From an uncultured Campylobacteraceae bacterium (GTDB taxonomy: Bacteria; Campylobacterota; Campylobacteria; Campylobacterales; Arcobacteraceae), in NCBI GenBank assembly GCA_913057765.1, contig CAJXPH010000002.1, positions 1 to 43,249 on the forward strand: a stretch of DNA of 43,249 nt, in the 5' to 3' direction. A program made the translations under genes and the position numbers. How positions within the stretch are numbered: position 1 is the stretch's first letter; each line of letters opens with the position of its first letter. A model generated the notes under the pieces. The model made no database searches, was not told the DNA's origin, and saw only the letters and a program-made list of their open reading frames with translations. Positions 1 to 43,249 of this stretch are shown one piece after another.

Positions 1-47
1 CTACACTATCCTCTTCGTCGGCAGCGTCAGATGTGTATAAGAGACAG
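1..47 (+). other. Nextera i5-side sequencing adapter (contamination)
   Basis: This is not genomic. Bases 1-6 are the end of the P5 primer and 7-14 occupy the i5 index position. Bases 15-28 (tcgtcggcagcgtc) plus 29-47 (agatgtgtataagagacag) are the Nextera read-1 adapter and the transposon mosaic end. Genomic sequence begins at 48. Translation through the adapter gives the peptide MYKRQ. Confidence 0.97.
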
Positions 48-479
48 ATTTCATATATAGAGACTCTTTTAAATAAAATTGTTGAAAAAATGTTTAACGA
101 AGGTAAAAATAAAAAAGCAAGTAGAAAAAAAGATATCTCAGCTCTAATTTCTGGAGCAAAAATGAACATAGAAGCAATCATGGCCGAAACTGAATTAACA
201 GTAGCGGATCTTCTTAAATTATGTAAAGATGACATTATTGTATTTAATAAAAACGCTACATCATCATCTTCAAAAATATATGTAAATAATAGTGAAAAAT
301 TTGTAGGTGTCTCTGGAATATCAAATAACAGAAAAGCTATTCAAGTTAAGGCTAATATTGATCATGAAAAACAAGAAACTCTCGAATCATTAAGAGTTAT
401 GAGAGAAGAAAGAATTGTAAAAGCTAAAGAATCTAGTGCGAATATCAAAAGACTTCTTCACGAAAGAGACAACTTCTAA
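48..479 (+). CDS. fliM: Flagellar motor switch protein FliM, C-terminal fragment
   Basis: This is the C-terminal part of a protein resembling FliM, the C-ring component that binds CheY-P and sets rotation direction. The recognisable part is the SpoA-type domain: a hydrophobic strand pattern ending in IYVNNSEKFVGVSGISNNRK, like the 'v.v.g...f.g..g..n.k.A' core of FliM/FliN. A charged tail with MREERIVKAKES follows. The 5' end is lost because the contig begins in adapter, so the MYKRQ that would start the frame at 33 is not part of the protein. Genomic codons run in frame from 48. It converges on pyrC, with 23 bases between the stop codons. FliN or FliY are alternatives, but the spacing and tail fit FliM better. 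Confidence 0.68.
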   Translation: MSYIETLLNKIVEKMFNEGKNKKASRKKDISALISGAKMNIEAIMAETELTVADLLKLCKDDIIVFNKNATSSSSKIYVNNSEKFVGVSGISNNRKAIQVKANIDHEKQETLESLRVMREERIVKAKESSANIKRLLHERDNF

Positions 480-491
480 TAGTTATCTCTT
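464..491 (+). terminator. Possible fliM terminator hairpin
   Basis: An 11-bp imperfect stem (aagagacaact / agttatctctt, one mismatch) surrounds the fliM stop codon, with a 6-base loop. Only a weak T-rich tail follows. It sits between the convergent fliM and pyrC genes. This is a suggestion only. Confidence 0.35.
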
Positions 492-502
492 CTTAAATCT
501 TA

Positions 503-1519
503 TTAGTCTTCAAGACTCCAAGGGATTGTTTCTCCTGCATACATAGGAACTACATTTTCATTTTTGTATTCGTACATTGAAGGAACTATAAAATCTTTTT
601 TTACTAATTTAATAGTTTTTGGTTTAGGATGGATATTATAAATTTTCTGAGCATTTGAAGACACAAAAGCATTTAAATTATCTAAACAATTATGTTCTTC
701 AAAGAGTTGCGTTAATACTTGTAGAGCAATAGGAGAAGTAAAGACACCTGCTGCACAACCACAACACTCTTTTTTATGTTTTGGATGAGGAGCAGAGTCA
801 CTACCAAACATTAATTTAGGATGAGCTTTTAATGCGGCTTTTAATAAAGCTTTTCTATCTCTTGGTCTCTTAGCAATAGGTTTACAAAAAAGATGCGGAT
901 TTAACATACCACCTGCTACGTCATCTAAAGTAATTAATAAATGATGTAAAGTTACAGTAGCATGAAGATTATCATATTTATCTAATAATTCAATAGCATC
1001 TTTAGTTGTAATATGTTCCATAATAATTTTTAAATCAGGAAATGCTTTAGCAATTGATTCATAAATTGGCATAAATTCAGCTTCTCTATCCATCACAAAA
1101 CCATTTGTTTCACCATGAATACAAAGAGGAATTCCTAATTTACTCATAGACTCTAAAGTAGGTCTTAAAACCTCTACATCCATAGATGCAGCACCGGTAT
1201 CAGAGTTTGTTGTAATTCCTGCAGGATAAAGTTTTATTGCAATTATTTCATCTTTTATATCTTCTAAAAATTCATAAGAATAATCATTTTTAAAGAACAA
1301 AGTTACATGAGCATCAAATTCATCTTCAGAGCATGCTTCTTTTATTCTTTCTTTATATGATAAAAGAGCCTCTTTAGTAGTAATAGGAGGAACTAAATTT
1401 GGCATAATTAAAGCACCAGAAAAAGTATTTGATGTTAGAGGACCTACAAGCTTTAACATATCATCATCACGTAAATGAAGATGCATATCTAAAGCTGAGT
1501 TTATAATGAAATTCTGCAT
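503..1519 (-). CDS. pyrC: Dihydroorotase, class II (PyrC)
   Basis: This enzyme catalyses cyclisation of N-carbamoyl-aspartate to dihydroorotate, the third step of pyrimidine synthesis, in the cytoplasm. Visible motifs are the metal-binding DMHLHLRDD near the N-terminus, KLYPAG with the lysine that is carboxylated in this family, CIHGE and MEHITT histidines, and FGSDSAPH with the catalytic aspartate. About 338 residues fits the E. coli-type PyrC family. I start it at the ATG at 1519, one base beyond the glnK1 stop, with AGGA about 11 bases upstream. An in-frame ATG at 1546 would overlap glnK1 and has no better ribosome site. Its position as last gene after two amtB-glnK pairs suggests read-through from the nitrogen operon, linking ammonium status to pyrimidine synthesis. 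That link is inferred. Confidence 0.95.
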
Positions 1520-1520
1520 A

Positions 1521-1862
<342 letters not shown>

Positions 1863-1924
1863 TCATCCTTTTTTTAAGTATTTTATTCTATCTAATTTTT
1901 TTTATTATTTAGGTTATATTTATT

Positions 1925-3112
1925 TTAGAAAGCTCGTTTAAACTCTGGGTATGCTTCTAAACCACACTCTTCTACATCTAAACCTTGCATTTCTTCATCT
2001 CTATCTGCTCTTAATGGTGATACTTTATTAATTAAGAACAAAACAACATATGAAGCAACAAAGGCAAATATAGCAACAACTACAACACCTTTTAATTGTC
2101 CCATAAAAGTAATATCTTCACCATTTGCAGCAAATATACCAACAGCTAATGTCCCCCAGATACCATTTAATAAATGAACAGAAAGTGCCCCAACAGGATC
2201 ATCAAGTTTTAATTTATCAAAGAAAGATACTCCAAATACTACAATTACACCACCAATTGCACCAATTAAAATAGGTGTATATATATCATATAAATCTGGA
2301 CCTGCTGTTATTGCAACTAATCCACCTAATGCACCATTTAGTACCATCGTGATATCCAGTTTTTTATATCTAAAGTACATGAATGCACCTACCATGATTG
2401 CACCTGCAAGTCCTGCCGTATTTGTATTCATTATAGTTAAAGCAACAGCATCAGCAGATTCTTTAGAAGCTATTGAACCAACAGAACCACCATTAAATCC
2501 AAACCACCCAATCCATAATAAAAATGCTCCAAGTGTAACTAAGGGAATATTTGATGCAGGTATAACTCTAACTCCACCATCTTTTGTATATCTTCCTTTT
2601 CTGGCACCTATTATTAAAATTGCGGCTAATAAAGCCCATCCACCAGTTGAATGAATTACTGTTGATCCAGCTAAGTCATACATTGTAAGATCTAAGAATG
2701 TTCCCTCTAACATATCTGCACCCCATGACCAGTTAACAATTGTAGGATAAAGAATACCACCCATAATTACAGTGAATAGTGCTAAAGGTAATACTTTTGC
2801 TCTTTCAGATACACCACCAGACATAATATTGATTACTTTACCAACAAATGCCATTTGAAATAAAAATGCTGCATATTTAGACATTGTATCACTTCCAAAG
2901 TCGCCAAATGCAATTGAATAACCTATAAGTAAAAATGAAATTGATGCTACTGCATAAATCATTGTATTTATCATTAATACTGCTGAAACATTTTTTGTTC
3001 TAACAAGTCCTGCTTCAAGCATAGCAAAACCTGGTACCATAAAGATAATTAACGTCATTGCAAATATTGCAAAAAACGTATCAAGCACATAACTTACTGA
3101 TTCTAAATCCAT
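1925..3112 (-). CDS. amtB: Ammonium transporter (AmtB paralog 1)
   Basis: This 395-residue Amt/Rh-family channel conducts ammonia derived from periplasmic ammonium across the inner membrane. There are eleven hydrophobic segments. The signature region DLAGSTVIHSTGGWALL carries the first pore histidine and LSVHLLNGIWGTLAVG the second. GFAMLEAGLVRTKN near the N-terminus is the typical first-helix motif. The C-terminal tail (GLDVEECGLEAYPEF) is the conserved PII-interacting end. The ATG at 3112 has AAGGG about eight bases upstream. It is followed by glnK1 and preceded by glnK2. A 17-bp dyad (3182-3198) upstream suggests its own regulated promoter in addition to read-through. Confidence 0.95.
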   Translation of the reverse strand: MDLESVSYVLDTFFAIFAMTLIIFMVPGFAMLEAGLVRTKNVSAVLMINTMIYAVASISFLLIGYSIAFGDFGSDTMSKYAAFLFQMAFVGKVINIMSGGVSERAKVLPLALFTVIMGGILYPTIVNWSWGADMLEGTFLDLTMYDLAGSTVIHSTGGWALLAAILIIGARKGRYTKDGGVRVIPASNIPLVTLGAFLLWIGWFGFNGGSVGSIASKESADAVALTIMNTNTAGLAGAIMVGAFMYFRYKKLDITMVLNGALGGLVAITAGPDLYDIYTPILIGAIGGVIVVFGVSFFDKLKLDDPVGALSVHLLNGIWGTLAVGIFAANGEDITFMGQLKGVVVVAIFAFVASYVVLFLINKVSPLRADRDEEMQGLDVEECGLEAYPEFKRAF

Positions 3113-3143
3113 AATATAACCCTTGTCTTTTTAATCTAGAAGA

Positions 3144-3149
3144 ATTATA
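3144..3149 (-). promoter_or_regulatory. Candidate -10 box for amtB1
   Basis: A perfect TATAAT on the minus strand lies 33 bases downstream of the dyad at 3182-3198 and 32 bases before the amtB1 ATG. No clear -35 is seen, which is common in Campylobacterota promoters. This is an inference from sequence only. Confidence 0.4.
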
Positions 3150-3181
3150 TATTGTTTTAAGAGTTTAAGATAGTAGTTCTC

Positions 3182-3198
3182 TGTATATATTTTATACA
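3182..3198. promoter_or_regulatory. Shared nitrogen-cluster dyad, copy 1 (upstream of amtB1)
   Basis: TGTATA-tattt-TATACA is a perfect 6+5+6 inverted repeat, with C/G flanks extending it to seven base pairs. Its near edge is 70 bases from the amtB1 start. The same motif recurs at 4895-4911 and 5043-5059 in front of the other two nitrogen transcription units, which argues for an operator rather than chance. Confidence 0.6.
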
Positions 3199-3219
3199 GA
3201 TTGATAGATTTTATATTGA

Positions 3220-3236
3220 AGGAGAAAAAATCTCCT
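3220..3236 (-). terminator. Weak hairpin after glnK2
   Basis: A six-base-pair stem (AGGAGA / TCTCCT) with a five-base loop lies just downstream of the glnK2 stop. There is no strong T-run, so it may attenuate rather than end transcription. Confidence 0.3.
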
Positions 3237-3260
3237 CCAAAGAAAGTAAAGAAAGTACGA

Positions 3261-3608
<348 letters not shown>

Positions 3609-3611
3609 CTA

Positions 3612-4826
3612 TTATGCTTTTTTGAATTCTGGGTAACATTCAAGACCAGTTTCATGAATATCAAGACCAGTAATTTCTGTCTCTTCGTCTACTCTTAATC
3701 CAATAATTAAATCAAGTACTTTCCAAATAATAAATGAAGTGATAAATACAAATGCTCCAATTACAACAATACCTTTAAGTTGAGCCATAATAGTTACTTC
3801 TGGATTGAATATACCTACTGCTAAAGTTCCCCAGATACCGGCAACTAAGTGAACAGATAAAGCTCCAACAGGGTCATCAATTCTTAACTTATCCCATAAA
3901 GGAACAGCAAATACAACTAATGCACCACCAACAATACCTTCAATAAATGAAATCATCATTCCTAAATCAGGACCAGCAGTTACAGATACAAGACCTGCTA
4001 AAGCACCATTTAAAACCATTGTTAAATCCACTTTTTTGTATAAAAGTTGAGTTAAAAGTGCAGCTGCAATTGCACCAGCACAAGCTGCCATATTTGTATC
4101 AGCTACAACTAAAGCAATTCCATTAATATCAGCTTTTGAACCTAGAGCTAATTGAGAACCCCCATTAAATCCAAACCAACCCATCCATAAAATGAATGTA
4201 CCAAGTGTTGCAAGTGTTAAGTTAGAACCTGGAATTGGTCTAACTCTACCGTCTTTACCATATTTACCTCGTCTAGCTCCAAGTATTAATACACCTGCTA
4301 ATGCAGCCCATCCACCTACTGAGTGAACAATTGTAGAACCAGCAAAGTCAGAGAAACCTGCAATTAAACCACCAAGTTCAGTTCCACCCCATGTCCAATG
4401 ACCTTGAATTGGATAAATTAAACCAGATAAAAATACAACAAAGATTAAGAATGGCCATAATTTGATTCTTTCAGCTACCGTACCAGAAATAACTGATGCT
4501 GCAGTTGCTACGAACATAACTTGAAAGAAGAAGTCAGCTGCTGCTGGATAAGCTGCATCTGGCGCATTTTCCATACTAATTGTTGAAAAGGCACCCATAA
4601 AAGACGAACCATCACCATACATTAAGTTATAACCTACAAAATAATACATAATACAAGAGATTGCAAATAGTGCCATATTTTTTGTTAATACAGTTGCATT
4701 ATTTTTTGATCTTGTAAGACCTGCTTCTAACATGGCAAACCCTGCTGCCATCCACATTACTAATACACCAGAAAATACAAATAAGAACCCGTCTAATATA
4801 TATTTTAAGTCGTTAAAATTTTCCAT
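3612..4826 (-). CDS. amtB: Ammonium transporter (AmtB paralog 2)
   Basis: This is a 404-residue Amt-family transporter. Conserved elements are GFAMLEAGLTRSKN, DFAGSTIVHSVGGWAAL with the first pore histidine, FNGGS, LSVHLVAGIWGTLAVG with the second pore histidine, and a C-terminal GLDIHETGLECYPEF tail that normally touches GlnK. It differs from paralog 1 in the second periplasmic loop, which is longer (DGSSFMGAFSTISMENAPDA), so kinetics or affinity may differ. It is the first gene of the minus-strand nitrogen operon. Upstream is the 280-base divergent regulatory region shared with the PDC-regulator-glnD unit, including a TGTATA-N5-TATACA dyad 69 bases from its start. Confidence 0.95.
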   Translation of the reverse strand: MENFNDLKYILDGFLFVFSGVLVMWMAAGFAMLEAGLTRSKNNATVLTKNMALFAISCIMYYFVGYNLMYGDGSSFMGAFSTISMENAPDAAYPAAADFFFQVMFVATAASVISGTVAERIKLWPFLIFVVFLSGLIYPIQGHWTWGGTELGGLIAGFSDFAGSTIVHSVGGWAALAGVLILGARRGKYGKDGRVRPIPGSNLTLATLGTFILWMGWFGFNGGSQLALGSKADINGIALVVADTNMAACAGAIAAALLTQLLYKKVDLTMVLNGALAGLVSVTAGPDLGMMISFIEGIVGGALVVFAVPLWDKLRIDDPVGALSVHLVAGIWGTLAVGIFNPEVTIMAQLKGIVVIGAFVFITSFIIWKVLDLIIGLRVDEETEITGLDIHETGLECYPEFKKA

Positions 4827-4894
4827 TTTTTTCCTTTTGAAAATAATTATGTCGAAATTTTATCAGAATAAAGAAACTGTATGTCCTATATAAT

Positions 4895-4911
4895 TGTATA
4901 ATTTATATACA
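4895..4911. promoter_or_regulatory. Shared nitrogen-cluster dyad, copy 2 (upstream of amtB2)
   Basis: TGTATA-attta-TATACA is a perfect 17-bp dyad extended by one further T/A pair. Its near edge is 69 bases from the amtB2 ATG, almost the same spacing as copy 1 upstream of amtB1 (70 bases). A conserved position relative to two paralogous genes supports a functional operator. Confidence 0.62.
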
Positions 4912-4953
4912 AAATTAATTGATAACATCTATAATAGACCCATTTATATCCCA

Positions 4954-4979
4954 TAAAATGGTAATATATTGCCATTTTA
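4954..4979. promoter_or_regulatory. 26-bp near-perfect palindrome in the amtB2/PDC-protein divergent region
   Basis: TAAAATGG and CCATTTTA flank an AATATATT core. Only one symmetrical pair (4962/4971) is mismatched. It lies midway in the 4827-5106 intergenic region, about 130 bases from either start. It is unlike the TGTATA dyads and suggests a second regulator. The rest of the gap is very AT-rich with no gene seen. Confidence 0.5.
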
Positions 4980-5042
4980 ATAGTTTGAAAGAATTTTTAC
5001 TATTTTAATATTTCTTCTTCAAATTCTTATTTTTTATATATT

Positions 5043-5059
5043 TGTATATTTTTTATACA
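5043..5059. promoter_or_regulatory. Shared nitrogen-cluster dyad, copy 3 (upstream of the PDC-regulator-glnD unit)
   Basis: TGTATA-ttttt-TATACA lies 21 bases before the TATAAT at 5081-5086, so it overlaps the expected -35 position. That placement would suit a class II activator or a repressor acting on the unit that encodes the Fis-type regulator and glnD. Confidence 0.6.
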
Positions 5060-5080
5060 CACATTTCATATACAGTGTGT

Positions 5081-5086
5081 TATAAT
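5081..5086 (+). promoter_or_regulatory. -10 box of the PDC-regulator-glnD operon
   Basis: A perfect TATAAT lies 20 bases before the start codon at 5107, preceded by tgtgt and AT-rich sequence. A good ribosome site (aggagag, 5097-5103) follows. Confidence 0.6.
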
Positions 5087-5106
5087 TACGCTTACTAGGA
5101 GAGATA

Positions 5107-5967
5107 ATGAAAGAGTTTTTAGAAATATATGATCAAAACCGCGATAAAATTGAATTTTTCCTACAAGAAAGTTTAAAAAATATTGGAAACCTAGGTACTT
5201 ATAAGAAAAATAAATTTGCAGAAGTATTTGATATCTTCCCTTCTCTTGAACTTATATATCTAGTAAATAAAACTTCAAAAAATCAAATATCAGCAAATAT
5301 TTATAAAAATAAAATTGATGAAAAAGCAAAAGATAAAGATAGAAGTCATCTAATTTCGAAATTGGAATTTAAAGACAATAATATGGCTTTCTCAACTCCT
5401 TATATTAGTAGTGCAACTAGAAGCAATTGTATTACTGTGACAATTAAAGAAAACGATACAATCATATTTCTAGATTTTAGAATTGATGTTCTATTAGAGA
5501 GATTAAATCTTATTGAACTACATAAACCTTTTCATAGTGCAACAAAACTTTTTTATATGTTAGCTGGATTCTCAATGATTGCACTATCTGTTTTCATTAT
5601 TCTTTATTCCTTATATGATTTTATAATATTTGTATTATTTAAAGAAGGTATCGAATTAGAAGTAATATTCAAACCAATTATTGCTTTAACCTTAGGTATT
5701 GCAATATTTGACTTGGCAAAAACTATTTTAGAACAAGAAGTATTTTTTAAATCTTATTCTAAAAATTCTAGAGTTGAAACAAAAATGATTACAAAATTTC
5801 TAATTACAATTATAATTGCATTATCTATTGAAGCACTTATTGTCGTATTTAAGATTGCTATAAATGATTATGACAAAATGGTAAATGCTCTGTATTTAAT
5901 TACAGGTATTTCATTAATACTTATTGCACTTGCAGTATTTATCAAATTAACTAAAAATAAGGTATAA
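5107..5967 (+). CDS. Membrane protein with PDC/Cache-like N-terminal domain
   Basis: The function is not known. Residues 1-140 resemble a PDC/Cache sensor domain: FPSLELIYLVNK, then a DRS motif near 78-80, then STPYISSATRSNCITVTI and a closing strand FLDFRI. Residues about 148-178, 188-204, 229-251 and 260-280 are four hydrophobic segments. The order is odd. Cache domains are usually extracytoplasmic and preceded by a membrane helix, but here no helix or signal peptide comes first, so the domain may be cytoplasmic. It is the first gene of a unit with a Fis-type regulator (one base between stop and start) and glnD. A role in sensing or tethering for nitrogen control is inferred from this context only. 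The start has a clear AGGAGAG ribosome site. Confidence 0.75.
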   Translation: MKEFLEIYDQNRDKIEFFLQESLKNIGNLGTYKKNKFAEVFDIFPSLELIYLVNKTSKNQISANIYKNKIDEKAKDKDRSHLISKLEFKDNNMAFSTPYISSATRSNCITVTIKENDTIIFLDFRIDVLLERLNLIELHKPFHSATKLFYMLAGFSMIALSVFIILYSLYDFIIFVLFKEGIELEVIFKPIIALTLGIAIFDLAKTILEQEVFFKSYSKNSRVETKMITKFLITIIIALSIEALIVVFKIAINDYDKMVNALYLITGISLILIALAVFIKLTKNKV

Positions 5968-5968
5968 A

Positions 5969-6727
5969 ATGAAAGATTACATAGCTATTTCAAAAAATTC
6001 TAAAGAAATTTTAAACTCTGCGCATCTTTTACAAAGTGTTGAAGTAAATGCATTAATATCTGGAGAAGCAGGAGCTGGTAAAAAATCACTATCTCAATAT
6101 ATTGTTCCAGATGCTCCTATTTTCAAAGCAAAAAATTTACAACAAGATATTATAGACAATGTAATAAATTTAAAAAACTGTTCAATTATTATAGATAAAA
6201 TAGAAAATATTACAAATATTGATTTACTTATAAATTGGATAGATGAAAACTCTATTAGAGTGATTGCTACAACATTAAAAGAGGAATTAAATAGTAAAAT
6301 AGCTGAACAGTTCTCAATTACAATGGAACTTCCTCCATTAAAAGATAGAGAAGAAGACGTAAAAGCATTAACTACTAAGTTCTCAAAAGAAGCTAGTACA
6401 ACTTTAGATTTAGAACAAATCATTCCTTCAAAACTTATGGTTAATATATCTAATAATGCGCATAGTTTAAGAAAATCAATATACTTTTCTTATCTATTTG
6501 AAACTATTGGGGAAGATGAGATACTAATGTTTATGGAAAACTACATGTACTCAAATATGCATGGAGAAGATTCATATAAAGATTTTTTATATCTTCTTGA
6601 AGTGCCGATTTTAAAAGCGGCATCAAAAAAATATAAGTCACAAGTTCAAATGGCTAAACATTTAGGACTAAATAGAATTACATTAAGAAAAAAACTTGAT
6701 ATACATAAGGATTTTTTAAATGACTGA
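5969..6727 (+). CDS. Shortened NtrC-like regulator with Fis-type HTH
   Basis: This 252-residue protein derives from sigma-54 activators. It keeps a Walker A (GEAGAGKKS, residues 32-40), a Walker-B-like strand IIIDKIENI (73-81) with lysine in place of the usual glutamate, and the family phrase LPPLKDREEDV (121-131). A well-preserved Fis-type helix-turn-helix (SQVQMAKHLGLNRITLRKKL) lies near residues 224-243. It has no receiver domain. Only about 35 residues separate Walker A from Walker B, so the GAFTGA loop that contacts sigma-54 has no room and is not seen. It probably acts as a DNA-binding regulator without sigma-54 activation. It starts one base after the membrane protein and overlaps glnD by eight bases. 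It is the obvious candidate to bind the TGTATA-N5-TATACA dyads, though this is inferred. Confidence 0.8.
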   Translation: MKDYIAISKNSKEILNSAHLLQSVEVNALISGEAGAGKKSLSQYIVPDAPIFKAKNLQQDIIDNVINLKNCSIIIDKIENITNIDLLINWIDENSIRVIATTLKEELNSKIAEQFSITMELPPLKDREEDVKALTTKFSKEASTTLDLEQIIPSKLMVNISNNAHSLRKSIYFSYLFETIGEDEILMFMENYMYSNMHGEDSYKDFLYLLEVPILKAASKKYKSQVQMAKHLGLNRITLRKKLDIHKDFLND

Positions 6728-9260
6728 GCTTAATATAAAAGTCGAAGAATTAATTTCAAATAATGCAGAAGATTTTGAAATATCAAAAGTATTTAGGAAC
6801 TCTTTTAAAAATTATGTGAAATCAATTGATGAAACACTTAATACTACTATTGGAAAAGATTTTTTTGTAAAACATACAAAATATACAGACAAGTTCTTAA
6901 TATCTTTATATAAATATATCTTACGAAAACATTTTGGTGATTATCAACCAATGAGTACTTCAATTCCTATTACATTGATTGCTTTAGGATCTTACGGAAG
7001 AGAGCAACTATGTATCTATTCTGATGTTGATTTAATGATTCTATATGAAGATATTAAAGGTTACAACCTAAAAGAGATTATGGAAGAATTCATAACCCTT
7101 GCATGGGATTGTGGACTAAAACTTGGCTCAAGAGTACATGAACTGAAAGAAATTGAAGAAGAAGTAAAAGAAGATATTACAATTAAATCATCAATTTTAG
7201 AATCAAGGATGATTTATGGTTCAAAGCATTTATGGTTCGGATATCAAAATGTTTTACATAAAATTAGAAAAACAAACCAAAAAGAGTTTATAAATGATAA
7301 ATTAGAAGAACATAAACAAAGACTTTTAAAGAACCCACTTAAAATGGAACCAAATATAAAAGATGGTTATGGTGGAATGAGAGAATCAAATATGATCTTC
7401 TGGATGGCAACAGTTATTTTTGGAGTTTCTGATATTAAACAACTTATGGGAAAAGAATTTACAGAAGAACAATATAAAAAATATAGAGGTTCTTTAGAAT
7501 ATATTTTTCAAGTAAGGAATGCTTTACATAATACTGCAAAGAAAAAACTTGATGTACTTAATTTTGATACACTTCCTGACGTTAGCTCAAAACTAGGATT
7601 TAAACATAAACCTAGACATACAAAAGAGAGACAATGTATGGCTAAATTATTAGAATCATTACATAACGTACATTTCTTTTCTACTGTCATGGTTAAGAAA
7701 TTTACAAGACCAATTGTTTTTGACAAAAAGAATATTAAACTATTAAGACAGAGTAAATACAAAAAGAATCTATATATCTGTGACAACACACTATATACCT
7801 CTTTTCATAGAAAGCCATTAAGCCTAAATGCTTTATTAAAAGAACTTAATGAACTTCCAAAAGAAGTAGAACATTTTGATAGGTCTTATATATATTTTGC
7901 AAATAGATCTAAGCTTCCTAATAGCCAATCTAAAGAGCTAAAAAAATCTATTAAAACTCTTTTATACAAAAAAAGTTTATATCCTGTTATAAAACTATTA
8001 TATAATTCAGGCTTATTTCAAGCAGTACTTCCTATTACTAAAAAAATTATAAATCAACCACAATTTGATGGTTATCATCAACATCCAGTTGATCTTCATT
8101 CTATTAAAACACTAAAAAGAATTGAAGATATTAAAGATACAAATGTAAAAGCTGTTTATGACAACCTAGAAGAAAAAGATAAAGCACTAGTAAGACTTGT
8201 TGCCCTTTTTCATGATGTAGGAAAAGGAAGAACTGTAGATCATCATATTGTAGGAGAAAAACTATTTAAAAATATGACTTCTTCATTTGGTTTTGATGAA
8301 ACACATATTAAAAAAGGTGCTCTTCTTGTAAGATATCATAATATGATGAGTACAGTTGCCAATAATGAAGATATCTATTCAGAGAAAGTAATTCTAAAAT
8401 TCACTGCATTAGTTCAAAATGAACTAAATCTGAAAATGCTTTATGTAGTAACTTATGCAGATATTTCTGCAGTAGGTAAAACAGTTTATAAAAGTTCTAC
8501 GGCACAGTTATTAAAAACACTATACACTCAATGTCTTCCTGCATTTGAAAATAAAGGACTATTAAATGAAAATTCAAGAAGAATAGCAAAACAAGAAGCA
8601 ATTAAAAAACTTAAAAGATATAAAGAGCTACCTAACTTATTAAAGAAAAAAGTAATGTATATTTCTTCAAATCAAATATTTTTACAATTAAAAGCTGAAG
8701 ATATTTTAGATATAGCAATTCATGCAAAAAATGTAAATGATTATATTTATAAGCTTGTAAATGAAACCCATTTAACAATTAGAATCATTAGAAAAGCACC
8801 TTTAAACTTAGGTTTTTTACTTGGTAAACTTGAATTTTTAAATATAGCATCTATGCATATTTTTAAATTATATGATGATAAAAAAGCATTTTATATCTCT
8901 TTCTCTGAAAAAGTAGATAAAGAAGATATCCCTTATGTTGAGGAAGTAATAAAAAGTTCTTTTGATATGACAAGAAAAGTAAAATCTATTACTCCAAAAA
9001 TAGAAAAAAAGAATATTGAAATAGATTGTAACCATACAACATATTTAGCTTCTATGCAAGTTGTTGCACCTGACCAAAAAGGTCTTCTTGCACATATTGC
9101 AAAGGTTTTTGATGATTTTGATATTGAAGTAGAAAGTGCAAAACTTACTGCAAGAAAAGGTATTGCAAAAAACTTAATTTTAATAGAAAAAAATGGAAAC
9201 TTCTGTATCAATCAAGATGAAATAACAGAAGCTTTATGTATTGAAGGAAAAGCAGAGTAA
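6720..9260 (+). CDS. glnD: Bifunctional PII uridylyltransferase / uridylyl-removing enzyme GlnD
   Basis: GlnD transfers UMP to Tyr51 of PII proteins under nitrogen limitation and removes it when glutamine is high. The 846-residue length is close to the usual 850-890. Domains in order are a nucleotidyltransferase (GSYGREQLCIYSDVDLMIL, residues about 91-109, with the SDVD metal aspartates), the GlnD-type helical linker, and an HD hydrolase domain (from YHQHPVDLHS near 450 to LFHDVGKG near 497). Two C-terminal ACT domains follow, the last containing VVAPDQKGLLAHIAKVFDDF. The start overlaps the preceding regulator by eight bases, so translation is coupled. The two glnK products on the opposite strand are its likely substrates. 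It ends in a hairpin shared with the converging aas gene. Confidence 0.96.
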   Translation: MTELNIKVEELISNNAEDFEISKVFRNSFKNYVKSIDETLNTTIGKDFFVKHTKYTDKFLISLYKYILRKHFGDYQPMSTSIPITLIALGSYGREQLCIYSDVDLMILYEDIKGYNLKEIMEEFITLAWDCGLKLGSRVHELKEIEEEVKEDITIKSSILESRMIYGSKHLWFGYQNVLHKIRKTNQKEFINDKLEEHKQRLLKNPLKMEPNIKDGYGGMRESNMIFWMATVIFGVSDIKQLMGKEFTEEQYKKYRGSLEYIFQVRNALHNTAKKKLDVLNFDTLPDVSSKLGFKHKPRHTKERQCMAKLLESLHNVHFFSTVMVKKFTRPIVFDKKNIKLLRQSKYKKNLYICDNTLYTSFHRKPLSLNALLKELNELPKEVEHFDRSYIYFANRSKLPNSQSKELKKSIKTLLYKKSLYPVIKLLYNSGLFQAVLPITKKIINQPQFDGYHQHPVDLHSIKTLKRIEDIKDTNVKAVYDNLEEKDKALVRLVALFHDVGKGRTVDHHIVGEKLFKNMTSSFGFDETHIKKGALLVRYHNMMSTVANNEDIYSEKVILKFTALVQNELNLKMLYVVTYADISAVGKTVYKSSTAQLLKTLYTQCLPAFENKGLLNENSRRIAKQEAIKKLKRYKELPNLLKKKVMYISSNQIFLQLKAEDILDIAIHAKNVNDYIYKLVNETHLTIRIIRKAPLNLGFLLGKLEFLNIASMHIFKLYDDKKAFYISFSEKVDKEDIPYVEEVIKSSFDMTRKVKSITPKIEKKNIEIDCNHTTYLASMQVVAPDQKGLLAHIAKVFDDFDIEVESAKLTARKGIAKNLILIEKNGNFCINQDEITEALCIEGKAE

Positions 9261-9271
9261 TCTCTGCTTTT
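9248..9271. terminator. Bidirectional terminator between glnD and aas
   Basis: The 10-bp stem aaaagcagag / ctctgctttt has a taat loop. The glnD stop codon is in the loop and the aas stop codon lies at the outer edge. T-rich tails exist on both sides, so one hairpin can end both converging units. Confidence 0.75.
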
Positions 9272-12200
9272 TATAAACTTTGAGCTAAAATTTTAGCTGT
9301 TTTAAAATCCTTCTTCCCTGTTCCTAATTTTGGAACATCATCAACGATTTTAATTAAACTTGGAATCATCAACTTATTATCAAATGTTTTTACCATCTCA
9401 TTTTTTAGATTTTCAATAAACTCATTATTTACTCCAGATATGAGTAAAATCACTTTTTCACCTTTTTTTTCATCAGCCAATGAAGTTGCTACAAAATCTA
9501 TTTCATTCTCTTCTTCACTTAAAATTAGTTTTGTAACCTTCTCTTCAATAGCTCCAAGACTTACCATTTCTCCTCCTAGTTTTGCAAACCTAGAATATCT
9601 ATCAACTATCGTTAAAAATCCATCAGAATCTATCTTTCCTTTATCTCCTGTTATATAAAAAATATGACCATCAATTTCTTTTAAAACTGAAGCAGTTTTT
9701 TCTTCATCTTTTAAATACCCTTTCATAACCTGAATACCAGAAATAACTATCATTCCTTCTTGTCCTGATTCTAGTTCCTCAAAACTTTCAGGATCAACAA
9801 TTTTTACAATAGTTCCAGGGATAGGCATGCCAACACTTCCTTGTTTAGTTCCTACTTGCACAGTGAAATCTGGAGCTAAAGTATTTGGTAAGTTACAAGC
9901 CGCCACAGGAGTTGTTTCTGTTACTCCATATCCCTCTATAATATCTTTTCCAAACTTCCTTTTAAAATCTAACCTTACATCTTCTCTTAATTTTTCAGCA
10001 CCTGCAACTGTAAGTCTAAGGCTTTCAAACATCAAAGGATGAACTTTAGAATTTTTTGTATAGAGTCTAAAGAATGTTGATGTTCCACACATGATAGTTG
10101 CTTTATATTTTGATACAAGCTTTCCTAACCCTACTCCATCAGTTGGATCAGGATGTGCAACACATTTTATTCCTTCAATTAAAGGTAAAAAAGTAGTAAC
10201 AGTTATACCAAAAGCGTGAAAAATAGGCAAAGAGGCTACTATTGTATCACTATGGCTTGCATTTATTATCCCTGCAATTTGTTGTGAATTGCCTAAAATA
10301 TTATCACTAGTAAGTTCAACCCCTTTAGGTGTCCCTTCACTTCCTGATGAGAATAAAATTACTGCAGTATCATCTTTTCTAGTTTTCTTAACATGTATTG
10401 CTTTTAATATAAAAGAAGGAAAGAACTTAACAGATAATAAAGTTAAAAGTCCTGAGCTTTTTGAAATAAGTGGTTTTAAATCTTCCACATAAATTACTTC
10501 AGTAAGCTCAAATAACTCACTTACATCTATACCTTTTCCGGCTAACTTCTCGACAAATTTTTTAGAAGCAACTATCGTTTTAATATCTGCTTTGTCAATA
10601 GCTTGTTTTAATGCCTCAATTTCGGCAGTATAATTTAGATTTACAACTGTTTTACCTAACATTATAGTGGAGTAATTTATAAAGGCTCCAGCTGACGTTG
10701 AAGGTAAAAGCAATCCAATATTTTGTCCTTTTATTCTGCTTTCTAATAAATTCTTAAATAATATTGATACTGTTAAAAATTTATGTCCAGACAACTCTAA
10801 ACCAGTTGAATCTCCAAAAATAAAATCACTTCCAACTTCTTTTAAACTATCAAAAATTGTATTACCTAAAGTATCTAAATTTTTAATATGTTCATTCCAA
10901 GATTCAGTTGAAAGTTTTATAACTTCACTTTTTACTAAAGCAATAGTTGCCTTTTCTTTTTTAATTGGTTTTGAAAAAGATACAGTAACACTATTTGTTC
11001 TATATGATTGTTTGAACTTTTTATTAGCACGACTGAACATAGATTCCCATAGTCCTCTAATATAAAAAGATACAACTTTTACATCTGTTTGAGTAAGTTC
11101 CAATATCTTTTCAAAACCTTTTTTAAACTCTCCCATATGACCATTTCTTGTAATACTCCCTTCAGGAAATAAAACAACTATATTCCCTTCATCTAATTCT
11201 TTTGCAATAGTTTGTAAAGCAGATTTACTAGAAGCATTTGAAATAGGAATTGCACCAAATAATTTTAAAACCCAAGTTAAGTACCATTTGTCATAAATTG
11301 GCTTATGCATTACAAATTTTACTTCTCTAGGACTACTCATTAGAATTACTGCCCAATCAATCCAAGATACGTGATTTCCAAGTAATAATATTCCCCCAGA
11401 TGAAGGAATATTCTTAACTCCTTGTACTTCTAAATTGTATTTCATCCCTACTACAAACTTTAAAAATAATAAAATCAAAGATTGAGGAAGTTTATAAATA
11501 GTATATAACGTCCCTCCAATAGTAATTAATAAAATTAAATAAATAGTATTTTTTGGGTCTAAATTTAGAAGTGAAACTATTGTTGTAAGCATTAACATAG
11601 CAAACATTGCTAATGAATGAAACCAATTATTCCCAGCTAGAACTGTTCCTAAAATCTTTCTTTTTGCATTAAACTGAATAAGAGAATTCAATGGTACAAC
11701 AAATAATCCACCAAAAATACCAAAAACTAAAAATGTAAGACCTAATAAAAATGTACTTTCCACTACGGTTGAAACATAAATCGTAATAGCCATACCAAGT
11801 GAAGCTAAAGGAATTGTCCCTATTTCTATATAGTGTTTTGATATTCTTGAATAAATAATCGAACCAATAGCAATACCGATACCCGATGCTGCAATTACAC
11901 CGTTAATTACAAATACATCAGTTATATTTAAATACTGTTTTGCAAAAGATGGGAAAACTGCCATAAGACCTTGAGATATTGCCCAAAAAACAGATAAACC
12001 AATTACAGATAAAAAGATAATATTATTTGAATAAATTGTTTTGATATTTTTACCTAAAAGTTTCCCTTGCATTAAAGCTTTTTTATCTAATTGAAGTTTA
12101 TCATTTGAGTTATATGAAGTTTTTAATTTCTTTAAAACAAAAAGTGAAATTAGCATTTCTAAAAATGCAACAGGAACGATATAATATGTTAAAGGTAATA

Positions 12201-12753
12201 TTGCATCAAGTAAAGCCTCTTTTGTAGTTAATACACTTAAGTTATTTGTATCAAAAAAACTTTCAAACACTAAAGAAGCACTTGCTATTGCAAATAAAAT
12301 TCCAATTATTGATACAGACTGAAGTACTGAATTTCCCTTTGCTAAATTTTTCTTCCCCCAAACATCTAATATAATTCCAAATTTTGCGGGAGAATAAATA
12401 GCACTTTGAACAGCAAGTAATACTAAGTTAAACATTGCTAAATAGAAATTTCCTGAAAGATATGAAAATATCATAAGAACAGATAAAACAAATGATGAAA
12501 CTGCACCATAAACTAAGATATCTTTCTTATTATACTTATCAGATAAGTATCCACTTAATGTAAATAATAATAAAAAAGGTATTATTATCATTGCATTAAT
12601 AATAGATATCCAAACAACTTGCTCACTTCCATCAAAAATCTTAAATGCAATATTTTGTAAAAGTATTTTATGGGATACATCTACTACTGCATTACAAAAA
12701 ACCACAAATAAAAATGCTAATTTTATAACTACTAAATTTGATAACTTTTCCAT
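9271..12753 (-). CDS. aas: LplT-PlsC-acyl-ACP synthetase fusion (Aas-like)
   Basis: This is a 1160-residue fusion for lysophospholipid salvage. Residues about 1-400 are an MFS transporter like LplT, which flips lysophospholipid inward. Residues about 430-620 are a PlsC acyltransferase with NHVSWIDWA (the HX4D motif, near 459) and FPEGSITRNG (near 528). Residues about 650-1160 are an AMP-forming acyl-ACP synthetase with FSSGSEGTPKGVE, GYGVTETTP and a C-terminal ITGDKGKIDSDGF region. E. coli encodes these as two proteins, LplT and Aas; one-chain versions are known in other bacteria. The gene lies three bases after the amidohydrolase, at the end of a MerR-led operon. Reacylation of lysophosphatidylethanolamine is the family role; the exact substrate here is not visible. 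Confidence 0.93.
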   Translation of the reverse strand: MEKLSNLVVIKLAFLFVVFCNAVVDVSHKILLQNIAFKIFDGSEQVVWISIINAMIIIPFLLLFTLSGYLSDKYNKKDILVYGAVSSFVLSVLMIFSYLSGNFYLAMFNLVLLAVQSAIYSPAKFGIILDVWGKKNLAKGNSVLQSVSIIGILFAIASASLVFESFFDTNNLSVLTTKEALLDAILPLTYYIVPVAFLEMLISLFVLKKLKTSYNSNDKLQLDKKALMQGKLLGKNIKTIYSNNIIFLSVIGLSVFWAISQGLMAVFPSFAKQYLNITDVFVINGVIAASGIGIAIGSIIYSRISKHYIEIGTIPLASLGMAITIYVSTVVESTFLLGLTFLVFGIFGGLFVVPLNSLIQFNAKRKILGTVLAGNNWFHSLAMFAMLMLTTIVSLLNLDPKNTIYLILLITIGGTLYTIYKLPQSLILLFLKFVVGMKYNLEVQGVKNIPSSGGILLLGNHVSWIDWAVILMSSPREVKFVMHKPIYDKWYLTWVLKLFGAIPISNASSKSALQTIAKELDEGNIVVLFPEGSITRNGHMGEFKKGFEKILELTQTDVKVVSFYIRGLWESMFSRANKKFKQSYRTNSVTVSFSKPIKKEKATIALVKSEVIKLSTESWNEHIKNLDTLGNTIFDSLKEVGSDFIFGDSTGLELSGHKFLTVSILFKNLLESRIKGQNIGLLLPSTSAGAFINYSTIMLGKTVVNLNYTAEIEALKQAIDKADIKTIVASKKFVEKLAGKGIDVSELFELTEVIYVEDLKPLISKSSGLLTLLSVKFFPSFILKAIHVKKTRKDDTAVILFSSGSEGTPKGVELTSDNILGNSQQIAGIINASHSDTIVASLPIFHAFGITVTTFLPLIEGIKCVAHPDPTDGVGLGKLVSKYKATIMCGTSTFFRLYTKNSKVHPLMFESLRLTVAGAEKLREDVRLDFKRKFGKDIIEGYGVTETTPVAACNLPNTLAPDFTVQVGTKQGSVGMPIPGTIVKIVDPESFEELESGQEGMIVISGIQVMKGYLKDEEKTASVLKEIDGHIFYITGDKGKIDSDGFLTIVDRYSRFAKLGGEMVSLGAIEEKVTKLILSEEENEIDFVATSLADEKKGEKVILLISGVNNEFIENLKNEMVKTFDNKLMIPSLIKIVDDVPKLGTGKKDFKTAKILAQSL

Positions 12754-12756
12754 ATT

Positions 12757-13755
12757 TTATTCCTTTATTAACTTTTGCCAGTTTGTATAAATAATTGATT
12801 CTTCTTCAAAATATTCATTGAAAAACTCTATATTCCTATCAAGCGGGTTTTCAATTCTTTCTAACTCTTTTCTCTTCTTTAATCCTAAAGAATGATATGA
12901 AAACATAGGAGAGAAAGGAACAGGATAATCTGTTCCAAAAAGTAATTTATCATGAATCTGACTTTGGTTTTTTGCCAAGTCTTCGATAATCTTTGATCTA
13001 AAATTCATAACCATTGCAGATAAATCTGCATATACATTCTCATGTTTTTCTAAATACTCTATTGTTTTAAAATAATCATCGCCAAATTTTTTATTATCAA
13101 ATGAAAAGTTATTTAAAAATTTTCTAGGGTTATGTTCCATAATTGTATTTACTCCAAAATGAGCAAGAACAACTTTACATCCTATTTCAATTGCAGAATT
13201 TGCAACCTCGACTTTTTCATATATAGGATTTGATTCAATTGCATGTTCACTTCCCGTATGAATAATAATTGGTAAATCATAAGATTTTATTTTTTCAAAA
13301 TATGGAATATATTTATCATCATTAATATCAATATCCCAATAATTTTGTAAAAACTTCGCTCCTTTGAATCCTTGAGATGCATATTCATCTATTAAATCTA
13401 GAGCATCTACCCTATTAGGATTAACAGAAAAAAATGGAATAACTTCATTTGGATATTTTTTATGTTCATTTAAAACATCTTCATTTGAAGAACATACTGT
13501 TTTATCTCTTGATATTTCTCTTCCTTTTGAATCAATTTTTGCATCAACTGGAAGAACTACAGATTTTTTTACATATTTAGAAGTTTGAATATTATTAATA
13601 AAGGCATCTACAAAAGCATCATATTTTCTATCTAATAAATCATCTTTATCAACACCGAGTTTTTTTGCAAAAAGCGAAATAGCTACCTTGTCATAAACTC
13701 TTGAAAAAGATACATTTGGATTTAATAAATGCGCATGAAAATCTATAGTTTCCAT
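12757..13755 (-). CDS. Amidohydrolase-2 family metal-dependent hydrolase
   Basis: This is a 332-residue TIM-barrel hydrolase of the amidohydrolase-2 (ACMSD-like) group, substrate unknown. Visible metal-site elements are IDFHAHL at the N-terminus, PIIIHTGSEHA near the middle, VVLAHFG with a further histidine, and LLFGTDYPVPF with the catalytic aspartate near the C-terminus. GAKFLQNYWDIDIND is the characteristic substrate-loop region. The start codon overlaps the MerR stop codon by one base (TAATG), and the fused aas gene begins three bases after its end. Strict co-expression with phospholipid reacylation suggests an ester or amide hydrolase acting on a lipid-related or aromatic compound, but that is only context. 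Confidence 0.85.
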   Translation of the reverse strand: METIDFHAHLLNPNVSFSRVYDKVAISLFAKKLGVDKDDLLDRKYDAFVDAFINNIQTSKYVKKSVVLPVDAKIDSKGREISRDKTVCSSNEDVLNEHKKYPNEVIPFFSVNPNRVDALDLIDEYASQGFKGAKFLQNYWDIDINDDKYIPYFEKIKSYDLPIIIHTGSEHAIESNPIYEKVEVANSAIEIGCKVVLAHFGVNTIMEHNPRKFLNNFSFDNKKFGDDYFKTIEYLEKHENVYADLSAMVMNFRSKIIEDLAKNQSQIHDKLLFGTDYPVPFSPMFSYHSLGLKKRKELERIENPLDRNIEFFNEYFEEESIIYTNWQKLIKE

Positions 13756-14393
13756 TATATTTCCTTTTTAAATTCTTCAATAGTATGTCTATTAAAAATA
13801 TAAGGCTTAAATGAGTTTAAAATATCAAGGACTAACACTTCAGGTAAAAAACCAGTCTTTTCTAATACTTTACTACTCAATTCTCTTTCTATTAAAGCAA
13901 GTTTTTTACTTGTGCTCACATACTCTTCAATTAAGTGTGACGATATTTCATAAAGTCTAAGTTCTTCATAGACTTTTAAAACCTGAATCTCTGTTTTAAA
14001 ATAAATCTCTTTATCATCAAGTAAATCAAGATTAATAGCTTCATTTAAAAGTTCTTTATCCAAATCTTTTTTTAAAATAGGATTTTTTATCTCACTTGAA
14101 ATCATTTGAATAGATTGTAAAATCAATTCAGCTCTATCATCAAAGTCTATATTGTAATAATCAAATAGTTCTTTTATATAATCAATTGAAAAACTAAGAT
14201 TATCTTTGAAATATTTAATCATATTTAATACAGTGATAGTAATCTCTGGATAATATTTCATATTTTTTGAAGTATTTACTGTATTAGGGAGTAAACCTTT
14301 TTTATGATAAAAAGAGATTGTATGATTACTAAGTTGTGTCTCTTCAACTAATTCACTCATTTTATAATAGTTTTTATCATCAATAATTTTCAT
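13755..14393 (-). CDS. MerR-family transcriptional regulator
   Basis: This is a 212-residue regulator. Residues about 10-80 form a winged helix of MerR type: YYKMSELVEETQLSNHTISF, then YHKKGLLPNT, then a wing and a hydrophobic INM-like helix. The remaining residues are helical and have no cysteine cluster, so a metal ligand is unlikely; a small-molecule or acyl ligand is more plausible. It is the first gene of an operon with the amidohydrolase (one-base TAATG overlap) and the Aas fusion. Its own promoter carries two related dyads at 14417-14443 and 14470-14494. This implies autoregulation, with repression more likely than classic MerR activation because the sites lie outside the -35/-10 spacer. 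Confidence 0.85.
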   Translation of the reverse strand: MKIIDDKNYYKMSELVEETQLSNHTISFYHKKGLLPNTVNTSKNMKYYPEITITVLNMIKYFKDNLSFSIDYIKELFDYYNIDFDDRAELILQSIQMISSEIKNPILKKDLDKELLNEAINLDLLDDKEIYFKTEIQVLKVYEELRLYEISSHLIEEYVSTSKKLALIERELSSKVLEKTGFLPEVLVLDILNSFKPYIFNRHTIEEFKKEI

Positions 14394-14416
14394 TTTTATT
14401 CCTTCTTTTTATATGC

Positions 14417-14443
14417 AAAGTAAAGAGTTAAACTCTTTACTTT
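14417..14443. promoter_or_regulatory. Operator dyad 1 of the MerR operon (overlaps transcription start)
   Basis: This is a perfect 13+1+13 inverted repeat, AAAGTAAAGAGTT-a-AACTCTTTACTTT with the arms read separately. It lies directly downstream of the -10 box, at the expected transcription start and 24 bases before the MerR start codon. Confidence 0.7.
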
Positions 14444-14447
14444 TGAA

Positions 14448-14476
14448 ATTATAGAAGAAAAAAATAAAAAAGTCAA
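14448..14476 (-). promoter_or_regulatory. Sigma-70-type promoter of the MerR operon
   Basis: On the minus strand, TTGACT (14476-14471) and a perfect TATAAT (14453-14448) are separated by exactly 17 bases. The -35 lies inside operator dyad 2, and the start site falls in dyad 1. This is the best-formed promoter in the window. Confidence 0.78.
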
Positions 14477-14494
14477 GAGTAGAACTCTTTACTT
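14470..14494. promoter_or_regulatory. Operator dyad 2 of the MerR operon (overlaps the -35)
   Basis: The arms aagtcaagagta and aactctttactt around a single central base repeat the arms of dyad 1 with two mismatches. Centre-to-centre distance from dyad 1 is 52 bases, about five helical turns, so bound dimers could interact on one face of the DNA. Confidence 0.65.
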
Positions 14495-14506
14495 TTAAAA
14501 ATGTCG

Positions 14507-15397
14507 TTAGTTTGTAACTATATTATTTCTTTTTTTGAATGAATCCAGGGAAAAGATTACAAGAGCAATCCAGATAAGAGTAAAACTAATTAATTTATCA
14601 AAATTAAACTCTTCATGGTATATAAAAACAGCTACTAAAAAAGCACATGTAGGACCTATATATTGAAAAAATCCTAAAGTTGTAAGTTTCATTCTAGTTG
14701 CTGCTCCATTAAATAAAAGTAATGGAATAATTGTTATCACACCACCTAGGCTTAACATTAGACTTATGTAATCTGTAGAATTTAAAAAAGAGATTGTATC
14801 ATTTGAAATAATATAATATAAATATATCAAACCAAAAGGCAGTAAAATTAATGTTTCTACAAATAAGCCAACGATAGAACCTACATTAACCTTTTTTCTT
14901 ATCATTCCATAAAATCCAAAAGTGAAAGCTAATGTAAGAGAGACTAAGGGGATAGAACCTATTATTATAACTTGGTAAAGTACTGCTAAAGACGCAATAA
15001 AAATCGCAATATATTGATTTCTTGTCATTTTCTCAGAGAAAATTAAATATCCAAGTAATACGTTTACTAATGGATTAATATAATAGCCTAAGGCTGTTTC
15101 CATAATTTTATTGTTTGCAACAGCCCAAATAAAAACAAGCCAATTTATAGATATGAATAATGTAGAAAAAGCTAAGTACTTCAATTTCTTTTTATCTCTA
15201 ATTAATAACTTGAAAATATCAATCTGTTTTGTTATAAATAGTAATGGTATCAAAATTATAAATGACCAAAGAATTCTATGAATTAATACTTCTACAGGGT
15301 CAACACTTACTACTTGTTTAAAGTAAATAGGTGCTATTGCTCCCCAGAATAAAAATGCAAAAATTGCATATATTTGGCCTAATCTATTTTCATTCAA
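14507..15397 (-). CDS. rarD: RarD-type EamA-family transporter
   Basis: This is a 296-residue inner-membrane protein of the drug/metabolite transporter superfamily, RarD subgroup. About ten hydrophobic helices form two EamA repeats. RarD hallmarks are the N-terminal GQIYAIFAFLFWGAIAPIYF followed by VDPVEVLIHRILWS, and the ALGYYINPLVNVLLGYLIF segment. E. coli RarD has about 296 residues. The substrate is unknown; the family is sometimes linked to chloramphenicol sensitivity or amino-acid export. It stands between the ars operon and the MerR operon on the same strand. A hairpin at 15452-15473 separates it from arsA, and a weak GAGAA ribosome site precedes the ATG. Confidence 0.9.
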   Translation of the reverse strand: MNENRLGQIYAIFAFLFWGAIAPIYFKQVVSVDPVEVLIHRILWSFIILIPLLFITKQIDIFKLLIRDKKKLKYLAFSTLFISINWLVFIWAVANNKIMETALGYYINPLVNVLLGYLIFSEKMTRNQYIAIFIASLAVLYQVIIIGSIPLVSLTLAFTFGFYGMIRKKVNVGSIVGLFVETLILLPFGLIYLYYIISNDTISFLNSTDYISLMLSLGGVITIIPLLLFNGAATRMKLTTLGFFQYIGPTCAFLVAVFIYHEEFNFDKLISFTLIWIALVIFSLDSFKKRNNIVTN

Positions 15398-15451
15398 ATT
15401 TTCTCTTTTGTAACTTTTGTGAAACTATAGCCAAATTTATATGAAAGTGGG

Positions 15452-15473
15452 AACAAAGGGAAACCCCTTTGTT
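15452..15473. terminator. Hairpin at the end of the ars operon
   Basis: A nine-base-pair stem (aacaaaggg / ccctttgtt) with a four-base loop lies immediately after the arsA stop. The T-run is on the plus-strand side, so termination in the ars direction may be partial. Confidence 0.5.
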
Positions 15474-15474
15474 T

Positions 15475-17241
15475 TTAGATAAGTTTATTTAAACTCTTTT
15501 GGTCATTTATTTCATCGGCTATCCAAGGAGAAATAACAAGATTTGATGATAAATCTTTTTTAATTTCATTTATATATTTTAGTTCATTTAAACCTTTTTG
15601 ACATAAAAGATTATTTGAACTCTTTGTAAGTGCAAAACTTCTATTTACTACCCAAGAATAAGAAGAGATACCTGCTCTACTCAAATCTTCTTGCAAATCT
15701 TTTGCTTCGTGAGTTGGTGTTGCCTCAGCAAGAGTTACTATTAAAATCTTTGTAAATTTTTCATCTTTTATTCTTGGAAGTAATGAAGTTAATTCATCAC
15801 TCATTTCATCATTTGAATTTTTAAGAACCTCTTTATGATATGCATTTGAAGCATCAAGAAGTAAAAGAGTATGACCTGTTGGAGCAGTATCTAGTACTAC
15901 AAATCTATCTTTTGCTTTATCAACAGTTTTTGCAAAAGCTTCAAATATTGCAATTTCTTCAATACAAGGAGAACTTAATTCTTCTTTTAATAAAGACATA
16001 TCGTCAGAAGATAGTTTATCTTTATTTTTTGCAATCACAGAGTCTACGTGTCTTTTTATTTCAACTTTTGGATCAATCTTTTCAATTATAAGATTTTTAT
16101 TATCTTGAGAAATATATTCCAAATGCGCTGCAGGATCAGTTGTTGATAAAGTTACTTTATGCCCTTTAGAAACAAGTTTTGAAGCAATAAGTGAAGCTAT
16201 AGTTGTTTTACCAACTCCACCTTTTCCCATAGTCATAATTAAACCATTTCCATCTTTTTCAAAATCTGAAATAAGATTTTCCCAAGAATTAATATCTTTA
16301 AGTGTTTCTTTTAATTCATCTTCAAGTTGCTCTTTTGCACCTTTAAATTCATCCGCAATTTCTTCATTTATAATGCTACGCAAGCTCTCAATTCCTACAA
16401 CACCTTTTGGATAAAATTCAACTTGTGTGTACGATAACTGTTTTAAAGAAGAAGGGATGTTAGAAATTGCTTCTTGTGATTTTAAAGAAAATGCATTTGC
16501 AATTTCATCATTCTCTTCATTTTTAAAAACTCCATTTATCACTAAATGTTGATTTTTCATGCCTTGACTAGATAATTCTAAACTTGCTTTTGAAGCTTCT
16601 ATCAATGATAATTTTTCGGCTCGAGAAACTAAAATTAAAAGTGTTTTATCACTATTTTTTAAATTTTCAACTACATTATCATATAGTTTTTTATATTCTG
16701 AGAGTCCAGAAACTGGACCTAAACAAGAACTTCCTGTCGTATTATCAGCAATAAAATCATTCCAAGCTGCAGGCAATGATAAAAGTCTCAAAGTATGTCC
16801 AGTAGGAGCTGTATCTAAAATAATATGGTCATAAGTAGATACAATATCTTCATCTCCAACGTACTTTGAAAACTCATTAAATCCTGCAATTTCAACTGTA
16901 CAAGCCCCAGATAGTTGCTCTTCCATTTGCTCTATTGCTTCATCTGGTAAAATACCTTTATAAGGTCCAACCATTTTTTCTTTATACTCATTTGCTGCAA
17001 CAACAGGGTTAATGTTCATAGCCCATAAGTTTTCAACTTCATTTACAATTGTAGGAATAGATTTTAATTTTGTATTCAATACCTCATCAAGATTTGATGC
17101 AGGGTCTGTTGATATTAAAAGAACTTTTTTGTTTGCATTTGCAAGTGCAACAGATATTGCACAAGACATAGAAGTTTTACCAACACCACCCTTTCCCGTA
17201 AAAAAAAGAAATTGTGGAATTTTACTTATAAGTTTTTTCAT
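15475..17241 (-). CDS. arsA: Arsenical pump-driving ATPase ArsA
   Basis: ArsA hydrolyses ATP to drive As(III)/Sb(III) efflux through ArsB. The 588 residues hold two homologous halves, each with a deviant Walker A: GKGGVGKTSM near the N-terminus and GKGGVGKTTI near residue 338. Both DTAPTGHTLRLL-type signatures are present. The three cysteines that form the metalloid site in E. coli ArsA appear in equivalent contexts: LSGACTVEIAGF, TGSSCLGPVSGL and LSSPCIEEIAIF. The length matches the 583-residue E. coli enzyme. It is the last gene of the operon, one base after arsD, which delivers As(III) to it. Confidence 0.97.
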   Translation of the reverse strand: MKKLISKIPQFLFFTGKGGVGKTSMSCAISVALANANKKVLLISTDPASNLDEVLNTKLKSIPTIVNEVENLWAMNINPVVAANEYKEKMVGPYKGILPDEAIEQMEEQLSGACTVEIAGFNEFSKYVGDEDIVSTYDHIILDTAPTGHTLRLLSLPAAWNDFIADNTTGSSCLGPVSGLSEYKKLYDNVVENLKNSDKTLLILVSRAEKLSLIEASKASLELSSQGMKNQHLVINGVFKNEENDEIANAFSLKSQEAISNIPSSLKQLSYTQVEFYPKGVVGIESLRSIINEEIADEFKGAKEQLEDELKETLKDINSWENLISDFEKDGNGLIMTMGKGGVGKTTIASLIASKLVSKGHKVTLSTTDPAAHLEYISQDNKNLIIEKIDPKVEIKRHVDSVIAKNKDKLSSDDMSLLKEELSSPCIEEIAIFEAFAKTVDKAKDRFVVLDTAPTGHTLLLLDASNAYHKEVLKNSNDEMSDELTSLLPRIKDEKFTKILIVTLAEATPTHEAKDLQEDLSRAGISSYSWVVNRSFALTKSSNNLLCQKGLNELKYINEIKKDLSSNLVISPWIADEINDQKSLNKLI

Positions 17242-17242
17242 T

Positions 17243-17566
17243 TTAGAACTTTGCTATAAATGCTGCTAAACCAAGTTTTGAACTAAGTTCAGGAACACTT
17301 GGATAATTTTTAGAAAATACAAGTTCTTCATCAACAAAAAATAATGGTAAAGAATCAACACCCTCTTCTTTTAGAATTCTTGTAACTTCTTTATTTATAA
17401 CATACTCTGCTGGTTCAGTTGTAAGTCCAAATCTATTTATTTCAAATTTTTCTTTATCAAGTGTCGTTAAAAAATTTGCAAGTTGCACTAATTTTGTATC
17501 AATTTCTGTTCCACAAACTCCAGTTGGACAACACATAGCTGGATCATATATTTTTAATGTTTTCAT
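17243..17566 (-). CDS. arsD: Arsenite metallochaperone ArsD
   Basis: ArsD binds As(III), passes it to ArsA and has weak repressor activity in some operons. The 107-residue protein has the essential N-terminal cysteines: DPAMCCPTGVCG gives Cys12, Cys13 and Cys18. The later vicinal cysteine pairs found in the plasmid R773 protein are absent, as in many chromosomal ArsD proteins; these pairs are not needed for chaperone work. It is immediately followed by arsA and preceded by the small thioredoxin-like gene. The ATG at 17566 is preceded by an AAGAAG purine stretch. Confidence 0.95.
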   Translation of the reverse strand: MKTLKIYDPAMCCPTGVCGTEIDTKLVQLANFLTTLDKEKFEINRFGLTTEPAEYVINKEVTRILKEEGVDSLPLFFVDEELVFSKNYPSVPELSSKLGLAAFIAKF

Positions 17567-17583
17567 TTTTCTTCTTTATATAT

Positions 17584-17814
17584 TTATTTAAATAATGCTT
17601 TTATTTCTTCTGAAGTTAATAGTTTCCCTGTAGATTTTACTTCACCATCAATTACTAAACCTGGAGTATTCATAACCCCATACTCCATTATTTTAATTAC
17701 ATCTTCTACTTTTTCAACTTCTGCAAAAATCCCAGCTTCGGCTATTGCTTTTTTTACATTTTCCATTAAAGCCTGACATTTGGGACATCCTGTTCCTAAA
17801 ATCTCAATTTTCAT
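17584..17814 (-). CDS. Small thioredoxin-fold protein (TM0996/MTH895 type)
   Basis: This 76-residue redox protein has a thioredoxin fold and a CPKC active site (GTGCPKCQAL, Cys10 and Cys13), followed by MNTPGLVIDGEV with the cis-proline. Its size and motif match the minimal glutaredoxin-like TM0996/MTH895 family, often found next to ArsP/SO_0444-type permeases. Its start codon overlaps the rhodanese stop (TAATG). In this operon it could recycle the disulfide formed in ArsC or serve the permease or rhodanese. It has no signal peptide, so it works in the cytoplasm. The exact partner is unproven. Confidence 0.9.
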   Translation of the reverse strand: MKIEILGTGCPKCQALMENVKKAIAEAGIFAEVEKVEDVIKIMEYGVMNTPGLVIDGEVKSTGKLLTSEEIKALFK

Positions 17815-18257
17815 TATTGTTCCTTCTTAACTTTTTTATACTCTTGTAAAAACTCTTTGGCATTATCTCCTCTTAGATAATCCACAGCTTTTAATAAACC
17901 ATCACTTAAATACCTTACATTAAAACCTTTTTGTTTTAAATATACTCTTGCAATATTTGCTCTATCATTGTGAGGACAAGCAGTAATGATTAACTTTGAC
18001 TTATCTAATTCATCAAGTCTATTAGGGAGTTCATTTAAAGGGATATTTTTAGTAAACCCTAAACTCCATACTTCAAACTCTTCTTTAAATCTTATATCAA
18101 TAACTTCAGCTTTTCCTTCTTCTACAAGATTGAGCATCTCAACCATTTTAATTTTCATGTTAGTTCGTTCTTCATAATCAAATGTTTTAATATATTCTTC
18201 TAAATCATTTGAATATAAAGAAATACAACACAATAAAAGCAGTAAAATTTTATTCAT
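17814..18257 (-). CDS. Exported rhodanese-like protein
   Basis: This is a 147-residue protein with an N-terminal signal peptide (MNKILLLLLCCISLYS) and a single rhodanese domain. The active-site loop is TACPHNDRA, with Cys94 followed five residues later by arginine, the sulfur-transferase pattern. IDIRFKEEFEVW is the conserved domain entry. I choose the ATG at 18257, which has GGGGAAG just before it and yields the signal peptide. An upstream start at 18302 would overlap the permease gene and bury the signal. It should act in the periplasm. A periplasmic rhodanese inside an ars operon is unusual; polysulfide or thiosulfate handling near the permease is a guess. Confidence 0.85.
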   Translation of the reverse strand: MNKILLLLLCCISLYSNDLEEYIKTFDYEERTNMKIKMVEMLNLVEEGKAEVIDIRFKEEFEVWSLGFTKNIPLNELPNRLDELDKSKLIITACPHNDRANIARVYLKQKGFNVRYLSDGLLKAVDYLRGDNAKEFLQEYKKVKKEQ

Positions 18258-18273
18258 CTTCTTCCCCAATTTT

Positions 18274-19233
18274 TTATAAAATTGCATTAAAAATATAACC
18301 AACTAATAAAATAGCACTTCCTACTATAGAAAAGAATATACTTATTAATTTCAAAGACATTACTCTTTTTAGAATCATAGCTTCTGGTAAACTAAGTGCA
18401 ACAACTGCCATCATAAATGATAATGCAGTCCCCAATAACATTCCTTTTGAAGTAAGTACTTCAATTAGAGGAATCATCCCTGCTGCACTTGAATACATTG
18501 GAATTCCCATAAAAACCCCAATTAAAGGGGCATACCATACATCACCACCTGCATATTTTATAATAAACTCTTCGGGAACATATCCATGAATAAATGCTCC
18601 AATTGCAATACCTATAATAACATACAGATAAATCTTATTAAAAATATCTTTTGTACCATCCCATGCTTCTTTTAAGTGATTTGAAAAAGCATTGTTTTCA
18701 TTTACATTATTTCCACAACAAGAAACTGGTTTTATATCTATAAGTACCTCTTTTTCTAAATCCATACTTCCTATTATTAAACCTGCAATAATTGCAATTA
18801 ATAAAGCACAAGCTATATATAGTAAGGCAATTTTATATCCAAAAAGTGAGAAAAGAAGTGCTATTACAACGGCATCACTCAAAGGTGCAGATATCAAATA
18901 AGAAAAGGTAACGCCTAAAGGAATTCTAGCTTGTAAAAATCCTAAAAAAAGAGGAATTGCACTACACGAACAAAAAGGTGTCAAAACACCAAAAAATGCC
19001 GCAAAAACATGACCTAAAAGTTTATGTTTTCCTTGAAGGTAATCTCTTATTTTTTCTACAGGGAAATAACTTCTAAGTAATGTAACTAAATAAATAATAC
19101 CAATTAATAAAATAAAAATCTTTACAGTATCAAATATAAAAAAATGAATAGATTGTGATAGATGTGCTGTTTTATCTAATCCAATTAAAGTATAGATTAG
19201 ATAATCAACAAACTTTTCCCAATAGATAAACAT
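18274..19233 (-). CDS. ArsP / SO_0444-type permease
   Basis: This is a 319-residue integral membrane permease with about eight helices. The conserved motif GVLTPFCSCSAIPLFLGF carries paired cysteines, and ISAPLSDAVVIALL is typical of the family. A central cytoplasmic loop holds SCCGNN, a vicinal cysteine pair that could bind a thiophilic metal or metalloid. C. jejuni ArsP, a related permease, exports organoarsenicals; other members are linked to copper or zinc. Placed between arsC and a thioredoxin/rhodanese pair and under the arsB promoter, an arsenical substrate is most likely. The start codon overlaps the arsC stop (TAATG). Confidence 0.85.
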   Translation of the reverse strand: MFIYWEKFVDYLIYTLIGLDKTAHLSQSIHFFIFDTVKIFILLIGIIYLVTLLRSYFPVEKIRDYLQGKHKLLGHVFAAFFGVLTPFCSCSAIPLFLGFLQARIPLGVTFSYLISAPLSDAVVIALLFSLFGYKIALLYIACALLIAIIAGLIIGSMDLEKEVLIDIKPVSCCGNNVNENNAFSNHLKEAWDGTKDIFNKIYLYVIIGIAIGAFIHGYVPEEFIIKYAGGDVWYAPLIGVFMGIPMYSSAAGMIPLIEVLTSKGMLLGTALSFMMAVVALSLPEAMILKRVMSLKLISIFFSIVGSAILLVGYIFNAIL

Positions 19234-19637
19234 TATAGACCTAATTCTTCTTTTACTTTAGGTAATAAAGTTTTATAGACTTCATCATACGTATCTAAAA
19301 ATGCATCAAATTCTTTTCCATCTGGATCTTCAAAACTGATATGAATTACTTTTACAGCTTTAGGAAACATTGGACAAGTTTCATGAGCATTATCACAAAC
19401 TGTTACTACTAAATCATATTTATTATCTATTACCTTATCAATAGTTTTAGAATGATATTCTTCTTTCCAAATATTTTTTTGCTCTAATAACTTTTTTGCA
19501 TTTGGATTTACTCTTCCACTTGCTTTCACACCTGAAGAATCTGAACTAGCTCCATCAATAAACGCATTTATTTGAGCTTCTGCAATAATACTTCTACAAG
19601 AATTTCCTGTACATAAAATTAAAACTTTCTTATCCAT
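19233..19637 (-). CDS. arsC: Arsenate reductase, thioredoxin-coupled (ArsC)
   Basis: This enzyme reduces As(V) to As(III) for export. The 134-residue protein belongs to the low-molecular-weight phosphatase fold: the P-loop LILCTGNSCRS gives the nucleophile Cys9 in a CX5R motif. The redox pair Cys81 and Cys88 (VTVCDNAHETCPMFP) matches Cys82/Cys89 of the S. aureus enzyme. This places it in the thioredoxin-dependent class rather than the glutaredoxin-dependent E. coli class. The small CPKC protein in the same operon is a plausible reductant. It lies 15 bases downstream of arsB. Confidence 0.95.
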   Translation of the reverse strand: MDKKVLILCTGNSCRSIIAEAQINAFIDGASSDSSGVKASGRVNPNAKKLLEQKNIWKEEYHSKTIDKVIDNKYDLVVTVCDNAHETCPMFPKAVKVIHISFEDPDGKEFDAFLDTYDEVYKTLLPKVKEELGL

Positions 19638-19652
19638 AATATTTTCTCCTAA

Positions 19653-20921
19653 TTAAAATATAGCTAATGCTAATAATACAATCAATAACACCGGAGGTGT
19701 TATAATTAAACCAAATTTACTATACTGTGCAAATGAAATATTTACACCTTTCTTAGCTAAAACATGAAGCCAAAGAAGAGTTGCTAAAGAACCAAATGGC
19801 GTCATTTTTGGTCCTAAGTTACATCCTATGATATTTGCATACGCTAAAGCTTGGTTTGGAATATCTCCCATCTTGTCAAGGGCAATATCCATAATCATAA
19901 CTGTTGGCATATTGTTCATAATAGCACTTAAGAATGCAGATAAGAAACCTGTTCCTATAATTGCTATAGTGTCACCTCTGGATGCTAAATCTTTAAGTAT
20001 GATTGTTAAATAATCAGTAAGCCCTGCATTTTTTAAACCATATACAACAATATATAAACCAATACTAAACCAAACAACTTGCCAAGGTGCTTCTTTAATA
20101 ATATGTATAGGTTCAACAGTTTTAAATAGTGTTGCAATAATTAAAAATAGAGCTCCACCACCTAAAGCAAATACTGCAACAGGTAAATTATAGGCATCTC
20201 CAATAAAATATCCTACAAGAAGTACTGCTAAAAATATCCATGATATATAAAATAGAGTTTTATTTTTAATAGCTGTTTCTGGATCTTTTAATAAAGATAT
20301 ATCAATCTTTTTAGGAATATCTTTTCTTAATAAAATCCATAAGAAAACAATAGATGCGATAACACTCACAACATATGGAATAATCATATTTGTAAAATAC
20401 TCTCCAAAGCCTATATTAAAATAATTTGCAGTTACAATATTTGTAAGGTTTGAAAAAACAAATGGCAAGGATGCACTATCAGATATAAACCCACCCGCTA
20501 GCAAAAAAGCCACTATAGATTTCATATTTAAATTTAATATTCTCATCTTAGCAAGTAAAATTGGTGTTAAAATTAGTGCGGCCCCATCATTTGCAAATAA
20601 AGCTGAAACAAAAGCTCCAAGGAGAATTGAATAAACAAACATTTTAAAACCATCACCATTTGAGAATTTTGCCATTTTTAGTGCTGCCCATTCAAAAAAA
20701 CCAATCTCATCTAAAACCATAGATAAAATTATAATTCCTATAAAGGATAAAGTTGCATCCCAAACTATATCTGTTACAATAAGTACATCATCTAAACTCA
20801 CAACTCCTAAAACTAAAGCAACTATTGCCCCAATGACAGCGGTTGTTCCTATTTGTAAATCTCTTGGTTGCCAAATCACAAAAATAAGTGTAATAATAAA
20901 AATTGCACTAGCTAATATCAT
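19653..20921 (-). CDS. arsB: Arsenite efflux transporter ArsB
   Basis: ArsB is a 12-helix As(III)/Sb(III) antiporter that can also work with ArsA. The 422 residues match the E. coli protein closely in pattern: the opening ILASAIFIITLIFVIWQP, then DEIGFFEWAALKMAKF, then ALFANDGAALILTPILLAKM, and near the end NIIGCNLGPKMTPFGSLATL. It is ArsB, not the unrelated Acr3. It opens the second ars transcription unit. Upstream sit an AT-rich promoter, an ArsR-like operator (20944-20963) and the terminator of the arsR unit. AGGA precedes the ATG. Confidence 0.96.
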   Translation of the reverse strand: MILASAIFIITLIFVIWQPRDLQIGTTAVIGAIVALVLGVVSLDDVLIVTDIVWDATLSFIGIIILSMVLDEIGFFEWAALKMAKFSNGDGFKMFVYSILLGAFVSALFANDGAALILTPILLAKMRILNLNMKSIVAFLLAGGFISDSASLPFVFSNLTNIVTANYFNIGFGEYFTNMIIPYVVSVIASIVFLWILLRKDIPKKIDISLLKDPETAIKNKTLFYISWIFLAVLLVGYFIGDAYNLPVAVFALGGGALFLIIATLFKTVEPIHIIKEAPWQVVWFSIGLYIVVYGLKNAGLTDYLTIILKDLASRGDTIAIIGTGFLSAFLSAIMNNMPTVMIMDIALDKMGDIPNQALAYANIIGCNLGPKMTPFGSLATLLWLHVLAKKGVNISFAQYSKFGLIITPPVLLIVLLALAIF

Positions 20922-20943
20922 ATTTTTCCTAAATTATATTTTT

Positions 20944-20963
20944 ATATATCAAGATATATTGAT
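20944..20963. promoter_or_regulatory. ArsR-like operator upstream of arsB
   Basis: ATATATCAAGATATATTGAT is a one-mismatch copy of the centre of the 38-bp palindrome upstream of arsR. It lies 23 bases before the arsB start and overlaps a TATAAA that could be the -10, so bound ArsR would block arsB directly. Confidence 0.65.
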
Positions 20964-20974
20964 GTTATTTTAAT

Positions 20975-20999
20975 AAAAAAAAGTAACCTTTTGGTTACT
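20975..20999 (-). terminator. Rho-independent terminator of the arsR-GGCT unit
   Basis: On the minus strand AGTAACC-aaaa-GGTTACT is followed by eight T residues. The gene's stop codon is within the first arm. It separates arsR-GGCT from the arsB promoter. Confidence 0.85.
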
Positions 21000-21348
21000 C
21001 TTCTTCCATTTCAATTACTGCTGGTTTTAATGTATAAATAAATGTATCTACATCTAACTCATCATATCTCTCTACAGTAACAGGAGTTCTTTGAAATTCT
21101 GAACCTTCAAATTCATCTAAATTATCCCAGTGGTTGATTAAGTTTGATGAATAAAATATATATCCATGAATTGTATCTCTCTGGTCATCTAATCTAATTC
21201 CAGGATAACCCATTCCCGCCGACCATCCAGCATCAACTAACTTACCTTTAACAGTTGCTGGTACAAATTTCCCAACAACTTCTTCTAAAACATGTCCATT
21301 TGGACAGTTTGGCATTAATGTTCCGTATACAAATAGTGTTTCAGTCAT
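20995..21348 (-). CDS. Gamma-glutamylcyclotransferase-like (AIG2/GGCT family) protein
   Basis: This 117-residue protein has the GGCT fold: LFVYGTLMPN at the N-terminus holds the YGTL substrate loop, and HWDNLDEFEG holds the conserved glutamate region. GYIFYSS and a YDELDVDTFIYTL strand complete the barrel. Members act on gamma-glutamyl amines or peptides, including glutathione fragments; many are uncharacterised. It overlaps the arsR stop by one base (TAATG) and ends in a terminator, so it is expressed strictly with arsR and thus probably induced by As(III). A role in thiol metabolism or in modifying a gamma-glutamyl-arsenic adduct is possible but speculative. Confidence 0.85.
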   Translation of the reverse strand: MTETLFVYGTLMPNCPNGHVLEEVVGKFVPATVKGKLVDAGWSAGMGYPGIRLDDQRDTIHGYIFYSSNLINHWDNLDEFEGSEFQRTPVTVERYDELDVDTFIYTLKPAVIEMEEE

Positions 21349-21656
21349 TATGTATTACAAGCCTTTATTATATTTGGTAATTCTATATCAAGGGTCATTA
21401 TCTCTTTTATAGAAGCTTTTCTAAATTCATCAAGAGGAGTTCTCACTGAATAGTAAGCCCATCTACCTTCTCTTTCAACTCTTAAAAATCCTGCTTCTTT
21501 TAAAATTTTTAAATGTCGTGAGAGTCTTGATTGAATCATATCAAAAGAATGTTCTAAATCACATACACAACATTTTCCATGAATATTTATAAATTTTAAT
21601 AGTTTTACTCTAGTTTCATCATTTAATGCAGAAGTAGATTTTAAAAAAATATCCAT
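21348..21656 (-). CDS. arsR: ArsR-family arsenite-responsive repressor
   Basis: This is a 102-residue ArsR/SmtB winged-helix repressor. The inducer site is the CVCDL motif in the alpha-3 helix (Cys30 and Cys32, with an extra Cys29), as in E. coli ArsR. The recognition helix follows (MIQSRLSRHLKIL) and then the wing EREGRWAYYSV. As(III) binding to the cysteines should release DNA. Its promoter carries a perfect 38-bp palindrome overlapping the -35, and a shorter copy precedes arsB, so it probably controls both units. AGGAGA precedes the ATG. Confidence 0.95.
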   Translation of the reverse strand: MDIFLKSTSALNDETRVKLLKFINIHGKCCVCDLEHSFDMIQSRLSRHLKILKEAGFLRVEREGRWAYYSVRTPLDEFRKASIKEIMTLDIELPNIIKACNT

Positions 21657-21678
21657 AGTATCTCCTTTGATTTTTAAA

Positions 21679-21707
21679 AGTATATCAAAAAAAATCTAAT
21701 ATATCAA
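21679..21707 (-). promoter_or_regulatory. arsR promoter
   Basis: On the minus strand TTGATA (21707-21702) and TATACT (21684-21679) are 17 bases apart, and the -35 is inside the operator palindrome. The ATG lies 22 bases beyond the -10. Confidence 0.65.
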
Positions 21708-21729
21708 GATATCTTGATATATTAGATTT
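21692..21729. promoter_or_regulatory. ArsR operator: perfect 38-bp palindrome
   Basis: The 19-base arm aaatctaatatatcaagat is followed immediately by its exact reverse complement, with no spacer and no mismatch. The inner ATATCAAGAT/ATCTTGATAT is the part shared with the arsB operator. It overlaps the arsR -35. Confidence 0.75.
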
Positions 21730-21730
21730 A

Positions 21731-21765
21731 AAAAAAGTAGAATAAAAAAATTATTCTACTTTTTT
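21731..21765 (-). terminator. tkt terminator
   Basis: A 15-bp stem (aaaaaagtagaataa / ttattctactttttt) with a five-base loop lies 17 bases after the tkt stop. A-runs and T-runs flank both sides, giving a strong rho-independent terminator. It directly abuts the arsR operator. Confidence 0.85.
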
Positions 21766-21782
21766 AGCTTTTAGTTTAAAAT

Positions 21783-23693
21783 CTATAAATCGTTTTTAAT
21801 TCTTTTAACAATTGATTCAATAGTGAATCCAAACTCATTAAATAAATCTTTTGCTGGTGCAGAAGCACCGAATGTATCCATACCATAAACTACATCTGCA
21901 AACTTGTAGTATTCCATACCACGTGCTGCTTCAACTGCAAATACTTTTGTGCTTGGGTCAATAATAGAATCAATATATTTTTTATCTTGCTCAACAAGTA
22001 AATCAAAACAAGGAACAGAAACAATATTTGCTTTGATTCCATCTTTTTCTAACTGGCAAGCTGATTGCATTGCTAACATAAGTTCAGAACCAGATGCCAT
22101 AATTGTAACTGTAGCACCTTCTCTTTTCTTAATTAAATATCCACCATTTGCAACAGTTCCAATTTCTCTAGAATCTTTTAATACTTTTAGCCCTTGTCTT
22201 GAACATACAAATGCAGAAGGTGCATTTAATTTTAATGCAATTTTCCAAGACTCAACATTTTCTGTAGCATCTGCTGGTCTAAATGTATAGAAGTTTGGTA
22301 ATGCTCTAAATTGAGATAAATGTTCAATTGGTTGGTGAGTTGGTCCATCTTCTCCAACACCAATCGAATCATGTGTCCATACGAAATGTTGTGGAATAGA
22401 AGCTAATGCCGCAATTCTAGCAGCTGGTTTTAAATAATCTGAGAATACAAAGAATGTAGCTGAGAATACTCTATATAAACCATAAAGGTTCATTGCATTT
22501 GTCATTGCTGCCATTGCATGTTCTTTAATACCAAAGTGAATATTTTTTCCATTTGGAAAATCACCCATACCTTTTAGTTCAGTTTTATTTGATGGAGCAA
22601 GGTCAGCTGAACCACCCATGAAACCAGGAATTGCAGTTGCAATTGCATTTAAGATTTTATGATTTGAATCTCTTGTTGCAACAGATGAGTCTGCTTCAAA
22701 TTCTGGGTAAACAATAGAATCAAAATCAGGATTTTGAAGTTCTTTAATTTTTGCTTTACTTTGGGCACTTAATGAGTCAGTCCATGCATTTTCTGCATCA
22801 ACACCTTTCATTAATTTATCAAAGGCACCTTTAATATCATAAGGAACTTCAAATGTTTTTTCAGGATCAAAACCAGCTTTGATTTTTGAAGCTTTGATCT
22901 CATCATCACCTAATGGAGCACCATGTGTATGATGGCTTCCTTCCATAGTTGCAGCACCTTTACCAATTGCTGTATTTGCAATGATTAAGGCAGGTTTATT
23001 TGAAGCTTTTGCAGCAACAATTGCTTTATCAATTTGGTCAAAGTTATGTCCATCAATATCAAATACTTCAAAATCAATTGCTTGAAATCTTTTCTTAACA
23101 TTTTCACTCCACGCAATAGAAGTATCTCCTTCAATTGTAATATTATTTGAATCATAAATTACAACAAGATTATCTAATTTTAAATGTCCTGCTGTTGCAC
23201 ATGCTTCATAAGAGATACCTTCTTGTAAGTCTCCATCTCCACATAAACAATATACGTTGTGATTAATAACATCTTTTCCTAAAGTATTTTGTGCATATTT
23301 CGAAGCCATTGCAAAACCAACTGCATTTGAGATACCTTGCCCTAAAGGTCCTGTTGTAATTTCAATACCATGAGTATGTCCATATTCAGGATGTCCTGGA
23401 GTTTTAGAATTAAATTGTCTAAATTCTCTCATATCAGGTAAACTTACATTAAATCCCCAAAGATGTAATAAAGAATAAACTAAACCTGTAGCGTGACCAC
23501 CAGAAAATACAAGTCTATCTCTATTTAACCATTTTTCATTTGCAGGGTTTAAATTTAAGTGAGAACTTAAAACTGTTGCAATATCAGCCATACCCATTGG
23601 TGCACCTGGGTGTCCTGAGTTCGCTTTTTGAACCATATCAGCAGCTAAGAACCTAATTGTATCTGCTTGTTTTTGAAGAAGTTGTTTTGACAT
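21783..23693 (-). CDS. tkt: Transketolase
   Basis: Transketolase moves two-carbon units between sugar phosphates in the non-oxidative pentose phosphate pathway, using thiamine diphosphate. The protein is 636 residues from the ATG at 23693, which has AGGA seven bases before it. An in-frame ATG at 23711 adds six residues without a better site. Diagnostic features are ANSGHPGAPMGMADIA near the N-terminus, the cofactor motif GDGDLQEGISYEA, GHNFDQIDKA, and HDSIGVGEDGPTHQPIEHLS in the middle domain. The length is standard. It is monocistronic between two hairpins. Typical Campylobacterota lack part of glycolysis, so transketolase is important for pentose supply; that is background, not seen here. 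Confidence 0.97.
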   Translation of the reverse strand: MSKQLLQKQADTIRFLAADMVQKANSGHPGAPMGMADIATVLSSHLNLNPANEKWLNRDRLVFSGGHATGLVYSLLHLWGFNVSLPDMREFRQFNSKTPGHPEYGHTHGIEITTGPLGQGISNAVGFAMASKYAQNTLGKDVINHNVYCLCGDGDLQEGISYEACATAGHLKLDNLVVIYDSNNITIEGDTSIAWSENVKKRFQAIDFEVFDIDGHNFDQIDKAIVAAKASNKPALIIANTAIGKGAATMEGSHHTHGAPLGDDEIKASKIKAGFDPEKTFEVPYDIKGAFDKLMKGVDAENAWTDSLSAQSKAKIKELQNPDFDSIVYPEFEADSSVATRDSNHKILNAIATAIPGFMGGSADLAPSNKTELKGMGDFPNGKNIHFGIKEHAMAAMTNAMNLYGLYRVFSATFFVFSDYLKPAARIAALASIPQHFVWTHDSIGVGEDGPTHQPIEHLSQFRALPNFYTFRPADATENVESWKIALKLNAPSAFVCSRQGLKVLKDSREIGTVANGGYLIKKREGATVTIMASGSELMLAMQSACQLEKDGIKANIVSVPCFDLLVEQDKKYIDSIIDPSTKVFAVEAARGMEYYKFADVVYGMDTFGASAPAKDLFNEFGFTIESIVKRIKNDL

Positions 23694-23792
23694 AATTTTC
23701 CTAATTATCATGGATTGTGTGTATGTATATTGATGCGATTATAACTAAAAGTTGTTAAATAGTTTTTGAAGTAAATAAAAAGAGGGTTTAAG

Positions 23793-23815
23793 AGAAAAGG
23801 AGAAACTCCTTTTCT
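23793..23815 (-). terminator. Hairpin after the giant adhesin gene
   Basis: A ten-base-pair stem (agaaaaggag / ctccttttct) with a three-base loop lies 15 bases beyond the adhesin stop codon. The T-run follows only after a further dozen bases, so its strength is uncertain. Confidence 0.5.
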
Positions 23816-23829
23816 TCTTAAATTATATA

Positions 23830-26800
23830 TTAAAGGTCTGGCTCAATTGAAACGTCTTCATCAATAAGAACTTTAATATTAGAAGTTCCATTTGTTCCTT
23901 CATAAACATTAAATACTTCACCATCGATTTCTGTTTTCCCTGAATTAGTCCAGTTAGAATCTCCACCTTCAAGAGTAACTTTATCTCCATTTTCTCCGAA
24001 TATTTTCAATTCATCTAATTCTGGATCATCATCTAGAATTACAATATCAGATAAATCAATATTAAGATTATTAGCTTTTCCATCTGTCATGTCAACTCCA
24101 TCAACAGCAGTTGTACTATGATTTGTTAATACACTTGATAAATCAATTGTATCAGTATCTGCTAAATCAACAATATTTTCTGTTTCATGAGGTGTTACAT
24201 CAACTTTAATTGTTAAATCAAATTTAGTTACATCTCCATCTGCATCTTGTGCTTTTACTTCAAATACTTCTTCTGTATCTGAATTGAAGTTACTTGAAGC
24301 TGCTTTATATGTGTATGAACCATCTGTAATATTAAATGATAATTTTCCACCTTCTGAAGTAACTTTATCAGTAAAGCTATTAGTATAATCAACTCCATCA
24401 ACTTTAATTGAAACAATTCCTCCAGCACCATCAACATCGTAATCAATATTATCAGCTACATTTCCAGAAACAGAAGCTGAAACACTATTTTGTAATGTTG
24501 CATCTAAATCACTTGCATTCTGAACAATAACAACATCACTAGCTCCATCAACTGCAATCTCTTCTAAATACGGTCTTAAAGAAGCACTTCCAATTCCTAC
24601 AGAGTAAGTTTCTGTAAATGGTAAAGCTTTAAATGTATTTGCAATTGCATCAGTTACGCCTTGTGTATTTGATCCATTACCTGTTCTTGTCTCGTATGAA
24701 CCATTATTATCATTATCTGCCATCCCATAAGTTGGATTACCATCAGATACAAAATAAGATATTAATTGATCACTGGCAGGAACTTGTTCTGAAGCCATTG
24801 CTGCTGTTACATCTAATAATGCATCATCATAATTTGTTCCTCCACCTGCAGAGAAGCCATTAATATATGCTTTCGCTTCTGATACTGTTAACCATACAGT
24901 TCCTCCTGTACCAGTTAATGTCTGACCATAATTTCCAAATGAAGTTAACATGATTTTAACGTCACCTAAGTCATCATACTTATCAATCATATTATTAGTA
25001 GCAGTTTTAGCAAGAGCTAATTTATCTCCACCCATACTTCCAGATACATCAAATGTAATAACAAGATTTGTTGTAGTATCACCTAATTGAACTGTATTTA
25101 TTTCACCATAACTTGAAGGTTGAGTATCAACTGGAATATTAATATCAATATCTAAATTTGCAGTTGTACTATCACCATCACCATCTGTTACTGTAAATGG
25201 AACATTTAAGTCTGTAATACCTGAACTCTTATCTAATTGTGTAATCTCATATTTTGGAGTATCTGATAAAACATCTTTTGCTTCTATTTTAGCAACAATT
25301 TCACCATTTACAGTTCCTGTTAATACTTTTCCTTCTTCTGTTACAGTCCATGTAACTGCTACTGTATTTCCTAATGCATCAGTTGCAGTTGGAGTTTCCC
25401 AAGTAAATGCTAATTTATCTCCATCTAGTTTTGGATCTGTTCCATCAGCTTCACCATCAGCACCAAAGTTAAAGTCTAAACTTCCAGTTTCAAATACTAC
25501 TGTATCTTGTAATGTTGTTGATAAATCTGCGGGATCATCAACTTCAACTACATCTGCTGAAACTTGAGAAAGATAAGTAGTACTTACACTTGTTCCAATT
25601 CCTACTGCAAAAACTTTATCTATATCTTTTACTGGATCATTAACAAAATCATTCCATTTTGTCACTCTAGCACTATCTAAATATCCTGACTCTTCATTTG
25701 ATCCATCATCAATTTCAGTTGTAGGGTTACCATCAGATAAGAAGTATACATATGTATCTCCACCATTTGGAGAAAGAGTATAATTATCTTCTGTTTCTTT
25801 AAGTGCATCTTCATAATTTGTTAAACCACTGTGATTTAAACCATTTAAGAATGTAGTTAATTCAGATGAAGTCATCCAATCACCAGTACCACTTGCTGAA
25901 GCATTAAACGTATTTACTTGAATTAATACATCACTTCCTAAAGACTCATATTTAGCAACTAATTCTTCAATTGATTCAATTGCAATTTCAAGTTTATCTT
26001 TACCAGTCCCAGCTACTATATCATTCATACTTCCAGAGATATCTAATGTAAATACTAAATTAACAGGATCTGTATTTAAATCAATTGTGGCTGTTGCATC
26101 TCCTGCAGAAGGGATATCATCTGCAATTGTTACATTTAATGTATCAGTAACTTTTCCATCATTGTTTGACGCTTCAATAATTAGTGGAAGATTAACTGTA
26201 TCTTCTGAATCCATTACAGGATGGTCAAGTTGTCCCATTAATTCAAATGAGTAAGACTTACCATTCGCTGCAATTGTTGCAACAAATACTACCTCACCAT
26301 TAGATGTACCAGTTATTGTTTTATCTCCATTACTATAGTCTAATGAAATAGCCTGACTCTCAGAAGTTAAAGTTGTAGTTTGTCCAGCTTTAAATACTAC
26401 ATCATCAGCATTAGTTACATTAATATTTCCACTATCTTCATGTTGATTTGCTACAGCATCAGTATCTGGATCAGTTTCATTACCTACATTAGGAATAAAG
26501 TCTTCATCAACCTCTGCACCTTCAACTACAAGTGTTGGAGGGACTTCAGTATAACCTTGGATTTTGATAGTTAAGACTGCTGTGTCTTCATCACCATCTG
26601 CATCTTCCATTGTATAGTTAAAGGTAAATGTTTTAAGATCTGTATCAGTTAATGCTTGTACTTTTGCAAGAGTATTATCTAATACAAATTCATATGTTCC
26701 ATCAGCATTTAACTTTAATGTTCCATATGTATTTAATTCTGCTACATCTGCATCACCAACTGTATCCCAACTTACAAACGCTTTAGGTGCATCTGCTCCA

Positions 26801-29800
26801 GAAATATCATTTGTTAATACTTGACCTTCTACTTTTGTTACTGCTGCATCTTCTACTAAAGTAGCAGTTGTATCATCATTTGCTTCTGGAGCATCGTCCA
26901 TGATTCTAACAATTAATTCATCAGTAGCTGTAGTTCCACTTATTCCATTTACTGTAATATCTAATTTATCATCAAACTTAGTATCTGTTGCACCAGCTTT
27001 ACTATCATTATCAATAGTAGCTTTTAATGTATACTCATAACTTACTGTTCCACCAAAGTCATCTCCAGTAAATCCAGTTAATTTAAGTGTACCCTCACCA
27101 GTATCAACTGTTTGATTCGTTGAAGCTAAAGCTTTTATTTCTGCAATAGTGAATGTATCCCCACCTACTACGATATTTTTAATACCATCTGTTGTACTGA
27201 TATCAAATGTATTTGTTGCAATTTCTTTATCTGTCGCAGATTCTGTACCATCTGGCGATAATCCTGCTTCATATACTACATCATCAGCTCCAGTTGCTTT
27301 TGCAGTTTCAACATCTGCACCATCTTTAGCACCTTGGATTTTAATAGTTAATACAGCTGTATCTTCATCACCATCTGCATCTTTCATTGTATATTCAAAG
27401 TTAAATGTTTTAAGGTCAGTTGTTTTTAATGCTTGTACTTTTGCAAGAGAATTATCTAATACAAATTCATATGTTCCATCAGCATTTAATTTTAATGTTC
27501 CATATGTATTTAACTCTGCTACATCCGGGTCTCCAGCTATATTCCAGCTTACAAATGCTTCTGGTGCATCTGCTCCTGATTCATCATTTGTTAATACTTG
27601 TCCTTCTACTTTTGTAGTTGCTGTATCTTCTACTAATGTAGTAGTTAAATCATCTTGTGCAACTGGAACATCATCAACAATAGTAATTTTTAATGTACCA
27701 TTTGTCGTATCTCCATCTGAATCTTCTAACTCTAATGTAATATTATCTACAAATTCAGTATCTGTTGCACCAGGCTTACTATCATTATCAATTGTAGCTG
27801 TTAATGTATATTCATAACTTATCTCACCAGTACTTTGATCATAATCAGTAATTAGTAAACTACCTTCGCCTGTATTAATAGGTGAGGAAGGTGTAGTAGT
27901 ATTATGTATAGCTTCTAATTGTGCCTCTGTAAATACTACCCCACCAATTGTTACTCTTGCAATTCCATCAGGAGAAGTAACTTTAAATGTTCCAGTAGCA
28001 ATTTCGCTAGTATCAGGAACACTTGTTAATCCTTTTTCATATACAGTATTGTCATCTCCAAGAACTGTTGGGCTACTATCAACACTTACATTTAGATTAG
28101 ATGATGAACTATCTCCATCTGCATCTGTAACTGTAAATGGAATAGTTACCCCTGTAATTCCAGCATCTTTATCAAACTGAGATATAGAATATTCTGGATT
28201 TGCTGTATTAATTCCTGTAGCTTCAACTTTTATAACTGTTTCACCATTAATTGTACCAACAAGAACTGTACCATCTGTTATTGTCCAAGTGATTGCACCA
28301 TTTGTACCAGTTGTAGTAATTTCACTTAAAGCATTAGTTGAATCTCCATCTCCCCAAGTAAATGCTAATTTACCACCATCTAATTTAACACCTGTTCCAT
28401 CTGCTGCGCCATCTGCGCCAAAATCAAATGTTAATGAACCAGTTGCAGTTACAACAGTTCCTTGTAAAGTATCAGATAATTTTGCTGGATCAGCAACTTC
28501 TAAATAGTCTGCAGATACTTGTGCAAGATAAGTTGTACTTACACTTGATCCAATACCAATAGAGAATACTTTGTCAATTTCGTTTCCTGGGTTATTAACA
28601 AAAGTATTCCAATCTGCAACTCTAGCACTATCTAAGTAGCCTGACTCTTCAGCTGCCCCATCATTAATTTCTGTTGTTGGGTTACCATCAGATAAGAAGT
28701 AAACATACGTATCTCCTCCATTTGGAGAAAGTGAGTAATTATCTTCTGTTTCTTCTAATGCATCTTCATAATTTGTTAATCCACTATGGTTTAATGTATT
28801 TAAGAAAGTTTCTAATTGTGATGAAGTCATCCAAGAACCATCTCCACTTGCTGTTGCATTAAATGTATTAACTTGAATTAAAACATCACTTCCTAAAGAC
28901 TCATATTTAGCTACTAATTCTTCCATTGCGTCAATTGCTACTTCAAGTCTATCTTGACCTGTACCACTTACTCCTGATCCCATACTTCCTGAGATATCAA
29001 GAGTAAACACTAGGTTTACAGGACCTGCCGTTGCATCTAATGAAGCAGCTGAATCAGATGAACTTGGAGTATCATCAGTAAATTGAAGATTAGAACCAAT
29101 ATTTATTGTTTCTGTATCACTAGCAGTATCACCATCTTTATCTGTTACAGTTACAGTTGCACTTAGTTTAATTAAGTTATCAACTAATGTTGCAAGATTT
29201 GCATCATTATTTGTTGCATCATTATCTGCATTTTCATCTACATGGTCAATTGCTTCACTTTGGGTAAGTGTTACCTCTCCAGCATCATTTCCACTCTCAA
29301 CAACACTTACTTTAAATATTTCTGTTGAACCTGCTGTACCTATAACTTCGCCATTTATAACATTAAGAACAATTGTAACACCGTGGCTAGTTAATCCTGA
29401 ATCAGTTCCATCTACTGCAGATAATTTATATTCTGTTTCTGTTTTTGCTATACCATCTGCTCCTCCTGTTATACTTCCAGGTGAAGATTGGAATGTTTGA
29501 CCAAAATTATACGATGACGTCTCAACATCAGAAGCAGTACCTTTAGTATCTACATCATCAGTTCTTAAAATAACTCGTGAATCATCTTTTGAAGAAATAT
29601 CTACTGTTGGCCCATCATCTTTAAATGTTAAATTAGTACCAATTTCAATACTTTCTGAGTCTGTTGCAGTATCTCCATCGTTATCAGTTATGATATCTGT
29701 TCTTGTTAATGTTACTAAGTCATCTGCATTTAATGTAACACTATCATCATGTTCATTATTTGTATTATCTCCTGCAATTGGATGTTTTAATGCTCTTTGT

Positions 29801-32800
29801 TGATCTAATGTTACTTCAGCAGTTGATTCATCTATTGATACTGTAAATACTAATAATCCACCAGTTTCTGTTCTACCTTCAATTACTCCTGCATTATCAG
29901 TTAATACTACTTTTTCACTTGTAGCAACATCAACTAAGCCACTATCAGCTCCATCTGCTTTAACATCTAAAGTATATTTTGTACTTGATTTTGAAGCATC
30001 TTTTTCATCTTCTCCGGCTTGTTCTTTTACAGTAAACATAGCTGCGAAGTTTGCGTTATCATTTATTGATAAGTTTGTTTCATCTACTGTTAATGTTGGC
30101 TCTGTTATAGCTGTTTTCTTAACATCTACTGCTGGACCATCATCTTTAAATAATAAGTTTTTACCAATATCAAGTTTTACAGAATCTGTATCTGTATCAC
30201 CATCGTTGTCTACTAGTACATCTGTTCTAGTTAATGTTACTAAATCATCAGAAGTTAAACTTACTGTATCATCTGGGTTTGCTGCATCTGGGTGAGATAA
30301 TGCTCTTTGTTGATCAAGCGTTACTTCTCCAGTAGTTGCATTTACTGTTACTGTGAATACTAATAATCCACCAGTTTCTGTTCTACCTTCTACTACTCCT
30401 GATGCATTTTCAGTTAATAATACTTTTTCACCACTTCTAGTATCGATTAATCCTGTATCTGTATTTGCTGCTTTTACATCTAATGTATATTCAGTACTTG
30501 ATTTTGAAGCATCTTCGCCATCTGCTCCTGCATCTGATGTAACTACTGTAAACATACTTGCAAAATTTGCTTTATCAGAAATTGCTATATTTGTTTCATC
30601 TACTGTTAAATTTGGCTCTGCAGCAGTTGTTTTATCTATATTAATTACTGGTCCATCATCTTGGAATCTTAAGTTTCCACCTAAATCAACGATTGCAGAA
30701 TCAGATGCTGTATCACCATCTTTATCTGTAATTGTTACATCTGCAGATAATTCTATTTTTCCATTTACTAATGAAATTATTTCACTATTTGAGTTAGTGT
30801 TTGGATGATCTAGTACTTCATATTGAGTTAAAGTAACTTTTCCACTAGCATCTACACTTACTTTAAATACATCAGTAGTTCCAGCTGTACCAACTACTTC
30901 ACCATTTACTAGAGATAAAGTAATCGCAACTCCACCACTTGTAAGTCCACTATTAGCATTTTTTACACTTAAATTATAGTTGTCTACATCTATATTTCCA
31001 GCTCCATCTTCTCCATAGTTTGCACCAGTTGAAGCAAATACTCCACCAAAGTTTGCACTTGTAGTATCAGTATCAAATGCCGCACCTTCAGTTTGTGCAT
31101 CTTGAGTAGTAAGAGTTACTAATGATTCATTATTAGCAACTGCATCAATAAGAGGACCATCATCTTTAAATGTTAAATTAGCACCAATATTAATAGTATC
31201 TGAGTCTGTTGCTGTATCTCCATCATTATCAGTTACAGTATCAGTTCTTGTTAATGTAACTAAATCATCTGCAGATAAATTCACTGCATCATCATGATCT
31301 GTCACATCTGGATGAATTACTGCTCTTTTTTGGTCTAATGTTACATTACCTACATTATCAACTGATACAGTAAACACTGTTGTTTCAACACCTGCAATTG
31401 TTACATAACCAACTACTTGTCCAGCATCTACTTTTAATAGAACATTATCACCTGTTGCAGTGTCAACTAACCCACTATCCACATTTGATGATTTTACATC
31501 TAATGAATAATCTATATCGTGAGATTGTTCACCATCTGTTCCTGCATCTTTTGTAGCACTAAATAATCCTGCGAAACTTGCACTATTATCAATATTTAAG
31601 TTTGTTTCATCTACTACTAAAGTAGGTTCTACTCCACCACTAACACCAGTTAAACTAATGTCATCAATTAAAGCTCCAAGTTTATTTGAATCAGCTAAAC
31701 CTTCAAAAGTTAAGTCAGCTGTAGTTCCAGTAATTCCACTATAAACTACATCAATTGTTACCCATCCATTTGCATCTGTTGTCGTTGTATATTGAACTGT
31801 ATTATCACTTGGATTAGTAGTTATTGTTAAAACCCCATTTGAATCAGAATCAATTGTTAATTCTTTTCCTCCAAATGTAACTTTCATATCTGAACTTTCT
31901 TTATCACTTGGTCTTGGTTGATAAGCAAATGAAAGTTCATAACTATCAGAACCAATTAAAGTAACTGGTGTTGTCATAACGGTATTACCATCTTGACCAT
32001 CAAAATCATGTGGATCTAATTCTGCATGACTACTTCCATCATCAGAAGTAGTTACGATATTTTTTTGAATTTCAACGCCTTCAGCATTTAAATCCCATAC
32101 TACGCCATGATCTCCAGTAATAGTTGTATCTGTACTATTATCTTGACCATTAATATCTCCACCACCATGCTCAACATGCCAACCATTTCCTGTTCTAAAG
32201 TTTTCAAACGATTCTTCAAGAATTAAAGTTTTAATTTCTGGGTTAGCTGTTACATCAACAGTTGGTCCATCATCTTTAATATTAAATGCACCTACATCTA
32301 CAGTTGTATCACTTGATACTAATGCAACTGTTGATGTATCTGTATCTCCATCTGCATCTGTTACTGTTTGTGTTAAGTTAATTGATACATCTACTTGATT
32401 TAATTGTCCAAGTACTAGGCTCTCTGTATCATCATGATCTGCTGTATTTGAATGCCATACATTCTCAGATTGTGTAAATGTTACATTTGTTCCTGTATTA
32501 CTAATTGTGAAGTATGTTACTCCACCTGCTGTACCAACAATTGATCCATTCACTTCACTTAGTAAAATCTCTGCACCTTTTGCACCATTTACACCTAATG
32601 CAAATAATCCTGATTGAACTCCACCTACTGTTGTACCTGTTGCATTTGTTAAGCTAAGTGAATAATCTACACTTCCTGCTCCATCTGTTCCATATAAATC
32701 TGTTGCTGTTACTCCACCTACTCCTACTACTTTAAATAAGCTTGTGAAGTCTGCTGAAGAAACTCTATCTGCATCTGTATCTGCTGGATTTGCTTGTTGT

Positions 32801-35800
32801 AATGCACTCTCATCTACTGTTAATGCAATCTCATTTGCTTGTGCTTTTTCTACTTCTGCATCCGTTAATCCTGCTTCTGGTCCATCATCTTCTATCTTAA
32901 AGAACTTTCCATTACCAACATCTAATCCATCTGAAGTAGCACTATCTCCATCGGCATCTGTAATTGTTTGTGTTACAACTAGTGTATTTGCAATTGTTGT
33001 TTGTAATACTGATGCATCATCTGAATCAGTTGTATTTGCATTCCAGATATTTGCTGGATCTACTTGATCATCATATGCGATTGTTAAAGCACCACTACTA
33101 TCAATTGATATTGTAAATACTTTATCTGTTCCATCTATACCACTTACAGTTCCATCTCCATTATCTACTAGAAGAATCTCTGCGCCTTTTCCATCTACTT
33201 GTGTATTATCTAAGATATATAATCCTGATCCTACATTAGTTGCTGGTGAAATTAAGTTTAATTCTAAGTTAAATGTTGTTGTTCCTGCTCCATCTGTTCC
33301 ATAACTTCCTGCTGCTGTACCACTAAAGGCTGATGATACATCAACTGTAGCACTATATATTCCATCATCTGTTAATGGAAGTTCTGACTCATCTAATATT
33401 GCTGTAGTTGTCCATTGTACATTTACATTTACATCATTAAAATCACCATCACCATTTGGTATTTGTAAGTCTTCCCAATTTTGATTACCAATTAAAGCAT
33501 TATCTTCAACGTGGTCTTGATTATCTTTATTTAAACTATCTTCATCAAAAAGGACATGAGAACCTTGTCCTACAATAGGAGTACCACTTGAAGTAATTTC
33601 TGCTTGCCATTGACCATCAGCATTCTTCACAAATGTTACTTCTGTATTATCATTTAGATTTGTATTTTTATTTTCTCCATTAGGAATAATAAAGAATCCA
33701 ACTTGATCTTGTGTATATCCTGTAACTGTAACAGGAACAGTATCTGAATCATGAACATCATCCCATACAATAACACCTGTAGTTGGCTCACCAGTAACTG
33801 GATCTTTTAAGTAGTAACCATAGCTATTATGGTAACCAGCAGAAGATACATCATCATGATTAGTTATTGTAAATTGATTACTCTCTAATAAATTTATATC
33901 TGGGCTAGCAGCTGTTGGTCCATCATCTTCTATCTTAAAGAACTTTCCATTAGCTACATCTAAATCACCTGATGTTGCACTATCACCATCTGCATCTGTG
34001 ATTGTTTGTGTTACTACTAATGTGTTTGCTGTACTTGTTGTTAAGGCCTCTGTATTATCACCATCATTCGCTGGTGATTGATCATGCCAAATATTATCTG
34101 GATTTACTGTATCTACATATTCAAATGTTAAATTACCTGTAGTAGCATCTATTTTTACAGTAAATACTTCATCTCCTGTTGATGCTACGATACCTGTTAT
34201 TACTCCAGCTTTAGTAACTAGTTCTATTTCTTCACCTTTCCCTACTTCTCCAGCTGTTGTATTACTTGGGTCTAAAATATATAGTCCTGATCCAATATTT
34301 TCAGTTTTTAGTGTTAGATTATATGTTGTACTTCCTGCTCCATCTGTTCCGTAACTTCCGGCAGTTGCAGTACCTGTACTAAAAGCAGCTGCTACATTTA
34401 CTGATGCAGTATATACTCCATCTCCTTCTACAGCTACAGTATTTGGATCATCTTTCGCTGATTCATCTAATGTAGCTGCTGTTGTGTTATAGTTTGCATC
34501 TACTACTGATGCTGTTGGTCCATCATCTTTAATATTAAATGCACCTACATCTACTGTAGTATCACTTGATACTAATGCAACTGTTGATGTATCTGTATCT
34601 CCATCTGCATCTGTTACTGTTTGTGTTAAGTTAATTGATACATCTACTTGATTTAATTGTCCAAGTACTAGGCTCTCTGTATCATCATGATCTGCTGTAT
34701 TTGAATGCCATACATTCTCAGATTGTGTAAATGTTACATTTGTTCCTGTATTACTAATTGTGAAGTATGTTACTCCACCTGCTGTACCAACAATTGATCC
34801 ATTCACTTCACTTAGTAAAATCTCTGCACCTTTTGCACCATTTACACCTAATGCAAATAATCCTGATTGAACTCCACCTACTGTTGTACCTGTTGCATTT
34901 GTTAAGCTAAGTGAATAATCTACACTTCCTGCTCCATCTGTTCCATATAAATCTGTTGCTGTTACTCCACCTACTCCTACTACTTTAAATAAGCTTGTGA
35001 AGTCTGCTGAAGAAACTCTATCTGCATCTGTATCTGCTGGATTTGCTTGTTGTAATGCACTCTCATCTACTGTTAATGCAATCTCATTTGCTTGTGCTTT
35101 TTCTACTTCTGCATCCGTTAATCCCGCACTTGGTCCATCATCTAAGATATTAAATTGTGCTACATCTGCTGTATCTTCACTTGATACTAATTTAACTGAT
35201 GCGCTAGCTGTATCTCCATCTGCATCTGTTACTGTTTGTGTTAATACAATTGATACATCATCACTATTTAATTGACTTAACGCAATACCTTCTGCATCAT
35301 TATGATCATTTGTATCTGAGTTCCAGATATTTTTAGCTTGTGTAAATGTTACTACTCCATTTGCGTCAGTACTGATTGTAAAGTAAACTTCACCATTTGC
35401 TTTACCTTCAATATCTCCAGTAACAGCATTTACAGTCATGATGATTTCATCACCTTGACCAATTCCATCACCTGGTGTTGCAACTGTATCACTAGCATCT
35501 AATGCATATAATCCTGAACCTAGAGTTGTGATTGTTCCTGCTGAATTAGTTAAGCTTAATGAATAAGCTACACTTCCTGCTCCATCGGCTCCAAAATCTG
35601 CTGATGTACTACCATTTACAGTAACTGTTGAGAATAAGCTTGAAAAATCTGCTTTTGAAGAACTTGCTCCATCATTATCTGTTGGATCTGTTTGTGCTCC
35701 TTCTGTCTCATCTACTGCTAATATAATGTTATTTGCATCTGTTTTTGATGTTTCTGCTAATGCTGTTAATCCTGCCGTTGGTCCATCATCATAGAACTCA

Positions 35801-37884
35801 ATATCTAAGGCACTTTCACTTATAGCTGAGTCACTATCTCCATCTTTATCTGTTACTTTTTGTTCTACTTTAATTAATCCGTCTAAATCTAACGGAGTAT
35901 TTGTATCATTATGAGAAATAGCTGTTGAACCATCGTCTGAATGCTCCATTGCAGCATTTTGAGTAACTGTTACTTTTCCAGTTACACTATCAATTTCTAC
36001 TGTAAATACTGCTGGTGTTGTAACATCTCCATTTACATATCCCGCATATCCATCTGCAGTTACTACTAATTTAATCTCATTTGCTGGAACTGATTCATCT
36101 GCTCCGGATAGAAACAATCCTGTACCGACTAAAGATGTTGCAGATAAACTATATTCTACTGTACCTGCACCATCTGCTCCATAATCTATTGGACCAAATA
36201 ATCCACTAATATCTGTCGCTGAAATTATTGCTGGTACACCAAGTCCTGTTCCTGCAGTCATATCTGTTGTCTCATCCAAGTCAACATCTGCTGTTACACC
36301 TGGTTTTGCCTCAACTGTTGGTCCATCATCTTTAAATATTAAATTTGCACCTATATTTAATGTAGCATCATCTTCTGCTGTATCTTCATCATTATCAGTT
36401 ATCACATCTGTTCTTGTTAATGTTACTAAATCATCAGAAGCTAAGCTTACTGAATCATCTGGATTTGTCGCATCTGGGTGAGTTAATGCTCTTATTTGAT
36501 CTAATGTAACAGTACCCGTAGAATCAACTGATACAGTGAATACCAGCAATCCTGTAGTTTCAGTTCTACCTTCAATTACTCCTGCATTATTAGTTAATAA
36601 TACTTTTTCACCAGTTGCAATATCAATTAAGCCTGTATCTGCATCTGCCGCTTTTACATCTAAAGTATATTTTATATCATGAGATTTTTCACCATCTGCT
36701 CCGGGATGACTATGTGAATTAAAATTATAAGCAAAGTTTGCACTTGCATTTGTACTAAGATCTGTTTCATCTACAATTAATTCTGGTTCTCCACCTTCTG
36801 ATTCTTGATCAACATATACATCAATACTTGGAACATCATCGATAATATTAATTTCTAGTTGTCCACTTGCAGTATCACCATCAGCATCTCTAACTGATAT
36901 AGCAATAAAGTCTGAAACTGTATTTGCGTCATTATTTGATGAATCCCCATCAGCTAATTCATCATTATGATCTAAATTAGTTGTAAGAGTATATGTAAAA
37001 CTAACTACTGATACTCCAGCTGATACTTCAGTATAACCATCAATTACAAGAGTTCCTTCTCCAGTATTAATACCAGTAGAATCTGTTGTATTTGTAGCTA
37101 ATAATTGATCTACTGTAAATTCACGTCCACCAATTGTTACAATTGATATACCATCTGGAGATTCAATTCTAAATGTTCCACTAACAATATCACTATCCCC
37201 AGGATTAGATCCATGATCTAGACCTGCTTCATATACAATACGACCATCACCAATAATTAATAAAGGATTACTATCTTCTTCTCCAGCATCAACTTCACCA
37301 TTAGGCTCACCTCTATCAACAGTTAATCCTCTACCTCTTGCATCAACACCGTATGCTTGTCCTGAAGGATCAATAATACCTGAGTTAGCCCCAGAATTTT
37401 GACCTAGTTCTCCACCAGCTGCTGCTGCATCTAATCTTTCAAGTAAAGAACCAAAGTCATCAATAATAATACCATTTTGGTAATCTTCATCAGGATTAGT
37501 TGTATCAGATAGTAATTCTTTTAAATCACTAATTACTTTATCACCTTGAAACTCATTGTTTAATGCAGTTTCATTAAGTTCTTTCATACCATCATTATCG
37601 TCCATGATTCCAATAACTGTTTTTGTATTTTCATTAACTGCATTATCAGATTGCTTAATTAATTCTGCCATACCTTTAAGGTTTATTACTAATCTTTCAC
37701 CATTTCCAGCAAAGATAAGTTCAACAGATTCTTCTCCATCTGCAAGGTTAAAAGTATGTTTTCTACTTCCATCAGTGTTATCAAAATAAAACTGTTGTCC
37801 TTTACTTGGACTCAATGTAGTATCTTGAGTAATCTCTTTCGTAGTTTGCGAACCGTCTGGGTTTTTAATTATCAACTTGATCAT
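23830..37884 (-). CDS. Giant type I-secreted repeat adhesin with three VWA domains
   Basis: This 4684-residue acidic protein is probably a surface adhesin exported by the neighbouring ABC/HlyD system. The N-terminal module (1-150) ends in LDAAAAGGEL (151-160), resembling the alanine pair cut by LapG proteases. About twelve repeat units of the DUF5801/T1SS-143 kind run from about 350 to 2940, each closing in a DDGP-like phrase and many carrying DADGD calcium motifs. Two units hold insertions: DUF4114-like (about 1328-1488, NGDGDFNDVNVNV) and a lectin-like sandwich (about 1885-2080, GWHVEHGGGDING). Three von Willebrand A domains with DxSxS metal sites (DISGSMGSG about 2955, DISGSMND about 3941, DVSGSMGGD about 4264) are separated by VCBS-like units. 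The last 130 residues resemble a VCA0849-type secretion tail. No canonical GGxGxD nonapeptide run is seen. AAAGGA precedes the start. Confidence 0.93.
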   Translation of the reverse strand: MIKLIIKNPDGSQTTKEITQDTTLSPSKGQQFYFDNTDGSRKHTFNLADGEESVELIFAGNGERLVINLKGMAELIKQSDNAVNENTKTVIGIMDDNDGMKELNETALNNEFQGDKVISDLKELLSDTTNPDEDYQNGIIIDDFGSLLERLDAAAAGGELGQNSGANSGIIDPSGQAYGVDARGRGLTVDRGEPNGEVDAGEEDSNPLLIIGDGRIVYEAGLDHGSNPGDSDIVSGTFRIESPDGISIVTIGGREFTVDQLLATNTTDSTGINTGEGTLVIDGYTEVSAGVSVVSFTYTLTTNLDHNDELADGDSSNNDANTVSDFIAISVRDADGDTASGQLEINIIDDVPSIDVYVDQESEGGEPELIVDETDLSTNASANFAYNFNSHSHPGADGEKSHDIKYTLDVKAADADTGLIDIATGEKVLLTNNAGVIEGRTETTGLLVFTVSVDSTGTVTLDQIRALTHPDATNPDDSVSLASDDLVTLTRTDVITDNDEDTAEDDATLNIGANLIFKDDGPTVEAKPGVTADVDLDETTDMTAGTGLGVPAIISATDISGLFGPIDYGADGAGTVEYSLSATSLVGTGLFLSGADESVPANEIKLVVTADGYAGYVNGDVTTPAVFTVEIDSVTGKVTVTQNAAMEHSDDGSTAISHNDTNTPLDLDGLIKVEQKVTDKDGDSDSAISESALDIEFYDDGPTAGLTALAETSKTDANNIILAVDETEGAQTDPTDNDGASSSKADFSSLFSTVTVNGSTSADFGADGAGSVAYSLSLTNSAGTITTLGSGLYALDASDTVATPGDGIGQGDEIIMTVNAVTGDIEGKANGEVYFTISTDANGVVTFTQAKNIWNSDTNDHNDAEGIALSQLNSDDVSIVLTQTVTDADGDTASASVKLVSSEDTADVAQFNILDDGPSAGLTDAEVEKAQANEIALTVDESALQQANPADTDADRVSSADFTSLFKVVGVGGVTATDLYGTDGAGSVDYSLSLTNATGTTVGGVQSGLFALGVNGAKGAEILLSEVNGSIVGTAGGVTYFTISNTGTNVTFTQSENVWHSNTADHDDTESLVLGQLNQVDVSINLTQTVTDADGDTDTSTVALVSSDTTVDVGAFNIKDDGPTASVVDANYNTTAATLDESAKDDPNTVAVEGDGVYTASVNVAAAFSTGTATAGSYGTDGAGSTTYNLTLKTENIGSGLYILDPSNTTAGEVGKGEEIELVTKAGVITGIVASTGDEVFTVKIDATTGNLTFEYVDTVNPDNIWHDQSPANDGDNTEALTTSTANTLVVTQTITDADGDSATSGDLDVANGKFFKIEDDGPTAASPDINLLESNQFTITNHDDVSSAGYHNSYGYYLKDPVTGEPTTGVIVWDDVHDSDTVPVTVTGYTQDQVGFFIIPNGENKNTNLNDNTEVTFVKNADGQWQAEITSSGTPIVGQGSHVLFDEDSLNKDNQDHVEDNALIGNQNWEDLQIPNGDGDFNDVNVNVQWTTTAILDESELPLTDDGIYSATVDVSSAFSGTAAGSYGTDGAGTTTFNLELNLISPATNVGSGLYILDNTQVDGKGAEILLVDNGDGTVSGIDGTDKVFTISIDSSGALTIAYDDQVDPANIWNANTTDSDDASVLQTTIANTLVVTQTITDADGDSATSDGLDVGNGKFFKIEDDGPEAGLTDAEVEKAQANEIALTVDESALQQANPADTDADRVSSADFTSLFKVVGVGGVTATDLYGTDGAGSVDYSLSLTNATGTTVGGVQSGLFALGVNGAKGAEILLSEVNGSIVGTAGGVTYFTISNTGTNVTFTQSENVWHSNTADHDDTESLVLGQLNQVDVSINLTQTVTDADGDTDTSTVALVSSDTTVDVGAFNIKDDGPTVDVTANPEIKTLILEESFENFRTGNGWHVEHGGGDINGQDNSTDTTITGDHGVVWDLNAEGVEIQKNIVTTSDDGSSHAELDPHDFDGQDGNTVMTTPVTLIGSDSYELSFAYQPRPSDKESSDMKVTFGGKELTIDSDSNGVLTITTNPSDNTVQYTTTTDANGWVTIDVVYSGITGTTADLTFEGLADSNKLGALIDDISLTGVSGGVEPTLVVDETNLNIDNSASFAGLFSATKDAGTDGEQSHDIDYSLDVKSSNVDSGLVDTATGDNVLLKVDAGQVVGYVTIAGVETTVFTVSVDNVGNVTLDQKRAVIHPDVTDHDDAVNLSADDLVTLTRTDTVTDNDGDTATDSDTINIGANLTFKDDGPLIDAVANNESLVTLTTQDAQTEGAAFDTDTTSANFGGVFASTGANYGEDGAGNIDVDNYNLSVKNANSGLTSGGVAITLSLVNGEVVGTAGTTDVFKVSVDASGKVTLTQYEVLDHPNTNSNSEIISLVNGKIELSADVTITDKDGDTASDSAIVDLGGNLRFQDDGPVINIDKTTAAEPNLTVDETNIAISDKANFASMFTVVTSDAGADGEDASKSSTEYTLDVKAANTDTGLIDTRSGEKVLLTENASGVVEGRTETGGLLVFTVTVNATTGEVTLDQQRALSHPDAANPDDTVSLTSDDLVTLTRTDVLVDNDGDTDTDSVKLDIGKNLLFKDDGPAVDVKKTAITEPTLTVDETNLSINDNANFAAMFTVKEQAGEDEKDASKSSTKYTLDVKADGADSGLVDVATSEKVVLTDNAGVIEGRTETGGLLVFTVSIDESTAEVTLDQQRALKHPIAGDNTNNEHDDSVTLNADDLVTLTRTDIITDNDGDTATDSESIEIGTNLTFKDDGPTVDISSKDDSRVILRTDDVDTKGTASDVETSSYNFGQTFQSSPGSITGGADGIAKTETEYKLSAVDGTDSGLTSHGVTIVLNVINGEVIGTAGSTEIFKVSVVESGNDAGEVTLTQSEAIDHVDENADNDATNNDANLATLVDNLIKLSATVTVTDKDGDTASDTETINIGSNLQFTDDTPSSSDSAASLDATAGPVNLVFTLDISGSMGSGVSGTGQDRLEVAIDAMEELVAKYESLGSDVLIQVNTFNATASGDGSWMTSSQLETFLNTLNHSGLTNYEDALEETEDNYSLSPNGGDTYVYFLSDGNPTTEINDGAAEESGYLDSARVADWNTFVNNPGNEIDKVFSIGIGSSVSTTYLAQVSADYLEVADPAKLSDTLQGTVVTATGSLTFDFGADGAADGTGVKLDGGKLAFTWGDGDSTNALSEITTTGTNGAITWTITDGTVLVGTINGETVIKVEATGINTANPEYSISQFDKDAGITGVTIPFTVTDADGDSSSSNLNVSVDSSPTVLGDDNTVYEKGLTSVPDTSEIATGTFKVTSPDGIARVTIGGVVFTEAQLEAIHNTTTPSSPINTGEGSLLITDYDQSTGEISYEYTLTATIDNDSKPGATDTEFVDNITLELEDSDGDTTNGTLKITIVDDVPVAQDDLTTTLVEDTATTKVEGQVLTNDESGADAPEAFVSWNIAGDPDVAELNTYGTLKLNADGTYEFVLDNSLAKVQALKTTDLKTFNFEYTMKDADGDEDTAVLTIKIQGAKDGADVETAKATGADDVVYEAGLSPDGTESATDKEIATNTFDISTTDGIKNIVVGGDTFTIAEIKALASTNQTVDTGEGTLKLTGFTGDDFGGTVSYEYTLKATIDNDSKAGATDTKFDDKLDITVNGISGTTATDELIVRIMDDAPEANDDTTATLVEDAAVTKVEGQVLTNDISGADAPKAFVSWDTVGDADVAELNTYGTLKLNADGTYEFVLDNTLAKVQALTDTDLKTFTFNYTMEDADGDEDTAVLTIKIQGYTEVPPTLVVEGAEVDEDFIPNVGNETDPDTDAVANQHEDSGNINVTNADDVVFKAGQTTTLTSESQAISLDYSNGDKTITGTSNGEVVFVATIAANGKSYSFELMGQLDHPVMDSEDTVNLPLIIEASNNDGKVTDTLNVTIADDIPSAGDATATIDLNTDPVNLVFTLDISGSMNDIVAGTGKDKLEIAIESIEELVAKYESLGSDVLIQVNTFNASASGTGDWMTSSELTTFLNGLNHSGLTNYEDALKETEDNYTLSPNGGDTYVYFLSDGNPTTEIDDGSNEESGYLDSARVTKWNDFVNDPVKDIDKVFAVGIGTSVSTTYLSQVSADVVEVDDPADLSTTLQDTVVFETGSLDFNFGADGEADGTDPKLDGDKLAFTWETPTATDALGNTVAVTWTVTEEGKVLTGTVNGEIVAKIEAKDVLSDTPKYEITQLDKSSGITDLNVPFTVTDGDGDSTTANLDIDINIPVDTQPSSYGEINTVQLGDTTTNLVITFDVSGSMGGDKLALAKTATNNMIDKYDDLGDVKIMLTSFGNYGQTLTGTGGTVWLTVSEAKAYINGFSAGGGTNYDDALLDVTAAMASEQVPASDQLISYFVSDGNPTYGMADNDNNGSYETRTGNGSNTQGVTDAIANTFKALPFTETYSVGIGSASLRPYLEEIAVDGASDVVIVQNASDLDATLQNSVSASVSGNVADNIDYDVDGAGGIVSIKVDGVDYTNSFTDKVTSEGGKLSFNITDGSYTYKAASSNFNSDTEEVFEVKAQDADGDVTKFDLTIKVDVTPHETENIVDLADTDTIDLSSVLTNHSTTAVDGVDMTDGKANNLNIDLSDIVILDDDPELDELKIFGENGDKVTLEGGDSNWTNSGKTEIDGEVFNVYEGTNGTSNIKVLIDEDVSIEPDL
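32306..32871. repeat. Identical 566-bp direct repeat inside the adhesin gene, copy A
   Basis: By line-by-line reading this stretch is the same as 34559-35124 (offset 2253). It encodes one whole repeat unit, with a core starting VEKAQANEIALTVDESALQQ. Synonymous sites are also identical, so duplication or gene conversion is recent, or the assembly has duplicated it. Confidence 0.85.
34559..35124. repeat. Identical 566-bp direct repeat inside the adhesin gene, copy B
   Basis: This is the partner of 32306-32871. Divergence begins sharply on both sides of the identical block. Between the copies lie a DUF4114-like unit and one ordinary repeat. Confidence 0.85.
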
Positions 37885-37917
37885 GGTATATCCTTTGATT
37901 TTTTTATTTTATACCTT

Positions 37918-37950
37918 ATTATATATAAAAAAAGTCTCTAATTAGTCTCT
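37918..37950 (-). promoter_or_regulatory. Adhesin promoter with tandem direct repeats at the -35
   Basis: On the minus strand a perfect TATAAT (37923-37918) lies 34 bases before the start codon. Two AGAGACT copies, 11 bases apart (37950-37944 and 37939-37933), cover the -35 position where no TTGACA is seen. Same-face tandem repeats like this are typical of response-regulator activator sites. A histidine kinase gene lies just upstream. Confidence 0.5.
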
Positions 37951-38056
37951 ATATAAGAATTTAATAATTTTAATAAATAGATAGTTTAGAGGCCTATTAT
38001 TTGGTAGTTTTAATAGATAATATATTTAAAAAGTAATAAAAATAACTAAATTATTT

Positions 38057-38857
38057 TTAGTTTTTAGGAGTAATAATTTTAAAAAGAGCGCCTTCTTTTG
38101 TGTTTTCAACCCATAGTCTACCATTCATATTATTTTCTATAATAAGTTTTGACATAAATAAACCAATTCCTGTTCCGCCTATTTTTTCATATGTAAAAAA
38201 AGGTTTAAAAATATTTTCAACAGGCTTTACATTAACGCCACCTGCGTTATCTTCAATAGAAATAAGAACATCTTTTTTTGTTTCAGAAACGATTATCTTA
38301 ATTTTTGGTTCTTTGATTTTTCTCTGAATTAGAATATCTTTTGCGTTATTTATTATATTTATAAGTACCTGTGTATACTCATTTTTATACCCAACAAGTG
38401 TCGGATTTTTCTTAATTATAATCTCAAGCATAATATTATTTGCTTTTAAACTTGAACTTATAATATTAAGTGAAGCATTAATTTGTTCAGATAGTTTGAA
38501 TTCTTCTTTTTCTTTACTAGTTGCAAAAAAGTCTCTAAAATCATCAATTGTATTTGACATGTATTTAGTTATGTCATTTAATTTTACAATAGACTCTTTT
38601 AATTCTTTTTTATCAAGTTCTAAATCATAATCAAGCCTTGCTTGAATTGGGATAAATAAAGATGAAAGTTCCATCAAAGGTTGTCTCCATTGGTGTGCAA
38701 TGTTATTTAACATCTCTCCCATTGAAGCCATTTTATTTTGGTGAAACATTATCTTATCTTTCTGTCTATTTTTTTCAACTTCAACAGCGACAAGTTTTTC
38801 TAACTCTTTATTTTGTTCCTCTAATTCTAGAAAATCATCTAATTTAGTTTGTCTCAT
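38057..38857 (-). CDS. Cytoplasmic sensor histidine kinase lacking an input domain
   Basis: This is a 266-residue histidine kinase. A short charged coiled coil (about 8-36) leads into the dimerisation helix KMASMGEMLNNIAHQWRQPL with the phosphorylated His55. The ATPase domain shows the N box (INNAKDIL), G1 box (EDNAGGVN), F box (IFKPFFTY) and G2 box (GTGIGLFMSK). The kinase core is thus intact. There is no transmembrane helix and no PAS or Cache domain, although most Campylobacterota kinases with this H-box signature carry one. No ribosome site is visible at the ATG, and an in-frame stop lies 18 bases upstream, so the gene may be 5'-truncated by evolution. No response regulator is encoded nearby. 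Its position suggests a role in controlling the adhesin downstream. Confidence 0.88.
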   Translation of the reverse strand: MRQTKLDDFLELEEQNKELEKLVAVEVEKNRQKDKIMFHQNKMASMGEMLNNIAHQWRQPLMELSSLFIPIQARLDYDLELDKKELKESIVKLNDITKYMSNTIDDFRDFFATSKEKEEFKLSEQINASLNIISSSLKANNIMLEIIIKKNPTLVGYKNEYTQVLINIINNAKDILIQRKIKEPKIKIIVSETKKDVLISIEDNAGGVNVKPVENIFKPFFTYEKIGGTGIGLFMSKLIIENNMNGRLWVENTKEGALFKIITPKN

Positions 38858-38877
38858 AATAAATTGACAAAATCAAC

Positions 38878-38901
38878 TTATGGTAGGGAGACCTACCATA
38901 A
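38878..38901 (-). terminator. Hairpin after the WG-repeat gene
   Basis: A perfect ten-base-pair stem (ttatggtagg / cctaccataa) with a four-base loop lies one base after the WG gene stop. The T-rich tail is weak, so it may be a partial terminator or an RNA-processing site between the secretion genes and the kinase. Confidence 0.5.
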
Positions 38902-38902
38902 A

Positions 38903-39664
38903 TTAGAAATTTTCTCCACGTGTAAAGATTGTTTTAGTGATTTTTTCACCTTTTTCATTAATATATGCAACGTGTCCATTACCGACAACTTTTGCATAAC
39001 CTTTAGAAAAATCATATCCGTATTCATATGTAGGTTCAACTACAACTTTACAAGTATCATTGATGTATCCCCATTTTCCATCTTTAACAGTTCTTGCAAA
39101 ACCATTATGAAGATTATATATTTCATCATATACATCATTTATTTTTAAGTCCATATCCTTTGTGATACAACCCCATTTTCCATTTGCATTAGATTGTACG
39201 AAAGCTGCATTACCTAAAAATTCTCTAGCATTTCTAAAGATTGGTTTTTGAATTACTTCAAACTCATCATTTAAAAATCCGTATTTATCATCAAGTTTAA
39301 TTACAGAGAAGCCATTAAATAATTTTGTAATAGAATCATAAATTGGTTTTACAACCATTTCATTATCCTTATTTATTACTCCATACTTTCCTTTGTACTC
39401 TGCAATTGCATAGTCGTCTCCATAATAATTATGAAGCCAATGTAAGTTAACTATATTAGGGTGATCTGTTTTAATGTTTTTATTCTTTCTATCATCAAAA
39501 TTAGATAACTCATCATATACAGGCTTAACTATAACTTCATTACTATTTGCTAGAACCCCATATTTTCCCTTTTCATTAACAATTGCTATGTCTTCTTTAG
39601 TTGAACAACCAGTGAAGAATAGTACTGCTAATGAAGTTGTTATTAAAACTTTTTTGAACATCAT
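38903..39664 (-). CDS. WG-repeat lipoprotein
   Basis: This 253-residue protein has a lipoprotein signal peptide with lipobox LFFTGC (Cys20). About six WG-type repeats follow, each of the form GKYG/GKWG...NEVIVKPVYD with an aromatic-glycine and a 'KP.YD' turn. An irregular insertion (DDRKNKNIKTDHPNIVNLHW) breaks the first repeat. WG repeats form beta-structured binding surfaces; no enzymatic role is known. It is tethered to a membrane, probably facing the periplasm. It starts eight bases after the ankyrin-OmpA gene and therefore belongs to the type I secretion operon. A role as accessory factor for adhesin export or anchoring is inferred. Confidence 0.85.
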   Translation of the reverse strand: MMFKKVLITTSLAVLFFTGCSTKEDIAIVNEKGKYGVLANSNEVIVKPVYDELSNFDDRKNKNIKTDHPNIVNLHWLHNYYGDDYAIAEYKGKYGVINKDNEMVVKPIYDSITKLFNGFSVIKLDDKYGFLNDEFEVIQKPIFRNAREFLGNAAFVQSNANGKWGCITKDMDLKINDVYDEIYNLHNGFARTVKDGKWGYINDTCKVVVEPTYEYGYDFSKGYAKVVGNGHVAYINEKGEKITKTIFTRGENF

Positions 39665-39672
39665 TTATATCC

Positions 39673-41016
39673 TTATTTATTTGGATCAGTTTCTATTCTA
39701 AACTCTACTCTTCTTGATAATTCAATATTTTCCGAACCATCTGCATTTAGAACTAATTCTGATGAAGACTTACCTTCTGGAACAAATGCTTTTTTGATAA
39801 ATAACTTATTATCAGAAACAGCAGGATCAGTAATACCTGACATATAATCTAATACAGTACCAGCTCTTTTTTGTGATAATATTCTATTTTTTTCAAACTT
39901 AGCTTCTGGTGTTGGAGCTGTTCTATATCTTGAAGATGTATGTCCTTCAACATTTACACTTACAATCTCAGATTCGTAATCTTTTAAGATATTGATATAT
40001 CTTGGGAAAAAGCTATTTAAAATCTCTTTGTATTCAGTTCTAATTTTACTACTTCCTCTTGTAAACATAAGTGCTGGGTTTTTAAATCTAAATGTTAATG
40101 TATCTTCATCTAATTCAGCATTCCAATCAGCAAAATCTGGTCCAAATTCACTATTTAATGCATTATATAAGTCATTTAATACGTGTATTGTTAAATCATC
40201 TTCAGCTTTTCCTCTTTGATTAGCAGAATTTACTGCCATTGCAGAAGCCGTGTAATCACCATTTGCTAGCTTATTTTCTACATCTGCACACCATCTATTA
40301 CCATCAATATTACCATCAATTACAGTTTGTCCACCATCAAATGACAATTGAACTTGTTGAACATCAGAATCAAGAACATTACCACAAATTTGAGGTGTAT
40401 TATCATTAATTACTTTGTAATCATCAATTGTAATTAAGTTATAAAATTGTTCTTCTGCAACTGGTGCAGCTGCCATAACTTTTTCAGTACATTCAGCTTC
40501 AACATTTTCAGCTCTTAAAAGCTGTGCAATTTTTACATCATTTGTTTTTGATGCATAATGTAAAGGTGACATATCATACTTATCTAATACGTCTCTAGAA
40601 GCACCATTACAAATAAGTAGTTTTGACATATTTGTATAACCATTTCTAGTTGAATCAATTAATGGTGTATCACCATATTTATCAATACTATTTACACCCG
40701 CCCCATTTCCTATTAACATTGTTGCTGCATCAAAATGATTAAATCTAGATGCTAAATGTAATGGAGTATAACCGAACCTATCTTTTTCATTTAAATTGAT
40801 TTTTTCATCAATAAAGAATTTAACTAACTTCAAATCATTTACTCTAACTGCATCGTGAATTGTTGACTCAGTTAAAATGTCCTTATGACTTAAACCTGTA
40901 ATTTTGTTACCTTGTGCCATGTTTTCTTTGTTACTCATAGCATTTTCATTTTTAGCTGTACAACCAGTAAAAACGATTAATGCCGCAACGCTTAATCCGA
41001 ATAAATATTTTTTCAT
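39673..41016 (-). CDS. Lipoprotein with ankyrin repeats, Ig-like and OmpA domains
   Basis: This is a 447-residue envelope protein. The lipobox VFTGC gives Cys19. Residues about 48-170 hold four ankyrin repeats (for example GYTPLHLASRFNHFDAATML). Residues about 195-280 look like an Ig-type domain with two cysteines. Residues about 300-447 are an OmpA/MotB-like peptidoglycan-binding domain (VNVEGHTSSRYR, NRILSQKRAGTVLDYM). I choose the ATG at 41016: AGGGAG lies seven bases before it and the signal peptide then begins properly; the ATG ten codons upstream does not. It lies between the HlyD and WG genes in one operon. OmpA-domain proteins accompany some type I adhesin systems; the ankyrin-OmpA pairing is unusual. 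Confidence 0.87.
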   Translation of the reverse strand: MKKYLFGLSVAALIVFTGCTAKNENAMSNKENMAQGNKITGLSHKDILTESTIHDAVRVNDLKLVKFFIDEKINLNEKDRFGYTPLHLASRFNHFDAATMLIGNGAGVNSIDKYGDTPLIDSTRNGYTNMSKLLICNGASRDVLDKYDMSPLHYASKTNDVKIAQLLRAENVEAECTEKVMAAAPVAEEQFYNLITIDDYKVINDNTPQICGNVLDSDVQQVQLSFDGGQTVIDGNIDGNRWCADVENKLANGDYTASAMAVNSANQRGKAEDDLTIHVLNDLYNALNSEFGPDFADWNAELDEDTLTFRFKNPALMFTRGSSKIRTEYKEILNSFFPRYINILKDYESEIVSVNVEGHTSSRYRTAPTPEAKFEKNRILSQKRAGTVLDYMSGITDPAVSDNKLFIKKAFVPEGKSSSELVLNADGSENIELSRRVEFRIETDPNK

Positions 41017-41035
41017 TTTTGTCTCCCTTTTTAAT

Positions 41036-42517
41036 TTATCTTTCATGTAATGAATTTTGTTTAACTTTCAATATAGGTTTTAAAATAAAATCCAATATCG
41101 TCTTCTTTCCAGTTATAATATCAACACTTGCCACCATTCCAGGAATGATTGGAAGTTTGTTTCCGTTTCTTTCTAAATAGTTTTTACCTGTTTTGACAAT
41201 AACTCTATAATAACTCTTACCCTCCTTAGATTCTTTATCTATAATACTATCTGCTGATATTTCCACAATTTTACCATCAAGTCCACCATAGATTGAAAAA
41301 TCGTATGCTGTAATTTTTACAATTGCTTTTTGACTTGGATTAATAAATGCAATATCCTTAGGATCAATTTTCGCTTCTACTAGTAATACATCACTAACAG
41401 GAACAATTTCAACTAAATCCATACCAGATTGAACTACACCTCCTATTGTGTTAAAGTTAAGTTGTTTAATAATTCCATCAACAGGAGAAACAATAGTTGT
41501 TTTAGCAACCCTATCTTCATCTCCAACTAACTTAGCTTCAAATTTATTAATTAAACTTGCTGTCTTTTGTAAGAGATCAGAAGCTTCTGCCCTAAATGCA
41601 TTTAACTTCTCAGAGATTCTATTATTTGCTTCAGAGATAGCTAACTCTGATCTTCTAACTGATAGAAGTGCAGATTCTAAATCTCCACTTACATTTGTAT
41701 ATTCTCTTTCAATAGTTAACAAGTCAAATTTTGATTTAACACCTCTACGTGCTAGTTTTTGAACCTGAACTCTTTGTTGTTTTATTAAAGAAAAACTTTT
41801 CTTTAAGTTTTTAATTGAGTTTTTTATTTCTCTTAATTCTTGTCTTTTTTGTCCCAATTGCGTCTTTAATACACTAACTGATGACTTTAATTCTTTATAT
41901 CTATTAACTAATAGACTTTGTTCTAATTTATCATACCTTGAGTCATCCTCTAAAACTTCTTTTGGAAAAACGAACTTTGGTAATTTCTTTCTAACATCAA
42001 TTTTTGATTCAATTTCAAGTCTTGTTTTTACTGCTAATAAACTAATATACTCTTGTTTACTCTCTTCTAACGTTGCTTGAAACCTTGTAGTATCAATTTT
42101 CATCAAAGAAGAGCCTTTTTTTATAAATTGTCCTTCTTTTATAAAAATTTCTGAAATAATACCACCATCAAGTGATTGAATTCTTTGAATTTTATCTGTA
42201 GGAATTACTTTTCCATTCCCACGTGCTAATTCATCTACTTCAGCTAGAGCTGCCCATGATATTGCACCAATAAAAAATAATGTTATAAATAAGAAAACAA
42301 ATCCAGATAACCTGCTTGGCTGTTCATTAGCATCCGAATAACTTGAATATACAAACTCTAAGTCTTCATCCTCTTCATCTGAGAGCCCATACATACGTCC
42401 AAACCAACCAACTCTTTTTTTCGTTTTTAATTTTTCTGAGGCTTCAGTATATGACGAATTGTCGTCTATGGTTTTGTTTTCTTCAATAACTTGTGGTATT
42501 GGATTTTTATTTTCCAT
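41036..42517 (-). CDS. HlyD-family type I secretion adaptor
   Basis: This is a 493-residue membrane fusion protein linking an inner-membrane ABC exporter to an outer-membrane TolC-type channel. A cytoplasmic N-terminus of about 70 acidic residues precedes one membrane helix (about 72-92, SGFVFLFITLFFIGAISWAA). The biotinyl-lipoyl half motif GKVIPTDKIQRIQSLDGGII, a long coiled-coil hairpin, and a second lipoyl half (TTIVSPVDGIIKQLNFNTIG) follow. The C-terminal beta-barrel contains GMVASVDIITGKKTILDFIL, a typical HlyD ending. The ATG at 42517 has AGGTGG directly upstream and overlaps the ABC gene by 11 bases; a GTG at 42526 is the alternative. It is probably LapC-like, serving the giant adhesin. 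Confidence 0.93.
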   Translation of the reverse strand: MENKNPIPQVIEENKTIDDNSSYTEASEKLKTKKRVGWFGRMYGLSDEEDEDLEFVYSSYSDANEQPSRLSGFVFLFITLFFIGAISWAALAEVDELARGNGKVIPTDKIQRIQSLDGGIISEIFIKEGQFIKKGSSLMKIDTTRFQATLEESKQEYISLLAVKTRLEIESKIDVRKKLPKFVFPKEVLEDDSRYDKLEQSLLVNRYKELKSSVSVLKTQLGQKRQELREIKNSIKNLKKSFSLIKQQRVQVQKLARRGVKSKFDLLTIEREYTNVSGDLESALLSVRRSELAISEANNRISEKLNAFRAEASDLLQKTASLINKFEAKLVGDEDRVAKTTIVSPVDGIIKQLNFNTIGGVVQSGMDLVEIVPVSDVLLVEAKIDPKDIAFINPSQKAIVKITAYDFSIYGGLDGKIVEISADSIIDKESKEGKSYYRVIVKTGKNYLERNGNKLPIIPGMVASVDIITGKKTILDFILKPILKVKQNSLHER

Positions 42518-43199
42518 TTTTACCACCTATATTTGATTTAAATACTTCTTCTTTTGGCCCATCAAAAGCAACAGCTCCATTTTCTATAATAATTACTCTA
42601 TCAACTAATTGTAATAATGAAGTTTTATGAGTAACAATTACTAAAGTTTTATTCTCAATAATTTTTTCTATTTTATTAATAAATGCTTTTTCTGTTTGTC
42701 TATCCATTGCATTTGTTGGTTCATCAAGCATCATTATATTTGGATTTGAAATAAGTGATCGAGCTAAGGTAACAGATTGTCTCTCTCCTCCACTTAATCC
42801 TTCACCTCTTTCTCCTACCATTAAATCAAAACCTGCTTCATGTTTACCTAAAAATTCATCAAGTCCTGCAATTTTTGAAACTTTTAATAACTCTTCATCA
42901 GAGATATACTGTTCTCCAATTGTAATATTATCTTTAATAGTTCCCATGAATAAAAATGGTTCTTGAGGAACACAACCAATTGCCCGTCTTAAATCTATTG
43001 GGTCAATCTGTCTTGTATCTAATCCATCAATTAATATAGATCCACTCTTTGGTTCATATAAATTTAAAATAAGTTTTAAAAGTGTTGACTTTCCTGAACC
43101 AATTTTTCCTAAAATTGCAACTCTTTCCCCTTCATTTATAGTAAGGTTTAAATTTTTGATAGTTTGATGATTTTGGTCTTTATATGAAAACATCACATC
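42507..43199 (-). CDS. Type I secretion ABC transporter, C-terminal ATPase part (truncated by contig end)
   Basis: This is the nucleotide-binding domain of an exporter of the HlyB/LapB kind, about 230 residues. Motifs in order are Walker A (GKIGSGKST), Q-loop (CVPQEPFLFMG), signature LSGGERQS, Walker B (IMMLDEPTNAMD) and H-loop (VIVTHKTS). The membrane domain and any peptidase-like N-terminus are missing because the contig ends in adapter at 43200. The MYKRQ that would begin the frame is adapter-derived, not protein. It overlaps the adaptor gene by 11 bases. The nearby giant protein is the likely substrate, which would make the locus self-contained except for the outer-membrane channel. Confidence 0.92.
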   Translation of the reverse strand, partial: DVMFSYKDQNHQTIKNLNLTINEGERVAILGKIGSGKSTLLKLILNLYEPKSGSILIDGLDTRQIDPIDLRRAIGCVPQEPFLFMGTIKDNITIGEQYISDEELLKVSKIAGLDEFLGKHEAGFDLMVGERGEGLSGGERQSVTLARSLISNPNIMMLDEPTNAMDRQTEKAFINKIEKIIENKTLVIVTHKTSLLQLVDRVIIIENGAVAFDGPKEEVFKSNIGGKNGK

Positions 43200-43249
43200 C
43201 TGTCTCTTATACACATCTCCGAGCCCACGAGACCAGAGAGGATCTCGTA
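43200..43249 (+). other. Nextera i7-side sequencing adapter (contamination)
   Basis: Bases 43200-43218 are the transposon mosaic end (ctgtctcttatacacatct). Bases 43219-43233 are ccgagcccacgagac, 43234-43241 occupy the i7 index position, and 43242-43249 begin the P7 end. None of this is genomic. Confidence 0.97.

Follow-up and report, generated by a model that had tools for sequence, protein, structure and literature searches.

The 43,249-nucleotide stretch of DNA from an uncultured Campylobacteraceae bacterium analysed here (the window) encodes an apparent NtrC-type regulator next to the PII uridylyltransferase gene glnD, which raises the question of how such a protein could act if it has neither a receiver domain nor the GAFTGA loop that contacts sigma-54, and on which genes. 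The first-pass annotation had read the gene as an NtrC derivative turned into a sigma-54-independent regulator, a reading that our analysis supports, and named no regulated genes; these are predicted here from a shared DNA dyad.

A receiver-less NtrC-type protein encoded next to glnD

The regulator gene (5969–6727, + strand) is an intact open reading frame of 252 codons that comprises an NtrC-type AAA+ core and a Fis-type helix-turn-helix (HTH). Its Walker A motif, GEAGAGKK (residues 32–39; 6062–6085, +), starts at residue 32 and hence leaves no space for an N-terminal receiver domain. The other signatures that had been noted were likewise located in the reading frame and agree with the family profile, namely the LPPLKDREEDV phrase typical of bacterial enhancer-binding proteins (bEBPs; residues 121–131; 6329–6361, +) and the Fis-type HTH KYKSQVQMAKHLGLNRITLRKKL (residues ~221–243; 6629–6697, +), which was placed using the homologue alignment and the family profile and is strongly conserved, being nearly invariant across homologues. 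In Pfam searches the single sequence scored 26.4 bits against Sigma54_activ_2 (cut-off 25) and fell below the cut-offs for HTH_8 and Sigma54_activat; among 21 family members, Sigma54_activat (PF00158) was matched by 18 and HTH_8 by 16 (E≤0.01). The NtrC equivalog model TIGR01818 gave a score of 35.6 against a cut-off of 558.6. When the family profile was compared with solved structures, NtrC1 was found at E=1e-10, followed by VpsR and Fis. Comparison of a predicted structure with NtrC AAA+ domains, proposed earlier as a check, returned sigma-54 activators as the best Foldseek matches, with RuvB tying by VIA-align Z. The underlying AlphaFold model was built on a shallow alignment of nine sequences and has a mean pLDDT of 65, with most of the AAA core at 73–94 and low values for the lid and HTH, so that these fold matches support the AAA+ assignment only. 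Judged from the profile comparisons, the regulator is by descent a member of the NtrC-type AAA+/Fis-HTH superfamily. Orthologues without internal stops are present in 81 of 104 Arcobacteraceae genomes, and the gene is therefore maintained rather than decaying. The culturable marine strain Malaciobacter halophilus DSM 18005 also has an orthologue (L008).

To place the missing features in context, we set 96 distinct homologues from across the Campylobacterales beside FlgR-like bEBPs from that order. None of the 96 contains a GAFTGA-like motif. The distance from the Walker A Lys to the Walker B Asp, which had been judged too short for the sigma-54 loop, is indeed 38 residues in the regulator and mostly 34–39 in the family, compared with 63–65 in the FlgR-like proteins that carry GAFTDA. 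All homologues examined, from across the order, lack the loop; the deletion is hence ancestral rather than local, which answers the question of whether orthologues share the loss. A hidden L1 loop elsewhere in the protein, or a frameshift in a gene whose orthologues retain GAFTGA, was ruled out, since neither was found among the 96 homologues. The Walker B motif IIIDKI (residues 73–78; 6185–6202, +) is degenerate, as had been noted from its DKI, but ‘weakened’ understates the change: the catalytic Glu, a Lys in the regulator, is lost family-wide and kept in only three homologues. In contrast to this loss in 93 of 96 proteins, the Walker A Lys (K38) is retained in 94, and G32 and G37 in all 96. 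This pattern suggests that the regulator may bind nucleotide without hydrolysing it.

The surrounding genes form a nitrogen-related cluster. A predicted membrane protein without a Pfam family (5107–5967, +) is the first gene of the regulator operon, and the regulator gene starts 1 nt past its stop codon, in the position originally described. The start of glnD (6720–9260, +; TIGR01693 at E=4e-107, below the equivalog cut-off of that model) overlaps the end of the regulator gene by 8 nt, an arrangement that makes translational coupling of glnD to the regulator likely. On the opposite strand lie an amtB-type ammonium transporter gene (3612–4826, −; PF00909) and a glnK-type PII gene (3261–3599, −; PF00543), whose product has the T-loop Tyr51 by inspection, followed by a second amtB (1925–3112, −; PF00909) and a second glnK (1521–1859, −; PF00543). 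The region 1521–4826 accordingly holds amtB-glnK twice in tandem; the two pairs have diverged, and an exact copy of the dyad described below accompanies each. In relatives the two AmtB copies are roughly 45–50% identical. Beyond glnD, positions 9271–12753 (−) encode a 1160-residue reading frame in which MFS transporter-like, acyltransferase-like and acyl-CoA/ACP ligase-like parts are apparently fused. Positions 1–47 of the window, like the ends of another contig (L076), translate to SSSSAASDVYKRQ or GLGDVYKRQ and resemble leftover assembly adapter.

A candidate operator and its promoter geometry

The candidate operator is a 17-base dyad, TGTATA-N5-TATACA, whose 6-5-6 layout matches that of the textbook NtrC site TGCACC-N5-GGTGCA. 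Three exact copies occur in the window (at 3182, 4895 and 5043), where 0.02 would be expected. One, TGTATATTTTTTATACA (5043–5059, +), lies 5' of the membrane protein-regulator-glnD operon, and the others precede the nearest (4895–4911, −) and the second amtB-glnK operon (3182–3198, −). The whole 2.9-Mb host genome contains six exact dyads, every one upstream of nitrogen genes: the two amtB-glnK operons, the regulator's own operon, glnA, urtA and an NrtA-like ABC transporter, whose NrtA-like protein matches NMT1_2 and not a nitrate-specific model. In four other genomes in which the dyads were read, they precede amtB paralogues, glnA, gltB, gdhA and a NarK-type transporter gene, as well as the regulator, the membrane protein, porins and two quinohemoprotein amine dehydrogenase genes. 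A minority of the dyads of relatives adjoin genes without an obvious nitrogen link, for example panB and mqnE. The two amine dehydrogenase genes (alpha subunits; L186 and L188) belong to one genome, and their dyads hint that amines are a nitrogen source under predicted control of the regulator. The outer-membrane porins (L174, L187, L191 and L182; Opr-type beside prs, and TorF-type) have a dyad with a −10 hexamer at 31–32 nt and are possibly uptake porins for nitrogen compounds. One genome (G032) has 21 exact dyads against three for the control pattern, which suggests that the regulon of its genus has grown considerably.

The position of the dyad relative to predicted promoters was nearly fixed. 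When each dyad was counted in both directions, 90 of the 231 pooled site-orientations had a −10 hexamer 30–32 nt 3' of the dyad, compared with about 3.5 per offset elsewhere. In the window, candidate −10 elements lie 32 nt past the dyad at the nearest amtB-glnK (TAAAAT, 4857–4862, −) and the second amtB-glnK (TATAAT, 3144–3149, −), and 21 nt past it at the regulator operon (TATAAT, 5081–5086, +). Among the remaining host sites the distance is 31 nt at glnA, 32 nt at the NrtA-like gene and about 51 nt at urtA. Relative to the predicted starts, the dyads would thus be centred near −52 at glnA, −53 at both amtB genes and the NrtA-like gene, −42 at the regulator operon and −72 at urtA, that is, spaced roughly by whole helical turns. 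Such predicted placement is typical of activators that touch the housekeeping polymerase, and it bears on the possibility that the dyad-bound regulator represses nitrogen genes when nitrogen is in excess. The AT-rich vegetative promoters near the dyad could fire unaided, and some NtrC relatives without GAFTGA, such as Caulobacter NtrC, also repress (PMC10274813); we nevertheless regard repression as unlikely, given that the dyad keeps a near-constant distance upstream of the −10 and covers neither the −10 nor the start.

Distribution of the regulator, its candidate operator and sigma-54

We compared Arcobacteraceae genomes with and without the regulator gene. The mean number of exact dyads was 5.2 in regulator-plus genomes (reversed-pattern control 1.1) and 0.65 in regulator-minus genomes (control 0.74); the Mann-Whitney p of 1e-11 for this difference overstates the independence of the data, as the genomes are related. 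Within a single genus, genomes with the regulator had two to nine dyads and those without had none, except for one regulator-minus genome with one. The contrast was sharpest at glnA, where all 14 regulator-plus genomes have the dyad (12 exact, two with one mismatch) and none of the 16 regulator-minus genomes with a covered glnA promoter does. The glnA gene itself was kept in all genomes examined, and the regulator-minus ones retain its −10, an outcome compatible with either an activator or a repressor. PII also persists in most regulator-minus genomes, and the spread of these genomes over several genera suggests more than one loss.

These data also bear on the reading in which an unrelated nitrogen regulator binds the dyads and the NtrC-like protein is simply co-regulated, for instance as an accessory PII partner. 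Because the regulator gene lies inside the regulon, its joint loss with the dyads could be passive. One conceivable owner of the dyads is CemR, which occurs in A. butzleri too and influences the amount of GlnA in C. jejuni (PMC11334517). On the other hand, the NtrC-like protein has a nearly invariant DNA-binding HTH, no other linked candidate was found, and genomes without it lose the glnA dyad while keeping glnA and usually PII, as expected from loss of the reader. Moreover, outside the core group exact dyads recur at nitrogen-linked promoters of the regulator gene itself, at L049 and L056 in the same family and at L238 in another. We consider a separate owner of the dyads quite improbable, and favour the regulator as their reader.

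Further afield, the exact dyad was not enriched in most other regulator-bearing families of the Campylobacterales, and order-wide use of an identical operator was therefore rejected. The lack of enrichment concerned above all a group of many other families in which the regulator gene is flanked by slyD and fabD, close to tol-pal genes (L221–L226, L231–L233, L235–L237 and L240), and in which the recognition helix reads NRNT, compared with NRIT; a nitrogen role should not be presumed for this group. In the clade of the window (one clade, support 98/100) the regulator adjoins amtB-glnK and/or glnD; as read from gene neighbourhoods, the family as a whole is linked more closely to amtB-glnK and the nitrogen regulon than to glnD. 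In other members (L040–L053, L132–L142, L201–L210, L227–L230, L234, L238 and L239) a PAS-like gene lies directly 3' of the regulator. Its product, a protein of ~230 residues without a clear family, occurs in deep Arcobacteraceae and several other families, and the regulator and PAS-like pairs often adjoin amtB-glnK; at L239, in another family, the order is glnK-amtB-membrane protein-regulator-PAS-like. This neighbour is a candidate signalling partner of the regulator. The idea that it is a decayed NtrB kinase found no support: Pfam gave a weak PAS match only and no kinase appeared among solved structures; in a weak test by hhalign against one histidine kinase, the probability was 0.8%.

With respect to sigma-54 itself, we detected neither the RpoN domains PF00309 and PF04552 nor a true enhancer-binding protein in the host genome, a draft of 2.9 Mb on 374 contigs that is 97.7% complete; its stronger PF00158 matches are generic Clp/FtsH-type AAA+ proteins, none of which has a GAFTGA-like motif. 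Arcobacter is reported to have lost RpoN and FlgRS (PMC9321776); compared with this report, rpoN is carried by a minority of the Arcobacteraceae, 33 of the 104 genomes. Within the window the −24/−12 pattern showed no excess over chance, and sigma-54 promoters were rejected there. Of the features of a functional bEBP, a GAFTGA L1 loop, a catalytic Walker B Glu and sigma-54 in the host, none was found for the regulator. It is hardly credible that the protein works as a sigma-54 activator by way of an unusual contact loop, or is short through a sequencing or frameshift artefact, because, while 32 of the 81 regulator-plus genomes do carry rpoN, the other 49, single-contig ones included, carry the regulator without it, the homologues share the loss of GAFTGA and almost all that of the Walker B Glu, and the promoters have −10 boxes. 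On the combined sequence comparisons, including the sigma-70-type −10 spacing, the predicted sigma-54 independence of the regulator is well supported.

Proposed mechanism and comparison with known systems

Collectively, these data make it rather probable that the protein is a sigma-54-free, probably non-hydrolysing, reduced NtrC that binds TGTATA-N5-TATACA and activates nitrogen genes at sigma-70-type promoters, with its signal possibly arriving via PII. In this model, an ATP-binding AAA+ core joined to a Fis-type HTH would serve as the nitrogen-assimilation regulator of the lineage, and a dimer would bind the 17-bp dyad, whose centre lies ~42, 52–53 or 72 bp before the predicted sigma-70-type starts. 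The targets would comprise the regulator operon, amtB-glnK, glnA and the urea and nitrate genes, joined in relatives by gltB, gdhA and amine genes. Under nitrogen limitation, activation would most likely proceed by direct contact with the housekeeping RNA polymerase. The nitrogen signal may be relayed by PII (GlnK), with the co-encoded GlnD as its modifying enzyme; sensing is the weakest step of the model. A broader proposition seems to us evenly balanced: that a reduced NtrC free of phosphorelay, hydrolysis and sigma-54, with its own operator, is the nitrogen master regulator of the Arcobacteraceae and some other Campylobacterales, read out directly by PII and/or nucleotide state, or by the co-encoded PAS-like partner in sister lineages, and so constitutes a distinct class of nitrogen control.

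If the preferred reading holds, it names the likely nitrogen regulator of Arcobacter-type bacteria together with an operator, a promoter geometry and a regulon that are directly testable, and it offers a natural series from a sigma-54 activator to a conventional activator once sigma-54 is lost. In a literature search that left most subscription papers uncovered, we found no description of this regulator or of Arcobacter-type nitrogen-assimilation control. A large comparative regulon study that included NtrC omitted the epsilonproteobacteria for lack of any orthologue there of the regulators it targeted (PMC5343134). The same study describes an NtrC core regulon of glnA, amtB and glnK with extensions to gltB, gdhA, urt and nrt/narK, and both core and extensions match the regulon predicted here. 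Compared with canonical NtrC, however, the regulator has no receiver, GAFTGA or sigma-54, and its candidate operator differs in sequence and lies close to the promoter. FlgR, the bEBP of the Campylobacterota, is an NtrC-family AAA+ protein of the same order, but the FlgR-like proteins found here have a receiver, GAFTDA and an intact Walker B; relative to bEBPs, the regulator family has a Walker A-B segment ~25 residues shorter and has largely lost the Walker B Glu.

The closest parallels are the NtrC proteins of Rhodobacter capsulatus and Caulobacter, which are likewise NtrC-family nitrogen regulators without the GAFTGA loop; action at sigma-70 promoters has been reported for them, and in R. 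capsulatus ATP needs to be bound but not hydrolysed (PMC10274813). The predicted dyads and −10 spacing would fit an R. capsulatus-type supply of a nitrogen regulon from sigma-70 promoters, and the kept Walker A with lost Walker B would agree with a need for bound but not hydrolysed ATP. Those proteins retain a receiver domain and the NtrB kinase, whereas the present family has no receiver. Further relatives of enhancer-binding proteins without sigma-54 contact are VpsR, TyrR, DhaR and HupR (PMC3162934), with VpsR among the best profile matches to the family in solved structures. These proteins have retained a sensory domain at the N terminus and govern other processes, while the regulator consists of core and HTH only and its predicted regulon is nitrogen assimilation. 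Since sigma-54-independent NtrC relatives are known from R. capsulatus and Caulobacter NtrC, TyrR and VpsR, the general kind is already known; what would be new, as far as sequence can tell, is a receiver-less form without the Walker B Glu, its candidate operator and promoter geometry, its predicted link to a whole nitrogen regulon and its order-wide spread.
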